Shown here: positions 1 to 64,000 of the stretch, piece by piece
Layout: the number at the start of each line of letters is the position of its first letter
Position numbering within the stretch: position 1 is the first letter of the stretch
Source: Thalassomonas sp. RHCl1
GTDB taxonomy: Bacteria > Pseudomonadota > Gammaproteobacteria > Enterobacterales > Alteromonadaceae
Direction: 5' to 3'
DNA length: 64,000 nucleotides
Assembly: GCF_947387555.1 (NCBI RefSeq)
Contig: NZ_CANDNZ010000002.1
Location: 806,001 to 870,000, forward strand
Made by a program: the position numbers and the translations under genes
The notes under the pieces: generated by a model
What the model saw: the letters and a program-made list of their open reading frames with translations, nothing else
Database searches by the model: none
What the model was told of the DNA's origin: nothing

Positions 1-238
1 ACAGGGCATTGACATTGCCGTATTCAGGCGCAAATCCGAGGCCGCCAAAACCGGGGGCAACCGGGGCCGCTAAGGCATTGATATGAAAAAGATCGGTAAA
101 ATTCTCCGCCGGAAACCTGGCCTGAAGATCGTAGTCCCGGGCCCTTTGGCTAAACACTTCCTGTGACAAGGACTCAAGTGCGGTGATCATCACACCGGGG
201 TCCGCCGCGTTAACTGTTGTTCTTATCTGGCTTTTCAT
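1..238 (-). CDS. Acyl-CoA dehydrogenase-like protein, N-terminal part
   Basis: The reading frame starts at an ATG at 238 and runs off the left edge, so only about 79 residues are seen. They read like the start of the all-helical N-terminal domain of acyl-CoA dehydrogenase family flavoproteins: a helix with QRARDYDLQARFP, then ENFTDLFHINAL and a GFGGLGFAPEYG stretch where the family has its GGLG motif. Members oxidise acyl-CoA thioesters with FAD, or act as related flavin monooxygenases; the substrate cannot be read from this part. It lies 69 bases after a tandem-repeat protein and in line with a shikimate dehydrogenase-like gene, so the three probably share a transcript. The short length seen makes the family call moderate. 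Confidence 0.6.
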   Translation of the reverse strand, partial: MKSQIRTTVNAADPGVMITALESLSQEVFSQRARDYDLQARFPAENFTDLFHINALAAPVAPGFGGLGFAPEYGNVNAL

Positions 239-307
239 AACCATCCCTGTAAAAGTCCCGCATTGAATGTGGCTGTTGCTGTGTGTAATGCCTGAAATAA
301 AGACATG

Positions 308-1183
308 TTAGCTGTCTGCTGCACCAGGACGGGCCTGATGAACATAAAATTCACGGCAAAAGGTTTTATCTGTCAATTGTTCAGGCCCGGTGTTATTGAC
401 AGCGAAAAATACCGTAACAACCATTAAGCCCTTATTCGAATATGCACAAAATAAACCGCTGATACTGTCTAATTCGCAATAGGCAATAAAGCCCATTTCC
501 TGTTGATCAAAGCTATAGGGGGTTAATGACATCCTGGGCCAGGTCACTCCGTTACAGTCGCCAAAAACTTCCAGGACCCAACCTGAAGAGGTCTTTTCAA
601 TAGAAAAGGCCTGCATCCAGCTGCTGTGGCGATGCGTATTATGCCAACAGCCAGGCAAAGCCTGAAAATCTTCCTGTGCCTGGATATTTGCCCCTGTTGT
701 GCTCTCCCCGGCATTATCTTCATTTGCCGGGGAAAACCCGGTTAAGGAGACTTGCTCATCGGCTGGTAAACTTGTTTGCCGGTAATAAAATTCCCGGCTT
801 AATAGCTTCTCTGTTTGGCGGCTATGACCGGTCCCCTTCTGCTGATAAGGGTTTAAAGGGTTATCCATTTCTCGGTAACTTTGCAGCACCAGAACACCAT
901 TTTTTTCATTGGCGGCAACAGTTAATCCCGACGGCTGTTGATAGTGATAAAAACCCGTGGCCAGCTCACTGCCGGGATTGGCCACGGGATGAACATCCAG
1001 GAGAAGCTGTGTTTGCTCATATTCCCCGGATGTCGATAAAATGGTTAACTTCAAGACTTCGCCGTCTAAGTTAAGGGTAAAGCGAGTGATAAAATCCCCC
1101 CGGGCATTGACATTCACCCAGGTGCCGAGCAGATTACCGAGCTTAAGCCTGCTTTGACATTGAACGCTTTCACTGTGCTCCAT
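308..1183 (-). CDS. Unrecognised protein with two tandem beta-rich repeats
   Basis: I do not recognise this 291-residue protein. It has no signal peptide or membrane segment. It seems built from two copies of one domain of about 110-130 residues: the first begins near LLGTWVNVNARG (residue 18) and ends REFYYRQ, and the second begins near LPGCWHNTHRHS (residue 175) and ends REFYVHQ close to the C-terminus. Both start with a G-x-W-x-N/H-x-N/T motif, followed by alternating hydrophobic strands, which suggests a small lipocalin-like or beta-barrel fold. It sits 32 bases after the shikimate dehydrogenase fusion and before an acyl-CoA dehydrogenase-like gene, so a role in the same, possibly specialised, pathway is inferred from position only. 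Confidence 0.7.
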   Translation of the reverse strand: MEHSESVQCQSRLKLGNLLGTWVNVNARGDFITRFTLNLDGEVLKLTILSTSGEYEQTQLLLDVHPVANPGSELATGFYHYQQPSGLTVAANEKNGVLVLQSYREMDNPLNPYQQKGTGHSRQTEKLLSREFYYRQTSLPADEQVSLTGFSPANEDNAGESTTGANIQAQEDFQALPGCWHNTHRHSSWMQAFSIEKTSSGWVLEVFGDCNGVTWPRMSLTPYSFDQQEMGFIAYCELDSISGLFCAYSNKGLMVVTVFFAVNNTGPEQLTDKTFCREFYVHQARPGAADS

Positions 1184-1215
1184 AACCCGCTCTCCCTGAC
1201 TTTTTATCCTTTAGT

Positions 1216-2832
1216 TCAACAGATTTCCCGGTAGGTTTTCGGTGAACCGGTTAGCTGGTGGTTATCCCTTGACTTGTTAAACGAAACAGCCCGCTCCTTT
1301 GCCGTTATCCCCCGGGACTTTTTATCCGCAATCACACAATCCAGTACCTGGCAGGCCTCAGGGGGTAATAACTGGCCGGTTAAGCGATAAAATTGTGACA
1401 ATAACTGACTTCTGAGCATCATCAGGCCGTCAATAACCTTTAAGCCCTTATCACTTGCCCTGTGCAATAAGCCATTTGGAAATTGATTGTAAACAAAATC
1501 AATATAAATCATTTCCTTGTGCAGACAGTCCGGATCGAAAGTCATATCTGAGTCTTGCTCGAAAGGTATGGTATTGACCAGCACATCAAAGGCGTCAAGT
1601 TGTAAATCGGTAAGGGATAAGCAAGGTAAATGAAGTAATTTGTGCGCCAGGGCCGCCCTTTGCACCCCGCGATTAAATAACGTCACCTCCGCCCCTTGCT
1701 CATACAAGGTTTGTGCAACAATTCGTCCCGAGCAGCCACACCCGAGCACGGCTACCCGTTTACCTGATATCTCAACGTTATGCTGCTCCAGCAACAGTGT
1801 CAGGCCGACATCATCTGTAGTATCCACCTGAATTTGGTCATTATCGACTTTCAAGACATTGGCTGAGCAGGTACGTTTGACCAGCTCCCTGCTGGCAGGA
1901 TAATTCTGGCTGATACTGCCTTTAAGCGGCGCCGTTACCGTTAAACCGCGCAAGGGTAAGTTGATGGCGGCCAATCGCGAAATATAATTGTCTAAAGTCT
2001 GCTGGCTGTGAATGTTAAAATGCAAATAAATTGCCGGATATTGCAAGGCCCTCAAACCGGCATTGTGGGTCAAAGGAGAAAGGGAGTGCTTAATGGCATC
2101 ACCTATAATGCCGTAAACACCGTTGATATCCTCGGGCAAGGTACTGAGACAATAATTTTTCTCCATCGCTATTAGCGACAACAAAGAGCTTGGCTGCAAG
2201 TTGGCAAAAATAACCCTGGCGCCTTTATAAAAGGCACAAATGCGGCTCCAGCCCTCCTGTTCGGCTTCATCATATGCCGTGACTTTATCGCTATCGTTAT
2301 AATGCAAAAACTCCAGCGCCGTTAACCCTTCGGGGCAGATAAGGCGATAGATAAAAGCATCAAAGTCGCTGTCGCTACGATATTGCTGGGCGAGGGTTCT
2401 ATAACCTTTGGTCTGCCGTGCGGGTATGCCGGTATCCGGGTGTTTGGCAAGCGTCGATATCCTGCGGGTAATGATGCGCTTCTCGGCCGGGATCAAATTC
2501 AGCAGCGGAGTGACCAGATCAAATTCGGCATCAAGTTCAAAAAAGTCCACTCTGTCCATGACTTTAATAATATGGCTCTGCAGTGCGAATAAGGACAGCT
2601 GGTCATGGGCACAGGTAAGATCTTCTTTTGCCCGGATAGACATAGAAAGTTTCACTGCCGCTTGCCCGTGTGTGCCTTTGACTAAATCACTTAGGCGGCG
2701 AATATCTTCTTCGCTGGCAAGGCCATCGGTAAAGTGAACAATATCACAGTGGGATAAGGCCAGTTGGCGGGATTTTTCATCCGCTAAAAAATGCGATACA
2801 GAGGTTTCAGCGATAATCGTCCTTGTTGACAT
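1216..2832 (-). CDS. 3-Dehydroquinase/shikimate dehydrogenase fusion with degenerate first domain
   Basis: A 538-residue protein with the order of plant dehydroquinase/shikimate dehydrogenases. Residues 240-500 carry shikimate dehydrogenase signatures: VYGIIGDAIKHSLSP, TVTAPLK with the catalytic Lys304, TTD with Asp340 (the usual Asn of NTD is Thr338) and an NADP loop GCGCSGR at 364-370. Residues 1-230 align in outline with type I dehydroquinase, but the segment that should hold the catalytic His reads IITRRIS and the Schiff-base Lys appears to be Arg163, so this domain is probably inactive. Normal aroE is a single-domain protein of about 270 residues. The fusion, divergence and neighbours suggest a reductase for a shikimate-like metabolite rather than the housekeeping enzyme; that is inference. 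Confidence 0.78.
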   Translation of the reverse strand: MSTRTIIAETSVSHFLADEKSRQLALSHCDIVHFTDGLASEEDIRRLSDLVKGTHGQAAVKLSMSIRAKEDLTCAHDQLSLFALQSHIIKVMDRVDFFELDAEFDLVTPLLNLIPAEKRIITRRISTLAKHPDTGIPARQTKGYRTLAQQYRSDSDFDAFIYRLICPEGLTALEFLHYNDSDKVTAYDEAEQEGWSRICAFYKGARVIFANLQPSSLLSLIAMEKNYCLSTLPEDINGVYGIIGDAIKHSLSPLTHNAGLRALQYPAIYLHFNIHSQQTLDNYISRLAAINLPLRGLTVTAPLKGSISQNYPASRELVKRTCSANVLKVDNDQIQVDTTDDVGLTLLLEQHNVEISGKRVAVLGCGCSGRIVAQTLYEQGAEVTLFNRGVQRAALAHKLLHLPCLSLTDLQLDAFDVLVNTIPFEQDSDMTFDPDCLHKEMIYIDFVYNQFPNGLLHRASDKGLKVIDGLMMLRSQLLSQFYRLTGQLLPPEACQVLDCVIADKKSRGITAKERAVSFNKSRDNHQLTGSPKTYREIC

Positions 2833-3122
2833 CTACTTCCCTTATTATCTGTTTATCGACCGTAAAATAAGATCGAATTTTTAAGTCAGGTAAATAACCC
2901 GCTGGTTGACCACACGCAATGATCACCAATGGATTATGATGAAATGTAGATGAGAATTTTTATTAGCACAAGTAATCGGCAAGGTTTACAGGATGTAAAT
3001 AAGGCGTGCTAGCCTGAAATAGCGTCTGAGTTTATCCCGCTGATTATCACCAGGGCTTTCACCAAATGAAACAAACAATCACAGGTGAAAGCGCTAGTTT
3101 TATTTTCCGGTGCAACACCGGC

Positions 3123-4229
3123 TTAAATAATATTCACTCCCGTTACCTGTTCCAGCGCCGCCATCAAGCCCCATCCGCCAAAACCTTCGGTTACCGCAAA
3201 AACAATATCGTTTTGCCCGGACTTTAACGGCAGGAATACACTGTCAAATAAGCCTACCGTGCCGTAGAATCTGTCGTCCTGACTTTTAAAAGTATGATCG
3301 CTGTGGCTCAGGGCTTGACCATTAACAAAAAGGGTCAACCTGTCGCTAAAGCCATATTGTAGCCTGAGCAAACGTGCCTGATCTGAAGCAAGGGTTAGTT
3401 TCACGAGCAAGGTATTTTCAGTTTTAGTCCGCCCGGCAACCCTGGCCAGATTTGCCATACCCAGCTCATTCACTGGTAGCTGTGTCCAGTTTTGCCTGTT
3501 TATCAGGGAAGGCTCCAGCATGCCTTTTGCTTCAACGTCATCACTTGCTACCGCCATGGTAGCAACGGAAAAAACAGACACCAGGTTTTCAGGTAACGGC
3601 TTAAGCGCGACAGCAGTGCCCCTGGTTTTTACCTGCTTTTGATGGCTGATACGAATATTGGATAAGTAATAATCATCCAAGGATCCCTGGAAGGAAATCC
3701 CCCCGGCAATATCGCCATGGGCCAGCTTTTCAATATGCAGCACCGGCTTTTCACTATTGATATAAACATCCATTTTTTCCCCGCTGACCACCAGCTTGAC
3801 CCGGTTCCAGTTATCATAGTGATAACTCACCGCTGCACCATAACGGGCGCCGGTATAAAGCTGCCAGGCAAAAATATCGTTAAATGAAGGGGTATATTGG
3901 TTTGCCGAGCTTGTACCCGAAGCATTTGGCCTGAGATAAAAAACTTCGCTATTGCCCTTTTCGGATTCGCGAAAATGTATCCCGGGAAACCCCCTTTTAT
4001 TACGTATGCGGATATCGAATTCAATCACACCGTTATGGAAGTTTTCTCCGATGAGTTTTACCCTGGCCCTGTCCGAGACTTTGATGCTGGGTCGTCCCTG
4101 ATAATCAACAAACCTGGCTTGGTCCTTTGAAAACTGCCAATGCTGGTTATCCAGAGGGATAACACCGGCGAACAATTTACCGGAGAAAAGCAGCAAATTG
4201 GCAAAAACTAACATTAAAAAAGATTTCAT
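3123..4229 (-). CDS. Exported two-domain beta-sandwich protein (DUF1080-like)
   Basis: I start it at the ATG at 4229, preceded by GAGGAAA and followed by a clear signal peptide (MKSFLMLVFANLLLFSGKLFAG), rather than at the TTG six codons upstream. The mature first domain, about residues 25-200, contains GVIEFDIRI, GFPGIHFR, NWNRVKLVV and GGISFQG, the pattern of concanavalin-like DUF1080 / laminin-G type domains that often bind or cleave glycans. Residues 240-368 form a second jelly-roll with LTLFVNGQALSHSD and a GWGLMAALE ending, resembling sugar-binding domains of glycosidases. No catalytic residues can be assigned. It lies divergent from a two-component system at 4409, whose upstream repeat box could control both directions. 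Confidence 0.72.
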   Translation of the reverse strand: MKSFLMLVFANLLLFSGKLFAGVIPLDNQHWQFSKDQARFVDYQGRPSIKVSDRARVKLIGENFHNGVIEFDIRIRNKRGFPGIHFRESEKGNSEVFYLRPNASGTSSANQYTPSFNDIFAWQLYTGARYGAAVSYHYDNWNRVKLVVSGEKMDVYINSEKPVLHIEKLAHGDIAGGISFQGSLDDYYLSNIRISHQKQVKTRGTAVALKPLPENLVSVFSVATMAVASDDVEAKGMLEPSLINRQNWTQLPVNELGMANLARVAGRTKTENTLLVKLTLASDQARLLRLQYGFSDRLTLFVNGQALSHSDHTFKSQDDRFYGTVGLFDSVFLPLKSGQNDIVFAVTEGFGGWGLMAALEQVTGVNII

Positions 4230-4325
4230 ATTTTCCTCACTAATCAAGACTAAAAAATGGATAAGCAGATAGTAAAAGCCAGTGGCAGGACAAAACAGGC
4301 CAATTAAGTAAAAAAAACCGGCAAA

Positions 4326-4345
4326 CTTTTACATAAGTTTTACAA
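4326..4345 (+). promoter_or_regulatory. Direct-repeat box for an OmpR/PhoB-type regulator
   Basis: The heptamer TTTTACA occurs at 4327-4333 and again at 4338-4344, an exact 11-base period. OmpR/PhoB-family regulators bind tandem sites of this spacing. The box lies about 65 bases before the response regulator start, just upstream of a -10-like TATAGT near 4368-4373, so autoregulation is likely. It may also act on the divergent gene that starts at 4229. Confidence 0.45.
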
Positions 4346-4408
4346 AGGCTGCAGATAAAACTTTGTTATAGTGGCGCAAGCCAAAAGTGTGAGTGAAGTG
4401 GAGTTCCC

Positions 4409-5101
4409 TTGAATAGAAAACCCCGGTTATTGATAGTCGAAGATGAAATCAGCATACTGCACGGTTTAACCGACCTGTTTGTTTATCATGGCTTTGAGGT
4501 GGCAACCGAGCAAGATGGCAACAGCGGGCTGGAACAGGCGCTCACGGGAGGGTTTGACTGCATTATTCTTGATGTGATGCTGCCGGGACTGGATGGTTTT
4601 AGTATCTGCAATGCCATCAGGAAAGCCTCCAGAGAACAGCCCGTGGTGATGCTCACGGCAAAAAGTTCGGAAGAAGATATCATCAACGGCTTGACCTTAG
4701 GGGCCGACGACTATATTGCCAAGCCTTTTTCCGTACAGGAGCTGGTCTTGAGAATTAAGACCATTTTACGGCGCAGCGGCTGGCACGAGGAAAGCGACAC
4801 GCTGGAACTCGGGGAAAATATTATCATAGATGTCTGCAATTTATCCGGCACTGTCTATGGAAAACAGCAGGTATTCACCCGGCGTGAAGTGGATATCCTC
4901 AGTTTATTGTATCGTCGTAAACGGCCTGTGCCGCGCAGCGAATTATTAACAGCGGTATGGGGCTACAGCAAATCCGCCGAGCCGGATACCCGCACCGTCG
5001 ATATTCATATTGCCAAACTGCGTAAAAAAATTGAATTAAATGCTAAACAGCCAAAAATCCTGGTAACCTTTCGCGGCGAAGGTTACAAACTCATGCTTTA
5101 G
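4409..5101 (+). CDS. OmpR/PhoB-family response regulator
   Basis: A 230-residue regulator of normal length. The receiver domain (residues 5-118) shows the acidic pocket VEDE, the phospho-acceptor Asp55 in IILDVMLPG, Thr83 in MLTAK and Lys105 in YIAKPF. The C-terminal winged helix (about 130-230) has TRREVDILSLL and RTVDIHIAKLRKKI, then the RGEGYKL end typical of the family. The start is a TTG with GTGGAG upstream; no ATG fits. The sensor kinase begins 22 bases downstream, so the pair forms an operon. A TTTTACA direct repeat lies before it and suggests autoregulation. The regulon cannot be read, but the divergent exported protein at 3123-4229 is an obvious candidate. Confidence 0.93.
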   Translation: MNRKPRLLIVEDEISILHGLTDLFVYHGFEVATEQDGNSGLEQALTGGFDCIILDVMLPGLDGFSICNAIRKASREQPVVMLTAKSSEEDIINGLTLGADDYIAKPFSVQELVLRIKTILRRSGWHEESDTLELGENIIIDVCNLSGTVYGKQQVFTRREVDILSLLYRRKRPVPRSELLTAVWGYSKSAEPDTRTVDIHIAKLRKKIELNAKQPKILVTFRGEGYKLML

Positions 5102-5123
5102 GCCAGCCCGCTGGAGACAATTC

Positions 5124-6941
5124 TTGATATTTGCCAAAAAACATATCGCCATCTTTCAACAAAACATCAACCATTTACGCCTGGTGGTAACACTGTTTTT
5201 CCTGGGGCTGGTGATCCCTTTAGCCATCATTATTTCATACGGCTACCAACAATTTGAAAGTGAAATGTATTTTCAGTACCGCTGGAAATCTTCCAACGCC
5301 CAGGCGCAAGTCAACAAAATACTCAAACAAAGAATCAAGGCACAGGAGCAGCTGTCCCAGGAAAGTTATAACTTCTATCAATGGCTGGAAAGCCCGGTTG
5401 ACCTGTCCTGGCGTAAGGCCTTATCTCCCCTGGCCACCCCGGAAAACTACCCCAAAGATATCGGCTTTATAGGGTATTTTCAAATCGATACAACCGGTAC
5501 TTTAACAACCCCATTGCTGCCTTATTCCAGCCGCGGAGAAATCGCGACAGAAAATAGCCAATTGCAATGGGATGAAATAGAGCAGCGCCTGACCAGCCAA
5601 AGCAGGATAAAACAGCTGGTACAGGCAAGCGGCCTGTTACAGGCAAAGCCGTTGCCGGGCACAGAACAGCTGTGGCCTGAAGATGAAGAGCACCAGGAAG
5701 AAAGTCAGCTCTCATCCGGGCAAGAGATAACAGCAAACCAGGAAGCTTTTCAGTTAACCAGTCTGGATGGTGAACACCTGGTTTTCTACCGTAATATCTG
5801 GTTAAGTCAGCAAAGGCTCATTCAGGGGTTTGTTGTCAATAAAAGTCAATTTTTACAGCGCCTGCTGCTTGATTATTTTAACCTGGCCCGTTATGAAAAT
5901 ACCGTACTACTGACAGTCACCACCAGGAGCGATGAAAACGCAGACAAGCAATATTTTACCTATCAAATCGACCAAGCCGGTCAGTCAGGGATCCGGGCTT
6001 TAACAGCAAGCGATTCCGCCATGATCGATGAGCTAAAAAATACCAGGCTTTACCAGGGAGCTTTAGCGGGACTATTCCAGGATATAGAGCTGACCTTTAG
6101 CACAGATACCCTGCCGCTTGGGCCCGCTTCTGTTTATGTATGCTTTTTTATCGGCCTGTTATTTTTGATCATTATCACAGGTTGCCTTGGCTTTTACCAT
6201 TTAGGCTTAAAGCAAATAGCCCTGGCAGAGCAGCGTATGAATTTTGTCTCCTCCGTCAGCCACGAACTGAAAACGCCGTTAACCTCGATTTTGATGTATT
6301 CTGAGATGCTCAAATCTGAGATGGTGACCGACAAAGACAGGCAAAGTGTCTATCATCATTTTATCTTTGATGAAAGCGAGCGCCTTGCCCGGTTGATCAA
6401 CAATATCTTGCAATTATCCCATATCAGTCGCCAACCGGCCCGGGTAGCGCTGGAATATATCAAAATTGATACCCTGGTGGATATGATCAAATCCAAGCTG
6501 GACTCACTGCTGAGAAAGCATGATTTTCAATTAACCGTCTCCCTGGATAAAGGGTTAACCGGCGGTGCACGCCTGAGTGTCGACAGTGATGCCTTTACCC
6601 AGGTGATGATCAACCTGGTGGACAACGCGGTAAAGTTCTTTAATACCGCCGAAATTGACGATAAGCAACGCCGCGGCATAGCGCTGAATTTTATCTGCAG
6701 CAAAGCGGATAAAATCCAGCTGGAAATCCGCGATTTTGGTCCCGGCATTTCCCCCGACCAGCAAGATAAAATCTTCGAACTCTTTTACCGCTGCGGCAAT
6801 GAACTTACCCGCACGACACCGGGCACAGGTATCGGCCTGGCGTTAGTCAAACAACTGGTTTTGGCGCAGCAGGCCAGCATTACTCTGATACCCAAAGAAA
6901 TCGGGGTAGCTTTTGCCATTGACTTCAATGCCCGGTATTAA
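5124..6941 (+). CDS. Membrane sensor histidine kinase
   Basis: A 605-residue kinase partnered with the regulator just upstream; it begins at TTG with GGAG before it. One membrane helix lies near residues 17-40, then a large periplasmic sensor region of roughly 300 residues, then a second helix near 337-360. The HisKA domain has the phospho-acceptor His380 in SSVSHELKTPLTS. The ATPase domain shows the N box (MINLVDNAVKF), the G1 box DFGPGI, the F region IFELFYR and the G2 box GTGIGLALVKQL. The periplasmic domain is long and contains an acidic, Gln-rich stretch; I do not recognise its ligand. The gene is convergent with the TPR protein at 6994. Confidence 0.93.
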   Translation: MIFAKKHIAIFQQNINHLRLVVTLFFLGLVIPLAIIISYGYQQFESEMYFQYRWKSSNAQAQVNKILKQRIKAQEQLSQESYNFYQWLESPVDLSWRKALSPLATPENYPKDIGFIGYFQIDTTGTLTTPLLPYSSRGEIATENSQLQWDEIEQRLTSQSRIKQLVQASGLLQAKPLPGTEQLWPEDEEHQEESQLSSGQEITANQEAFQLTSLDGEHLVFYRNIWLSQQRLIQGFVVNKSQFLQRLLLDYFNLARYENTVLLTVTTRSDENADKQYFTYQIDQAGQSGIRALTASDSAMIDELKNTRLYQGALAGLFQDIELTFSTDTLPLGPASVYVCFFIGLLFLIIITGCLGFYHLGLKQIALAEQRMNFVSSVSHELKTPLTSILMYSEMLKSEMVTDKDRQSVYHHFIFDESERLARLINNILQLSHISRQPARVALEYIKIDTLVDMIKSKLDSLLRKHDFQLTVSLDKGLTGGARLSVDSDAFTQVMINLVDNAVKFFNTAEIDDKQRRGIALNFICSKADKIQLEIRDFGPGISPDQQDKIFELFYRCGNELTRTTPGTGIGLALVKQLVLAQQASITLIPKEIGVAFAIDFNARY

Positions 6942-6993
6942 CGGAGTTTTCTAAAGACAAGTTTCTCACCAGCAAGCCAGGTCGGTAACCCTA

Positions 6994-8076
6994 TCATCCG
7001 CCTGGAGACAGCGCCCGGTCCAATAATGCCCGATCACTGGCCATTTTTGCCTGCTGATAATTGATAGCGGCCCAGTGTTTTGCCTTGTTGCTGTCGGGGT
7101 GAACATCCAGGTAATAGCGTGCAAGCTGCGCGCCATGATCGTTTTCGCGGCGGCTTTCTCTTAACTTCACCCGCTCGGCCATCAGCGCTTGCCATTGGCT
7201 GTTGTTTGCTGTTTGTGTCTTGCTGTTTTTTTCGGCAATCGCCAGGCGCAGCAATATGGCATCAGGCAAACTCTGGGTTTGTGCTTGAATGGCTAAAGCG
7301 GGAAGCCTTGTTAGCAGTAAATCATCATGTCCCAGCGCCAACTCAATATCTGCCCACAAGGCGATCAAACTCACCGGTGCCCGGGAAAGGGCTATCCCCC
7401 TCAGGTGTTGCTGCGCAGCCAGGGGCCGGTTTAACCTCAGTGCCATCTCCGCCAACACCTGATTTGCCCACAGCAGTATCGCTTGCTCCGGCTGTTTGTC
7501 TTTTGCCAGTAAATTTATCAAACTTTGATAATTTTGCTTAAGTCGGGCCTGCTGCCCCAAATCTTGGCTGTCAGCATCCAGGGCACAAATGGCAACAGCT
7601 GTGAGTGCGATATGCCCGGTTAAGGCCAGACAGCTTTGTTTGGCCTTATGATAAAACCCCTGTACCATCAATATATTAGCCTGAAGCAAACGGGCATTGG
7701 CCTGCTCGGGCGCCTGTTCCAGCAAGGCAGTCAAAACATCAAGCGCCTGAGAAAATTTATGCTCGCGCTGCAATAACTTGGCATATAAATAAGCACTTTT
7801 GATACCCGGCTCCTGGTGATAATAGCTGTGTATCTGGCGTTTGATCTTAACAGCCATCCACTCCGACTGACCAAGCAGCTGCCCCCGTTCAAGTAACACT
7901 GCCAGCTCTGCCAGGGACAGCATTTCCCGGGGGCTGCCGGTGACGGCCCCGGCGGAACTCCCCCAGCTATGCTCGGCATCGGCGGCAGGAATATAGCCGT
8001 GGCCCTGGATTAACCGGCTATAACAAATAATGCCTATCAAGACATAGCCGCTTAAGATAAGACATAACTTTTTCAT
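6994..8076 (-). CDS. Exported TPR-like protein of the DUF4331 module
   Basis: The start is taken at the ATG at 8076, with AGAGGAA 7 bases upstream, giving about 360 residues beginning with the hydrophobic segment MKKLCLILSGYVLIGIICYS, an uncleaved anchor or signal sequence. The rest is helical with TPR-like pairs: YLYAKLLQREHKFSQALDVL, ANARLLQANILMVQGFYHKA, LWADIELALGHDDLL. No catalytic motif is visible; TPR proteins usually act as assembly or binding scaffolds. It is the last gene of a run of five minus-strand genes (ECF sigma, anti-sigma, DUF4331 protein, lipoprotein, this one), which suggests a shared envelope function under ECF control. Confidence 0.7.
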   Translation of the reverse strand: MKKLCLILSGYVLIGIICYSRLIQGHGYIPAADAEHSWGSSAGAVTGSPREMLSLAELAVLLERGQLLGQSEWMAVKIKRQIHSYYHQEPGIKSAYLYAKLLQREHKFSQALDVLTALLEQAPEQANARLLQANILMVQGFYHKAKQSCLALTGHIALTAVAICALDADSQDLGQQARLKQNYQSLINLLAKDKQPEQAILLWANQVLAEMALRLNRPLAAQQHLRGIALSRAPVSLIALWADIELALGHDDLLLTRLPALAIQAQTQSLPDAILLRLAIAEKNSKTQTANNSQWQALMAERVKLRESRRENDHGAQLARYYLDVHPDSNKAKHWAAINYQQAKMASDRALLDRALSPGG

Positions 8077-8139
8077 ATCAATTCCTCTGTGCATTTGGCC
8101 GTCCCTGGCCGGTTGAAATTAACGGCCAACTATCAAGTG

Positions 8140-8667
8140 TTAAAAAACAAACAAGTCCGCATAAAAATCGCTCGAGTCGATATCATAAGTAAATATCCGG
8201 CCGTTGAGCTTTACAGGCACATCGTTTGCCTGCTGCGCAAAGGCATCACGGCTAAAACGGGAGAAATCCACCATGAGCGCGGTAATGGTGATGCTTGCCT
8301 TGGCCGTCACCTCAGGATTTACCCCGTCACTGACACTAAAAATAAAGCTGTCACTGCCTGTCGTTTCCTCATCGGGGCTGTAGCTAAAACTACCGTCTTT
8401 TGCCAGGGTTACCCGACCTAAAGCAGGACCTTGCACCAGGGTAAAACGTAACGTCTGCCGCTCGGGATCTTGCGCCACCAGCTTATCCCGGATCTCCCTC
8501 TCGGTTTGCGTACTAAAGGCTTGCGCCATCACCTCGGGCGCCAGGTTTACCGGCTCATCCGAGGCACCTTTCTGATTTTTGCTACACGCAGATAACAGCA
8601 CCAGGGCAAGAGATAATGCCAGCAGTTGGTATGACTTACTGCTGGTTATACTTTTAAGATAAATCAT
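8140..8667 (-). CDS. Lipoprotein with cadherin-like/Ig repeat domain
   Basis: A 175-residue protein with a lipoprotein signal: hydrophobic stretch LLALSLALVLLSAC with the lipobox Cys at about residue 28. Residues 70-135 match bacterial cadherin-like / VCBS-type Ig domains: a GRVTLAKDGSFSYSPD segment followed by GSDSFIFSVSDG. AAGGAGCAGCTC precedes the ATG. It starts 10 bases after the DUF4331 gene stop and is followed by the TPR protein, so it is probably co-transcribed. Its likely site is the inner leaflet of the outer membrane (inference: no Asp at +2). The binding partner is unknown. Confidence 0.75.
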   Translation of the reverse strand: MIYLKSITSSKSYQLLALSLALVLLSACSKNQKGASDEPVNLAPEVMAQAFSTQTEREIRDKLVAQDPERQTLRFTLVQGPALGRVTLAKDGSFSYSPDEETTGSDSFIFSVSDGVNPEVTAKASITITALMVDFSRFSRDAFAQQANDVPVKLNGRIFTYDIDSSDFYADLFVF

Positions 8668-8677
8668 GAGCTGCTCC

Positions 8678-10318
8678 TTACCTTGACCCCGGAACGGGCT
8701 CGGCTAAATAGGGAAAACGTGTTTTCATCATACCGGCATGACCGGGAGCGCCATCGGTAAAAGGCGCCAGGCCGACACTGGCATCAGAAGGCGTACACAA
8801 GCCCAGCTCAACCGCTGTGCCATTAACATCAATCGGATAACACAAACGACCCATGATCACACGCAAGGCGATATCAACCACGTCATCTCCCGGGCGGCGG
8901 CCATTTGGAAAACCCGACAGATCGCCGTCAATAACCCCCAGCGGAGATTGCTGATTTGCTGCTATCGAAGGGATTTGGGTATTGAGCCTTAACATTTCCG
9001 ACGGGGTGATCTCAGCGAGCTGGTTAACCCCGAAAAAACCGGTTAAAAACGCGGTGACTAAGTCATTGCGGGGAAAATTTGTCGGTGCCAGAGTGGCGAT
9101 GTCCGTGCCTAACGTCTGGTTTACGGCATCTTTAAACAAGATATTTAACAATTCCGCCAGACTGGGATGGGTGACATAATCAACAAACTGGCCATCGTTT
9201 TTCGGCTTGGCGCTGGAGAAACGATCTTTATCTTTTAAGCCAATCACTAACTCATTCACCAGCGGCGCTCCCAGGCGGGAAACCTGGGTTTTTGCACCGC
9301 CGCTGATATCGGGCCGGGCAAAGGTCGCCCTGGGATTTAAAATGCGTACCTGAGGCATCCGGGCACTGGTCCAGGCGCCGATACTGCCGTTGCCCTTACC
9401 GGTCAGGCAAGACTTAGGGACTTCAATGGCAAGGGAGGTAACGTTTTTATCGATTAAATCATCGTTATCCGCAGACTGGGTGATGCCACCGGGAAAGCCG
9501 CCGCCGTCACCGGTACCGGGCGCGCTGTCCCCTTCTACCGGCACGAAATTCACCAAATCAAAGATTTTTCCCAAATTAACGACAAAGGGATCTTTTCTTT
9601 GCCCGACAAAGACCTTCGCCGCGCCGTCGCAGCCGGGAATATCCAGCGGGTAAATAAATTGCTCGGCATAAGCCTGATAGCCCCCGGCAGCGCCAAAGGT
9701 TTTAAAGCCGATATAATCCAGCGGCTTATAAAAGAAATCCTGACTATTTTCCGGGTTAGTCAACGGAGTTGACTTGCCCTTTTCGCCGTAACGTATGCTT
9801 AATTGATAGGACTCGATAAAATTTGCCGCGCTTTGATCGGCAAAACTGATTGCACCGATATTTTTTAACGGCACCGCCACGGTTTTCAGATTATCTTCAT
9901 CACCTATGGTTAATGCCAGGCCCTGCTCGTTTGATGAAGGAACTGCTGGCAAAGCATTGTTAAATTCAAAGGCAAAAGTGATATCTTCAATGGCATCACC
10001 GTCGTTATCAATATGTATGTTATAAACCGCATCTGCGTCCATGGCGAAATAGTTGGGGCCGCCGTAGGCATCCTGCAAAGGGATATAGTTTGCGATCAGG
10101 GTCACATAATCCTCCCGGCCGGCTTCATAACTGTTAAAAGCAAAAAAGTCCGTTGAGTCCAGGGTCGGGAAGCGGCTGATATTAGGGGCTTCGCGGTGAC
10201 TGGAAGCCTGCACTTGCCCGGCAATAAACCCGTTACTGATAAGAGCACCGGCAATAACAGCGCCGGCAAAGGCCCCGAAGGCAATTCCCCGAGACAAGCT
10301 TGAATAAAAAGTTTTCAT
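8678..10318 (-). CDS. Exported DUF4331 family protein
   Basis: The start is set at the ATG at 10318 (AAGGAAACCGTC upstream), ten codons inside the longest frame, because a signal peptide begins there: MKTFYSSLSRGIAFGAFAG, continuing to an Ala-rich cleavage zone near GQVQA|SSHREAP. The mature N-terminus SSHREAPNISRFPTLDSTDFFAF is the hallmark of the DUF4331 family, and the Asp-rich IHIDNDGDAIEDITF stretch that follows may bind calcium. The family has no settled function but is commonly found beside ECF sigma / anti-sigma genes, TPR proteins and lipoproteins, as here. About 546 residues, intact. Control by the ECF pair at 10464-11719 is inferred from gene order. Confidence 0.85.
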   Translation of the reverse strand: MKTFYSSLSRGIAFGAFAGAVIAGALISNGFIAGQVQASSHREAPNISRFPTLDSTDFFAFNSYEAGREDYVTLIANYIPLQDAYGGPNYFAMDADAVYNIHIDNDGDAIEDITFAFEFNNALPAVPSSNEQGLALTIGDEDNLKTVAVPLKNIGAISFADQSAANFIESYQLSIRYGEKGKSTPLTNPENSQDFFYKPLDYIGFKTFGAAGGYQAYAEQFIYPLDIPGCDGAAKVFVGQRKDPFVVNLGKIFDLVNFVPVEGDSAPGTGDGGGFPGGITQSADNDDLIDKNVTSLAIEVPKSCLTGKGNGSIGAWTSARMPQVRILNPRATFARPDISGGAKTQVSRLGAPLVNELVIGLKDKDRFSSAKPKNDGQFVDYVTHPSLAELLNILFKDAVNQTLGTDIATLAPTNFPRNDLVTAFLTGFFGVNQLAEITPSEMLRLNTQIPSIAANQQSPLGVIDGDLSGFPNGRRPGDDVVDIALRVIMGRLCYPIDVNGTAVELGLCTPSDASVGLAPFTDGAPGHAGMMKTRFPYLAEPVPGSR

Positions 10319-10463
10319 GACGGTTTCCTTTTTAGCTGATGGCGTCATAACTAGTTACGCGGCAAAAAGAAAAGCGGATGCACAAAAAGATATTTTTAAA
10401 AGAGAATAAACGGTTGACGGAAAAAGCAGCTCCGGCCCTGTTTCAGGCCGGAGCAAAACGATT

Positions 10464-11168
10464 TTACAGGGAGATCAGTGGAGTGGTATACAATACTTGA
10501 CTCGGCGCTCCCGTTGGTGAGCCGCCCAGCGGTTCCAGGCTTACCGCCAGCAAGCTAATATCATCGGCGCTAAATTGTGGTTTTTTCACTAATATACGGC
10601 TGCCGGTTTTTGGCAATAAACCTAAAGAGACCGGGTTATCCTGTCCCTTTAATACCATCCACAACTCATAATCTTTGTCGCTATAAACCGTCAGGAGGGA
10701 GCTTGCCTTGATATTAAGTTGCGCTTCTTTGACATCAATCAGCCATAACACTTGTTGTTGCTCATTTTGTACTAAAGCCACCTGTTCACTTTCAACCGGC
10801 ACACTTGGCTGCAACAGGAAAACAAGCAGCACCAGGCTTGCCGCCACGGCAGTAATGGCAACCCCTTGCCACAAACGAGCAAGCGCAGGAAATAGCTTAA
10901 CAGGCTCGGCTTTAACCGCTTCACTTACCCCGACTTGATGCGGATCAATGCGTTGTGAAATGTTCTGCCACACCTTAGGGTTAGGAGGCACGGCAGTGAT
11001 GCTATTGCCCATTTGATTTAGCTGGTGCTCCCACTGCCAGGTTGCCTGGCGTACCCGGGGGGAAGACAACATCAGGCGCTGGAACCTTTGCCGGGCACGC
11101 CCGCGTAAGGTCCCCAAGACATATTCGGCACTGAGCCTGTTAATCAGCTCGGGATCCTCATAATTCAT
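10464..11168 (-). CDS. RskA-type anti-sigma factor
   Basis: The start is the ATG at 11168, which overlaps the sigma gene stop as ATGA, a translational coupling usual for sigma / anti-sigma pairs. About 234 residues. The cytoplasmic N-terminus has the anti-sigma-K helix pattern (LSAEYVLGTLRGRARQRFQRLM, then WQWEHQLNQM). One membrane helix lies near residues 97-120 (VAITAVAASLVLLVFLL). The periplasmic C-terminal domain has LLTVYSDKDYELWMVLKGQDNPVSLGLLPKTG, as in RskA proteins. It should hold the ECF sigma factor at the membrane until an envelope signal releases it. The DUF4331 gene follows after a gap of about 145 bases. Confidence 0.88.
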   Translation of the reverse strand: MNYEDPELINRLSAEYVLGTLRGRARQRFQRLMLSSPRVRQATWQWEHQLNQMGNSITAVPPNPKVWQNISQRIDPHQVGVSEAVKAEPVKLFPALARLWQGVAITAVAASLVLLVFLLQPSVPVESEQVALVQNEQQQVLWLIDVKEAQLNIKASSLLTVYSDKDYELWMVLKGQDNPVSLGLLPKTGSRILVKKPQFSADDISLLAVSLEPLGGSPTGAPSQVLYTTPLISL

Positions 11169-11719
11169 AGGGATAAACACCTCTGCAGTTGTAGCAGGCC
11201 ACGGCGGATCCAGCTTTTAACCGTACCTAAGGGAGAATGAATATATTGCACGACTTCATGGTGACTCAAACCTTTAAAATAAGCCAGGTGAATCGCCTGT
11301 TTTTGCTGCTGCTCCAGGGCCTGCATACAGTCGGCAAGTTTGCTGTGCTCTTCATAACTAAGCTCATCCTCAAAGTTATTTGCGCCATGCTGACTGCTAA
11401 CTTTGTGATTCACACCTTCCTCATCCAGCGCCAGCTCTTTTCTGACGTTTTTCTGGCGTAACATATCCAGGCAGCGATAACGTACAATACTGGTCATCCA
11501 GGTCATTACCGCCCCCTTCGCCGCCTGGTATTCTCCGGCGTTATGCCAGATTTTAACAAAAGCATCCTGCAGCGCTTCTTCGGCATAAGCCCTGTTGCCA
11601 AGGATCTTTAAACAAAGGGCAAATAATTTACCTGCCGTGGCCTGATAAAGGGCTGAAAATGCCTTTTTATCTCCCTGTGAAGTGGCGCTGAGCAGGGAAA
11701 AATACTCTTGTGGATCCAT
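11165..11719 (-). CDS. ECF RNA polymerase sigma factor (SigK/RpoE-like)
   Basis: A 184-residue ECF sigma factor. Region 2 shows DAFVKIWHNAGEY and the promoter-melting helix VMTWMTSIVRYRCLDMLR; region 4 shows AIHLAYFKGLSHHEVVQYIHSPLGTVKSWIRRGLLQLQ, the helix-turn-helix that reads the -35 element. It is the first gene of a five-gene run leading into the DUF4331 protein, and its stop overlaps the anti-sigma start by four bases. ECF factors of this type usually activate their own operon. A second, independent ECF module lies immediately upstream on the same strand. Confidence 0.92.
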   Translation of the reverse strand: MDPQEYFSLLSATSQGDKKAFSALYQATAGKLFALCLKILGNRAYAEEALQDAFVKIWHNAGEYQAAKGAVMTWMTSIVRYRCLDMLRQKNVRKELALDEEGVNHKVSSQHGANNFEDELSYEEHSKLADCMQALEQQQKQAIHLAYFKGLSHHEVVQYIHSPLGTVKSWIRRGLLQLQRCLSL

Positions 11720-11898
11720 TTGGCTCCCGGGTATTGCAGATTTGCCTCAACTAATCTAGAAAATTATAGCCATGTTTTTCAGGGCGGTTGGATAATTGGT
11801 AAAATTTCGGCTTTAAGGGAGATAGTAAAAAAACAGAAATGATGATCAGCCGCCGCCCCGGAAAATAACGGGAGCGGCGTATGTTTAAACAACTTCAG

Positions 11899-12888
11899 TC
11901 AGTGCTTGTTGTTTTCAAGTTGCGATTCAGGCTGAGGCAATAACTTTTGATACTTTTCAGCTAAGGGATAATCCGGATTGGCGGCGACAAAAGCCGTTAA
12001 CTGCTCAACAGCCTTTGCCTGTTCGCCGGCTGCAAGCAGTTGATCTATCTCGGCTAACCAGGCGGCAATACGCTTTTGCTGTAGCAAATCATGGCTTGCT
12101 GCTGTTTTTTGCGAAAAGCTCATTGAAGTTGCCTTAACTCCCAGCTGCTGACTGTCCTGCTTTGCTTTATCCTTACTTTGCATTTTTGCCGGGCGATCAT
12201 AGACTTTCGTGGCTCCGGTTCTTTGAGCCGGGGCTGTAAAAGCCTGTACCTCGGGCACTTTTGCCGCAGCCTCCTGGCCTGCCCCGGCAAATTCGGCTTT
12301 TAGCCGGACTTTATCCAATTGCGTATCGGCCGCAGGTAATAACTGCTCAATCTCGGGCTGTGAGCGCAAGCGACTTTGTGCCCGGGTCTCAATTTGTCTT
12401 GCTGACGGTTTTTCATCCAGGACAACACTTTCTTGTTGCTGCTCTATGCTGTCTCTGGCCTGCTCAGCACCTTGATAGCTTTCAACTTGTTCAAACCCCC
12501 CCGTCTCTTTTTGGGCTTGTGCCGCAGAAGAAGCCGGTGCTGATTGCAATGTTTGTTCAGCTTGCGGTGTGACATGATCATAGTCACCTGACTGGGGGCC
12601 GTACCTTTTTGGCACCAATTCCTGACGCCAGTCTTGCAATAACACTACACTGCCCACCAGCACCACAGAAGCCGCCATGGCCAGCGGACCACTGCGGGCC
12701 TTAATTCGCTCAATTAAACTGACAGGTTTAACCTCGGCTTCAGCCATTAACACATCTTTATTTCTTGCCAGATGTAAAATGGTATTATCCAGCTCCGCCG
12801 GTGGCTGTTCTTTCGCCATTTTCCGGTACAAGTTGCTAATTTCCTGCTCAGCGCCTGCCCTGTTATCACTTTCATGGTTATCTTTCAT
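11899..12888 (-). CDS. Probable membrane anti-sigma factor with Gln/Ala-rich periplasmic region
   Basis: I start it at the ATG at 12888, which overlaps the upstream sigma gene by 11 bases, rather than 12 codons earlier. That gives about 329 residues. A charged cytoplasmic N-terminus (residues 1-55, with ISNLYRKMAKEQPPAELDNTILHLAR) is followed by one membrane helix at about 64-82 (PLAMAASVVLVGSVVLL). The long C-terminal part is rich in Gln, Ala and Lys, without clear folds until a helical end (RIAAWLAEIDQLLAAGEQAKAVEQL). The coupling to an ECF gene and the topology support an anti-sigma role; the sequence itself matches no anti-sigma motif I can name. The low-complexity middle is probably disordered. 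Confidence 0.65.
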   Translation of the reverse strand: MKDNHESDNRAGAEQEISNLYRKMAKEQPPAELDNTILHLARNKDVLMAEAEVKPVSLIERIKARSGPLAMAASVVLVGSVVLLQDWRQELVPKRYGPQSGDYDHVTPQAEQTLQSAPASSAAQAQKETGGFEQVESYQGAEQARDSIEQQQESVVLDEKPSARQIETRAQSRLRSQPEIEQLLPAADTQLDKVRLKAEFAGAGQEAAAKVPEVQAFTAPAQRTGATKVYDRPAKMQSKDKAKQDSQQLGVKATSMSFSQKTAASHDLLQQKRIAAWLAEIDQLLAAGEQAKAVEQLTAFVAANPDYPLAEKYQKLLPQPESQLENNKH

Positions 12889-13558
12889 CAGCGGCCCCCT
12901 GCATTTTACCGGCAATACATTCACGCAACTTTTGATAGCTATACCTTAATCGGCTTTTAATGGCCTCTTGCGATACTTCAACAATTTCAGCGATCATCGC
13001 GGCGCTAAAACCCCCTTCTTCTTTTAACATAAAAACATCCAGCTGCTTGGGCGGTAATAACGACAGGCACAGTTTTAAATAGCCGAGTTGCTGTGCCTGT
13101 TCGCTTTGCTGCCGGGGATCTTGCCCTTCGGCGATAACCGCCTCTGGCATATTTTCTTGCGCCGGGCTGTTAAACTTATTGGCTGTTTTTAAGGTGCGGC
13201 TATGATCTACCATACGGTTATAGGCAATACGGTACAGCCAGGTAGTAAATTTCGCACTGGGCTGATAGCCTTCGCTTGCTTTTATTACCCGGCTCCAGAC
13301 ATCCTGGTATAAATCTTCCGCCAGGCTTTTTTCACGGCACTGACGCAGGAAATAACGGTATAAGGGTCCCTTATGCCGGTGGTAAAGCATATCAAAGGCA
13401 GCTACCTGCCCCTGTTGATAACATGCCATAAGCTCCTCGTCGTCGAGTGACTCCAGCGGGTGTTCTGTAACCTCATTTTGCATTAAATTTTTTGCCTTAC
13501 CTTGCCTTTTCAGCCCTGCCTGAAATGTTTGCATCCCCTGTAAAACCTGCATCATCAC
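12878..13558 (-). CDS. ECF RNA polymerase sigma factor of the vWA module
   Basis: Up to 226 residues. Region 2 reads LYRYFLRQCREKSLAEDLYQDVWSRVI and FTTWLYRIAYNRMVDHSR; region 4 reads LPPKQLDVFMLKEEGGFSAAMIAEIVEVSQEAIKSRLRYSYQKL, the -35 reading helix-turn-helix. The listed start is a GTG one base after the vWA gene stop; ATGs at 13555 and 13552 or the one that begins MQNEVTEHP (about residue 26) are alternatives, and the last fits the conserved part best. It is tightly linked to the vWA lipoprotein upstream and the probable anti-sigma downstream, so the three form one transcript. Confidence 0.88.
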   Translation of the reverse strand: MMMQVLQGMQTFQAGLKRQGKAKNLMQNEVTEHPLESLDDEELMACYQQGQVAAFDMLYHRHKGPLYRYFLRQCREKSLAEDLYQDVWSRVIKASEGYQPSAKFTTWLYRIAYNRMVDHSRTLKTANKFNSPAQENMPEAVIAEGQDPRQQSEQAQQLGYLKLCLSLLPPKQLDVFMLKEEGGFSAAMIAEIVEVSQEAIKSRLRYSYQKLRECIAGKMQGAADER

Positions 13559-15388
13559 TTATTGCCTGTCGCTGATGCCTTTATCTGTCAATGCCTGCGT
13601 CGTACGCACCAGTTGTAAAAACTCTCCGCGATAACCAAAGTTATCCGGGCCTTTAGCACCGTTTACCAGGGTAATGACCTCATTATATCCATAATTTTCA
13701 GTAAAATGCCCGCCTTTTAGTAATTGTCCAAAGGCGGCAACCGCACCGGCAAAACGAAAATCATCACTGGCCCGGGACAAGTCTTTTGCTGCGCTTTTAA
13801 AGGTAATGGCATGTTCAAGCAATTTACTTGAGCCGCCTTCCGGTGCTTTATAACGCAGCCTCAGGTAGGCAACTTCATCCCCGCTACCGGGCACTGTGAT
13901 TTTGGCATCGGCGGCTTTAGTTTTGCGGTAACGCAAATCGTCGATACGCAACGCCTCACTACCCACCATGGTCAGCTCATACAGGGCGGTCACCGTATGG
14001 CCGGCGCCGATTTCACCGGCATCTATTTTGTCATTATTAAAATCTTCGCGTTTTAACAGCCGGTTCTCGTAGCCGATCAAACGGTATTCAGCGACAAACT
14101 CAGGATTAAATTCCAGCTGGATTTTCACATCTTTGGCAATGGTTTGTAAGGTCGAGCTGATTTCATCCACCAGCACTTTGCGCGCTTCGTTTAAGGTATC
14201 TATATAGGCATAATTGCCGTTGCCGACATCCGCCAGTTGCTCCATTAACATGTCGTTGTAATTACCTGCGCCAAAACCTAAGGTGGTCAAGCCGATCCCC
14301 GCTTCACGTTTGCGGGCGATCAAATCTTTTAAGGTTTCAATATTAACGGTACCGACATTAAAATCGCCGTCTGTGGCCAAGATCACCCGGTTGACACCGC
14401 CGGTAATAAAATATTGCTGCGCCAGCTGGTAGGCCTGCTCTATGCCTGCCGAGCCATGGGTTGAGCCCCCGGCGCGCAACTTATCCAGGGCCATGGCGAT
14501 TTTGGCTGTTTCATTGCCTTTGGCATTTTCCAGCACCACGCCGCTGGCACCGGCATAGACAACAATGGAAATACTGTCGTTTTCGTTAAGCTGCCGGGTC
14601 AGCATTTTCAGGGATTTTATCAGTAAGGGTAATTTGTTTGCCTGGTTCATCGAACCGGAAACATCCAGTAAAAATACCAGATTGGCCGCCTTAATCTGGC
14701 TTTTATCCAGCTCATAACCTTTAAGGCCTATGCGCAATAGCTGGCGTTTTTCATTCCAGGGGGCCGGCGCCATTTCTGTGGTCACGCTAAAAGGTGCTGC
14801 CTTGGTATCCGGCACAGGATACAAATAAGAAAAATAATTGATCAGCTCTTCTACCCTGATAGCATCCCCCGGCGGCAACCGTCCCTGATTGATCATACGG
14901 CGCATATTGCTGTAGCTGCCGGTATCAACATCAATGGAAAAAGTCGAGACCGGGGTTTCATCTACCCTGAAAACGCCGTTTTCATCCATCTTGGCATAAT
15001 TTTCCCGATCAACATCGCCAGGAAAGCCCGGACCGGGTAATGGTGGCCTTGGCATACTGGCGGGACCGCGATATTCCATGGTGGTGACCAGACGTTGTGC
15101 CTGGCTGCGTTTAACTTTTTTATCCGCATTCGCTTGAACCGTGTCAACGGCCGCTATTTCAGCAACCGATGCCTCGGGTGTTATCTCAACGGGAGGTTGT
15201 GGCTTGGCTTGCTCTGTTTTCGCCGTTTGTCCACCAACCTGCTGCGTCTGGGTTGTTTCTTGCTGCTCATTTTTTGCCGGTTGCTCCTGATAGGAACAAC
15301 CGGTTGCCAGCAAAGTGCTCAAAATGACTGCGGGAATGCAGCTGCCAGATGCTTTATCTGAGCCTTTATCTAGAAATGATACTTTCAT
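13559..15388 (-). CDS. von Willebrand factor A domain lipoprotein (YfbK-like)
   Basis: A 609-residue lipoprotein: signal VILSTLLATGC with the modified Cys near residue 31, then a Gln/Lys/Pro-rich linker. A YfbK-type N-terminal motif (STFSIDVDTGSYSNMRRMINQG) precedes the vWA domain, whose metal-ion-dependent adhesion site reads VFLLDVSGSMN, with a second TDGDFNVG motif. A C-terminal region (IQLEFNPEFVAEYRLIGYENR to LRLRYKAPEGG) matches the DUF3520 tail. YfbK-type proteins are envelope proteins of unclear function. It heads a sigma / anti-sigma run, so the encoded protein could be sensor or target of that system. An unusual arrangement is that the effector comes first. Confidence 0.88.
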   Translation of the reverse strand: MKVSFLDKGSDKASGSCIPAVILSTLLATGCSYQEQPAKNEQQETTQTQQVGGQTAKTEQAKPQPPVEITPEASVAEIAAVDTVQANADKKVKRSQAQRLVTTMEYRGPASMPRPPLPGPGFPGDVDRENYAKMDENGVFRVDETPVSTFSIDVDTGSYSNMRRMINQGRLPPGDAIRVEELINYFSYLYPVPDTKAAPFSVTTEMAPAPWNEKRQLLRIGLKGYELDKSQIKAANLVFLLDVSGSMNQANKLPLLIKSLKMLTRQLNENDSISIVVYAGASGVVLENAKGNETAKIAMALDKLRAGGSTHGSAGIEQAYQLAQQYFITGGVNRVILATDGDFNVGTVNIETLKDLIARKREAGIGLTTLGFGAGNYNDMLMEQLADVGNGNYAYIDTLNEARKVLVDEISSTLQTIAKDVKIQLEFNPEFVAEYRLIGYENRLLKREDFNNDKIDAGEIGAGHTVTALYELTMVGSEALRIDDLRYRKTKAADAKITVPGSGDEVAYLRLRYKAPEGGSSKLLEHAITFKSAAKDLSRASDDFRFAGAVAAFGQLLKGGHFTENYGYNEVITLVNGAKGPDNFGYRGEFLQLVRTTQALTDKGISDRQ

Positions 15389-15830
15389 AATTTTTGCTTC
15401 TTCTTGATAACTGATACCCCTATAAACGAAACAAAAAAGTAAAAGGGTTAAAAATTTTGATAAAAAACTTATTTTTTATTTTTCTCCTTTTTTTGTCGCT
15501 TATTTATCAATAATGCCGCCCTAAGTTATTAACAAGCAAAATGATTAACCGATTGGATCAAATAACAAAGAGTTTGGGTTTATTTAATGGCAAGCACGAG
15601 GTAACATGCTTTTGTAGATACTTTGTTGTTCTGGCATAAACAAATTGTTAGCTGTTCACTCGCAGAAGTGGCTGATAAACGCCGGAACCAGAAGTGCCTG
15701 TAGCCAAAAATAAAAATAGCTTGGCTGTAGACACCAGAGGAATATCCTATTCATCCGTTATCCAGGTAAACACGTACTTTTCGGAGGGCTTAAACAGACT
15801 GTTTTAGGGCAAAGGCTGTAAAACATTTGT
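15389..15830. other. Intergenic region between divergent vWA and PilZ genes
   Basis: This 442-base stretch is AT-rich next to the vWA gene (runs of T and A at about 15440-15490) and must hold promoters for both directions. I could not assign a clear -35/-10 pair or any operator. No ORF in it looks coding; the 94-residue minus-strand frame at 15758-16042 overlaps the PilZ gene and has no family features. Confidence 0.4.
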
Positions 15831-18305
15831 ATGGATACCAATATGTTGCAAACTAATAACAAGAAATACGATACAAAACTGATCAATGCGTTAATTCCCA
15901 TTACCTGTAAGAACAAGCTTGAATCTACTTTGATCAGTTTGACGCCAAAAGAAAATAAAAGCACCCGCTTTTTGATCAAAATGGAGCTGGCACGGTTAAA
16001 AACCGCTTGTGTCCGCGCCATAGATTTACGCCGTAAAACCAAAGAAGCGTGCGAAGATTATGTTTTTGCCGACATCACCCATTACCTGGATCAAAAATCC
16101 GTCAGTATTTTTGAATATCTGATCAAACAATATGGCGGCGAATACACGATTGGTGTCTATGAAGCCGTGCTTGCCGCGGCAACGGATCCTTCCAGTGCCA
16201 ATGTCTTGCAGGAGCTGGAGCAAGCTTCACAAAATTTCGAACGTTTTGATGTTGAGCATTTATATTTTGGCGACTACCGCACCCGCAACGAAGACCGTAT
16301 CCACTTTCGCTCTGAAATCCTGCTGGCCGTAGATGAGCAGGAATTGACCACTTTTACAGCAGATATTTCCACCGTCGGTATCCGCTTTTTATTGCCGGAA
16401 GAGGCCAAGCTCGCCAAAGGTCAGGAATTTAAAATACAGTTTGCCGAAATAGCCAAAAATTATGTCGGCGAAATATTGGAGAAGTTTGTCAATTATAAAG
16501 TAGTCTCTGTTGACAGCAATGACGAAAAAACCTGGATACGGGCCTTGCGTACCAGCTCTAATGCCAAGCTGGATGAGTTTTTAACCACTTTTATCAAGTC
16601 TCAAAAAGTATTTAACCGGGTAGACGCCTCGGATCTTGAGCCGGTATTGCTAAACAAGGGTTATGAAAAACTTTATATGCCAAAAAGCAGCGCCCTGCCG
16701 CTATTTTTCAATGGCCAGGGGCAGCTCAATTATATCCTTTCTTCCGAGCGGAACCAGGAAGCATTGGACTACTGGCATAACCAGAACAAACAAAACATTT
16801 TACCCTTCGCTTTAACCCCCAAGCGCATTAAACTGCTGCTGCAACAAAATAAATCAGGCATTACCACGGCTTTGTACGGTTTTACCCTGGTAAAACAAAA
16901 CAGCCGCCTTTATTTTGTCGCCACCGAACAAGAGCTTGAGCAAACCGGGCTGTTACCCGCCTTTATCGCGTTGGGATTAAAATATAAAAGCCTGCGCGTA
17001 TTTAAACTGCAGCTGGCCATTATCAGCAGCCGCTTTGACCAGTTGGGGCTTGAAGCCGACGGCCTGGCGCCGATAGCCAAAGAAAGGCTGCAAAAGCTGC
17101 GTTTTTGCGGCGCCATCACAGATATCACCCACGACGAGATGCTGGCAGATTATCAGGCAAAAGCTTTTAGCGCCAGCTCGAAGGATTTGCAGCAATTACG
17201 CCGCTTTATGGTGGCGGGTCAGTCAGGAGCGACGGATATTATTCCGGTGAAATTTATTTCCAAGCGCAAAGAAGCCCGTTACGACTACAAAATGCAGCTA
17301 AGGGTTATTAAAAATGACAGCCGCTATATCGGCTACAGCAAAAATGTTTCGGTGCGCGGACTGCAGGTGGAATTAGAGTCCGCCATTACCGCCAAATCGG
17401 GAGATTTGCTGACCATAGAACTGCCGGGAAAAACACCGGAAGATGGCAGCTCCCGTCCGTTTGCTATAGTGGCCATCAATGAATCAAAAACCATTTTGCA
17501 TTTAAAATCCGCTTCGCTTGAACACAATATCGATAACCAGAACTTCTTCCACCTGCTTAAAGATTATGTCGACCAGCAAGTGGATAAAACCCCGACCAAA
17601 AACAAAGGCCTGTCGGAAGGTTTATGCCGCTTGTACACCAAACACGGCCAACTTAACCTAGTGTTTTTATCGAAGCAAAAAAGCCGTTACCAGGCCTCGC
17701 GTTTAGCCACTCACAGGAATAAATCGCCATTAAACCAGCTATTGTCGGTATGCTCGGCGAAAAGCATCGCGAAAAACAAAGCACAGGCCAATAAAAGCGC
17801 TGAGCCGGTAAAAAAGAGGACAAACGAGGCATTGCCCGGCCAGGCCAATACCGATTTTAACCTTTACCCGATTTTAAATTCACCGCTCAATGACATCATG
17901 CAGTCGACCCAGTTTAAATGCCTCAGCCATAAGCACCAGCCGTTAACAGCCAGGTTATTTATTTTTGTCGATAACAAAAACAAGGATGAAATCAAAATCA
18001 TCAGCAAGTTTTCATCGGAGCTGACCTCCCCTAAGCTCAGGGAGATCTTTTTAAGTAATGCCCGTACCCGCGGCGAAGTCTATGTGTTGCAACTTGAGTT
18101 GTTAAAAACGCCGGAAGTTGACTGCCAGTTTATCGACGACCGCATTGCCGGATTAAAGACCTATTCCCGCTATCGCATCGACGGTATCAAAGACGAGTTG
18201 GCTAAAGTGGAAGGCGTACTCAATATTGTCGATATTACCGCTGAAACCTTGCAGCGCATGGCCTTAAAAACACAGCCGAAAACAGCGGCAAGAAACCCGA
18301 GTTAA
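15831..18305 (+). CDS. Large cytoplasmic protein with two PilZ (c-di-GMP) domains
   Basis: An 824-residue protein with no signal peptide or membrane helix. Two PilZ domains are visible: around residues 145-230 (RNEDRIHFR, then DISTVGIRF) and around 480-580 (RKEARYDYKM, then NVSVRGLQVELES). Both keep the RxxxR and D/NxSxxG motifs that bind cyclic-di-GMP. A Lys/Arg-rich helical N-terminus precedes them, and the remaining regions are unrecognised. Proteins of this size and layout occur across Alteromonadales and are probably c-di-GMP receptors acting on motility or surface attachment. No ribosome site is obvious before the ATG at 15831; the ATG five codons on is an alternative. It seems monocistronic: a strong hairpin follows at 18355. 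Confidence 0.85.
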   Translation: MDTNMLQTNNKKYDTKLINALIPITCKNKLESTLISLTPKENKSTRFLIKMELARLKTACVRAIDLRRKTKEACEDYVFADITHYLDQKSVSIFEYLIKQYGGEYTIGVYEAVLAAATDPSSANVLQELEQASQNFERFDVEHLYFGDYRTRNEDRIHFRSEILLAVDEQELTTFTADISTVGIRFLLPEEAKLAKGQEFKIQFAEIAKNYVGEILEKFVNYKVVSVDSNDEKTWIRALRTSSNAKLDEFLTTFIKSQKVFNRVDASDLEPVLLNKGYEKLYMPKSSALPLFFNGQGQLNYILSSERNQEALDYWHNQNKQNILPFALTPKRIKLLLQQNKSGITTALYGFTLVKQNSRLYFVATEQELEQTGLLPAFIALGLKYKSLRVFKLQLAIISSRFDQLGLEADGLAPIAKERLQKLRFCGAITDITHDEMLADYQAKAFSASSKDLQQLRRFMVAGQSGATDIIPVKFISKRKEARYDYKMQLRVIKNDSRYIGYSKNVSVRGLQVELESAITAKSGDLLTIELPGKTPEDGSSRPFAIVAINESKTILHLKSASLEHNIDNQNFFHLLKDYVDQQVDKTPTKNKGLSEGLCRLYTKHGQLNLVFLSKQKSRYQASRLATHRNKSPLNQLLSVCSAKSIAKNKAQANKSAEPVKKRTNEALPGQANTDFNLYPILNSPLNDIMQSTQFKCLSHKHQPLTARLFIFVDNKNKDEIKIISKFSSELTSPKLREIFLSNARTRGEVYVLQLELLKTPEVDCQFIDDRIAGLKTYSRYRIDGIKDELAKVEGVLNIVDITAETLQRMALKTQPKTAARNPS

Positions 18306-18354
18306 GGGAAAATTTGGCTGAGTTCCTACTGTTCCTTGAAGTAAAAGGTTCGTT

Positions 18355-18397
18355 ACACTGTTGATACCGACAAGGTAGTTATCGGTATCAACAGTGT
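18355..18397 (+). terminator. Strong stem-loop, perfect 16-base arms
   Basis: ACACTGTTGATACCGA at 18355-18370 pairs perfectly with 18382-18397 across an 11-base loop. It lies 50 bases after the PilZ gene stop and 36 bases before the next start. No T-run follows, so it may be a weak terminator, an mRNA-end stabiliser or a leader structure of the gene at 18433. Confidence 0.55.
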
Positions 18398-18432
18398 GAC
18401 AGGAATACATTTTACTTATCAAGGAAGATTAT

Positions 18433-19152
18433 ATGAAACCAGCAAAACTTGCTATCTGGCTGCTCGGATATGCTTTAGCGGCCCCGGGACAGCCATGGGC
18501 TCAAGAAGTGCGTGCCTTGTCAGAGAGTAACATACAAGCGGTCAACGTAACCCCCGACGGCACGTCTTTTGTTATCCTCCATCCGGGAGATCATAACGGT
18601 GACGGCAGCGTACGTTTATGCTTAACCCCGGGGCGCAGCGATTGCGACTATATCAGCGATGAACTGACCCCGCAGCAAACCCTGGCGGTAAAATTGCCGT
18701 TTAAAGGCCAAATAATTATGCCTCATGAGATCACCTATATTTATCCCAGCGATCTCGACCCGGCAAACATTCCCGGCAGCATGGATGAGGCCACCAATAT
18801 TTACCTGAAAAATGATACCAGCAATCCGGACGCCCCCCGGTATCGCGGCCTGAACAATGGGCAAAAGCACTTTTCCGATTACCTGGAATTTGAAGTTGAT
18901 CACGTGAATAAACGTACCATCATTTATTGGGATATCACCCAGGATGAAGGGCTTTTAGGCGATGCCATCAACATCGATTTTCAAAGTGCCAGCGACTGGC
19001 ATATCAGTTTTGCCATGTCCGGTTTCCCGTATTTCGACCACCGCCGTCGTACAGAACCGAGCAATTTTACTTTTTCCATCTCATCTGAACAAGCGGCGGG
19101 GTTGCCACATTATTACACCCCAACCCTTGAACAGATTGAAATCGTCTATTAG
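18433..19152 (+). CDS. Exported protein of unknown function
   Basis: I do not recognise this 239-residue protein. It begins with a signal peptide (MKPAKLAIWLLGYALAAPGQPWA, cleavage near AWAQ-E) after a well placed AAGGAAG. The mature part is beta-rich and acidic, with one Cys pair (LCLTPGRSDC) that could form a disulphide, and an Asp-rich HPGDHNGDGSVRL stretch that resembles a calcium-binding loop. It ends with aromatic-rich repeats (YFDHRRR, HYYTPTLEQIEIVY). No enzyme motif is visible. It stands alone between a strong hairpin upstream and a perfect hairpin terminator downstream, and is convergent with the FHA gene of the TOMM-type cluster. Confidence 0.7.
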   Translation: MKPAKLAIWLLGYALAAPGQPWAQEVRALSESNIQAVNVTPDGTSFVILHPGDHNGDGSVRLCLTPGRSDCDYISDELTPQQTLAVKLPFKGQIIMPHEITYIYPSDLDPANIPGSMDEATNIYLKNDTSNPDAPRYRGLNNGQKHFSDYLEFEVDHVNKRTIIYWDITQDEGLLGDAINIDFQSASDWHISFAMSGFPYFDHRRRTEPSNFTFSISSEQAAGLPHYYTPTLEQIEIVY

Positions 19153-19159
19153 TGATTAT

Positions 19160-19190
19160 AGCCTGTGCCGGTATTTAACCGGCACAGGCT
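19160..19190. terminator. Hairpin terminator between convergent genes
   Basis: A perfect 13-base stem, AGCCTGTGCCGGT at 19160-19172 and its complement at 19178-19190, with a five-base loop. It lies 8 bases after the exported protein stop and 40 bases beyond the FHA gene stop, so it can serve both strands. No T-run accompanies it. Confidence 0.65.
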
Positions 19191-19230
19191 GTCACTGTAG
19201 CAACAAGGCAAGCTTGAGTGGTTATCGCCT

Positions 19231-20172
19231 TCAATTAAATGCCGATAACTGCATACCGCCGTTGATTTCTATGCTGTCGCAGGCAAGGCGAATTTCTCCC
19301 GAGCGCCGTTCGATGGCCTGCGGCAATGCCAGGCACTGAGGCGCTGCACTGATCAGCTGTTTTCTGAAACGGTAGATCTGGATATTAATATGATTTTCAT
19401 TGAGTTTAAGCATCTTGCCCAGGGCTTCTTTATCCAGCCAGCCCTGATCGGCTTTGATCAGGCCCGCCTCTTTATCGGTCAGGCGCTGACGGGCCAACAG
19501 CAGCAATAAATAGTGGTGATTACGCTGCTCCAGATTTATCTGGTGCTCCCCCATCTGCACCGTCAGGGCAACATGTTCTTCATCCTGGCTGACATCAAAA
19601 GTCATGCCCAACCGGGTCAACTGCTGGTAATTACCGCTGACAACCCGGGTCGCCTCACTGGGTTTGGTTTCAACAAAACGCCAGATATGCTCTTGCGTCC
19701 CCACCAAATCACCGTTTTTTAACTCAGAAATTCCGGCCGCACTTTCACAAACCCAGTTGCCACAGGTATTTTGATACAAGGTAATTTCAGGAGACTCTTC
19801 GCTGGGCAGCACCATAATATCTTCAAGCATAAGCCGCTCAAGTCCCGGTGTTTGCGGCACCAGCATACTTTTGGGGGCATCAAGATTAAGCATTTGCCAG
19901 GTTTCCGCCTCCAGGCTGCCAAAATTGAGCTTATCATCCAAAGATAAAGGCATTTTTATGCCCTTAGGGACAAGCTTGCCGTTAACGAAAGTGCCGTTGG
20001 TACTGCTGTCTTGCAATAACCAATGTTCGCCGTCCCATAAAATAGTGGCATGCAAACGTGAGGCGTCCAGGTTGGTTAATTCGGTATTGGTTGCCCCGCG
20101 ATGACGGCCAAAAACATGCTGTACTGACAGATTCACTACATCTTGCGTATTAAGATTGAGTAATATCGCCAT
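19231..20172 (-). CDS. FHA-domain protein with winged-helix C-terminus
   Basis: A 313-residue cytoplasmic protein. The N-terminal FHA domain (residues 1-85) has all the phosphothreonine-binding elements: FGRHRG, then SRLHATILWDG, then DSSTNGTFVNGKLV. The C-terminal part (about 225-300) has LLLLLARQRL, GWLDKEALGKML and NIQIYRFRKQLI, like the winged helix of OmpR-type DNA-binding domains. It is 129 bases after the asparagine synthase, on the same strand as the TOMM-type cluster that begins with a Ser/Thr kinase. FHA domains read kinase-phosphorylated Thr, so a kinase-to-reader link inside one cluster is a natural inference. Its placement as the last gene of the operon is likely but not proved. 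Confidence 0.87.
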   Translation of the reverse strand: MAILLNLNTQDVVNLSVQHVFGRHRGATNTELTNLDASRLHATILWDGEHWLLQDSSTNGTFVNGKLVPKGIKMPLSLDDKLNFGSLEAETWQMLNLDAPKSMLVPQTPGLERLMLEDIMVLPSEESPEITLYQNTCGNWVCESAAGISELKNGDLVGTQEHIWRFVETKPSEATRVVSGNYQQLTRLGMTFDVSQDEEHVALTVQMGEHQINLEQRNHHYLLLLLARQRLTDKEAGLIKADQGWLDKEALGKMLKLNENHINIQIYRFRKQLISAAPQCLALPQAIERRSGEIRLACDSIEINGGMQLSAFN

Positions 20173-20301
20173 CTAAGTTCCCTTGTGTTTTTATTTATGC
20201 TTCGAGCTTTAGCTCAAGTTTACTGTTTTCTCGGATGAAGTAAATTATTTAATCCGCATAGCCTATATTGAAACCTTGATTGCTAAAGCTTTCCCTGTGT
20301 T

Positions 20302-22134
20302 TTATAAACTCAGGCTAAAGTGTTTTTGCAATACCATTAAACTGCTCAAATGCATAAAAACAGGATCCAATCCGGCCTGCTCTGCCAGGTCTAATTGGCA
20401 GGCTTCAAGATAAAGCCTGGCCACCTTCTCTTTGCAATAGCAATCCGGCAGATAAGCCAGATCAAGAAAATATCCCTGAAAAAGCTCTGCCAAAGGCCCC
20501 TTATTATTAAGGCTTGCCGGTGCACCGATAAAAGGTCTTTTTACCTGTCTGGCATAACTTTCCGGTATAAATTTGCGGGCAACTTGACGTAAGATACGCT
20601 TATCGGTTAACCCGTCAAACTTATAGTTCACGGGTAAACCATGAATAAAGGCCACCAGGGCATTATCCAAGAACGGTGGCCGCCCTTCAATACCATTGGC
20701 CATCTCGGTTCTGTCTGCCAATGCGCCTAAGTTATAACTTTGAAAGACCGACTGATAATGTAACCGTTGCGATAGCTCGATAGGGTGACGGGCATTGCCG
20801 AGCCCATTACCAGCACTAAAAGATAAGGATGCGGTATTTTCGCCATCAACTCTTAACCCGGCTAATATCGATGCTACCGGCAAGGCATGCACGACCTGGG
20901 CAGGCAATTGCCCGGTTTGTTTTTTCAGCAGCTCTAACGTTTTGTGCCAAGGTTGCGGAAAGACATGTACTTGGCTATACGGCCCGGTCAGATCTTGCCT
21001 GAAAAAGCCATAACCCAACAGGGATTCATCCGCCCCCTCCCCCGTGAGCACGGTTTTATGGCCTGCAGCGGCTAATGTTTTGCTTAAATAGAGTTTGGCG
21101 GCGACATTAATGTTTGGCACCGGCATTTCGCAGTGAATAACGGCATGGGCAAAGTTATCCGCCAGCACAGTGTCGTTAACTTCAACAATGTGATGGTGAA
21201 CCCCGACTTCCCCGGCAAAAGCTTGCGCCTGTCGGCTTTCATCCAGGTGCCGGTTTTCAAAACCTATACTGTAGGCATTTACCGAGCCGGTTAACCGGGC
21301 CGCTATTGCCGTGATCACAGAGGAATCAATGCCGCTGCTTAAATAGGCCTGATTACTTTTATCCTTTAACAGCCGCTTATCTATTGCCTGAAACAGCAAG
21401 CTTTCAAACTCGGTGCAGGCCTGTTCAAAAGTCGCTGACACCGGGGGAAAAGCCGACGGCTCCAGCGGCGACTTTTCCAGATAGGGAAAATGTTCAACTC
21501 CTGCTTGCGAGACTTTTAAAAGGTGTCCCGGCGGCAAGCTGTAGATGCCTTCCACAAAGGTTTGATTGCTTGTCTGTACAAAGTATTCCGCCTGCTGCAA
21601 ATAGTGCGGCTCCCATTTAGCCGGCACACCATAAGCCAGCAGGGCCTTTATTTCTGACGCCGCCAGTATTTGTCCCTGGTATGAACAATAAAATAAGGGT
21701 TTAATGCCATGGCGATCCCGCCCCAGATAGGCCGTTTTGCTGTCCCTGTCCCAGACGGCAAATGAGAATTCGCCGTCAAGGGTCTTTACTGCCTCGATAC
21801 CTTTAGCGGCAATTAAATGCAATAAATACTCGCTGTCGCTTAACGTGGTAAATACCGCTCCCAGGTTTTCCAGTTCGTCCCGGTTATTGTAAAGCTCGCC
21901 ATTGACGGCAACTGTCAGGCGGCCATCAGCAGAATGCATCGGCTGATGGCCGCCAATTTCATCATTAATCGCCAGCCGGGTATGCCCGATAGCCGCCTGG
22001 TTTTTTTCAGCAAACCAGAGCCTGAGATCATCCGGCCCTCTATGGGCCAGGGCAGAGACGGCGCTGCGAAACCTTTCTCTGATATCGGATGTATCACAGG
22101 CAGGAGGTGAATAACAAAAAACTATACCGCACAT
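20302..22134 (-). CDS. asnB: Glutamine-hydrolysing asparagine synthase of the TOMM-type cluster
   Basis: The start is the ATG at 22134, since processing must expose Cys2 (MCGIVF). About 610 residues, usual length for AsnB. The N-terminal class II glutaminase domain has Cys2, HRGPDD, VNGELYNN and LDGEFSFAVWD; the synthase domain has the ATP pyrophosphatase loop YLSSGIDSSV. The enzyme makes amides from acids with glutamine and ATP. In peptide clusters, homologues close lasso rings or amidate side chains, so it could tailor the cluster product; it could also be ordinary AsnB. Only 26 bases separate it from the YcaO gene upstream. A 14-base tandem duplication spans its start codon and leaves a decoy ATG 14 bases upstream, nearer the AAAGG ribosome site. 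Confidence 0.88.
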   Translation of the reverse strand: MCGIVFCYSPPACDTSDIRERFRSAVSALAHRGPDDLRLWFAEKNQAAIGHTRLAINDEIGGHQPMHSADGRLTVAVNGELYNNRDELENLGAVFTTLSDSEYLLHLIAAKGIEAVKTLDGEFSFAVWDRDSKTAYLGRDRHGIKPLFYCSYQGQILAASEIKALLAYGVPAKWEPHYLQQAEYFVQTSNQTFVEGIYSLPPGHLLKVSQAGVEHFPYLEKSPLEPSAFPPVSATFEQACTEFESLLFQAIDKRLLKDKSNQAYLSSGIDSSVITAIAARLTGSVNAYSIGFENRHLDESRQAQAFAGEVGVHHHIVEVNDTVLADNFAHAVIHCEMPVPNINVAAKLYLSKTLAAAGHKTVLTGEGADESLLGYGFFRQDLTGPYSQVHVFPQPWHKTLELLKKQTGQLPAQVVHALPVASILAGLRVDGENTASLSFSAGNGLGNARHPIELSQRLHYQSVFQSYNLGALADRTEMANGIEGRPPFLDNALVAFIHGLPVNYKFDGLTDKRILRQVARKFIPESYARQVKRPFIGAPASLNNKGPLAELFQGYFLDLAYLPDCYCKEKVARLYLEACQLDLAEQAGLDPVFMHLSSLMVLQKHFSLSL

Positions 22135-22151
22135 AAAATACCGCACATAAA
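22124..22151. repeat. 14-base tandem duplication over the asnB start
   Basis: The unit ATACCGCACATAAA occurs exactly twice, at 22124-22137 and 22138-22151. On the coding (minus) strand each copy carries ATGTGCGGTAT. The upstream ATG (22148) is the one close to AAAGG, but its frame reads MCGILCAV and stops at 22122. The downstream ATG (22134) gives the full protein. Removal of one copy would put the ribosome site directly before the true start. Confidence 0.85.
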
Positions 22152-22160
22152 ATAAAACCT

Positions 22161-24305
22161 TTAGATATAAAGCGCTTGCTGGTTAATGCTCGATTCCGTA
22201 TTGGCCTTATCCAGCCAGCCTAAAGTTAACGGCGCCTGATACAAACGTTCGTTCGCCAGCTGGGGCCAGATATGGCAAAGTCCGGGCACAAAAACCTTCA
22301 CCGCTTTAATGGGTAAAGGTGCACGGGAGTAATTCACCGCCAGGGTTTCAAAACCCAGGGTTTCAAGTTTTGCCACGATATTGAGGATATCGGTTTTAAG
22401 ATCGCCGCTTGATATCAAGCTGTCCTTGATGGTTTTTGCTTGCTGCGCTGGCAATAAAAAAGCTTCTTCCCTGACGGCATTAAAATCAAAAGACGCCCCC
22501 TTTTGCTCGCGGATGGGGATAAGCTGGCATAATTCCGTTAACGCCCGCTGCGCTGCCAGCTCAGGTTGTAAATGACAGCCAAAGCCAAAACTCAACCCTC
22601 CAGCTTTAAGGTCCCGGGCAACAGCCGCCATCACCGGCACCCCGATATCATGGCTTAGGTCCAGCACCCAAAAGTCATACCCGCCAAGGCTTGATTTCAG
22701 TTTATCAAAATGTCCGCTATCAAGCCTGTTCAGGTCAAATGCCGGTCTTTCAAGCCGGTTATACCACCACAAGGCAGTTGCATCCCGCTCTATTAATTCA
22801 AATAACCCCTGCAGTATCGCCTCTTCCAGGTTATTGCCGGCGGCACAGCCATTAGAATGCCAGCGGCCAAACCTGTCATCATCAAAGGGAATATTGGCAA
22901 AACAGGATGCCAGCGGCACATACACCTGATCTTTTGTGGTCAATGACCAGCTGGGAAGCCAGTGTATCTTGCTGCCGTCATATCTACGGGCCGCCTGCTT
23001 TAACTGCGCATCCGCATGTTTGGGATCTGCGAACTTTTGATATTGTGCCTGACTGTAGGGCGCCAATTGCTGGAAGTCATAATAAGGTTTATCCAATTCT
23101 TGAGCTGCAGCCAAATGCAGCGGCTCATCTCCCTGGTAAAGGGCGCTGTAACGCTCTATGGTTTCACATAAAGCGCTGACCCTGGATTGGACGTCACCGA
23201 CCCCTTTACCCATGCAGATCTGTACAAAACGGTTGTTGTCTAGTTGCAAACCATCTTTTGCCGCCGGGGATTTAAAAAACGCCGCCGAATAAATTTTAAT
23301 GGCATTGCTTTCGGTGCCTTTCACCGGGCGAAGATGTGTGATCACCCCGGTCAGCGGACTGATAAACGGCGTAATGTTTTGCAATGTCTGCTCCGCAGCA
23401 AGCGTGCGGGAGCCGCCATCTCGGTTAAATGCCAGCGGACAGCTCTGTAAAAGCAAAGGTTGGAGGATTTGCCTGGAAAAATCCTCATCACCTTCCCCGG
23501 CTAATACTAAAGGATGGGCCTGGACTTGATTGCCGGCAACTTCCAGAGAAATCAATTGCTGCTGAGGTGAATGGATTTGCGCACTCAGCAGGCGGGTGAA
23601 TATCCCTTGCAGCTCGGTGCTATATTGCCTGCCGACGGTAAAGGGAATACATCTGCTATCACCGGGAAATAGACGTTTAACCAGCGAAAGTACCGGGTTG
23701 TTATCCGTGAGCCGCTTTTGCAATGCCCGGCAAAAACGGCCGGCACTTGCTCCTGGGATCAGCGGAGAAACCAGGATTTTCTCCCCGGTCACTTTAATAA
23801 AGCACAAATCATAGTGCTCAATATCGCCGAGCCCGGTTGTCAGCTGGCAAAAGCTATCCACCAGCACAAAACAGAGCCTGCGCTCAGATGTGCGTTTTAT
23901 TTTAACGGCAGTAAACATATCCGCCAGATGGGCAATATTCTCCGCAGTTTCCTGGGACAGGTTGATAAAATAAAGCTCACCCGATTTTTCAATAACCCCC
24001 CGCCTTGCTACCGTTTGATTAATATAACAGCTTACTTCCTGGTTAGTTGATAAAATCTGCTGATGTTTCAACACCTTTATTTGTTGCAGAAAAGCCGCCC
24101 CTTTATCCGGCTCAAGCAGTAAACCGGATAATATATCCGGCAAAGTATTGATGCCGTCGATGAGGTTAATACCGGGAAAGTCGATATGACTGAGCATAAA
24201 GGAGTCGCTTTCACTGACCAGCAAAAGATCTTTATTTTCCAGCACATAAACATTAAATTTCGGATGCCAGGTGACAGTTTCTTGCACAACTACCTCAATA
24301 TTCAC
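22161..24305 (-). CDS. YcaO cyclodehydratase-like protein, diverged paralogue
   Basis: A 714-residue paralogue of the protein encoded just upstream. The C-terminal YcaO domain (about residues 320-714) keeps both ATP-binding motifs: SALCETIERYSAL and SNGCAAGNNLEEAILQGLFELIERDA. YcaO enzymes activate peptide backbone amides with ATP to form azolines. The N-terminal E1-like / leader-binding part is diverged: where the paralogue has CxxC and a CDC triplet, this protein has RFCRAL and QSCPLAF, so the Zn site looks lost. The C-terminus NQQALYI lacks the PxPxP tail of many azoline-forming YcaO proteins. The start is a GTG with a weak ribosome site, 31 bases after the paralogue. A regulatory or partner role for this copy is possible. 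Confidence 0.85.
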   Translation of the reverse strand: MNIEVVVQETVTWHPKFNVYVLENKDLLLVSESDSFMLSHIDFPGINLIDGINTLPDILSGLLLEPDKGAAFLQQIKVLKHQQILSTNQEVSCYINQTVARRGVIEKSGELYFINLSQETAENIAHLADMFTAVKIKRTSERRLCFVLVDSFCQLTTGLGDIEHYDLCFIKVTGEKILVSPLIPGASAGRFCRALQKRLTDNNPVLSLVKRLFPGDSRCIPFTVGRQYSTELQGIFTRLLSAQIHSPQQQLISLEVAGNQVQAHPLVLAGEGDEDFSRQILQPLLLQSCPLAFNRDGGSRTLAAEQTLQNITPFISPLTGVITHLRPVKGTESNAIKIYSAAFFKSPAAKDGLQLDNNRFVQICMGKGVGDVQSRVSALCETIERYSALYQGDEPLHLAAAQELDKPYYDFQQLAPYSQAQYQKFADPKHADAQLKQAARRYDGSKIHWLPSWSLTTKDQVYVPLASCFANIPFDDDRFGRWHSNGCAAGNNLEEAILQGLFELIERDATALWWYNRLERPAFDLNRLDSGHFDKLKSSLGGYDFWVLDLSHDIGVPVMAAVARDLKAGGLSFGFGCHLQPELAAQRALTELCQLIPIREQKGASFDFNAVREEAFLLPAQQAKTIKDSLISSGDLKTDILNIVAKLETLGFETLAVNYSRAPLPIKAVKVFVPGLCHIWPQLANERLYQAPLTLGWLDKANTESSINQQALYI

Positions 24306-24336
24306 TACTTGTTATCTTACTTTTATCGCCCGGACC

Positions 24337-26496
24337 TTAAATTAATAAGGCTTGTTGGTTCAATGACAATTCATCATTTTCCTGCGTTAACCAGCCCATC
24401 TCAACCGGCACTTGATATAGGCGTTTCGCGGCAAAATAAGGAAATAAATGGCAGGTACCGGGAATGATCACCTTAGCGGTATAAAGCGGCATATCCTGAC
24501 GGGTATAATCCAAAACCAGGGTTTCCAGCCCCAGGCTTTCTGCCCTAGCCTGGCAATAACGGATATCATCCAGGATATTGCTATGTTCCACCCGGGCATA
24601 ATCAGCAAAGCTGACGGTTTCCGCCGGGCCCGGCGTTAAATAGGCTTCCCGGCTGATGGCATCAAAATCAAAAGGCGCGGTATTATTGTTCCTGATCTCC
24701 GTGATCTGGCAAAGTTCGGTAAAAGCACGCTGGCTGGCAATAACAGGATCAAGATGACAACCAAAGCCAAAACACATTTTCTGCTGCGTTTTATGCCGAC
24801 TGATCGCGGCAATCACGGGAATGCCAAAATCATTAGTCAAATCCAGCGCCCAGTACTCCCATTCCCCCCCCAGGGTGTGGGATAACTGCCGATGTAAAAC
24901 ATCACTCATGCCGGAGAAGTCCATCGCCGGTCTTTGCAGCTTGTTATACCACCAGATGGCAATCGCATCTCTTTCAACAATTTCTAAAAAGCCTTGTAAT
25001 ACCGCTTCTTCCAGGCTGTTGCCGGCGGCGCCGCCATTATGATAAAAACGGCTGTACTTTTGCTCTTCAAAGGGGGTATTGGCATAACAATAACTTAAAG
25101 GCAGGTAACGTATTTTTTCTTGTGATAAAGACCATACCGGCGTCCAGTAAAGGGCACTATCTTCTTTGTGTTCAGTCGCTGCGTACAGCTTATGCTCGCT
25201 AAGCGGCTGCTCGATAAATGCCCGGTATTGCCGCTCGCTAAAGGGAGCAAGTTGCCGGGGAAAGATATAACTGTCATGGTGATAAGACGGCGCAGCATAA
25301 TGCATGGCTTCATCCCCTGTATATTGAGAGGCCAGCCTTTCAATGGCTTCACTTAATGCACTGGCCTGGGACTGCTGATCACAGATCCCCTTGCCCATAG
25401 TAGTATAAATGAAATTGGCATTGGACAGTGACTCAGTCGGCAGATGATGTAAATTGCCCGGATATTGGAAAAAGCCGCTGCGGTATATTTTATTTATCTT
25501 ATCCGAGTCTCCCGACAGACAGTTTATATGGGTCAACAAACCGCTGACCGGACTGATAACCCCTTTGAGCTTTTCTACTGTTAACTCAGGAGGCACACAG
25601 CGTACGCCGCCGTCTTTGCCGTCGGTTTTTTTTACCGGCTGCAGACTGAGCTTACCCCGCTCAAGCGGATTTACCGCGTTGCAATCACACTGGGGGCGGA
25701 AAATAACCGGATGACGGATAAGCTCATCCCCGGCCAGTTCATAAAAGTGTTCGGTTATTTGCCCTGATAGCAGGTTATCAATATGGGATAAGGCTGTTTT
25801 ACAGGCTTTTTCAATGGCATGATGCTCAAACCTTACCGGTACCGGACGTGTCAAAGAAGGTATTCCCTGCCCCTGCTCGTAACTGATACACCTGAGGATT
25901 TTATTCGCCTTCATACGATAATTAAGGCATTGCCAGCAGGCATTATCCTTTTCAGGAAGAAAATAAGGCCCGATAAAACTGCTTTGCCCGGTGAACTTGA
26001 GCAACAACCAGGGCTGGCCGTTTGATAAAAACTGACGGTTTATGCTTTCCAGCCTGGGATCCAAATAATCATCGCAGAGCACCAAGCTGATATCATAGTC
26101 GGCCGTCAAAGCCGCCAGGGTTGATTTGAACGCTTCGCCAAAAGCATACCGGGACAGGTAAATATTTCCACCCGGGCAAGTAGTGATATCATCCTCAAAA
26201 TTAATCAGGTGATACTGCTGATTTTCCCCGCAGCTTTCACTAACCTCTTTAACATATCCAGAATTGATAAAACCAACCAGCTGCTGATAAAGCGGTACCT
26301 GCTGTGCTGCTATGGCTTTTTTAAATACTGCCAGCAAGGAAGTATCCGTTTGAATAACAGCCTGAATAAAGTCATAAAGCTCACGAGAGATGAGCACTTC
26401 TTCATCATCAGCAAGCAGCAGCATATGCTCGGGATCTAAAGGGCTGATCGAATACTTTTCATGCCAAAAAAAATGGCTCTGTGCTGATTTCATCAT
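24337..26496 (-). CDS. YcaO cyclodehydratase fused to E1-like leader-binding domain
   Basis: A 719-residue fused TOMM cyclodehydratase. Residues 1-95 look like a winged-helix peptide-recognition region; residues 100-300 are E1-like with a Zn-type pair CWQC and a later CDC. The YcaO domain (about 310-719) has SALSEAIERLAS and NGGAAGNSLEEAVLQGFLEIVERDA, the ATP- and Mg-binding motifs, plus the GFGCHLDP segment. It should convert Cys, Ser or Thr of a precursor into thiazolines or oxazolines. The C-terminus reads NQQALLI, without PxPxP. It starts at ATGATG 70 bases after the 392-residue protein, beyond a strong hairpin terminator. No flavin dehydrogenase that would make the aromatic azoles is nearby. 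Confidence 0.88.
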   Translation of the reverse strand: MMKSAQSHFFWHEKYSISPLDPEHMLLLADDEEVLISRELYDFIQAVIQTDTSLLAVFKKAIAAQQVPLYQQLVGFINSGYVKEVSESCGENQQYHLINFEDDITTCPGGNIYLSRYAFGEAFKSTLAALTADYDISLVLCDDYLDPRLESINRQFLSNGQPWLLLKFTGQSSFIGPYFLPEKDNACWQCLNYRMKANKILRCISYEQGQGIPSLTRPVPVRFEHHAIEKACKTALSHIDNLLSGQITEHFYELAGDELIRHPVIFRPQCDCNAVNPLERGKLSLQPVKKTDGKDGGVRCVPPELTVEKLKGVISPVSGLLTHINCLSGDSDKINKIYRSGFFQYPGNLHHLPTESLSNANFIYTTMGKGICDQQSQASALSEAIERLASQYTGDEAMHYAAPSYHHDSYIFPRQLAPFSERQYRAFIEQPLSEHKLYAATEHKEDSALYWTPVWSLSQEKIRYLPLSYCYANTPFEEQKYSRFYHNGGAAGNSLEEAVLQGFLEIVERDAIAIWWYNKLQRPAMDFSGMSDVLHRQLSHTLGGEWEYWALDLTNDFGIPVIAAISRHKTQQKMCFGFGCHLDPVIASQRAFTELCQITEIRNNNTAPFDFDAISREAYLTPGPAETVSFADYARVEHSNILDDIRYCQARAESLGLETLVLDYTRQDMPLYTAKVIIPGTCHLFPYFAAKRLYQVPVEMGWLTQENDELSLNQQALLI

Positions 26497-26515
26497 CTTT
26501 ACTTACATGATTTAC

Positions 26516-26549
26516 AAAAAGGCCATGCTCCCTTATCGGGGACATGGCC
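26516..26549 (-). terminator. Intrinsic terminator inside the TOMM-type operon
   Basis: Read on the minus strand, GGCCATG and CATGGCC with inner CCCC/GGG pairing (26521-26549) form a stable hairpin followed by five T (26520-26516). It lies 17 bases after the stop of the 392-residue protein and 20 bases before the first YcaO gene. A partial terminator here would keep modifying-enzyme transcripts below those of the upstream gene. Confidence 0.75.
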
Positions 26550-26566
26550 ATTACCGGGAAACGAGA

Positions 26567-27745
26567 TTAACAGGTAAAGGGGAACGCCGAATCATCTATG
26601 TTATAGCGGTTTAATGCTACCGGTGCCATAGCGTCAACTTTAGGCGGCACAGGTACCACAAGCTCCATCCCCTGCAGAGGTAATTGCGGGTTTTCATAGC
26701 GGGTATCCGGGTTGATCTGACCTTCTGTAAAGGCATTACAGGTTTGCTGATCATATTGCCAGGTCCAGTTACCCTTGCCGTTTTCATCTTCAGCGTATAT
26801 GGCATCTTCATCTTCAAACAGGATCAGATCTAAATGGAACGGATAATCGTATTCCAAAATATCTTTAAGCAATTTAATGGTTTGCCCAGGCTTATGACAA
26901 TCAAGATCTTTGGTGATAAACAAATTTCTCATGTCTTCATTGGTCCACAACAAAGAAACTAAATTGGCCATAACCGCACCGAATGAGATATACAGGGAGG
27001 CATCATCGGATAAGTCATAAGAAGGTCTTGGCACCTTAGGATCCAATACCGTAGGGATCAATTCCACCGGGCTGCGACAATCCAGGGCCTTATTATATTT
27101 CTTCAAATAAAAGTCCTGGTAGGCCGCTGAAAAATATACACAATATCTGCCATAGGCTTTAATAAACAAGGCACAGTCGTAATCAAAAAACTCTTCAACC
27201 AAAGATAAGTCGCCCAGAGAACTGGCGCCTGAAGCTTTGTAAGTCAGGGATTGTTGCGACTCAAGCTTTTCATTGAACATCCAGGGAGATTCATGGATAA
27301 AGGAAGCAATGGCGCGAGTTAAAAAGTGACTCTCAGTAGCGGGATCCGGAGCAACCGGTTTTTTTGGTAATTTCAGGGTAATGCGGTTATTCAGATAAGG
27401 CTGTAACATATACTGACCGCTTAATTCGTTATAATACGGTGCTATTTCCTCATACCAAAACAGGTAGGTATTATATTCTCCTTCGGCATCTATCTGTTGT
27501 ATCTCAACGCTTTCTTCAGGATTTTTAGGCCCCAATTGCAGCAACATTTTAACCCAATATTTGTCTTTGAAAGATTCTCCGTTGAAACTTGAAGGATCTA
27601 CAGTTCTGAAATCCAGATTTTCCTTGTTACACTGAGCGATAAAACGTTCGATATCATCACTGTCAGTCCAGATTTGCGCAATAGATTGCAGATGAAGATC
27701 TCTTAATCTTGTTAAGTCCGTCAGTATATTGAGTGGTTTAATCAT
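26567..27745 (-). CDS. Candidate TOMM substrate: internally duplicated 392-residue protein
   Basis: I do not recognise it with certainty. Two related blocks are visible. Block one: IAQIWTDSDD with Trp26, then hydrophobic strands, then RITLKLPKKP ending at 130. Block two: VSLLWTNEDM with Trp267, then similar strands, then ELVVPVPPKV ending at 370. The distance from Trp to the PxK motif is about 101 and 100 residues. NHLP-type precursor leaders have a W-x-D motif and a terminal LPxKP strand, and paired domains are reported for the BMA_0021/0022 TOMM family, as I recall it. A 22-residue tail follows, ending SAFPFTC, so a short core may lie there. It overlaps the kinase gene by 8 bases and is followed by a terminator. 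A non-substrate partner protein is the alternative. Confidence 0.6.
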   Translation of the reverse strand: MIKPLNILTDLTRLRDLHLQSIAQIWTDSDDIERFIAQCNKENLDFRTVDPSSFNGESFKDKYWVKMLLQLGPKNPEESVEIQQIDAEGEYNTYLFWYEEIAPYYNELSGQYMLQPYLNNRITLKLPKKPVAPDPATESHFLTRAIASFIHESPWMFNEKLESQQSLTYKASGASSLGDLSLVEEFFDYDCALFIKAYGRYCVYFSAAYQDFYLKKYNKALDCRSPVELIPTVLDPKVPRPSYDLSDDASLYISFGAVMANLVSLLWTNEDMRNLFITKDLDCHKPGQTIKLLKDILEYDYPFHLDLILFEDEDAIYAEDENGKGNWTWQYDQQTCNAFTEGQINPDTRYENPQLPLQGMELVVPVPPKVDAMAPVALNRYNIDDSAFPFTC

Positions 27746-30700
27746 TTAGCTTCTCGTTTTTATTATTTAACAGGGTTGAAATATCAGTAGTAATTAAGTG
27801 TTCGCTGTATTTTGCACCTATGTCTTGCGCCACGCTTAATCCCTGGCGTAATTCAGTTAAGGCCAAATCTTGTTCATGTTCAAAATGCTGTAACCGGCAC
27901 TGGGCCAGTTTCCAATAAAGCTGGGGTAAATAATAATACTCCCCTATTTCCCGGCACAACTCGATACAAGCGTTATAGCGGCTCACCGCCGATACCGGGT
28001 CGCCATTGGCGATAAAGACATCCGCAATCAGGGATGAAAAATAAGGCACCGCATGTTTAGAGTAATTGGCATCGAGTATTTCCCGGTAATCCGCTTCTTT
28101 ACTCATATCGCCGCTTGCCCATGCCTGAATTAAACCGCCGTAAGCCTGATAAATCGGCAACTCATATTCATCAGAGAGCGATACCAGCTCACTGGCCAGC
28201 AATAAAGTTTTCTCCCGGTTACCGACATACTGGTTGACAATAGCGGCATACATCAGCGCAATAGCAACCGATGGAATATGCGCGATTTCTCTTGCCTTTG
28301 CCAGCCCCAGCTCGGCATGCTCCAGTGCCAGAGACACCTCCCCTAAGTCCCAGTAAATACGCCCTAAGGTGGATAGGGCAAAAACCCGCGAATTCCAGCC
28401 ATATTTACTTAAGTGCTCGGCATCGGTGTCATCAAAAGCAATTTTACTCGCCGCCTCCATGGCCTGCCTGCCCCCCTGACAATCGCCGCCGGTATAGCGA
28501 AAGTAACCTAAACAGCTCAGCGCCGCGGCCCGATCTGAATCACTGGAAAAACGGCTGATATCCTCAAGCTCGGCTTCAACATCAGCCAAATCGCCTCTAT
28601 CGCCAACCACCAGGCCATAAATGAGTTTCCACCACAGATGGGTAACAAAATCACTGTTAAGCTGACGGCTTTGCCGGTAATCTTCCCCTTCGCTTTTTAG
28701 CAGGGCAATCGACGAGTCGGTATAATATTTAACTTCTTCCGCCGCCCAGCCGCTGACCTGCATATGGGCCGTGGTCAAAATCGAATTAATCTGCAACTTA
28801 TGAAGCGTTTGCTGCCCGCCAGGCAATTGTTCAAGCCACACCAGAGCCGTCTCCGCCTGGGTAATAGATTCCTGCGAGGCCGACTGTTTTAACATACTCT
28901 CAGCCGCTAAGATGCCAAACTCTACCGCTTTAGCAAAAACTTCTGCCAAAGCATAATGTTGCGCAATCAGGCTGAAATTTATTTGAGATAAATCAAACAA
29001 ATCCGATTCAAGCATACTCGCCACCACGGCATGGGACTTAATCCGTTGCTCTTTAAGCATGGAATCATAGGCTGCATCCCTGACCAGGGCATGCTTAAAG
29101 ATATAACTGTCGCCGGCAACCTTGCGCTGCAAGATGATCAGATCCGCTTCGATTAATTCATTCAGATCAGTTTGCAGCTGGGCTTCACTGTGATTAGAAG
29201 CGGCGGCCAGCAGCTTATACTCAAACTCCCGACCGATAGTTGCCGCCAGCTGGGCCGTTTCCTTGGCATAAACCAGGGTGTCGAGCTTTTGCTGTAAAGA
29301 ATCACGTAAACTGCCCGGAACTTCATTGATATTATCGGGGTCAACAAAATCGGTAATGCCGTTTAAATGCCGTACCAGGGATTTTTGTTTCAGCATATTC
29401 ACCAACTCTTCAATAAATAGCGGAATGCCATCGGTACGGCTAACCACCACATCCAGTAAATTTGCCGATACCTGTTGCTTATCAAACAGGTTGACAACAA
29501 ACTGTGCTGTCTTTTCCTGGCTCAGCTTATTCAGGGCTATCGACTTTACATTACTGGCCGTCAAGACCTCAGGCAAAGGCTGACGGGAAGTGCTGATAAA
29601 CACATCCCGTGCCCCTTGACTGGCAGTGCTCAGCCGGGCAATAAATTCCAAGGTCGTCGGATCCGCCCAATGCAAATCTTCAAATAAAAATAAACGTCTG
29701 TGGTGTGTTTCATTGGCATCCCCCGGGTCATCACCGAGTAATAAAGCCGCTAAGGCGTCAAATAAAATTTGTTTCTGCATATCCGGGCTTAAGGGTTTCA
29801 CCTGAATATCCTGCGGTAACGGCAGGCCCAGCCAAGAGCATAAGATCAAAAATGCATCCTCACCCTTGCTGTCCTGTGGATCTAAGCCGAGCATTTCATC
29901 ACGCAGTTTACCGGAGCCATCTTCCGGTGCCAGCGTATCAAGGGAATACTTATATTTGATCAGGTTTAACACCGGAAATAAGGCATTATTTTGATATTCG
30001 GGCAGACACTGAGTCACATAATGGCTAAAGCTTTGGGCATCATTTCTTAACTCAAACACTAAACGGGACTTACCTATCCCGGCCTCACCAAAAACATGGG
30101 CGCATCTGACGGCGTTGTTTTGATTGTTCCCCTGGTTTTCAGCGGTATCCACCAGGGATTTGAGCCAGGCCAACTCTTGTTCCCGGCCGATAAAGTCATG
30201 ATTGTTCTTATTGCCGCGCAAAAAGCCAAATGCTTCAACCTGGCGCTCACCAATCAGGGAATACAAAGGCCTGGGTTGTGGAGTAATGCCAACAATTTGC
30301 ACTTGTTGCGGCTGAAAAGTTAAATAGCTGTCCAGTAACAGTTTACTGTTTTGTGTAATTAACACCTGATTATCTGCAGCTAAACGGGCAAGATCCAGGG
30401 CTATATTGGCAGTATCTCCTTCAGGTGTAGCATCGGCATAGGTGGTCACAATCCCGGTATGCATGCCCATATGAAGGCGGATTTCAATGCCCTGATTTTG
30501 TCTTAACAATGAGTTTCGATGGCTCAGCTGGCTACTGATTTCCAAGGCCGTGCGGGCACATAAACGGCTGTCATTATCACTGACCGCAGGGTAACCATAA
30601 TAAAATAACAGGGTATTGCCTAAACTACCGACATGAAAAGCACCGTAACGTATGGCGGTATCGATACACTGGGCTTTTTGATCCCTGTGAATGGCATCGA

Positions 30701-31808
30701 CTACCTCGCCATCGGGCTGGGTATCACCAATCGATTTAACATTGAGCACAACCGCCAGTGCCGTGATTTGCTTACGCTCGGTTAAGCTGGCATAGGTTGA
30801 GTGAACAGCACTGTTGTCAGTGATCAAGGTTTCATTGATCAGGGTTTCATTATCACCCGGCTGCACCACTAAGGTATTATCGGTGGAAAAATGCTCGCTG
30901 GTATGCTGGTTAAGCTCTCCCACCAGGGTAGAAAAATTAAGCTGATGGAATTCATGATAAAGTTCGGCAGCATCCGCCGCCCTTTCTGAGGCTTTCTTAT
31001 TCAGCACCCGACGCAATAAAGCACTGACACTGTGCCCGGCAAGGGAAGCCGGCAAAGGTACATTCGACTGACTTAACTGCTTGTGAAAAACCGATGCCAG
31101 GCTGGTGCCGGAAATGGCGGGCTGTCCGGTTAAGCATTCGATAAACACTAACCCCCAGACATAAATATCGGTTTTAGGTGTCGGCGGCTCTCCCCGTAAC
31201 TGCTCCGGTGCGCTATAGGACGGCGTGCCCAGTGTTTCCTGGGTCAAGGTAATGCTTTTATAATCAAGCTGGCGCACTTCGTTGACTAAAGTACCGATAC
31301 CAAAATCGAGCACCTTGGCATGAATTTTAGCACCAACTTTGGTCAACATGATATTCGCCGGTTTGATATCCCGGTGGATCACCCCCTGTTCATGGGCATG
31401 GGCCAGTGCATCGAGTACCTGCCCCATGACGGCAGCGGCATCAAGAGGAAGCAAGGCGCCGGAGTCTGCCAGGGTTTGTTTTAAGGTTTTCCCGTCCACA
31501 TATTCAAATACCGCATAAAGCAGGTTGTCATGGCAACAGCCCTTATCAAGCAGACGAACAATATTGGGATGCTGCAAGCGGCTGCATAACAGGGTTTCCC
31601 GATCGAAACGTTCGATATAGCGCTTTTTCTTGGCCTCATCAAAATCGCTGCTGACCGATAAAAACTTAATGGCAACATCTTGATTAGTATTAAGTTGTTT
31701 GGCCAGATAGACCTGACCGAAGCCTCCCTGACCTATTTTTCTGACCAGACGATAGGCATCTGAAACAAAGCCCAGCTCTGCTTCTAGTGTATTTATTGTT
31801 ATTGTCAT
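27738..31808 (-). CDS. TOMM-type kinase/cyclase/ATPase/TPR fusion protein
   Basis: About 1356 residues from the ATG at 31808 (a TTG ten codons upstream is the alternative). The Ser/Thr kinase (15-290) is complete: GQGGFGQV, Lys48 in VAIK, HRDIKPAN at 145-152, DFG at 168-170, SAPE. A class III cyclase-like domain (340-520) follows, but the metal-binding Asp positions are Val354 and Asn398 and the catalytic Arg is Asp472, so it is probably inactive. Then come an AAA-like ATPase with Walker A GEAGIGKSR (574-582) and Walker B FLFEDLHWAD, and about 500 residues of TPR-like helices. The order matches the kinase/cyclase fusion family known beside TOMM clusters. It is first in the operon, and its stop overlaps the next gene. 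Confidence 0.9.
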   Translation of the reverse strand: MTITINTLEAELGFVSDAYRLVRKIGQGGFGQVYLAKQLNTNQDVAIKFLSVSSDFDEAKKKRYIERFDRETLLCSRLQHPNIVRLLDKGCCHDNLLYAVFEYVDGKTLKQTLADSGALLPLDAAAVMGQVLDALAHAHEQGVIHRDIKPANIMLTKVGAKIHAKVLDFGIGTLVNEVRQLDYKSITLTQETLGTPSYSAPEQLRGEPPTPKTDIYVWGLVFIECLTGQPAISGTSLASVFHKQLSQSNVPLPASLAGHSVSALLRRVLNKKASERAADAAELYHEFHQLNFSTLVGELNQHTSEHFSTDNTLVVQPGDNETLINETLITDNSAVHSTYASLTERKQITALAVVLNVKSIGDTQPDGEVVDAIHRDQKAQCIDTAIRYGAFHVGSLGNTLLFYYGYPAVSDNDSRLCARTALEISSQLSHRNSLLRQNQGIEIRLHMGMHTGIVTTYADATPEGDTANIALDLARLAADNQVLITQNSKLLLDSYLTFQPQQVQIVGITPQPRPLYSLIGERQVEAFGFLRGNKNNHDFIGREQELAWLKSLVDTAENQGNNQNNAVRCAHVFGEAGIGKSRLVFELRNDAQSFSHYVTQCLPEYQNNALFPVLNLIKYKYSLDTLAPEDGSGKLRDEMLGLDPQDSKGEDAFLILCSWLGLPLPQDIQVKPLSPDMQKQILFDALAALLLGDDPGDANETHHRRLFLFEDLHWADPTTLEFIARLSTASQGARDVFISTSRQPLPEVLTASNVKSIALNKLSQEKTAQFVVNLFDKQQVSANLLDVVVSRTDGIPLFIEELVNMLKQKSLVRHLNGITDFVDPDNINEVPGSLRDSLQQKLDTLVYAKETAQLAATIGREFEYKLLAAASNHSEAQLQTDLNELIEADLIILQRKVAGDSYIFKHALVRDAAYDSMLKEQRIKSHAVVASMLESDLFDLSQINFSLIAQHYALAEVFAKAVEFGILAAESMLKQSASQESITQAETALVWLEQLPGGQQTLHKLQINSILTTAHMQVSGWAAEEVKYYTDSSIALLKSEGEDYRQSRQLNSDFVTHLWWKLIYGLVVGDRGDLADVEAELEDISRFSSDSDRAAALSCLGYFRYTGGDCQGGRQAMEAASKIAFDDTDAEHLSKYGWNSRVFALSTLGRIYWDLGEVSLALEHAELGLAKAREIAHIPSVAIALMYAAIVNQYVGNREKTLLLASELVSLSDEYELPIYQAYGGLIQAWASGDMSKEADYREILDANYSKHAVPYFSSLIADVFIANGDPVSAVSRYNACIELCREIGEYYYLPQLYWKLAQCRLQHFEHEQDLALTELRQGLSVAQDIGAKYSEHLITTDISTLLNNKNEKLND

Positions 31809-32075
31809 ACCACTATAACCCTGAAGCTTAAACAACAAGCAGCCGACCTTATTGCAGGACTGTAATGCTAACTGTGCTTGTTTTACTAAACGGGCTTTGA
31901 GTGTATCACTATGTTTTTATCAGTTTCAATCAGTTATCTGTTTAATGTCAATGGGCTTTTTCAACCATTCATTTTCCCCCCAATTCTTGTACAAAAATTA
32001 TCTTTTTGGCTAAAAAATAACGCCACCATTGGCCATGATAAAATGAGGCGTGCAGATTCAGCCGTAAAGATAGCA

Positions 32076-33317
32076 TTAAAACCTGTAGTTATATTGCGCC
32101 GACACTAAGGTCGCATCCCCGTTTGAGGTAAATTGCCAGGCCTGGCCTAAGTCATCGGTTTCGGTAAACTCCACTTCTTCCCCCTTAATAAAGCTCATGC
32201 CAAGATCAAAAGACGAGGCATTTTTAAAGTGATAAGTCATGCCCGTGCTGTACCAGATGCGATTACTGTCGGGAATGGAAATTGAGCGGTAGGCCTGCTC
32301 TATCGGGGTTTCATCATAGGCAAGCCCTGCCCTGAGAGTCAGCACATCTTCCAGGTTATAGCTGATGCCGACGGCCGAACGCACCGAGTTTTCAAAATAT
32401 TCATCTTTTTCAAATACCGGGCTTTCTACCCCTTCGGCATAAGCTTCCAGTCGCTCGAAACTGCTCCAGCCGGTCCACTGCACGCTGTAATGCAGGGCCA
32501 GATTATCGCTCAACTGATGAAAGCCGGATAATTCTGCAATATCGGGTAAGGTAATTTCCAGCTCCCCCGCCAGGGTTTCTCCCGCCAGGCCGCCAAATGA
32601 AAGCGGCAGGTCATTGCTATAATCACCGGTTAAGATCAGATCAACCTGGCTACGATAGGCCAGAGAAATCCTGTGGTTGTCGTTGATTTCATATAACACC
32701 CCGACATTATATCCGTAGGCGATATCATCCCCGGTCATATTGGCCGCTTCTGTTTCCTGGGCTATGCCGTAGGGGTTGGCGCCAAAGTGCCTGATCAAAG
32801 TGGCATCGGCGTAGACCAGGTTAACGCCGAGCCCCAGGCTAAAGTGCCGGTTGAAGCGATAGGCACCGCTGGCATTGATATTTATTGTCGTCAGGGAAGT
32901 TTCACCGGCGAGCTGGCCTGCCGGATAATCATCGGGGAGTTCGGTAGCTAAGCCAAAATTTGAAAAAGCGCCGAGTCCGACAACAAGGTTTTTATTCAGT
33001 GGCTGGATATAATACAGCGCCGGGATCAAAGCATCGGGAGCAATACTGTCCTCATCAAGCTCGTTATTACTGCTGCCTTCAAGGGATATATCCGGCCCGA
33101 TGGCGGTGCCGACCACAGAAAATTCCGCTTGGCTGAACATGGTCATGGCACCGGGATTTCTCGCCATTACCGCGGCATTATCACTGACGGCCCCTTCTCC
33201 GGCAAATGCCCGGCCAAGGCCGGAGGCGCTGTGCTCATTGAGGGCAAAGGCAGCGCTATATGCCTCAAAGGCCAACAGGTTTAGGGTCAGCGCCAGGACT
33301 GTTTTTTTCAAATTCAT
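32076..33317 (-). CDS. FadL/OmpP1-family outer-membrane transporter
   Basis: A 413-residue beta-barrel protein with a signal peptide (MNLKKTVLALTLNLLAFEAYS, cleavage before AAFALNEHS). The mature N-terminus SASGLGRAFAGEGAVSDNAAVMARNPGAM is the FadL hallmark, with the NPAxM-like NPGAM. Antiparallel strands follow, and the protein ends in a terminal Phe (AQYNYRF), as outer-membrane barrels do. FadL proteins let long-chain fatty acids or other hydrophobic compounds cross the outer membrane. AAGGAAAAATAA precedes the ATG. A sequence AATGGTACAT lies about 80 bases upstream, the same 10-mer found before the LytS/LytT operon, so the adjacent LytTR regulator may control it. The substrate cannot be read. 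Confidence 0.92.
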   Translation of the reverse strand: MNLKKTVLALTLNLLAFEAYSAAFALNEHSASGLGRAFAGEGAVSDNAAVMARNPGAMTMFSQAEFSVVGTAIGPDISLEGSSNNELDEDSIAPDALIPALYYIQPLNKNLVVGLGAFSNFGLATELPDDYPAGQLAGETSLTTININASGAYRFNRHFSLGLGVNLVYADATLIRHFGANPYGIAQETEAANMTGDDIAYGYNVGVLYEINDNHRISLAYRSQVDLILTGDYSNDLPLSFGGLAGETLAGELEITLPDIAELSGFHQLSDNLALHYSVQWTGWSSFERLEAYAEGVESPVFEKDEYFENSVRSAVGISYNLEDVLTLRAGLAYDETPIEQAYRSISIPDSNRIWYSTGMTYHFKNASSFDLGMSFIKGEEVEFTETDDLGQAWQFTSNGDATLVSAQYNYRF

Positions 33318-33396
33318 TTATTTTTCCTTTTCACGGCAAGGGACAACGCTGCCAAGGTAAACACAGGGGTAAAAACAAGCCAGGGGAGATCAGCTC

Positions 33397-33406
33397 AATG
33401 GTACAT
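33397..33406. promoter_or_regulatory. AATGGTACAT site upstream of the FadL gene
   Basis: This 10-mer is identical to one inside the GTAC-repeat region at 36144-36153 upstream of the DUF2141/LytS/LytT genes. Its position, about 80 bases before the FadL start, suits an activator site. Recognition by the LytTR regulator encoded next door is only an inference. Confidence 0.3.
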
Positions 33407-33546
33407 TTGTCTGCTTTAGCGGTAAAAAAGAGGCAATAACATCAGCAAGTCCGAAACGGACTTATTATCGAAAAGACGTTTACCAGCGATGGAATAAACC
33501 TATGCTTCACCCCCTTTTTCTTAAGCAAAGCACAGGTTATCGCCGG

Positions 33547-34329
33547 TCACACCGTTTGCCAGCGCCCTTTGATCAAAGGCGCATTACGGCGGGAAACGGG
33601 AATCGCCACGTCGGAGAAATCCCTGATTTTTAGATACATACGCCGCATGACACTGTAATAGGCAAAGATTTGTTCGCTGTTGACCACATATTTCCTGTGC
33701 ACCCGCAAAAACTGCTCCTGCTCCAGCTGCTGGTGCATAAACTCCAGCGGGGCATCGCTGAGTACAGAATCGGTATTATGATTTTTTTGCCCCTTGAGGG
33801 TTAACACAATGCGGCAGTAGCCGCTTAACGCTTCCAGATAACAGATCTCCGAGGCGTTAATGATCACCGTCGCCTCCCCTTTTCTGACCGCCAGCTGCTG
33901 CTCGTCTTTTTGCCCGTAAATTTTATCCGCCAGCTGCTGCAGGTGCGCCACCGGAATACGCTGCTGCAGGGCCGCCACCTTTTCCAGGCTCTGGTTAAGT
34001 TTGCCCAAAGTCACAGGTTTAAGCAGATAATCTACGGCATGGGTCTCAAAAGCTTCAATGGCATAGTTATCAAAGGCCGTCACCATAATCAACTGATAAT
34101 GTTCGTCCCGGGTATGCATCGCCACCTGCAAACCGTTCATGCCCGGCATTTGTATGTCCATAAACACCAGCTCCGGCTGATATTGGCGGATTTTTTCCAC
34201 CGCATCATCGCCGTCGCAGGCCTGGAGCAGTTGTTCAAAGCGGCAGGTTTTCGCCAGCATGCTTTCCAGTTTACGCCGGGCAGCCGGTTCATCGTCAACG
34301 ATTAGTATGGTTTGGTAGTCTGTCAGCAT
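33547..34329 (-). CDS. LytTR-family response regulator
   Basis: A 260-residue regulator of the AlgR/LytT type. The receiver domain has IVDDEP, the phospho-acceptor Asp58 in VFMDIQMPGMNG, MVTAFDNYAIEAFE and Lys in YLLKPV. A linker of about 20 residues leads to the LytTR DNA-binding domain (about 160-255): VRKGEATVIINASEICYLEALSGYCRIVL, then FLRVHRKYVVNSEQI and IPVSRRNAPLIKGRW. LytTR domains bind short direct or inverted sites with beta-strands. It is transcribed 52 bases after the LytS-like kinase on the same strand, and both follow a DUF2141 gene. The GTAC-centred repeats upstream and the single copy before the FadL gene are candidate targets. Confidence 0.92.
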   Translation of the reverse strand: MLTDYQTILIVDDEPAARRKLESMLAKTCRFEQLLQACDGDDAVEKIRQYQPELVFMDIQMPGMNGLQVAMHTRDEHYQLIMVTAFDNYAIEAFETHAVDYLLKPVTLGKLNQSLEKVAALQQRIPVAHLQQLADKIYGQKDEQQLAVRKGEATVIINASEICYLEALSGYCRIVLTLKGQKNHNTDSVLSDAPLEFMHQQLEQEQFLRVHRKYVVNSEQIFAYYSVMRRMYLKIRDFSDVAIPVSRRNAPLIKGRWQTV

Positions 34330-34381
34330 AGCCTTATCTTATTTCCGTTTATCTTGATTCGCTGTGTTATTAATCAGCGTC

Positions 34382-35425
34382 TTAAACCTGGCCCGAGAGC
34401 TGATCAGCGGGCAGTTCTATGGTTATTTTCGTTCCCCGGCCCGGTTGTGATTTGATCACAAGTTCATGGCCGCTGCCATAGAGCAGCTCCAGGGTATCGC
34501 GCACTATCCCGACCCCGTGACCATAAGTCTTGCCTTCAGGGTTAAAGCCTATGCCGTTATCTTCGATAGCCACATATAAGGTATTGTTTTTACAATGTAT
34601 ATCCACTTTAATAACACCGGGTTCTTTTTTAGTAGCAAAGCCGTGGACAATACAGTTTTCAATAAAAGGCTGCAACATTAACCCCGGCACCTGTATCTGC
34701 AGACAATCCGGGGCAATATTTAATTCATATTCCAGCCGCTGCTCAAAACGCATTTTCTGGATCACTAAATAATGTTGGGTCAGCTCTATTTCCTGAGACA
34801 AGGGCAGCAGCAGTTGATTTGAGCTGCGCAGTACCCCGCGCAGCAATTCAGATAACTCATCCAGCAGCAAACTGGCATTATCCGGGTTATGTTCAATTTC
34901 CGAGGAAATGAGATTAAGGGAGTTAAACAGCATATGGGGATTCAACTGGGCCTTCAACGCCCGAAACTGGGCTTCTTTGTAATTGGCATTAAGCTCCATA
35001 TGTTGCTGTTGTTGCTGTAAAATATATTTAAGCGAGGCAAACAGCAACACTTCGATATAGGAGAACATCAAAGGCCCCATCGGCGTTTTCGCGGTAAAAG
35101 GCTCCGGCACCAGGGGAAGAGAAAAGCTGTTGAGCACCATAAAACTGGTGGTGCCGCCAACAGTGGCGCATAAACAGTATTTGCTGATAAAGCCCTTGGT
35201 CGAATCACTGTTAAGCTGGGTAAAAATTTCAAGAAATTTAGCAAACAGCAGGCACAGCAGTGCAGAGCTCCACATATGCAGGCTTAACCCGGCCGCAAGC
35301 TCCAGCGAGTAAAAACCGAGATTGGTCATGGCCAGGGAGAAAAACAGAAAATTAAACAGCGGTACATAAATCAGGAGAATCATCCTCCTGGAATACCATT
35401 GACTGAGACGGTAATCGGCTATCAC
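34382..35425 (-). CDS. LytS-like membrane sensor histidine kinase
   Basis: A 347-residue kinase of the LytS/YehU type (His_kinase family). Four or five membrane helices occupy residues 10-140 with no sizeable periplasmic domain, so it probably senses a membrane-borne or small hydrophobic signal. A Gln-rich helix (ILQQQQQHMELNANYKEAQFRALKAQLNPHMLFNSLNLIS) holds the phospho-acceptor His in the NPHMLFN motif. The ATPase domain has LMLQPFIENCIVHG, DNGIGF, GHGVGIVRDTL and GRGTKITIELP. The start is a GTG; no ATG upstream fits. It precedes the LytTR regulator by 52 bases and is probably cotranscribed with it. Confidence 0.92.
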   Translation of the reverse strand: MIADYRLSQWYSRRMILLIYVPLFNFLFFSLAMTNLGFYSLELAAGLSLHMWSSALLCLLFAKFLEIFTQLNSDSTKGFISKYCLCATVGGTTSFMVLNSFSLPLVPEPFTAKTPMGPLMFSYIEVLLFASLKYILQQQQQHMELNANYKEAQFRALKAQLNPHMLFNSLNLISSEIEHNPDNASLLLDELSELLRGVLRSSNQLLLPLSQEIELTQHYLVIQKMRFEQRLEYELNIAPDCLQIQVPGLMLQPFIENCIVHGFATKKEPGVIKVDIHCKNNTLYVAIEDNGIGFNPEGKTYGHGVGIVRDTLELLYGSGHELVIKSQPGRGTKITIELPADQLSGQV

Positions 35426-35547
35426 AAAATAAAGCTCTAAATTATAGGAAAAAATAAAATGGGATAAGCCAGCATATTACCTAAATGCCCCATCTGCGTC
35501 TAACCCGGAATTAAACTGTACTATCGCCCGGTGAGTCACTATGGCGA

Positions 35548-36018
35548 TTACAAATAATTGAGTTTAATGCTGATAGCAGTGTCGCCGCGCACAGAGACTT
35601 TGGCATCGTCAAACCCCGGCAGGGAAAATTTTACCTGTAAATTATTGGAAAAAGCCACGCCTTCTTCCGGCACACCAAGAAAGTTACGATCAAGCAGTTC
35701 ATTGGCATTTTCATCATGAAAAATAACCACGGCATAATCACCGTCGGCCAGATGATTAAAAATAGCGCCACTACCGGCATCATCGGCATCAATGATCTGC
35801 TCCCGATAAGGTTTTTTGGTAAAGTCATCTTCATTATCAAACAGTGCCAGCACGATTTTCCCCCGGCTGCTTTGTGGCCCCGTCACCACAACATGCAGCT
35901 TGCTGAGTGCGCCTGTACTGACAGGCTCAACACCTGATGCTGTAACACGCTCGGCAGCACCGACACACCAGGAGGTAAATAGCAAAGGCAATAGTAAGCC
36001 CGATAAGCTCTTATTCAT
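35548..36018 (-). CDS. Exported DUF2141 family protein
   Basis: A 156-residue exported protein. The signal peptide is MNKSLSGLLLPLLFTSWCVGA. The mature protein fits DUF2141: LHVVVTGPQSSRGKIVLALFDNEDDF, then DGDYAVVIFHDENANELLDRNFLGVPEEGVAFSNN, an Asp/Asn-rich loop typical of this transthyretin-like family. The function of the family is unknown. It lies 122 bases upstream of the LytS-like kinase, on the same strand, and could be part of the same transcript or regulon. The nested GTAC repeats at 36121-36197 lie 100-180 bases before its start. Confidence 0.85.
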   Translation of the reverse strand: MNKSLSGLLLPLLFTSWCVGAAERVTASGVEPVSTGALSKLHVVVTGPQSSRGKIVLALFDNEDDFTKKPYREQIIDADDAGSGAIFNHLADGDYAVVIFHDENANELLDRNFLGVPEEGVAFSNNLQVKFSLPGFDDAKVSVRGDTAISIKLNYL

Positions 36019-36120
36019 TTTTATGCTCTCTTTTGATCCTTGTTAATCATCAGGCCTGCTCCGCCGGCCATCTTTAACCAGTGTATTTTCCCCGCTTAAT
36101 CAGCACCAGCAGCAATTACC

Positions 36121-36197
36121 CCAGTGGTACACCCGGCAGATTGAATGGTACATAAATCGTGAATATGTACTTTTCAGCCGCCAATTTGTACCACTGG
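36121..36197. promoter_or_regulatory. Nested inverted repeats with four spaced GTAC cores
   Basis: CCAGTGGTACA (36121-36131) and its perfect complement TGTACCACTGG (36187-36197) flank an inner perfect pair GTACATA (36148-36154) and TATGTAC (36164-36170). The four GTAC cores start at 36127, 36148, 36167 and 36188, about two helical turns apart. It sits between the divergent DUF2141 gene and the orphan response regulator, and looks like a multi-dimer operator. Confidence 0.55.
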
Positions 36198-36316
36198 CAG
36201 AATAAGAAATTGCCCCTTGAAATAAGAAAGCTTATTTTTGCTGTCAGATGAAAAGTAGATAAGAGTATTGCCAACACGGCGACTCTTTGCAGTTAAGAGA
36301 GAAAAGAGGCAGCGCA

Positions 36317-37024
36317 ATGCAAAACTCCATTTTACTGATAGATAACGACCGGGAATTAACTGCCGAGCTAAGCCATTATCTTGCCAGCGAAGGTTTTGAC
36401 CTGACCGTGTGCAATGATGGCCTCTCAGGTTTGCTTGAAGCCAACCGGGGACAATATCATTTAATATTATCAGATCTGATGCTGCCTAAGCTCAGTGGTT
36501 TCGAGTTTTTGAAAAAGCTCAGGTCCACCAACCAAACACCGGTGATGATGCTAACGGAGCGGGACGATCAGTTTGACCGCATCTACGCACTGGAGTTAGG
36601 CGCGGATGATTATTTATGTAAACCCTTTAATCACAGGGAACTGGTGGCCCGGATTAAATCCATTGTCCGTCGCATGCTGTATTTCAAGCCAATGGAAATG
36701 CAAAACACGATAAAAAGCAATGAACTGGTATTATCCACCACCACCCGCGAGGTCTATTGCCACGACAGCGAGCTGAATTTAACCGGCTTTGAATTTGAAA
36801 TCCTGGCCCTGCTGATGTCCCATGCCGGCACAGTAGTAGACAAGGATAAAATTGCCGATCAGGTATTAAGGCGCCCGCTGTCTTCTTTTGATCGCAGCAT
36901 AGATATGCATATCAGCAAAATCCGCAAAAAAATTGCCGAGATCACAGACCAGGAGAAAATCAAAACCGTTCGCGGCGCCGGCTATATTTTCCTGACCGGC
37001 TCAGTCGCACGTCATTTAAATTAA
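36317..37024 (+). CDS. Orphan OmpR-family response regulator
   Basis: I start it at the ATG at 36317 (AGAGGCAGCGCA upstream) rather than at a TTG ten codons earlier, giving 235 residues. The receiver domain shows LLIDNDRE (one acidic pocket residue is Asn), the phospho-acceptor Asp53 in ILSDLMLPKLSG, MMLTERDDQFDR and Lys in YLCKPF. The winged helix has LTGFEFEILALLMSHAG, SFDRSIDMHISKIRKKI and VRGAGYIF. No kinase gene is adjacent, so its partner is elsewhere. It is divergent from the DUF2141 gene and shares with it the GTAC repeat region. A 10-base hairpin follows at 37043. Confidence 0.9.
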   Translation: MQNSILLIDNDRELTAELSHYLASEGFDLTVCNDGLSGLLEANRGQYHLILSDLMLPKLSGFEFLKKLRSTNQTPVMMLTERDDQFDRIYALELGADDYLCKPFNHRELVARIKSIVRRMLYFKPMEMQNTIKSNELVLSTTTREVYCHDSELNLTGFEFEILALLMSHAGTVVDKDKIADQVLRRPLSSFDRSIDMHISKIRKKIAEITDQEKIKTVRGAGYIFLTGSVARHLN

Positions 37025-37042
37025 GCCCGGCGACAACCTATC

Positions 37043-37073
37043 AAACCGGAGCTAGTTACCATTGCTCCGGTTT
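37043..37073 (+). terminator. Hairpin after the orphan response regulator
   Basis: AAACCGGAGC at 37043-37052 pairs perfectly with GCTCCGGTTT at 37064-37073 over an 11-base loop. It lies 19 bases after the stop. Only three T close the right arm, so it is a moderate terminator candidate. Confidence 0.6.
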
Positions 37074-37217
37074 AAAGCTGCAGTTAAAAGCCTAAGCAAA
37101 CAAGCCCACGCTTGTATCTCGCCATTATTTCCATTTGAATTTACACCTTCCCCACCGGTATACTCGCCTAACCTGAGTTAACCATAAATGACCGCTTCCC
37201 CTGTTAGGAAAGACTTG

Positions 37218-38123
37218 ATGTCACACGCTTTTTCCCATAAATCTCCGTCAGAAATTTACTTATTATCATTACAGTCAACCCAGAGCCGGGTCACCATGAG
37301 CTCGTTATTAAATATCGTGGCCTATAAGCTACAGCAGAAAAAAACACACCAGCAGGTGGACTGGTCCCTGGTTAATTATGAACAAATCCTAAGCTTATTG
37401 TCTGATTTAAGCCAGCAGGGAAAGTCCCCCGCCACCATGAATGTTTATCTGTCGGCACTAAAAGGTGTCGCCAAAGAAGCCTGGCGCAAAAAACTCATTG
37501 ATGTCGAAAGCTACCAGCATATCAAAGAGATCAACCGTATAAAGGGCAGCCGCAGCAGCAAAGGACGGGCGCTGGAATTAGATGAGCTTAATGAACTCAT
37601 TGATTATTGCATGCAGCAAGAAGGCGTACTCGCTATGCGAGATGCCGCAGTCATTGCCCTGGTTTACGGTGCAGGCCTGCGCCGCCATGAAGCCGCAGGC
37701 TTAATGCTTAGCGATCTCGACCTAAGCGATGGCACCATCAAGGTGCTGGGCAAAGGCAATAAAGAACGCATCAATGCCCTGCACAACCGTATTCTCGAAA
37801 TAGTGGAAGTCTACCTGGAAGAGCGTTTAACGGCTCCGGGGCCGTTGTTTTTAAGGGCTAGGAAAGGTAACCGACTGATTAATGAACCTATTTCCGGGCA
37901 AACCATTTACGATATTATAATACGCCGCTATAAAGAGGCGGGATTAAAGCGTTTAACCCCGCATGATCTGCGCCGCACCTTTGCCACTAAACTGCTCGAA
38001 GGCGGCGAAGATGTTTTCCTGGTGCAGGATCTGATGGGCCATTCCTCGGTGGAAACCACCAAAAACTACGACCGGCGCAGTGAGAAAGCCAGGAAAAAAG
38101 CCGCCAAGGCGCTGCCGTTTTAA
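37218..38123 (+). CDS. Tyrosine recombinase/integrase, solitary
   Basis: The start is taken at the ATG at 37218, with AGGAAAG spaced 5 bases before it; the ATG ten codons upstream (37188) is the alternative. About 301 residues, a XerC-like size. The N-terminal SAM-like domain (to about residue 110) is followed by the catalytic domain with Arg in GAGLRRHEAAG, Lys in GKGNKER, HDLRR, GHSSVETT and the nucleophile Tyr in NYDRR, so it should be active. It lacks a long arm-binding N-terminus, has no excisionase, phage or att repeat nearby, and no integron array follows. It may be a chromosomal or captured recombinase. Confidence 0.88.
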   Translation: MSHAFSHKSPSEIYLLSLQSTQSRVTMSSLLNIVAYKLQQKKTHQQVDWSLVNYEQILSLLSDLSQQGKSPATMNVYLSALKGVAKEAWRKKLIDVESYQHIKEINRIKGSRSSKGRALELDELNELIDYCMQQEGVLAMRDAAVIALVYGAGLRRHEAAGLMLSDLDLSDGTIKVLGKGNKERINALHNRILEIVEVYLEERLTAPGPLFLRARKGNRLINEPISGQTIYDIIIRRYKEAGLKRLTPHDLRRTFATKLLEGGEDVFLVQDLMGHSSVETTKNYDRRSEKARKKAAKALPF

Positions 38124-38198
38124 ACCTGATTTAAAGTGGCTCACATTTTGCTGGTAATATCACTCCCTAATATTAAACTCCCTAACCGGAAACATTAT

Positions 38199-38852
38199 AT
38201 GAAAAAAATTTTTACCGTATTTATAATAACACTATGTAATCTCTTAATTTCTTCACATGCCTGTGCCGCCCTTGTCTCTCTGGATTTTGATGACATAACC
38301 GGTAATAACGTACTCTGGCAAAGCGACAGATATCTGGCAAATAAAGAGGTTTTGTTTCAAGCAAACGACGCTGATTTATACGCCTACGATGATCCGTCTC
38401 CCGGTCATGGCGGGGAAAATGTCGCCACATCCGGGTTAAGTTATATTTACTCAGGTACGCCAGGTCACGGCAATAGCGCTATTACCGTGACCTTTTTTGA
38501 CCAGGGCAATTTGGATAGCTTTGGCGTTACCAACTTTCTTCAATTTGATGTCGTTGATTATGCCAGTGAAAATACTGCTTTATGGAGCTATCGCGTATTT
38601 GATATCAATGGCGACACCTTGTTTAGCGAAACCGGTACCGCTTCGGGTGAAACGGTGCAGATTTCAACCAATATACCGCTCATTCACGGTTTTACTTTTA
38701 CCCCTTCCATTGATACCGAAGGTTTGGACAGCTTTGTTTTTGAAAACGTTACTGCTGCCAACAGTGCCAGTGTACCTGAGCCTGTCACTGCGCTTTTATT
38801 CGGTTTAGGCGCTTTAGGTCTGCTCACCAAAAGAAAGCTATCATCGCCGTAA
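38199..38852 (+). CDS. PEP-CTERM sorting-signal protein
   Basis: A 217-residue protein from the ATG at 38199. A signal peptide (MKKIFTVFIITLCNLLISSHACA) leads into a beta-rich domain with GHGGENVATSG and SFGVTNFLQFDVVDY. The C-terminus carries a complete PEP-CTERM tag: VPEP, then the membrane segment VTALLFGLGALGLL, then the basic end TKRKLSSP. Such proteins are cleaved and anchored by exosortase and often belong to exopolysaccharide or biofilm systems. No exosortase or polysaccharide gene is in the window, so the sorting enzyme must be elsewhere. It begins 75 bases after the recombinase. Confidence 0.85.
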   Translation: MKKIFTVFIITLCNLLISSHACAALVSLDFDDITGNNVLWQSDRYLANKEVLFQANDADLYAYDDPSPGHGGENVATSGLSYIYSGTPGHGNSAITVTFFDQGNLDSFGVTNFLQFDVVDYASENTALWSYRVFDINGDTLFSETGTASGETVQISTNIPLIHGFTFTPSIDTEGLDSFVFENVTAANSASVPEPVTALLFGLGALGLLTKRKLSSP

Positions 38853-39165
38853 CAGCTTTCCCAGCCTTGATGGCCGGGGATTAGCTCTATCAGGAAAGAA
38901 TCAGAACCTATGGCCCTGCGCCGTCGCAACAAAAGCAGGCCATAGCGGTTCATTACCTTTAAACAGTGGCGGTTTTCCAGGTGATTCAACAAGATAATAC
39001 CATTTATGGCGCAGGGGAAAATTCTCTGCGCTGCTATAGCCAACAGATAAAACTGCCACAAAGCTCTTCACACTAACACTTAAACGGTAAGTTTCATGGG
39101 CTAAACTAAGCTTGTATTAGCCGAATGCTAAAACAGGCAATCAATAGCTAAAACAGATAGCCGCT
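38853..39165. other. Intergenic region without recognisable features
   Basis: This 313-base stretch lies between the convergent PEP-CTERM and DOPA dioxygenase-like genes. I see no convincing terminator, RNA gene or repeat. The 125-residue minus-strand frame at 38684-39061 overlaps the PEP-CTERM gene and has no domain or signal features, so I do not call it. Confidence 0.4.
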
Positions 39166-39525
39166 TTAAGCCGGATCTTGAAAACAGGATAAATCCAGCG
39201 CTATGCTCTCCCCCAGCCAATAGACATATTCAGTATGATCCCTGAGATCGTCACCGGTTACGGCATGAACAAGCACGCTCAGTTGATTGCGGTTTTTATC
39301 CAACCAGGGAATAAGCGTATCAAAGTCTTTATCATTAAAACTAATTTGGCAGCTCCACTTGGGATGCGGGCCAACAGGGTTCTGATTCACCCGGCCGATT
39401 TTCAAGCCAAAACGTTCACCTGCTTGTTCGCATAAAGGAACAGCTAAATGTAAAGTCTGCTGCTCAAAATAAACATGGGCATGATAAGCCTGGTGGATAT
39501 TCACAGGGCGATTAGGGTTGTTCAT
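39166..39525 (-). CDS. DOPA 4,5-dioxygenase family protein
   Basis: A 119-residue single-domain protein. The family pattern is clear: YHAHVYF near the N-terminus, GPHPKWSCQISF in the middle, and LSVLVHAVTGDDLRDHTEYVYWLG near the end, with the His residues that bind iron. DOPA dioxygenase-like proteins cleave catechol rings, and bacterial members of this length are frequent but mostly uncharacterised. It stands alone, convergent with the PEP-CTERM gene and after the metal efflux operon, with no pathway neighbours to suggest a substrate. Confidence 0.88.
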   Translation of the reverse strand: MNNPNRPVNIHQAYHAHVYFEQQTLHLAVPLCEQAGERFGLKIGRVNQNPVGPHPKWSCQISFNDKDFDTLIPWLDKNRNQLSVLVHAVTGDDLRDHTEYVYWLGESIALDLSCFQDPA

Positions 39526-39727
39526 ATTAAGCTCTCAATCACTAGTATCTTTATTTGCTCTTACACTTGTCGGGTATTTTAGCCAAGTTGACATCTTCTT
39601 ATCGCCAAAGCGGCGAGAGATTAAAACATGGCTTGATCCCCTTTAAAAGCAAAAATGAGTAACTCAATTTACTCAAGCCGGGATTTACCCTGTTTATTGC
39701 GGACTATTCATCACATGCCTTACCGGG

Positions 39728-39758
39728 AAAAAGCCGCTCAAGATTTTAAGCGGCTTTT
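39728..39758 (-). terminator. Terminator of the metal efflux operon
   Basis: On the minus strand AGCCGCT (39755-39749) pairs with AGCGGCT (39738-39732) over a ten-base loop, with flanking A/T pairs, and is followed by T residues at 39731-39728. It lies 14 bases after the czcA stop. Confidence 0.75.
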
Positions 39759-39768
39759 AACGGTCAAG

Positions 39769-43930
<4,162 letters not shown>

Positions 43931-43934
<4 letters not shown>

Positions 43935-45313
43935 TGTGTTAATCCTTGAAATTTATTTTTTACACTATGTCCGGATAGCTCCGGGCTTACAGCGGCAGAC
44001 AGCGGCTCAGCAATAAGTTGCTCTATATCCGCACCATAGGATAGAGCGGCAATACCGGCTTCAATCAACGACCTGCGGGCAAACAGTAATTCTTGTCTTG
44101 CCGTAATATAATCCAGATAACTGTAGCGTCCGCTTTGATAGGCAACTTGTGTTTCATCAAGTGCCTGTTTTAACGTGGGTATGATGGTATTTTGCAAACT
44201 CTTGGCGGTAAAAATCGCCTGTTTTCTGCTTGAGTAGGCCAGAAAGAGTTGACTGTGCAGCTTGAGCACCGCGGTTTCTTTTCGGGCAAGCACCTGTTCA
44301 CGCTCTGCCCGGGCCGACACCAGCGTGCCATGATTGCGCTCAGGGGCAAATAACGGCAGGCTAAAACCTGCAATGAGTGCGGTATCATTAAGTTCCTGGT
44401 TTTGTTTTACCCCCACCGACCATGTGATATCGGCCTTTGCCTGCGTGCGGGCCAAACGTATTTCGGCTTCTTTTAAGCGCTCTTCACCGGCCAATAGCAA
44501 AATCGCCGGATTTTTTTTCACTTTGGCGAATAAACGGCTGAATTCGATATCGTCGGAAAAGTTGAAAAGCTGCCCCTGTACCCGGGAAAATGAAGGCTGG
44601 GTTTCCTGCCACATCATGGCTAAGGTCAGTTTGGCCTGCTCCAATTGTTGCTGCTCGCCCGAGACGGTCAAAGTTGCATTGCCGACAGCCGCCCTCGCCC
44701 GTTTAACTTCTGCCCCGGGGGCAGCACCGGCGTTAAAGCGCTTTTCAACTTCCTGCAGCGCCTCTTGTGCCAGCGCTCTGGCTTCTTTAGCCAAAAACAC
44801 TCGCTCCTGTGCACCAAGCACAACTATATACCTGCGGGTAACCTCCCCCAGCAAGTTTAACGAAGCAAGCTTTCGCTCGGCTTCATTAACCAGGCTGCGG
44901 TTATTGACGATTCCGAGGCGTGCAGAGCGCTTGTCCCCCATTTCCAGCACCGAAGATAAGGAAACCGTAAGAGCGGCAGCGGTAATACCGCTTAAATCCC
45001 CGGTTCCGGCAAAGTTTTCCAGCTCAACCCCCAGTTCATAACCCGGCGTTAAGGCCTGCGTTTGTTGTTGACCCTCCAGAGCGCTTTTCCGGTAATTAAA
45101 CACTTTTAAGGACGGGTGTTCTTTAAGTGCGCGTTTAATGGCCGAGGCCAGAGTTAAGCGGGTTTCTTTAACCTCATCCTGGGACAAGTCCTGTGACCTG
45201 TTTTCGGCGTTTGACCAAGCGCTGAACAGCAATAGACTAACAGCCACTAAGCATTTTGCTGCCGGGCGTAGCAAGTCTGCGCCTTTAACAGGCACATAAA
45301 AACTATAAAACAT
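43931..45313 (-). CDS. czcC: CzcC-type TolC-family outer-membrane channel
   Basis: A 460-residue protein with a signal sequence (VAVSLLLFSAWSNA). The two OEP repeats are visible: the first with ALKEHPSLKVFNYRKSALEGQQQ and the second with VKKNPAILLLAGEERLKEAEIRLARTQAKADITW, both helical hairpins of the TolC fold, ending in AYQSGRYSYLDYITARQELLFAR. It forms the outer-membrane exit for the tripartite metal pump. It overlaps the adaptor gene by four bases and follows a Cys-rich small exported protein by about 100 bases. Confidence 0.92.
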
Positions 45314-45415
45314 CTGTGTTTTATCCTGCGTAATCCAATGAAAATAGTGGTTTTTTTAAATAAACCACCCGGTATTAAATAACTCATTCAAAAGAGAGTT
45401 AATAAATTTACAGGA

Positions 45416-45772
45416 TCAAATTTTCGGGGGCCGCAACAACAAATAATAGGGACTATCAAACCGTGCCGGTTCAAAAGCAGAGATAAAAGGTTCAATACTA
45501 TCAAATTGCGGAAACAATGACGCCAGTGCAAAAGTCACATTTGAACAACAAGGACAAGATTGGCAACTGCATTCAGCACAATCTTCATGGACAGCTTCCT
45601 GCTCTGATATATCCAGCTGCTCGGCTTTCACCTGACTGTGATTCTCACCAAAATCACAAAAGTCTGTCGCAGCAAAAGCCGATTGCAGGCTAAGAACAGC
45701 CACCAGCAAATAACCCCATATAAAAGGCATTAATTTCACCAATGGCTGAAAAAGGCAGGCTAAGCGACTCAT
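45416..45772 (-). CDS. Small Cys-rich exported protein of the metal operon
   Basis: A 118-residue protein that I do not recognise by family. An N-terminal hydrophobic segment (LMPFIWGYLLVAVLSLQSAFA) acts as a signal or anchor; the ATG at about 45730 is an alternative start. The mature part is acidic and contains the cluster CAECSCQSCPCC near residue 70, six or seven Cys in a short span and a likely site for soft metal ions. It is the first gene after the MerR-type promoter and lies about 100 bases before the channel gene, so it should be induced with the pump. A role as periplasmic metal binder or sensor accessory is inferred. Confidence 0.72.
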   Translation of the reverse strand: MSRLACLFQPLVKLMPFIWGYLLVAVLSLQSAFAATDFCDFGENHSQVKAEQLDISEQEAVHEDCAECSCQSCPCCSNVTFALASLFPQFDSIEPFISAFEPARFDSPYYLLLRPPKI

Positions 45773-45832
45773 GTGCTGTAAAAAATAAGGGATAAAACCC
45801 GTTAATATTTGAATTCATCAACTAATCCCTGC

Positions 45833-45863
45833 ATCATAAACCTTCCAGTTACAGTAAGGTCAA
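45833..45863 (-). promoter_or_regulatory. MerR-type promoter and operator for the efflux operon
   Basis: On the minus strand TTGACC (45863-45858), an exact 19-base spacer and TATGAT (45838-45833) give the over-long spacing that MerR-family regulators correct on metal binding. The spacer holds the near-perfect inverted repeat ACCTTCC-N7-GTAAGGT (45840-45860, one mismatch), of the form seen at metal-responsive MerR operators. It lies about 60 bases before the small Cys-rich gene and 9 bases before the regulator start. Confidence 0.85.
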
Positions 45864-45868
45864 GACTT

Positions 45869-46261
45869 TTGAAAATCAGCCAGCTCGCTAAATTAGCCCA
45901 GGTTCCCAGTAAAACCATTCGTTATTATGAAGATATCGCCCTGTTGCCGGCTCCCTGCCGCAATGCCAACGGCTACCGTGAATATCAACAAGCAGACGTT
46001 GAACGTTTGATCTTTATCAGGCGTTGCCGCGAGCTGAAAATTCCCCTCGAAGATATTAATACCCTGATACAGGTGCAATCGGATAAAACTTCCTCCTGCC
46101 ACGGGGTGGACTCGCTGATTGAGCAACAACTGGAAAAAGTCCGGCGCACCATCTCAGAGCTTACCCAGCTTGAACAGACCCTGCATGCCTTATCGACATC
46201 CTGTCCCAATGATATTGTCGGCGAATGCCAGATTTTAAAAAACCTGCATCAGGATAATTAG
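45869..46261 (+). CDS. cadR: CadR-like MerR-family metal regulator
   Basis: The start is the TTG at 45869, because MKISQLAKLAQVPSKTIRYYE is where MerR proteins begin; the frame is open 20 codons further upstream but there it would overlap the operator. That gives 130 residues. The winged helix (KTIRYYEDIALLP, NGYREY) and dimer helix are followed by metal-site cysteines Cys77, Cys112 and Cys120. Cys77 is typical of Cd/Pb/Zn sensors (CadR, PbrR), while copper sensors have Ser there. It is divergent from the efflux operon and should bind the 19-base-spacer promoter between them, switching on the pump in response to metal. The exact metal needs testing; the operator also resembles copper-type sites. 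Confidence 0.88.
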   Translation: MKISQLAKLAQVPSKTIRYYEDIALLPAPCRNANGYREYQQADVERLIFIRRCRELKIPLEDINTLIQVQSDKTSSCHGVDSLIEQQLEKVRRTISELTQLEQTLHALSTSCPNDIVGECQILKNLHQDN

Positions 46262-46275
46262 ACATTATATTTTCT

Positions 46276-46306
46276 CAAGGGAACAACTTATCCTGCTCTT
46301 CCCTTG
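46276..46306 (+). terminator. Weak hairpin after the CadR-like gene
   Basis: CAAGGGAA (46276-46283) pairs perfectly with TTCCCTTG (46299-46306) across a 15-base loop, 14 bases after the stop, and is followed by an A-rich rather than T-rich stretch. The long loop makes it a weak candidate. Confidence 0.35.
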
Positions 46307-46503
46307 TGAAAAATTTCGCTAACGGCTTAGCCGTATAACCTTAGCTCTGCCATTAAATTATCATTTATGATATTTTATATTTATCATAAAGAGATCAGTA
46401 AATTAGAGTATCACTTGATAAAACTTACCCATATTAATTTCAGCCGGATAACTCCCTCTTGTAACGGAGTGCATGCCATTAACACTTTAGCGGTATTTAG
46501 CTT

Positions 46504-47754
46504 ATGACGGCCCCTTTGAATAACATCAAAGTTATTGACTTAAGCCGCATCTTAGCAGGCCCTTGGGCATCACAAATGCTGGCAGATATGGGGGCACAGG
46601 TGATCAAGGTTGAGCGCCCGGGCAAAGGTGATGATACCCGTTTATGGGGCCCACCGTTTATCTCTCCTGCCGCCAAGCAAACTGCCGTAAATAAAAGGTC
46701 GACAGGATCAGCAGCAGAAAGTGCCGCTTACTTTCATTGCGCCAACCGCAATAAACAATCGATGGCCGTCGATATCACCACAGCACAGGGGCAGCAGCTC
46801 ATTAAAGAGCTGATCCTGCAGGCGGATGTGGTGATCGAAAACTATAAAGTCGGCGGTTTAAAACAATACGGGCTGGATTATGCCAGCCTCAAAACACTTA
46901 ATCCCAAGCTTGTTTATTGCTCCATCACAGGTTTTGGCCAAAACGGCCCCAGCGCCCATAAAGCCGGTTATGATGCCATGATCCAGGGGGAAGGCGGCCT
47001 GATGAGCCTGACCGGTGAGCCGGACGGTGTGCCGATGAAGGTAGGGGTTGCCCTGGTGGATATCGCCACCGGCTTATATAGCTGCAATGCCATTTTAGCA
47101 GCCCTGCTCGCCAGGTATTCAAGCAACAAAGGATACGGGCAATACATAGATATTTCCCTGCTCGATGTCCAGCTGGCCATTTTAGCCAACCAGGGCATGA
47201 ATTATCTTGCCACCGGTGAGAATCCGCAAAGGCTGGGCAATGGTCATCCCAATATCGTGCCCTACCAGACATTTGCCACCCAGGACGGCAACCTGATCCT
47301 GGCAATAGGCAATGATCAGCAATTTGAGAAATTCTGCCGCCTTGCCGGTTGCGCCGAGCTGGCAGAGTCGGGCCGCTTTAGCACCAATGCTGCCCGGGTT
47401 TTAAACCGTAAGCAGCTTATTCCTATCATAGCGCAAAAACTTGCCAGGCACACCACAAGCTGGTGGGTGAATGAACTGGAACAAATCGCGGTGCCCTGCG
47501 GCGCAGTCAATACCCTGGAACAGGTAGTCAATCATCCGCAGATCAAACACAGAAAAATGATCAAACAGGTGCCGGATGAAAACGGTGATTTGATCAAAAC
47601 CGTCGCTTCACCGATAAACTTATCTCAAACACCGTTGCAATATAAAAGCGCATCGCCGAATTTGGGCCAGCATACCCGGCAATTGTTGACTCAAGAGTTG
47701 GGTTATAGCCAAAGCCAAATAGATCGGCTGTTTGAGGCCGGTATTATCTCCTGA
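46504..47754 (+). CDS. CaiB/BaiF family CoA transferase
   Basis: A 416-residue class III CoA transferase of normal length. The N-terminus has VIDLSRILAGPWASQMLADMGAQVIKVERP, the CoA-binding start of the family, followed by SMAVDITTAQG and NYKVGGLKQYGLDY. The catalytic Asp157 sits in HKAGYDAMIQGEGGLMSLTG. It moves CoA between an acyl-CoA donor and a carboxylic acid acceptor; without a pathway partner nearby I cannot say which acids. It stands alone, with a terminator at 47772, and is convergent with the hydrolase gene. Confidence 0.92.
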   Translation: MTAPLNNIKVIDLSRILAGPWASQMLADMGAQVIKVERPGKGDDTRLWGPPFISPAAKQTAVNKRSTGSAAESAAYFHCANRNKQSMAVDITTAQGQQLIKELILQADVVIENYKVGGLKQYGLDYASLKTLNPKLVYCSITGFGQNGPSAHKAGYDAMIQGEGGLMSLTGEPDGVPMKVGVALVDIATGLYSCNAILAALLARYSSNKGYGQYIDISLLDVQLAILANQGMNYLATGENPQRLGNGHPNIVPYQTFATQDGNLILAIGNDQQFEKFCRLAGCAELAESGRFSTNAARVLNRKQLIPIIAQKLARHTTSWWVNELEQIAVPCGAVNTLEQVVNHPQIKHRKMIKQVPDENGDLIKTVASPINLSQTPLQYKSASPNLGQHTRQLLTQELGYSQSQIDRLFEAGIIS

Positions 47755-47771
47755 TGAATACTGAATATCAC

Positions 47772-47803
47772 GCCGGGCTTAATACCACCCGGCTTATATT
47801 TTT
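47772..47803 (+). terminator. Terminator after the CoA transferase
   Basis: GCCGGG (47772-47777) pairs with CCCGGC (47788-47793) over ten bases and is followed by TTATATTTTTAA, a T-rich tract. It lies 18 bases after the stop and may also serve the convergent hydrolase gene. Confidence 0.75.
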
Positions 47804-48623
47804 AACTTAAGCGGCTAATAAAGCCTGTCATTTGCCTCAGCACCACAGCTTGTGCTTCCAGATGCGGCGTATGCTGGCAATCTTGAATAATTTTGCCCTC
47901 TGCCGGCCCGGACGATTGCTGCACTATGGCATCCACCTGGGCAATTGAACCGTATTGATCTTCTTCTCCCTGCAGTGCCAGCAAGGGCACGGTAATTTCA
48001 GGCAGTAAAGCTTCGATATTCCAGTGTTTAAACCAGCTGGTCAGCCAGGTATCGGACCAGGCCTTAAAAATATTTTCGGTCTTATCGCCGTGATATTTAG
48101 CCAAACCTTTAAGTTTGCCCGCCTGCCAGGCAAGATCCGCGGCTTCTATCCCGGCAATCGTTTCCGGCTCGACAAACACATGGGCCGCTTCGGTGATGAT
48201 ACCTTTGAGTAAAGGCGCTTGCCTGTCTTTATGATGAGCCCCGTAGATAAGACTGATACTGCCGCCATCGGAATGGCCGATTAAGATAAAGGCTTTCCCC
48301 GGGATCACCGCTTCCAACACCCAGGGCAATTCTTGCCGGGCATAATCATGCATATAATCGATAGTACGTGTTTGTGTTAACGGCGATGACTGACCGTAGC
48401 CCAAACGATCATATACCAGGCCGGGACATCCCGTGGCCTGACAAAGCAGCTCGGGAAATCCCTTCCACATCGCCTGGCATCCCAGACCTTCATGTAAAAA
48501 CACCAGATATGGCTTGTTATCATCTGCAGCCGCAGGAATTAACTGATAACGGATAAAGTCGCCGTTGGCGAAAGGAACAAACTGATGATTTGCCAGAGCA
48601 CTTGCTGAATCAGGATACGACAA
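47802..48623 (-). CDS. Alpha/beta hydrolase
   Basis: A 273-residue cytoplasmic alpha/beta hydrolase. The oxyanion region (YLVFLHEGLGCQAMWKGFPE), the strand motif GLVYDRLGYGQSSP and the nucleophile elbow FILIGHSDGGSISLIYG with the Ser in GHSDG are clear. The acidic member lies near LLALQGEEDQYG, and the catalytic His is probably in DCQHTPHLEAQ near the C-terminus. The substrate is unknown; the family includes esterases, lipases and C-C hydrolases. It is convergent with the CoA transferase. Confidence 0.88.
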   Translation of the reverse strand: MSYPDSASALANHQFVPFANGDFIRYQLIPAAADDNKPYLVFLHEGLGCQAMWKGFPELLCQATGCPGLVYDRLGYGQSSPLTQTRTIDYMHDYARQELPWVLEAVIPGKAFILIGHSDGGSISLIYGAHHKDRQAPLLKGIITEAAHVFVEPETIAGIEAADLAWQAGKLKGLAKYHGDKTENIFKAWSDTWLTSWFKHWNIEALLPEITVPLLALQGEEDQYGSIAQVDAIVQQSSGPAEGKIIQDCQHTPHLEAQAVVLRQMTGFISRLS

Positions 48624-48687
48624 AACTTTTCCTTACTTTACTTAAAAGAATATTTTTATTTAAAAACATGGGGTGATAAACAATTAA

Positions 48688-49449
48688 CTAGTCAGTATTA
48701 ATTGACCAAGCGTTGAGGATCTGTGCCAGTTGACCGCTATCACGCATTTCGATCAACGCCTGATTAAAACGGGCAAACTCATCGGCAGATACCGAGGCCT
48801 TACTGAGCATAAAGTGAATATCACTCTGATAGACAACCATAGGGTGTACTTCAAACTCCTCTTCCATAGCATACCTTTTGCCAAAAGCCTTCATGGTATT
48901 GGGATCCACCAGAAAGCCATCAATTTGCCCTTTTACCAGCATCAGCACATTGCCTTCGATATCAACGGCTTCTCTGAAGTGGGCACTAAACTTAGGGTCT
49001 TGCATGAGTCCGGCAAAAACTTCACCGTAATAATAACCTCCCTCAATCCCTATCATATAATCACTCAAGGTAATATCCGTCAGAGAATTAAGGGTAAACT
49101 TTGCTGATTGCTCCTTTTTCAGGAACAAGCGGATCACTTCAAGGCGGTATGGCACTGAGAAATAAGCATCTTGTGCCCGCTCATCGTTATAGGAGACCCC
49201 CATGGCAATATCCATTTCGCCGCTTTTAACAAATTGCAGCAGACGCCGCCAGGGGATCTCACTATAACGGATATTAAACCCGGCGCGTGCTGCCGCAGCA
49301 TTTAAAATATCAAAATCAGCACCAAGGAGTTGCTGGGCTTTATTACGATACTGGTAGGGATACCAGATTTCCCAGCCTGCCGATATGGTCCGGGCCTGGC
49401 TATAGAGAGGGAGAAAAATTAAGGCAACCAATAACAGCGATTTTATCAT
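48688..49449 (-). CDS. Periplasmic solute-binding protein (SBP family 3)
   Basis: The start is taken at the ATG (49449) before MIKSLLLVALIFLPLYSQA, a good signal peptide, rather than four codons earlier. About 253 residues. The mature protein has GWEIWYPYQYRN, FDILNAAAARAGFNIRYSEIPWRRLLQFVKSGEMDIAMGVSYNDERAQDAYFS, the standard pattern of polar amino acid-binding proteins in bacteria. No permease or ATPase gene is adjacent, so it may serve an unlinked ABC system or act as a stand-alone sensor or enzyme relative. Many marine gammaproteobacteria hold such orphan members. Confidence 0.87.
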   Translation of the reverse strand: MIKSLLLVALIFLPLYSQARTISAGWEIWYPYQYRNKAQQLLGADFDILNAAAARAGFNIRYSEIPWRRLLQFVKSGEMDIAMGVSYNDERAQDAYFSVPYRLEVIRLFLKKEQSAKFTLNSLTDITLSDYMIGIEGGYYYGEVFAGLMQDPKFSAHFREAVDIEGNVLMLVKGQIDGFLVDPNTMKAFGKRYAMEEEFEVHPMVVYQSDIHFMLSKASVSADEFARFNQALIEMRDSGQLAQILNAWSINTD

Positions 49450-49486
49450 GACAATAAACATTCTTGTGTCGGCTGCCCTAAGGTTA

Positions 49487-50356
49487 TTATAGCGGATGAA
49501 CCTTTAACGCCAATGCCGGATCCAGACGGACATTAAACCAGTTAATGCGCCAGTCCAGATGGGGGCCGGTTGCCCGGCCGCTTTTACCGACCGCCGCCAC
49601 CACCTGGCCCTGTTTAACCTCATCCCCGGCTTTGACATAGGCATCGCTTAAATGCAAAAAGGTCGAGGTGATACCCTGGCCGTGATCTATGATCATAGTA
49701 CCGCCGGAATAAAACATGTCCGGCACATATAACAGCACTTTACCCGATGCCGGGGCTTTAACCGGATCGCCGACATCTCCGGCATAATCCAGGCCAAAAT
49801 GCGGCCGTTTAGGCTCACCGTTAAAAACCCGCTGACTGCCGTACACACCGGTAATCGTTCCCTTTATCGGCGGGATAAAGCCGCCGGCAAAGCTGGTGAG
49901 ACTGCTGGCGGTTTTCCTTGCCTGGGCAATTTGCGCATTGTCTTTTTTCGACCGGGCAACCGCTTTGGGGTTGGGCTGCATGATGCTTTTCTTGATACCT
50001 TCAATGCGCTGAATATTATATTCACGTTTAGCGGGCGTCAGGTATTGCTCCCGGATAGAACCGTTTGGTGAAATCACCTGTAAGCGATATTTTTTACTGT
50101 CGTCCCGGCCAAAGCCAAACACAAATTCCCCTTCAGGCGAGAGTTGCAGCTGTTGATCATCAAGTTTGACGGTATTAGCCGCCGAGGTTTTCCCGACAAC
50201 CAGGCCCCCTTGCGAAATTTCACCAAAAAGCTCCAGGCGGGTTTGGCTTTGGGCTGTGCTGTGACCTTTATGGTCTTCACCATGGGCACTAACAGTTACA
50301 GGCGCTGCGGTAAAGAACAGACCCAAACAAACAACAGAAAGCAGTTTTCTAGACAT
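49487..50356 (-). CDS. M23-family metallopeptidase
   Basis: A 289-residue exported protein with a signal peptide (MSRKLLSVVCLGLFFTAAPVTVSA) followed by a His-rich start (HGEDHKGH). The N-terminal half is beta-rich with a long helical linker. The M23 domain (about residues 170-285) has the Zn ligands HFGLD, the STFLHLSD segment and TGPHLDWR. In classical members the last motif is HLH; here the second His is Asp, which may still coordinate metal or reduce activity. M23 enzymes cut peptidoglycan cross-bridges. Its start overlaps the stop of the tetrahydropterin synthase-like gene by 8 bases. Confidence 0.87.
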   Translation of the reverse strand: MSRKLLSVVCLGLFFTAAPVTVSAHGEDHKGHSTAQSQTRLELFGEISQGGLVVGKTSAANTVKLDDQQLQLSPEGEFVFGFGRDDSKKYRLQVISPNGSIREQYLTPAKREYNIQRIEGIKKSIMQPNPKAVARSKKDNAQIAQARKTASSLTSFAGGFIPPIKGTITGVYGSQRVFNGEPKRPHFGLDYAGDVGDPVKAPASGKVLLYVPDMFYSGGTMIIDHGQGITSTFLHLSDAYVKAGDEVKQGQVVAAVGKSGRATGPHLDWRINWFNVRLDPALALKVHPL

Positions 50357-51260
50357 CGGCTATCGCTCCCTTGGCTACTCCTTCAAAAGCAACCACTTTA
50401 AAGTTATCTTGTGGCGAGGTTTTTTTCAGCTGACGGGCAATATAATCCGCCAACAATTCCACGGTGGAATCACAGTCAACCACTTCAAGGATGCTGGAAG
50501 GCACGGCAATATCAAAACGTCCCTGGGGCGCATGGTAGGCGAAATATTGGTGACCGGACACCCTTTCATCTTGAGCAGAGGCTTCTTTGTCCAGCGCTGC
50601 TTTTGCCTGGGCCGATAGCTGGATCTGTTCAAAACTGCTTCTGTCTTCTTCACTGGCCAAATAAATATCCTGCCAGCGCTGACACCAGTTTTTCTCTAAC
50701 GAGATAGAGCGCATGTCATTTTTATAAAGCTGGATTTTAGATCTGTGGCCATGGGCAATACGCTGACAGTTGCCGTCATGTTTTTTCAAACCATGGGTGT
50801 AGTGGTAATAAAATCCGTCAATTTTTTCCGGACGCAGGTTCAGGGTCAATCCCTGGATATTGCCGGGTAATTGCTGCTTGATAATGGTTTGCAAATGGGC
50901 GGTCACCGCTTCAATTGTCACCGCCTCGCTGTCAATTTTGGCAAAGGCACATTTAGGCGACTGCAGGTAATAACTGCCCACCTCCGAGTCAAAATCCACG
51001 TATTCATGCTGGTCATTATCAATAGAATCAGTAACGCGTAACCTTGATTCTTTGTTAGGTAACAACAACTTATGATCTACCGCGTCATCGATGATGGCTT
51101 TGATCTGTTTTTTGACAATGGCAAAGTCCAGCACCATGCTTTGCTCATTTAAGTCGCCATCGAGCAAGACATCCACTATCCAGCTTTCACCCACTATGCC
51201 CCTTTGCTTACACAAATAGGAAAAGTCGATCACCGTTAAGTCATTTACAAATAATTGCAT
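50349..51260 (-). CDS. 6-Carboxytetrahydropterin synthase-like protein
   Basis: A 303-residue protein, about twice a QueD monomer. The pattern of the 6-pyruvoyl-tetrahydropterin synthase family is visible: an N-terminal half with VIDFSYLCKQRGIVGESW and MVLDFAIVKKQIKAIIDDAVDHKLLL, which holds the pterin-binding and DH elements, and a later half with HGHRSKIQLY. Members in Shewanella-like genomes of this length are annotated as 6-carboxytetrahydropterin synthase, which makes a queuosine precursor. It lies 10 bases after pyrC and overlaps the M23 gene, so the three form one transcript. Whether it makes queuosine precursor or another pterin cannot be read. Confidence 0.78.
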   Translation of the reverse strand: MQLFVNDLTVIDFSYLCKQRGIVGESWIVDVLLDGDLNEQSMVLDFAIVKKQIKAIIDDAVDHKLLLPNKESRLRVTDSIDNDQHEYVDFDSEVGSYYLQSPKCAFAKIDSEAVTIEAVTAHLQTIIKQQLPGNIQGLTLNLRPEKIDGFYYHYTHGLKKHDGNCQRIAHGHRSKIQLYKNDMRSISLEKNWCQRWQDIYLASEEDRSSFEQIQLSAQAKAALDKEASAQDERVSGHQYFAYHAPQGRFDIAVPSSILEVVDCDSTVELLADYIARQLKKTSPQDNFKVVAFEGVAKGAIADV

Positions 51261-51270
51261 CTTTACTCCC

Positions 51271-52302
51271 TTAACCTTTCACTTGCCAGGTGATGGTATC
51301 GTCTGCGCGGATCGGGATAACCTTGTCTTCGCCAAAAGGTAAACTGGTCGGCACCTGCCAGCTTTTCTTCTCTAAAGTGATTTTATCACCATTGACCGGT
51401 AAGCCATAAAAACGCGGACCGTTAAGGCTGGCAAAGGCTTCAAGTTTATCCAGGGCATCCGCTTCTTCAAACGCTTCGGCATAAAGTTCAATCGCGGCAT
51501 GGGCGGTATAGGCGCCGGCGCAGCCACAAGCGGCTTCTTTCGCCTGCTGGGTATGCGGGGCCGAATCTGTACCCAGGAAGAATTTCTCACTGCCGCTGGT
51601 CGCCGCTTCTATCAAGGCCTGCTGATGGATATTACGTTTCAGGATAGGCAAGCAGAAATAATGGGGACGTATGCCGCCAACCAGCATATGGTTGCGGTTG
51701 AACAATAAATGGTGGGCGGTAATGGTAGCGGCAACATTGCTGCCGGCTTCATTGACAAATTCCACGGCATTTTTGGTGGTGATATGCTCAAGCACTACTT
51801 TTAAATTGGGGTACTGGGCTACCAGAGGTCTTAAGGTTCTTTCAATAAAGACCCCTTCACGGTCAAAAATATCAATATCATGGTCGGTCACTTCACCGTG
51901 AATAAGCAGCAGCATACCCAACTGCTCCATGGCGGCAAATACCGGTCCCAGCTTACTGATATCGGTAACACCGGAAGAAGAGTTGGTGGTGGCACCGGCC
52001 GGGTAAAGTTTAGCGGCTACCACCAGCCCCTGCGCTTTGGCGTCGATAATATCTTGTGGTGTGGTTTCATCGGTAAGATATAACACCATCAAAGGGGTAA
52101 AATGAGCTTGTGGGTTTTGCGCCATGATCCGATCGTAATAGGCTTTGGCTGAGCTGGCATCGGTGACCGGGGGGACCAGGTTTGGCATAACAATCGCCCG
52201 GCCAAAATAACGACTGATATCGGCTACCGTATTGGTTAAAACCGCGCCGTCGCGCAAATGTACATGCCAGTCATCGGGACGGGTAATGGTTAATGTTGTC
52301 AT
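51271..52302 (-). CDS. pyrC: Dihydroorotase (PyrC)
   Basis: A 343-residue dihydroorotase of the E. coli PyrC type. Metal ligands appear in [10 protein letters not shown] near the N-terminus; the carbamylated Lys is in [20 protein letters not shown] and GTDSAPH carry the remaining His and Asp residues. It closes carbamoyl aspartate to dihydroorotate, the third step of pyrimidine synthesis, in the cytoplasm. The leader (52303-52476) contains a hairpin and a palindrome that could regulate it. It is followed at 10 bases by the tetrahydropterin synthase-like gene. Confidence 0.97.
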
Positions 52303-52337
52303 GGATCTTACCTATTTATTTAATGCTGTTTAATGCG

Positions 52338-52367
52338 GCCGTAGCGGAAAACAACCTTTGCTACGGC
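52338..52367 (-). promoter_or_regulatory. Hairpin in the pyrC leader
   Basis: GCCGTAGC (52338-52345) pairs perfectly with GCTACGGC (52360-52367) over 14 bases, starting 36 bases upstream of the pyrC ATG. The T-rich side lies before it on the coding strand, so it is not a terminator for the leader; a role in pyrC translation control is possible but unproved. Confidence 0.4.
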
Positions 52368-52376
52368 AAAAATGAA

Positions 52377-52396
52377 CCATATGCCCAGGCATATGG
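52377..52396. promoter_or_regulatory. 20-base palindrome between pyrC and yejK
   Basis: CCATATGCC and GGCATATGG flank a two-base centre, a perfect 9+9 palindrome. It sits 75 bases before the pyrC start and 80 bases after the yejK stop. A dimeric DNA-binding protein site is the likeliest reading; no known operator matches. Confidence 0.4.
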
Positions 52397-52476
52397 ACTA
52401 ATTCTCTAACTAAAAGAACAAAATCTTTATTCGCTAACTGCTGTGCAATTAGCGATTTTATCATAATCCGGCGGGA

Positions 52477-53532
52477 TTATTCGCTTTCTTCTTGTGCGCC
52501 CTGCTCGGTTTTTAATAAATTAAGCAGCTGATCTTTTAAATTAGGCGGCACTTTATGTATGGTTAACGTTTCCTGCACCGGATTATAAACCACATCCCGG
52601 CCAAAGTGACCCCGGTCGAAACTGACACTGATGCCGTTACCGTAACCGGAATATTTGGTGACCTTGTTGATCACCGCCTGGTCATGGGGAAAAGACTCTT
52701 CGATCGGATAGGACTGCTCCTGGCAAAACTGATAAAAGTCCTGCTCTTTTTCTTCGCTGCCCATCACCTGGGACACTTCTTTTAAGGAAACATCCTGTCC
52801 GGTTTCTTTTTGCTCTTTACAGTAACTGAGCAGCTCTTTACGGGTTTGCTGCTTTTCATCCGGATCAAGCTGGTTAACGTTGACATAATCTTCCACCGCC
52901 TGCACTAAGGTCTGGCTTTGCTCTTTAGCATCGACGCCTTCTTCACAACCGAGGAAGTCTAAGAAGAAATCCGAAACCTTACGCCCGGCGCGTCCCTTGA
53001 TGAAGGAGATATAGCGGTTGCCCTGGGGGTTTTGCTGGTAGTCGAATAAATCAATGCGCGCCGCCAGCTGCAATTTTTCCGTGTCTAAGTGCTGATCGGC
53101 GGAGATATTAAGCTCGCCGTCAACGCTGTAATGCTCGGATACCGGAATCACCGCCGCCAGCAGATAACGGCCGCCCATATGTTCGTAATGGCAAATTACC
53201 AAATAGCCGGTTTCCGCCAGATCATATTTACCCAATTCGTTTTTCAGCATATTGGCGCCCTGCACGCTGAAATTATAAAAATTTTGCACCTCAGAAAGAT
53301 AACTTTCCATAATATCGACAAAACTGGCGCTGTCACCGGCGCCGGAGTTGGTGGCAAAATTACCGTAGGCTTTACTGCCCTTGGCGTTATAAATGCTATG
53401 CAGCGCATCAACAAAGTTCTGGATCTTCTGGCCGATTTCTATGGATTCTGGGCCAAATTGCAGTAAAACTTCGCCAGTTTCTTCTTTTTTCGATAAAAAA
53501 TGCAGGGCGATATTGGAAATTATTAAGCTCAT
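52477..53532 (-). CDS. yejK: Nucleoid-associated protein YejK (NdpA)
   Basis: A 351-residue protein with the NdpA pattern: MSLIISNIALHFLSKKEE at the start, SYLSEVQNFYNFSVQGANMLKNELGKYDLAETGYLVICHYEHMGGRYLLAAVIP, then RYISFIKGRAGRKVSDFFLDFLGCEEGVDAKEQSQTLVQAVEDYV. It is a nucleoid-associated DNA-binding protein, widespread in gammaproteobacteria. It is divergent from yejL and yejM across a 78-base gap, the conserved order seen in Vibrio, Shewanella and E. coli. The Glu-rich C-terminus is variable in the family. Confidence 0.95.
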   Translation of the reverse strand: MSLIISNIALHFLSKKEETGEVLLQFGPESIEIGQKIQNFVDALHSIYNAKGSKAYGNFATNSGAGDSASFVDIMESYLSEVQNFYNFSVQGANMLKNELGKYDLAETGYLVICHYEHMGGRYLLAAVIPVSEHYSVDGELNISADQHLDTEKLQLAARIDLFDYQQNPQGNRYISFIKGRAGRKVSDFFLDFLGCEEGVDAKEQSQTLVQAVEDYVNVNQLDPDEKQQTRKELLSYCKEQKETGQDVSLKEVSQVMGSEEKEQDFYQFCQEQSYPIEESFPHDQAVINKVTKYSGYGNGISVSFDRGHFGRDVVYNPVQETLTIHKVPPNLKDQLLNLLKTEQGAQEESE

Positions 53533-53610
53533 AGGTAAAGGTCAGTATTATATTGTTCAGGCATTTGATAAACTACGCGCCAGTTTATCATCAGCAATTA
53601 AGTGTAAAAG

Positions 53611-53832
53611 ATGCCCATTGTATCCAAGTATTCCAATGAACGTGTAGAAAAAATTATCCAAGATTTATTAAATGTTTTAGTTGACGAGGGCGCAACCCCC
53701 GATTTAGCTTTAATGTGCCTTGGAAATACCATCACAGAAATTTTAAATAATCAGGTTCCTGAGCAGCAAAGAGAAGCAATAGTAAACAATTTTACCAGTG
53801 CTTTGAAAAAGTCTGTACAAAAATCACATTAA
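53611..53832 (+). CDS. yejL: YejL family (DUF1414) protein
   Basis: A 73-residue protein with the DUF1414 pattern: [40 protein letters not shown] and [21 protein letters not shown]. It is mostly helical and soluble; its function is unknown, but it is always found next to yejK or yejM. The latter starts 54 bases after its stop. The gene is intact and of normal length. Confidence 0.93.
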
Positions 53833-53886
53833 AAACCACTATTTAGCTAATAGTATTTTCCATTTACCAGAGAATAATCATCATCC

Positions 53887-55566
53887 ATGCTGTCATTTGA
53901 CCGAAAAACCTACAGCAAGCGATTATTGCAATTAATCAGCTGGAGCCACTGGTTCACGTTTTTTAATATTGCCATTACCATCGCCCTGTCTTCGTTTTAT
54001 TTGTTTAGCGAGTCGAGTCCGGAATCCCTGCTGGGTCAGATCTATTTAGTAACCACCTGGCTCAGCCATATGGCGTTCCTGACCTTTATCAGTTTTGTGC
54101 TGATCGTGTTTCCGTTAACCCTGTTGTTTCCGTATACCCGGTTTATCCGCACCAGCGCTTCACTGATCTTTACCCTGGGATTACTGCTGCTCATTCTCGA
54201 TGCCTTTATCTATACCCGTTTGGGCTATCATTTAAATGCCTCGTCGAGCGATCAGATCCTGGCGTTGATTAGCAATCAAATACAAGATGATCCCAGGTCT
54301 TTCTGGTTTATCTCGATAGTGTTATGCCTGGTTATTCTCGCCGCTGAACTTGTGATCAGCAATTATGCCTGGAAGCATTTAAAGCAATTACAAAAAACCG
54401 TGTTCGCCCGCCCTATCGTTTTAGGTTTAGTCGCATCGTTCTTTTTCAGCCATATCACCCATATCTGGGCGGATACCGAACTCAATTATGATATTTTGCG
54501 CCAGGATACGGTACTGCCGCTTTCCTACCCGACCACCGCAAAAACCCTGCTGACCAAATACGGTATGTTTGACCAGCAGGACTATGTTGCCCGAAAGACC
54601 AGTCCGTTATCTTTTTCTTCGGCAGTGCCTCAATATCCGGCGCTCACCGGACAATGTACTAATCAAGAAGCCCCGACGCGTTCAGCCTTTATTATCTTAA
54701 CCCGGGATATGTTATCGGATAAACAAAGCCGGCAATTTGCCCAACGGGCTTCATCACCGGCGATTAAATTGCAGCATCATATAGATAACGCCGCAGGCGA
54801 TGATGCCTGGTTTAATTTATTGTACAGCTTGCCGAGCATTTACCAGCAGGAAATCATCAAGCAAGGCCAGGAGCCGGTCTTATTCCAAAAGCTTAAGCAA
54901 TTAAACCTGGCGAGCAGTTTTACCCGTATCGGCGATGATAAATCAGAGCAAAGAGATGCCTTGTGGCTGGAAAAGCTGTTTAACGAACACAAAAAGTTAA
55001 ACGATATCTCCAGTTTGATTTTTGCCAAAAAGCTCAATAATTTACAGCCGGGACTGCACCTGATTTATTTTTCGGACCAGGATCAGTACCAGTTTGAACT
55101 CTTTATGGATGCCCTGCTGCTGGCACAACGCCAAAAACAGCAACAGGATATCATCTGGGTCAGTTCAATCGGCAATACCGGCAAGGATAGCGGACTGTCG
55201 ATAAAACCAGCGCTCTTGCTTTGGCCAGACGCTAAAGCCAGCAATATCAGCAGCCTTACCAGCCAGATGGACCTGCAGCCGACCTTATTTAAAAACTGGC
55301 TGGGATGCGACATGGATACTGGCCTATACAGTAACGGCAGCGATCTTTTGACCCTGAAGAAAAACCGGGTGATTGCCAATACCACAGACGACGGTATTAT
55401 GGTGTTTAACAAGGATAAATCTGTTTTTATCGACCAGAACGGTAATTTCCAAAGTTATTCAAGGCAATTGCAGGCACCGATCACGGTAAGCTCCGACTTC
55501 CCGCTGATGATAGACGGTGTGCATTTTATAAAACAATTTAGCCAATTAAATAAGCAAACACAGTGA
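53887..55566 (+). CDS. yejM: YejM/PbgA-like inner-membrane protein (DUF3413)
   Basis: A 559-residue protein with five membrane helices in residues 15-190, including the DUF3413 signature (WSHWFTFFNIAITIALSSFYLF, then LDAFIYTRLGYHLN). The linker LRQDTVLPLSYPTTAKTLL leads to a periplasmic alkaline phosphatase-like domain. In E. coli, YejM controls LPS level by binding LPS and affecting LpxC stability. Here the phosphatase-like domain lacks clear metal and nucleophile motifs (the start is FIILTRDML), which fits a binding rather than catalytic role; it is also somewhat shorter than in E. coli. It follows yejL and precedes tRNA-Pro. Confidence 0.88.
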   Translation: MLSFDRKTYSKRLLQLISWSHWFTFFNIAITIALSSFYLFSESSPESLLGQIYLVTTWLSHMAFLTFISFVLIVFPLTLLFPYTRFIRTSASLIFTLGLLLLILDAFIYTRLGYHLNASSSDQILALISNQIQDDPRSFWFISIVLCLVILAAELVISNYAWKHLKQLQKTVFARPIVLGLVASFFFSHITHIWADTELNYDILRQDTVLPLSYPTTAKTLLTKYGMFDQQDYVARKTSPLSFSSAVPQYPALTGQCTNQEAPTRSAFIILTRDMLSDKQSRQFAQRASSPAIKLQHHIDNAAGDDAWFNLLYSLPSIYQQEIIKQGQEPVLFQKLKQLNLASSFTRIGDDKSEQRDALWLEKLFNEHKKLNDISSLIFAKKLNNLQPGLHLIYFSDQDQYQFELFMDALLLAQRQKQQQDIIWVSSIGNTGKDSGLSIKPALLLWPDAKASNISSLTSQMDLQPTLFKNWLGCDMDTGLYSNGSDLLTLKKNRVIANTTDDGIMVFNKDKSVFIDQNGNFQSYSRQLQAPITVSSDFPLMIDGVHFIKQFSQLNKQTQ

Positions 55567-55680
55567 TTTAGGGCAATAAATCAGCAAACAGTTAATAATT
55601 AAGTTTTTTTCATTGCATTCATTTAATAAATCATTATTATACGTCTCGCAAACAAGGAAACACATTAACTGTTTGCCAGT

Positions 55681-55757
55681 CGGGGTGTAGCGCAGCTTGG
55701 TAGCGCGTGCGTCTGGGGGACGTGAGGTCGCAAGTTCGAATCTTGCCACTCCGACCA
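55681..55757 (+). tRNA. tRNA-Pro (GGG anticodon)
   Basis: A 77-base cloverleaf with encoded CCA. Acceptor arms CGGGGTG and CACTCCG pair with one G-T; the D arm is GCGCAGCTTGGTAGCGC; the anticodon stem TGCGT/ACGTG carries the loop CTGGGGG with anticodon GGG at 55715-55717; the T arm has GTTCGAATC. It decodes CCC/CCU proline codons. A strong terminator follows at 55784. Confidence 0.96.
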
Positions 55758-55783
55758 TATTTTTTCTGTCTTAAGCGACAGAT

Positions 55784-55824
55784 AAAAAAAGCTTAACTGA
55801 TACTATCGGTTAAGCTTTTTTTTT
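55784..55824 (+). terminator. Rho-independent terminator after tRNA-Pro
   Basis: GCTTAAC (55791-55797) pairs with GTTAAGC (55809-55815), extended by an A-run on the left and nine T (55816-55824) on the right. The symmetric A and T tracts allow it to end both the tRNA and the convergent DinB gene. Confidence 0.9.
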
Positions 55825-55833
55825 GGCTTTTTT

Positions 55834-56376
55834 CTACTGACCACTGCCCTCGGGCACCAGCATCGGCAAGTCCATGCAGCCATAATCAATACCCAGTTGA
55901 CTCAAAATGCAAGTTAACTGTCCCCTGTGATGACTCTGATGATTAAACAGGTGCTGGCAGACATCGGCGACACATTTATTAATCAGCTCCCCTTCAGTGC
56001 TGGTATAAGACATTAACCGGGCGCACTCATCGTCAGTCAGGCATGTAAAAAACTCAACAATGACTTGATCCACCTGCTCTCTTAAAGCACGAATATCCGT
56101 TAACTCCTGATGATAAATATCTTGCGGCGACACCGGCTCAGGAAAAACATCAAAATCAGTAACGGTAAAACCGGCCAGATTATTAGCTGCCAGACGTTTT
56201 AATAAAATCAAATCGCCAAATAAAAGATGGTTCCAGTAGCTGATCACATTCGGGAAGAAAGAATGGCTTTCTTTGGTTAATGCCTGTGTACTTAACTGTT
56301 CGCAGCAACTAAGCAGTTGCCTGTTTATCCTGATATTATAACGTGACAACATCCGGAAATTTTTAACTAAACTCAA
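55834..56376 (-). CDS. DinB-family protein
   Basis: The start is a TTG at 56376, since AAGGAG lies 7 bases before it and no ATG upstream has a ribosome site. About 180 residues of four-helix-bundle DinB type: SLVKNFRMLSRYNIRINRQLL at the start, FFPNVISYWNHLLFGDLILLKRL, VADVCQHLFNHQSHHRGQLTCILSQLGID near the end. His residues in WNHLLFGD and FNHQSHHRGQ would form the metal triad of DinB / YfiT-like hydrolases or thiol transferases. The function of individual members is mostly unknown. It lies 37 bases downstream of the arylamine N-acetyltransferase gene, so they may be cotranscribed. Confidence 0.87.
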   Translation of the reverse strand: MSLVKNFRMLSRYNIRINRQLLSCCEQLSTQALTKESHSFFPNVISYWNHLLFGDLILLKRLAANNLAGFTVTDFDVFPEPVSPQDIYHQELTDIRALREQVDQVIVEFFTCLTDDECARLMSYTSTEGELINKCVADVCQHLFNHQSHHRGQLTCILSQLGIDYGCMDLPMLVPEGSGQ

Positions 56377-56412
56377 GGGGAAACTCCTTTTCATTTGATT
56401 GAATATCAATGA

Positions 56413-57309
56413 CTATTTTTTTTGGGCTAACAATTTTTGCCAGCTTTGCTCAGATATTTTTTGCGGTAGTGTCAGGTGAAAATGTTGCTGTAACATCTCA
56501 CGGTACAGCCCAGGCTCGGTGCATTCAGACTCCCGGCGCACATTATCAAGGGTTTCAATAAAACGGCCGTTGGACATTGTCTTGCGCCCGCCCGGCGTGG
56601 CTACAGAGCAGAGCGACTTTTGGGTGAAGCTCGATTGGGGCGAACTCTGGTGATATAGGCACATGTCATCAAAAGCACTTATTTCAAATGCTTGCAGTGA
56701 AAAAAGATATTGCGCCTGCCAGGTTTGCGATGGCTTTTGCTGCATCAGCACCAGGCCGTCCTCGGTCTTGACCACTTTATAATTGACCTGCCGCTGGCAT
56801 ACGGCCTCCGGATTCAGGCAGGTAAATGAAACTGAATCGGGCTTCTTGGCCGCGTACACCTCATCTCCCCGCATCAGGCATAACGGCTGTATAAAAGAGT
56901 CGCCAAAACCCACATCAGCAATATATAAGGCATTATCAAGGCGAACCGAGAGCAGCATATGATCAAATGCCGGTCCGTACCCCTTTTCACCATGCACACG
57001 TGCGGCATGCAGATGAACGTCAAAACCTAATGTCGATAGCAGGCAGGCAAAAAGTGAATTAACTTCATAGCAAAAACCACCGCGCTTCCCGAGAATGACT
57101 TTAGCAAACAATGGTTCAAGCGACAGTTCAATACGGTGTCCCAAAGCAATATCAAGGTTTTCAAACGGTACATTTTCCATGTGCGCCTGATGCAAGCTTT
57201 TTAATGTCGTGATATCGGTCAGACACTGCTCCTGATAATTTAAACGTTCAAGGTAGAGCTGAACTTCCCTGGCGGTTAAAGCCTTTTTGACCAAGACATT
57301 TTTTAACAT
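56413..57309 (-). CDS. Arylamine N-acetyltransferase
   Basis: A 298-residue NAT of normal length. The catalytic triad is visible: Cys80 in KRGGFCYEVN, His117 in FDHMLLSV and Asp132 in YIADVGFGD. The start has AAGGACAAATAAG upstream. The enzyme moves acetyl groups from acetyl-CoA to arylamines or hydrazines, a detoxification or secondary-metabolism step. It precedes the DinB gene on the same strand. Not recognised as part of a larger pathway here. Confidence 0.95.
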   Translation of the reverse strand: MLKNVLVKKALTAREVQLYLERLNYQEQCLTDITTLKSLHQAHMENVPFENLDIALGHRIELSLEPLFAKVILGKRGGFCYEVNSLFACLLSTLGFDVHLHAARVHGEKGYGPAFDHMLLSVRLDNALYIADVGFGDSFIQPLCLMRGDEVYAAKKPDSVSFTCLNPEAVCQRQVNYKVVKTEDGLVLMQQKPSQTWQAQYLFSLQAFEISAFDDMCLYHQSSPQSSFTQKSLCSVATPGGRKTMSNGRFIETLDNVRRESECTEPGLYREMLQQHFHLTLPQKISEQSWQKLLAQKK

Positions 57310-57870
57310 CTTATTTGTCCTTGATAAATTCCCACCGTTATTGTCAGCACCCGGTTAACCGGGATAAACCTTTTGGCGGCTCAAAACAGGCAAAAATATT
57401 AACAGCTGAAAATTGAAAATAAAAGCGAAGGACAAAGAGAATTATTCTTTGGATCACTTCCGTCCGCCAAGGATCTTTTGCTGATCCAAGCCGTTCTTAT
57501 TCAAGGTTAACGGCCCTTTCCAATATAAACGATCCTCCAACACAGCCTCTGATAACTCCATAGAAATCGGCCTCAACTTAACAACAAGCCTGAGAAGAGT
57601 TTTAAAAAACAACGAAAGGATCTCAAAAAGATCCTCTTAAGTTATATGCGATCCCAAGTAAGTGAATAAGTGCATACCAACCAAACCGACATCCTCCTAA
57701 AGGGTTATCAGAGTTATTAGCAGGCTCGACGGTGGAGTTATTGGAGTTACAAATAATTTTCACCAGGGAGTTATTAGGGTTATGACCGCTCTTGTATTTA
57801 GAGTTATAAGAGTTACAATGAAATTTGTTCACTTTTAGGCCAATGTTCAATTTCATTAAGGGAAGTGTGT
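57310..57870. other. 561-base region with 33-base repeats before the HicB-like gene
   Basis: The first half shows nothing clear except a hairpin, AGGATCT (57617-57623) and AGATCCT (57629-57635). The second half holds four 33-base repeats at 57702-57833. No plus-strand ORF of 60 codons or more is present, so no HicA toxin gene is seen. A 77-residue minus-strand frame at 57623-57856 covers the repeats but has no ribosome site. Confidence 0.5.
57702..57833. repeat. Four direct repeats with an exact 33-base period
   Basis: The conserved part GAGTTATTxGxGTTAx occurs with its GTTA at 57704, 57737, 57770 and 57803, each exactly 33 bases apart. Each copy holds two GxGTTA half-sites 9 bases apart, followed by about 17 variable bases. 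The array ends 38 bases before the HicB-like start, so it may be an operator for that protein. Read as protein on the minus strand it gives an 11-residue Asn/Ser repeat. Confidence 0.75.
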
Positions 57871-58287
57871 ATGAAATATCCGGTGAAGTTTGAAAAAGAA
57901 TTAACCGCCGATCACTACCAGATCACGGTACCCGATTTGCCCGGTTGCCAGGCAAAAGCCAGAACCATAGATGAAGGATTAACGAAAATAGATCAGGCAG
58001 TCGCCAGTCATATGAGTATATTGGCAGAATACGGTGAAGCGATCCCAAATGCTCGTTCGGTAGATTACTACGTTAATCAGGCAGGTCAGTTTGCCCAAAG
58101 CAATCACGCTATTTGGGCCATCATAGAAATCGACATCTCCCCTTACCTGGGCAAAAGCCATAAAATTAATGTCACCCTGCCGGAGTTATTGATCAAGAAA
58201 ATCGATCACCAGGTGGCCCAATCGCCCGCTTACAAGACACGATCGGGATTTATTGCCACCGCATGCCTGAGTGAATTACAAAAATAA
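57871..58287 (+). CDS. HicB-like antitoxin without a visible HicA
   Basis: The start is the ATG at 57871 with AAGGGAAG upstream, giving 138 residues. The N-terminal partial-RNase H-like domain shows the HicB pattern YPVKFEKELTADHYQITVPDLPGCQAKARTIDEGLTKI and the ISxxAEYGEAIP-like SILAEYGEAIPNA. The C-terminus (about 95-138) looks like a ribbon-helix-helix: HKINVTLPELLIKKIDHQVAQ then TRSGFIATACLSEL. HicB normally neutralises the HicA toxin encoded just upstream; none is seen. Repeats before it suit an autoregulatory operator. It may be a former antitoxin kept as a regulator. Confidence 0.85.
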   Translation: MKYPVKFEKELTADHYQITVPDLPGCQAKARTIDEGLTKIDQAVASHMSILAEYGEAIPNARSVDYYVNQAGQFAQSNHAIWAIIEIDISPYLGKSHKINVTLPELLIKKIDHQVAQSPAYKTRSGFIATACLSELQK

Positions 58288-58433
58288 TAAAACAACGGGT
58301 GAGTTTAGCGACAATATTTTGTTAAAATCTTTTTATTTATCGTAACGGCAAAACATCACCTCCCGGGACTTTTGCCAAAAGATCTTTTATTTACACTTTT
58401 TATTAAAGTAAAGCCAAGGACAACAGCCAAAAC

Positions 58434-59144
58434 ATGACAAATGCCCATTTATTACTGCTGAGCAGTTCACGTGCAAAACAAACCGATTATCTGAGCCATG
58501 CCAAAGAGATGATCAAAGAACATCTTGGTGATATAAAAGAATTATTGTTTATCCCTTATGCCGGTATCACCATCAATTACGATGAATATACCGAGATGGT
58601 GCAAACCGCCCTCGCCGATCTGGATATTAAAGTAACCGGCATACATAGCCATGACAATGCTGCGGATGCTGTACGATCAGCACAAGCAATCGCTGTTGGC
58701 GGCGGCAATACCTTTCATTTATTACACCAGTTATATCAGCATGAGTTGCTGGCGGTGATCCGCGAGAAAGTAAACTCAGGTATGCCTTATATCGGTTGGA
58801 GCGCCGGTTCTAATGTCGCCGGATTAAGCATACGCACCACCAATGATATGCCGATCATTGAACCGCCAAGTTTTAATGCCCTTAACCTGGTTAACTTCCA
58901 GTTAAACCCGCATTTTACCGATTATAATCCTCCGGGCCATAACGGTGAGACCCGCTCACAGCGCCTGGCAGAATTTATGGTGGTAGACAAAGAAACCCCG
59001 ATTGTTGCCATCGTTGAAGGTACCGCGCTTAAATTCAGCCAAGGCAAACTCAGCCTGATCGGTCCCGAGCCGGGCTTTATTTTCCAGGGAGGAGAAAAGT
59101 CGGATATAACCCCGGACACAGACTTAACCCATCTGCTTGGTTAA
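58434..59144 (+). CDS. pepE: Dipeptidase E (peptidase S51)
   Basis: A 236-residue protein with the PepE pattern: LLLLSSSRA, LLFIPYAGITINYDEYT, VGGGNTFHLLHQLY, the nucleophile Ser123 in YIGWSAGSNVAG, and LNPHFTDYNPPGHNGETRSQRLAEFM. It hydrolyses dipeptides with N-terminal Asp in the cytoplasm. The length and all motifs are as in E. coli. It stands alone, with the HicB-like gene before it and convergent with the GST gene after it. Confidence 0.95.
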   Translation: MTNAHLLLLSSSRAKQTDYLSHAKEMIKEHLGDIKELLFIPYAGITINYDEYTEMVQTALADLDIKVTGIHSHDNAADAVRSAQAIAVGGGNTFHLLHQLYQHELLAVIREKVNSGMPYIGWSAGSNVAGLSIRTTNDMPIIEPPSFNALNLVNFQLNPHFTDYNPPGHNGETRSQRLAEFMVVDKETPIVAIVEGTALKFSQGKLSLIGPEPGFIFQGGEKSDITPDTDLTHLLG

Positions 59145-59218
59145 ATGCCTATATCACTTTAAGTGAGAAAAATAAGGCGCTGTCACCAGGAAATGATGAT
59201 AGCGCCACATCAAACCTA

Positions 59219-59830
59219 TTATTTTTGATAATACTGGCTAATAGGCCCCAGGCCGGCAATAAACTTCATGTGCTGATGCAATTTCGGCGCACAGCTTTCC
59301 ACCAGATCCGTAGGAATAAAATCCAAATGACCGGCGCTTAATGCCCGGGTCCAGACAAACACTTTCAAATCGGCTATGCTCAGGCGATTTTCAATAAAAT
59401 AATCTCCCCCGCCTTGTTCGAGTTTAGCTTGTGTCCATTGCAGGTACTGCTTTAATGGCCCGGCAACCAGGCTCTGACGTGCTGTTTTTAATTCTTCCCC
59501 CGACAAACCGAAGGTTGCCACCAGTTTATGGGTGGCATCTTCAATAGCATCTAAAATTTCATCGCACAATAACGCCTGAAAATCATCTTGTGGGTATAAA
59601 TCCGCCTGTTTGCCAACATAACGGAGAATACTGTTGGATTGGGTTATTTGTCGCTCATTTAACATCAGCACCGGCACCTGGCGCAAAGGTGTTTTTTCCC
59701 GTACGCTGGGAAATTCACTGAAACCAAAGCGTTCATCGACAAATTCAATACCGCTAATATGCAGGGCAAGTCTTATCGGCTCGGCCCGTCCGCCGTCAAT
59801 GTCAAAATAGGTTAATGTCATATTATTCAT
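59219..59830 (-). CDS. Glutathione S-transferase (sigma-like)
   Basis: A 203-residue GST of normal length. The N-terminal thioredoxin-like domain has the catalytic Tyr8 in LTYFDIDGGRAEPIRL and the glutathione-binding motif QVPVLMLNERQITQSNSILRYV. The helical C-terminal domain includes SIADLKVFVWTRAL and HLDFIPTDLV. The motif order suits sigma-class enzymes. It conjugates glutathione to electrophiles or isomerises small substrates in the cytoplasm. The start has AAGGGATC 6 bases upstream. Convergent with pepE. Confidence 0.93.
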   Translation of the reverse strand: MNNMTLTYFDIDGGRAEPIRLALHISGIEFVDERFGFSEFPSVREKTPLRQVPVLMLNERQITQSNSILRYVGKQADLYPQDDFQALLCDEILDAIEDATHKLVATFGLSGEELKTARQSLVAGPLKQYLQWTQAKLEQGGGDYFIENRLSIADLKVFVWTRALSAGHLDFIPTDLVESCAPKLHQHMKFIAGLGPISQYYQK

Positions 59831-60162
59831 GATAGATCCCTTATGTTTTTAAATGCCTTCGGGGTTAACTTTGGGATCTCAGTGGAAAAAAGCAAGGCTG
59901 AACCAGGCTTTTTCCATTCAGAGCCAAATGAGCAGTGTTACCGGACAAACCCGAAAATGCCGACATTTACCGTGCAAACAGGAAATACTTGTTAACGAAA
60001 ACACACAAACAAACAAGTTTGTTACATTTTGTAAACATCATTGTTAAATTATTTAGCATCCTGTATGTTAACGGCACTTTCAGATGGCGATATGTTTTTA
60101 TCGCAACATCATGAAAAGTCATAAGAATAGTTTTACATTTTAAATTATAAAGGAAGATTTAA
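59831..60162. other. Intergenic region upstream of the small exported protein
   Basis: This 332-base stretch between divergent GST and small-protein genes is AT-rich towards its right end and must hold the promoter of the latter. I could not pick a clear -35/-10 pair. The 64-residue frame at 59853-60047 has no family or codon features that support it. Confidence 0.4.
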
Positions 60163-60390
60163 ATGATTATTAAAAAAACAATTTTATCCGCTTTATCCGC
60201 AGGCTTATTTGTATCTTCAGCAAATGCTGTTGAAGCACCCGTTACCGCAGCAGATAATGCTGCAGATGCGCCTGTTCAATTGGCCGCAATCAAAAATTGC
60301 CCAAATTACTTTTTAATTCCAGGTTATGTCTATGAGTCGTATATCGGCGAAGATGGCTGCCGTCACTGGGTATTAATCTCAAAAGGCTAA
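60163..60390 (+). CDS. Small exported protein of unknown function
   Basis: A 75-residue protein I do not recognise. It has AAGGAAG before its ATG and a clear signal peptide (MIIKKTILSALSAGLFVSSANA). The mature part, about 52 residues, is acidic at first (EAPVTAADNAADAPVQ), then has CPNYFLIPGYVYESYIGEDGCRHWVLIS with two Cys that probably form a disulphide. The compact, aromatic C-terminal half resembles a small folded domain rather than a processed peptide. No neighbour points to a function. Confidence 0.72.
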   Translation: MIIKKTILSALSAGLFVSSANAVEAPVTAADNAADAPVQLAAIKNCPNYFLIPGYVYESYIGEDGCRHWVLISKG

Positions 60391-60844
60391 TCCTTCAATT
60401 ATTAGCCTGCTCTCAAAAGTGCTTATGGCGCTTTTGAGACAAGGTATGAAAAATAAAGATCACAAGTTCCCCTCCTCCAAACGAGCACTTTACCCCCTGT
60501 TATCTTGACTGACCATGGACCATGGCAAAACATCACTCATCTATTATTAACTGTTAAAGCAACAATATACCGCCTGCAATGTTACAACACCTATTATGAT
60601 CACAACCACGGCTAACCATTACAAGCCCGGACTATTACCGATGGAAATAAAAAACGCCTAATCCCGGTCTTGGCTAAACAGAAATGAAAGCCATTAAAAA
60701 GACACAAGCATAAATCACTTTAAGAGACATATTTTGTAACCCTTAATTTGAAAATATCGCCCCCTTGATGCTGTCTTTTTATTACCAGCCATGAATAATG
60801 ATCTGGTTCCATAAAAGCAAATAACAACAATCTGGAGAATAAAT
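60391..60844. other. Intergenic region with one hairpin
   Basis: This 454-base stretch between two plus-strand genes holds a hairpin at 60412-60438 and otherwise nothing I can support. The minus-strand frame at 60715-60927 overlaps the methyltransferase start and lacks features of a real gene. Confidence 0.4.
60412..60438 (+). terminator. Hairpin after the small exported protein
   Basis: CTCAAAAGTGC (60412-60422) pairs with GCGCTTTTGAG (60428-60438) with one G-T pair and a five-base loop, 21 bases after the stop. No T-run follows, so its strength is uncertain. Confidence 0.5.
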
Positions 60845-61594
60845 ATGCTCAAACCAATTTCCGCTCTGTTACTCGCCGCCACCTTAACGACCCCGGCCAT
60901 GGCGGATGATTTTTCCGATAAGATCAAGCAGGCATTAAAGTCTGAACTGCGCAGCGAAAAAGAAAAAGAACGCGACAGAAACCGTAAACCGGTTCAAACC
61001 TTAGAGTTCTTTGGCATTAAAGACGATATGAAGGTAATGGAGCTGATCCCCGGCCGCGGCTGGTATACCAAGTTATTAGCCCCCGCTTTACGTGATAACG
61101 GCCAACTTTATCTTGCCCTCGGCACAAGCCGCATCGAAAAATCGTTGGAAAGCGAAAAAGCCCTGAATAAAGTGAAAGTACTCGCTAAAGACAGTGAATT
61201 TAAATACAACGAAAACGAAGAACTTTATGATCTCACCAGTACAGATCTTAAGGTTAAAGATCTCGATGCGGTATTAACCTTCAGGAACTACCATAACCTG
61301 ACGCTTAAAACCCGTACCCAGCTCAATGATTCCGTCTTTAAAGCATTAAAGCCCGGCGGTATCTACGGGGTTGTTGACCATACCCGCCGTCATATGCAGG
61401 GTACTGACAATGAAAATGGCCGCCGCTTTGATCCGGTATTGGCGATCAAAGAAATTCAGGCTGCAGGGTTTGAATTTGTCGACTATTCCACACTGCACTA
61501 TCGTCCGGATGATGAGTTACGTTATGAAGTAGGCCGCAAATCCGTAACCGGCAATACCGATCGCTTCACTTTCTTATTTAAAAAGCCTGAGTAA
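60845..61594 (+). CDS. Exported SAM-methyltransferase-like protein (COG4798 type)
   Basis: A 249-residue protein with a signal peptide (MLKPISALLLAATLTTPAMA) and then a class I methyltransferase fold: the glycine motif appears as VMELIPGRGWYTKLLAPAL, followed by YDLTSTDLKVKDLDAVLTFRNYHNL and LKPGGIYGVVDHTRR. Exported relatives are common in gammaproteobacteria and placed in COG4798. SAM is not known to be available in the periplasm, so activity there is doubtful and a binding or unknown role is possible. It ends before a strong hairpin and is convergent with the haem-motif porin gene. Confidence 0.83.
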   Translation: MLKPISALLLAATLTTPAMADDFSDKIKQALKSELRSEKEKERDRNRKPVQTLEFFGIKDDMKVMELIPGRGWYTKLLAPALRDNGQLYLALGTSRIEKSLESEKALNKVKVLAKDSEFKYNENEELYDLTSTDLKVKDLDAVLTFRNYHNLTLKTRTQLNDSVFKALKPGGIYGVVDHTRRHMQGTDNENGRRFDPVLAIKEIQAAGFEFVDYSTLHYRPDDELRYEVGRKSVTGNTDRFTFLFKKPE

Positions 61595-61604
61595 TCAGGC
61601 TTAG

Positions 61605-61643
61605 CCGAAAATGCCCCAAAGCCATTGCTTGGGGCATTTTCGG
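61605..61643. terminator. Bidirectional terminator
   Basis: CCGAAAATGCCCCAA (61605-61619) pairs perfectly with 61629-61643; the A-run and T-run inside the stem ends make it usable in both directions. It lies 11 bases after the methyltransferase stop and 39 bases beyond the stop of the convergent porin gene. Confidence 0.85.
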
Positions 61644-61681
61644 GGTATGAACTATCACATAAGCAAATTTCCCTTTCCAAA

Positions 61682-62812
61682 TCAGTAGAACAGATGCAGC
61701 TCCAGGAAAAACCTGTCCTGATTCCACAGGGAGTTTTGCGGAATGGCATCATAAACTCGAATTCCGGTACGTAACTGGGAAAAACGGTTCAGGAAATACT
61801 CCCCCACCACAGAGCCGCGCACGCGCTCATTCTCATCAATATCATCGTCGGGATCCAGGTACTCATAGGTAAACTTCAAATTTGTTTTCTTGTTCACCAG
61901 ATAATTGACTTCAAACAAGGTCGCTATCATATCGGTTTGCTGATCGCCGTTTTCATTTTCAATCCAGTCTACTTCCCCCAGCAAGGTAAAGTTTTGCCAG
62001 TTAACACCGGCAAAAACATTATAGGAGGTGCTTTTCTGACGGTTCGGCGCTTCATTAGTCGAATAAGAAACACCAAGGCGGTAACTTCGCTGGATATAGG
62101 AGCCGACAAAAGAAAATTGCTTGTCCTTATTATTTTCCCCGCTGCCCTGAGTGCCGTTGGTCACGCCGAGACTAAAAGAAAAATCCCCCGGCTCTATGCC
62201 CACTTCCAGGCCGATATCGGAATTATCGAAATTAAAACCGGTGACTTCACGGATAAAAGCGCCATCATCTTCGAGCCTGAGGCCATAAGGCAGGAAAAAT
62301 TTCCCCGCCTTGATATAACTGCCGCCGCTGAGGTTTTTCCAGATCACCGCCGCTTCCCTGGTTCTCCCTCCTTCAGGGGCCACCTGCTGATCCAGGTAAA
62401 ACAACAGATCCGGCGTGAATTGCGCCCCGATATACAAGGTGCCGTTGGTAACCTCGAAACTGCTGGTATTGTCAAAATCAACCGGCTCAGTACTCGCCCC
62501 CTCAACCGCATCTGCCTCATCAAAACGGGTATAGCCATAGCGGCTGCGGATATTACCGCCGATCAGCAAATGATCATTAAGTTTAGGAGAGAAAGTACTC
62601 TTGCCCGCAGGCAGCAGGGTTTGCGGGTAAACAAAGCCAAAGTCCGTTCTCTGTCCTCCGCCGGTGATATTGGTATGGCAGGCCGAGCATTTTAATCCTT
62701 CTCTGACCGCAAAATAGGGCTCTGCTGCCAGCTGCGAAGATAGCAGACAGGCAAAAATCAGCCAGATCGCCACTTTAGGGCGAAGGGCTAACGCTGTAAT
62801 GTGAATATTCAT
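61682..62812 (-). CDS. Outer-membrane beta-barrel with N-terminal haem c motif
   Basis: A 376-residue protein with a signal peptide (VAIWLIFACLLSSQLAA). The mature N-terminus contains one c-type haem motif CSACH, then TDFGFVYPQTLLPAGK. The rest is a porin-like barrel of alternating strands (YIKAGKFFLPYGLRL, RYRLGVSYSTNEAPN, NYLVNKKTNLKFTYEYLDPDDD) ending in FFLELHLFY with terminal aromatic residues. A barrel with a haem at its entrance suggests an electron or substrate conduit across the outer membrane. It is 84 bases downstream of a diheme P460-like cytochrome gene on the same strand, so they may work together in respiration. The family name is uncertain. Confidence 0.8.
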   Translation of the reverse strand: MNIHITALALRPKVAIWLIFACLLSSQLAAEPYFAVREGLKCSACHTNITGGGQRTDFGFVYPQTLLPAGKSTFSPKLNDHLLIGGNIRSRYGYTRFDEADAVEGASTEPVDFDNTSSFEVTNGTLYIGAQFTPDLLFYLDQQVAPEGGRTREAAVIWKNLSGGSYIKAGKFFLPYGLRLEDDGAFIREVTGFNFDNSDIGLEVGIEPGDFSFSLGVTNGTQGSGENNKDKQFSFVGSYIQRSYRLGVSYSTNEAPNRQKSTSYNVFAGVNWQNFTLLGEVDWIENENGDQQTDMIATLFEVNYLVNKKTNLKFTYEYLDPDDDIDENERVRGSVVGEYFLNRFSQLRTGIRVYDAIPQNSLWNQDRFFLELHLFY

Positions 62813-62896
62813 AAAAAAATCCTAGTGCTCAAATTAAACGCATTTTTAATAACAGTGATGTGATCAGGCAGGCTGCTCAGCCCGCCTTCCCGGACG

Positions 62897-64000
62897 CTAA
62901 TTGTTTGTCGTAGCTTTGAGCCGGGTGAAAATCGCCATATCAGCAAAGTTAAAAGGATCATTTTCATGGTGGAAGACATAATCCTTGCCGTAACCACTGT
63001 CGGGGTTGGCCTGGCTATGACAGCTGGCACACATCCCATCCATCAGATTGGCCCCCCGGGTTTCATCACCGTTATCATCAAGCATGATCTCCAGCGAATC
63101 CGGATCTAACATAAACCACTCCCAGTCCTGATGATCCGGACTGAAATCGCCGCCCCGCTTCACCATGGCAGTGATCTCGACGATAACGCCTTCTTGCTCG
63201 ACTTCTTTAACCAAGATGGTGCCTATCGGGTAGCCCTGCTCCATGCTATCGGGATTGGCATATAACTGTTTCTTGAAAATCCGCCGGGTCGAGTCGGGAT
63301 TGTCGCCGCCATGGGCCATGCCGCCCAGTAAAGGGTTTTGATCCGAGCGCTCTTCAATTTCACTCCAGCTGCGAAAATCAGCAAAGTCACTGTTATCCGC
63401 CTGGTATTCACTCGGGTGCTCAAAAACATAATCTCTGCCGCCGCTTTGCGAGTTGGCCAGCGAATGACAGGTATTACAACCGTCATCCATCAAATTGCCC
63501 CCGCGCCCGACAATTTCAGAGACATCAGGATTAAGTTCAAACCATTCCCAACCACTATTGCCGGGATTAAACTCCCCGCCGCGTTTTACCATGGCCAGCA
63601 GGCCGCCGGCTGCAGAAAATTCTCTTTCCCCGTTTTGCCAGCTGGTAACTTCCTTAACAAAAATAGACCCGTTGGGATAGCTGTCGGTTGCCGTCAGCGC
63701 CAGTGCATTGGCATATACCCGGCGCGAGTAGTTATCATCTTGTGCCTGGTGGGCGCCGCCAAGGGCATTATTGGTGGCGCCTATGGAGTAATCTATCGCC
63801 GACCAGCTGCCATAAGCACTAAAGTCACTAAGCTCGGCAACAAATTCAGCCGGCGTGGCCACTTGTGGTGGTGGAGCGCCGTCATTAACCCAGTCAATCA
63901 CCAGCTGGATTTGGCTGTCATCGAGAAATGGCGGGCCGCTCAGGGGCATTTGCCCGCCGGAAATATCTTCATCGCCACGAATTTTTTTTACCAGGTAACT
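62897..64000 (-). CDS. Diheme cytochrome with tandem P460-like domains, 5' part missing
   Basis: The frame is open to the right edge of the window, so its start is outside; about 367 residues are seen. The visible part begins with a cytochrome c-like tail (SYLVKKIRGDEDISGGQMPLSGPPF, IDWVNDGAPPP), then two homologous P460-like domains. Each has a SYGSW/FRSW start, a YANALALT- or YANPDSME-like segment, GSIFVKEV / GTILVKEV, MVKRGG and WEWFELNP / WEWFMLDP, and ends in one haem motif: CNTCHS and CASCHS. P460-family proteins are oxidising cytochromes for small molecules such as nitric oxide or hydroxylamine. The haem porin gene follows after 84 bases. Confidence 0.8.
   Translation of the reverse strand, partial: SYLVKKIRGDEDISGGQMPLSGPPFLDDSQIQLVIDWVNDGAPPPQVATPAEFVAELSDFSAYGSWSAIDYSIGATNNALGGAHQAQDDNYSRRVYANALALTATDSYPNGSIFVKEVTSWQNGEREFSAAGGLLAMVKRGGEFNPGNSGWEWFELNPDVSEIVGRGGNLMDDGCNTCHSLANSQSGGRDYVFEHPSEYQADNSDFADFRSWSEIEERSDQNPLLGGMAHGGDNPDSTRRIFKKQLYANPDSMEQGYPIGTILVKEVEQEGVIVEITAMVKRGGDFSPDHQDWEWFMLDPDSLEIMLDDNGDETRGANLMDGMCASCHSQANPDSGYGKDYVFHHENDPFNFADMAIFTRLKATTNN

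Follow-up and report, generated by a model that had tools for sequence, protein, structure and literature searches.

A kinase-headed locus of Thalassomonas exchanges a putative RiPP cassette together with the C-terminal arm of the kinase

The window analyzed here, a 64,000-nucleotide stretch of Thalassomonas sp. RHCl1 (G000:C2:806001-870000; genome of 7.56 Mb in 39 contigs), carries a kinase gene, a putative peptide precursor gene and three modification genes next to an FHA gene. Four species of one genus were found to have in common the flanks of this locus, the N-terminal ~925 residues of the kinase and the FHA gene, with three different cassettes in between, which is strong evidence for cassette exchange at one site. 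Because the boundary falls between the ATPase domain and the TPR arm, inside the kinase gene, the arm belongs to the cassette, and the linkage of arm and cassette is likewise strong across a wider set of loci.

Organization of the locus

The initial annotation described six minus-strand open reading frames (ORFs) in close order with gaps of -8, 70, 31, 26 and 129 nucleotides, and the ORFs and their translations agree with this in every respect. The kinase ORF has its first ATG at 31808, which is the start used here, and the gap of 26 is valid if AsnB starts at the ATG of MCGI (22134), which places its nucleophile Cys at position 2. A direct repeat upstream of the kinase, read by eye, is present in the window but not conserved in the sister species. 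The features, in window coordinates, are:

32076-33317, minus strand: 413-aa gene preceding the kinase gene; flank of the slot, found at the same place in G001, G002 and G003
31893-31938, minus strand: conserved block upstream of the kinase in a four-species alignment; possible promoter or operator
29041-31808, minus strand: constant part of the kinase gene with kinase, cyclase-like and ATPase domains; TIGR03903, catalytic kinase and Walker A motifs; kept in sister species
29041-29068, minus strand: left boundary of the cassette, within the kinase gene, where DNA homology with G001, G002 and G003 stops
27741-29033, minus strand: exchangeable part of the kinase gene, the C-terminal TPR arm (TPR_12 below cut-off); swapped with the cassette
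26567-27745, minus strand: 392-aa putative RiPP precursor of NHLP-Burk type (TIGR03795 below cut-off); C-terminal motif common to relatives
26570-26587, minus strand: putative core AFPFTC, six residues at the very C-terminus of the precursor, from the shared ending of its relatives
24337-26496, minus strand: YcaO-A, cyclodehydratase with leader-binding domain and four presumably zinc-type Cys (TIGR03882, PF02624; residues)
22161-24305, minus strand: YcaO-B, second YcaO with degenerate leader domain, Cys lost and presumed ATP-site residues kept (profile matches and residues)
20302-22134, minus strand: AsnB, asparagine-synthase-like glutamine amidotransferase (TIGR01536; MCGI and SSGIDS)
20184-20194, minus strand: right boundary of the cassette, 12-22 nt before the FHA start, from DNA comparison with G001, G002 and G003
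19231-20172, minus strand: constant part, an FHA protein for which a C-terminal winged helix is predicted (PF00498; conserved residues; structure model)
15831-18305, plus strand: 824-aa gene on the far side of the FHA gene; flank shared with G001, G002 and G003 by DNA homology

Cassette exchange between sister species

TIGR03903 proteins (E up to 1e-150) were found in 6 of 59 genomes, the window's own included, among them the four of the genus. Their cassettes are:

G000 (window): precursor, YcaO-A, YcaO-B, AsnB
G002 and G003: PhyH, 165-aa precursor ending QPFTCT, amidohydrolase, YcaO
G001: 271-aa protein, YcaO, TfuA, NmrA-like protein

Window DNA matches the sister species up to the left boundary and resumes at the right one; between the two, only pieces of YcaO match G002 and G003, and G001 gives no match. 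At the protein level, the G000 kinase core is 46-99% identical to those of G001 and G002 per 80-residue step, with the lowest values around residues 561-720, and past FKHALVRDAAY pairs with different cassettes show 9-31% identity. G001 and G002, of the same genus with different cassettes, are 9-14% identical in the arm. Conversely, G001 and G031, of different genera with the same TfuA cassette, are 28-46% identical there, and G002 and G003 reach 82-95%. The kinase reading frame of G003 is split.

TPR regions can diverge quickly, and an arm that merely evolves fast, with no exchange, might be pictured on that basis. We find this barely credible, since L048 and L069 share 93% DNA identity over the 8.5 kb leading up to the boundary and do not match past it, sister species hold different genes altogether, and arms agree between genera that carry the same cassette.

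Domains of the kinase protein

The kinase protein passes TIGR03903 in profile search (1025.5 bits against a cut-off of 705.75), its kinase motifs (VAIK, HRDIKPAN and DFGIG) are intact, its Walker A motif reads GEAGIGKS, and AAA_16 is matched with 52.1 bits (above 32.6). The cyclase-like domain scores 15.4 for Pfam Guanylate_cyc, below 21.9; it seems to be inactive, and its metal-site Asp residues appear replaced relative to what we take to be the consensus. The C-terminal end matches TPR_12 only weakly (20.8 bits, below the cut-off of 30.1), and the search for a solved relative of this arm returned only an antibody chain (E 0.95). STAND switches sense with a repeat arm and act through their other end, and by analogy the kinase, cyclase-like, ATPase and TPR parts in series resemble such a switch. 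An anti-phage system was considered and set aside: 35 PADLOC families match the kinase, the best stretch in the 25 listed being residues 20-464 (the kinase end), and none matches the other five proteins.

Arm similarity follows the cargo

The ATPase region was used to scan named genomes and gave 265 relatives, of which the best 80 were kept. The annotated set comprised 84 loci, including five loci of the genus; L027 and L028 were left out as copies of L046 and L071, and L089 yielded no kinase ORF. For 81 of the 84 loci (3240 pairs; short arms and loci with no multi-member cargo family left out, and flank families F5, F7 and F12 excluded from the cargo), arm similarity was associated with cargo sharing, given the core, at 0.48, a value reached by 0 of 999 label permutations, which ignore relatedness. 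Kinase core and arm similarity were associated at -0.02 in the same loci, and 53 of the 77 pairs with a core score of at least 0.8 score below 0.1 in the arm. Arm scores above 0.3 were obtained for 73 pairs; in 61 of these, half or more of the cargo families are shared, and in two none is, both of them pairs with L030, where the kinase ORF is partial. Among the 678 pairs with half or more of their cargo families in common, 415 score below 0.1 in the arm, and the match between arm and cargo therefore holds for close cassettes, not for broad classes.

As a control, the kinase, cyclase and ATPase parts of 77 full-length kinases were found to intercorrelate at 0.86-0.94, and the arm correlates with none of them. 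These values bear on the possibility that the TPR arm hitch-hikes, i.e., that recombination within the conserved core of the kinase carries along whatever lies downstream, without any functional match between arm and cargo. The arm does adjoin the cassette, and homology necessarily ends where sequences turn unrelated: with loci without recognized cargo counted as not sharing, DNA homology that extends to the boundary stops no more than 30 nt from it in 288 of 290 pairs without shared cargo, and 21 of 238 shared-cargo pairs continue more than 150 nt past it. The end point of shared homology thus marks the domain border, not each crossover. However, the three core domains are inherited together, which suggests that crossovers are not scattered through the core, and a neutral exchange would more simply occur at a gene border, whereas the edge lies within the kinase gene at one domain junction. 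Overall, we regard hitch-hiking as unlikely, although it keeps appreciable weight beside a functional match of arm and cargo.

For the 34 loci with both a precursor and YcaO, the arm was associated with YcaO, given the core, at 0.50 (0 of 999 permutations) and weakly with the precursor at 0.14 (21 of 999). This argues against a tailoring role, in which the kinase would phosphorylate Ser/Thr of the precursor like the kinase parts of LanL and LanKC and the TPR arm would bind the substrate. The Thr in the PFTC core, the intact kinase motifs and a weak similarity to the kinase regions of lanthionine synthetases (70.8 bits for a cut-off of 650 and 41 bits for one of 575) would suit that role, but no lyase or cyclase gene was seen in the window cassette, and the ATPase part and FHA neighbor suggest signaling. 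We therefore consider a tailoring kinase quite improbable.

The putative precursor and its modification enzymes

The cluster had been annotated as TOMM-type, which was borne out: it reads as a putative azoline-RiPP cluster of the NHLP-Burk kind. The 392-aa protein belongs to the cluster as claimed, but on the best reading it is the actual RiPP precursor, with PFTC as a short core at its C-terminus. It scores 28.5 bits for TIGR03795 at residues 253-388, below the cut-off of 41, and has no Pfam match; because the family cut-off is not reached, we file it as NHLP-Burk-like. Of the 45 precursor relatives found beside kinases of this type, 43 have the ending P[FI][TSC] followed by one to three residues, and in those 43 P-x-x-P (43 and 42 of 43) and A-L-x-x-Y stand before the C-terminal motif. 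Aligned with these 43, the window precursor has the C-terminal Cys and the P-x-x-P motif, as in NHLP-Burk. A second copy of the precursor domain is present in relatives (second precursor of L055, 8.4e-15; first precursor of L069, 6.9e-15); the internal repeat of the window precursor (0.031) is not significant alone, and its halves gave no significant hhalign match. The structure model of the precursor is of low confidence (mean pLDDT 62).

YcaO-A and YcaO-B are both far over the Pfam YcaO cut-off. YcaO-A scores 209.9 for TIGR03604, just below 219.25, and 63.6 for TIGR03882, above 36.9, making it a fused leader-binding/YcaO protein, a feature of NHLP-Burk; YcaO-B is below both cut-offs (204.5 and 17.8). 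The NCBIfam check proposed in the initial annotation gave a divided outcome, in which TIGR03903 and the TIGR03882 of YcaO-A pass, but TIGR03795, both TIGR03604 matches and the TIGR03882 of YcaO-B do not. We take the four Cys of YcaO-A to be zinc-type and the residues kept in YcaO-B to be those of the ATP site. L038 and the second cluster of the genome likewise pair one Cys-bearing with one Cys-less YcaO. Elsewhere in the group, YcaO is accompanied by a protein that carries an Irp3-like thiazoline-imine reductase domain, which fits a thiazoline.

The second cluster of the same genome (C4:298136-309710) consists of a kinase, a precursor, two YcaO proteins and an FHA protein. Its precursor (289 aa) ends in KIYPFTC and scores 29.6 for TIGR03795, a 265-aa protein is a BLAST relative of a PhyH-type protein, and its FHA protein is 34% identical to that of the window.

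AsnB scores 347.3 for TIGR01536, above 267.1, has an N-terminal Cys and an ATP-pyrophosphatase motif (MCGI and SSGIDS), and finds its closest solved relative in the hydroxyamidotransferase 7ylz (E 1.1e-31). Despite the TIGR01536 match, a housekeeping enzyme was set aside because AsnB travels with the cassette. An asparagine-synthetase-like enzyme amidates the C-terminus of thiostrepton; AsnB may act on a group other than the precursor C-terminus. The rule that AsnB implies a precursor ending exactly in PF[TS]C was also tried and dropped: it is true in six loci (the window, L055, L069, L123, L124 and L125), but L017 has PFTC without AsnB, and L063 has AsnB with no such precursor seen.

The FHA protein

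The FHA protein scores 47.6 for PF00498, above 20.7, and G22, R23, S38, H41, N59 and G60, presumably the phosphopeptide-binding residues, are invariant in 14 FHA sequences. Its C-terminal half was modeled with a pTM of 0.49 and a strand and helix order like that of an OmpR-type winged helix, the layout of which we take from general knowledge; neither a PDB profile match nor sequence support was found for the winged helix. Foldseek with the FHA protein returned EmbR structures, aligned over the FHA part only (97 columns). Assignment as a type VI TagH was rejected (34.1 bits against 120.25, FHA region only).

Among the 59 genomes, the FHA family is present in all 6 with the kinase and in 2 of the 53 others; in G031 and in G020, which is of the same family as the window's genome, the gene lies away from the kinase, a point against the scheme proposed below. 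Two further loci, G000:C5 and G010, have family members directly followed by a different kinase, a point in its favor. The FHA gene belongs to the constant frame around exchangeable cassettes. Its earlier assignment to the same system is thus upheld in part: it adjoins as constant frame, but probably takes no part in the chemistry. Its product is probably a DNA-binding reader of the kinase and as such a candidate regulator.

The same cassette in Psychromonas and the breadth of kinase loci

All members of the window cassette have relatives in three Psychromonas loci, L123 (containing L031, P. aquimarina), L124 (L034, P. ossibalaenae) and L125 (L038, Psychromonas sp. Urea-02u-13), at 39-41% for the arm, 40-48% for the precursor, 48-51% for YcaO-A, 50-53% for YcaO-B and 56-60% for AsnB. 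The window-matching arm is on the kinase just before the long precursor. Gene order differs: AsnB lies between the YcaO genes in L125, and an opposite-strand ORF intervenes in L123 and L124, the latter also containing another kinase and a short precursor. L125 ends in a 175-aa gene followed by an FHA gene (56%); by eye, the L036 relative of this 175-aa gene reads as a GGDEF protein. From this recurrence it follows that AsnB, both YcaO proteins, the precursor and the arm form one unit, in line with the claim that kinase, precursor, YcaO pair and AsnB are one system.

Across 295 genomes of the order, YcaO-B relatives (E up to 1e-50) occur in 6 and the kinase (E up to 1e-120) in 10; each of the 6 also has the kinase, on the same contig as YcaO, and the linkage has a Fisher p of 2.4e-10, with 4 of the 6 genomes from one genus. 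No such YcaO-B relative without the kinase was found in this set, in keeping with the single system claimed at the outset. Together, the recurrence in Psychromonas and this linkage take the gene set beyond chance. AsnB, however, is present in only 7 of the 84 kinase loci, and an FHA gene adjoins after the cassette in only 18 of 84 (best 80 of 265 relatives plus genus loci).

The same kinase core heads several other kinds of cassette, some without YcaO. Within these 84 loci, drawn from the best 80 of 265 relatives and the genus, YcaO is present in 49 and an F3 protein without YcaO in 22; CxxCH was found in 27 of 28 F3 proteins, and F6, F9 and F18 end in Trp in 24 of 24 cases. Labels of cargo families rest on one to few members tested per family: amidohydrolase, PhyH, TfuA and Irp3-like reductase are above their Pfam cut-offs, and the radical-SAM-like label comes from a match of 21.6, below the cut-off of 29.5, with Fer4_12 just above its own.

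Discussion

The reading we favor, and hold to be somewhat likelier than its negation, is an exchangeable RiPP slot in which a constant kinase core and FHA protein would serve swappable cassettes of a TPR arm and peptide-making genes, with STAND-like sensing. YcaO-A would recognize the 392-aa precursor by its folded leader and, probably together with YcaO-B, cyclize the final Cys of PFTC and perhaps also the Thr before it. AsnB would then modify the C-terminal carboxylate, most simply to an amide; a terminal azoline followed by amidation is proposed because of the enzyme families. Given that arm and cargo are swapped together, sensing of product or enzyme by the arm is the simplest reading: the cassette-matched arm would detect its cognate product or enzyme complex, activating the kinase, and the resulting phosphothreonine may be read by the FHA protein to control transcription.

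A broader proposal, to which we give a little less than an even chance, is that the TIGR03903 protein, rather than being an accessory of TOMM clusters, is a STAND kinase that forms the constant head of a general exchangeable-cargo platform found mainly in marine bacteria. Its sensor arm would be swapped with the cargo and specific for the downstream chemistry, and the head would sense the finished product and license expression via FHA or another output. Cargoes would be YcaO with AsnB, amidohydrolase and PhyH, Irp3-like reductase, TfuA or radical-SAM-like proteins, or, without YcaO, a C-terminal-Trp protein and its CxxCH partner.

Either way, the unexplained giant kinase beside NHLP-Burk clusters gains a testable role, with a prediction of which kinase arm goes with which peptide chemistry. 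The constant core offers a handle for mining unrelated peptide-modifying cassettes, some without YcaO, and the exchange suggests how bacteria could swap a whole biosynthetic pathway while retaining its control circuit. Pairing a glutamine amidotransferase with a terminal PFTC core would give a compact route to a capped C-terminal azoline.

Several known systems share parts of this arrangement. In mycobacteria EmbR pairs with the kinase PknH, and as there, an FHA domain on a DNA-binding protein would read a Ser/Thr kinase, DNA binding being predicted here; domain order and the other domains presumably differ between EmbR and the window protein. NHLP-Burk TOMMs, as set out in the available part of Haft, Basu and Mitchell 2010 (PMC2887384), have the C-terminal Cys, P-x-x-P, a leader-binding/YcaO fusion and a large adjoining Ser/Thr kinase, all of which the window shares, and in some genera fused precursor pairs; the window differs in a precursor below the family cut-off, two YcaO proteins with AsnB, and the FHA regulator. 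In the accessible text on the MprC/MprE azoline proteusins (PMC12455567), the YcaO protein MprC, a cyclodehydratase with a leader-binding domain, forms azolines on a folded NHLP leader, a similar arrangement, but MprE leaders have 81 residues, an MprD oxidase is present and that text mentions no kinase. AfsK/AfsR of Streptomyces, going by the portion of PMC10936776 at hand, likewise combines a Ser/Thr kinase with a STAND module and TPR in the control of a biosynthetic pathway; there, STAND and TPR are on the transcription factor, whereas the window has both on the kinase, whose arm changes along with the cargo. The available part of PMC4603692 contains no mention of kinase, FHA or asparagine, and among the open-licence PMC titles and abstract openings listed, none described cassette exchange at such loci or the FHA pairing. 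The exchangeable cassette with its swapped kinase arm is a feature of the window that lies outside the NHLP-Burk description in the part of PMC2887384 cited above, and the genetics, with the cassette exchange and the TPR arm swap that the initial annotation did not notice, is the strong new feature here.

Right flank of the exchangeable cassette

At L030, L036, L038 (contained in L125), L040, L041 and L047 the cassette, the set of exchangeable genes between kinase core and FHA gene, is closed by a gene of family F12, which immediately precedes the FHA gene wherever the latter is visible and whose product, judged by eye, looks like a GGDEF protein. At loci of Pseudoalteromonas, L079 and L080 among them, a protein of family F7 (about 200 aa, 13 loci) opens the shared right flank where FHA would be; inspection by eye suggests a small, outer-membrane-like protein.

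Cassettes without YcaO, and split or paired kinase genes

A non-YcaO cassette was observed under the same kinase at L048, L053, L040, L079 and other loci, comprising families F3, F6, F9 and F18, whose tested members had zero Pfam matches. All 24 small proteins of F6, F9 and F18 end in a C-terminal Trp, and the adjoining F3 proteins carry CxxCH in 27 of 28 cases. In one sister species the kinase gene itself is split:

L029:6955-11236, kinase frame divided between two overlapping ORFs

Separately, the Psychromonas loci L123 and L124 each hold two TIGR03903-type kinase genes, and a separate precursor-like gene comes after each of the two.

Related proteins elsewhere

The fifth YcaO of the Thalassomonas genome apparently bears no relation to the kinase/cassette system:

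L018:8118-10352 (contig C2), OsmC/YcaO fusion of the S12-accessory kind

Proteins of the same family as the window's FHA protein also occur beside a different kinase (945-1009 aa), encoded directly after the FHA-family gene in both cases:

L118:6477-10670 (contig C5, same genome), FHA-family protein and different kinase gene
L119:8765-12903 (comparison genome G010), FHA-family protein and different kinase gene
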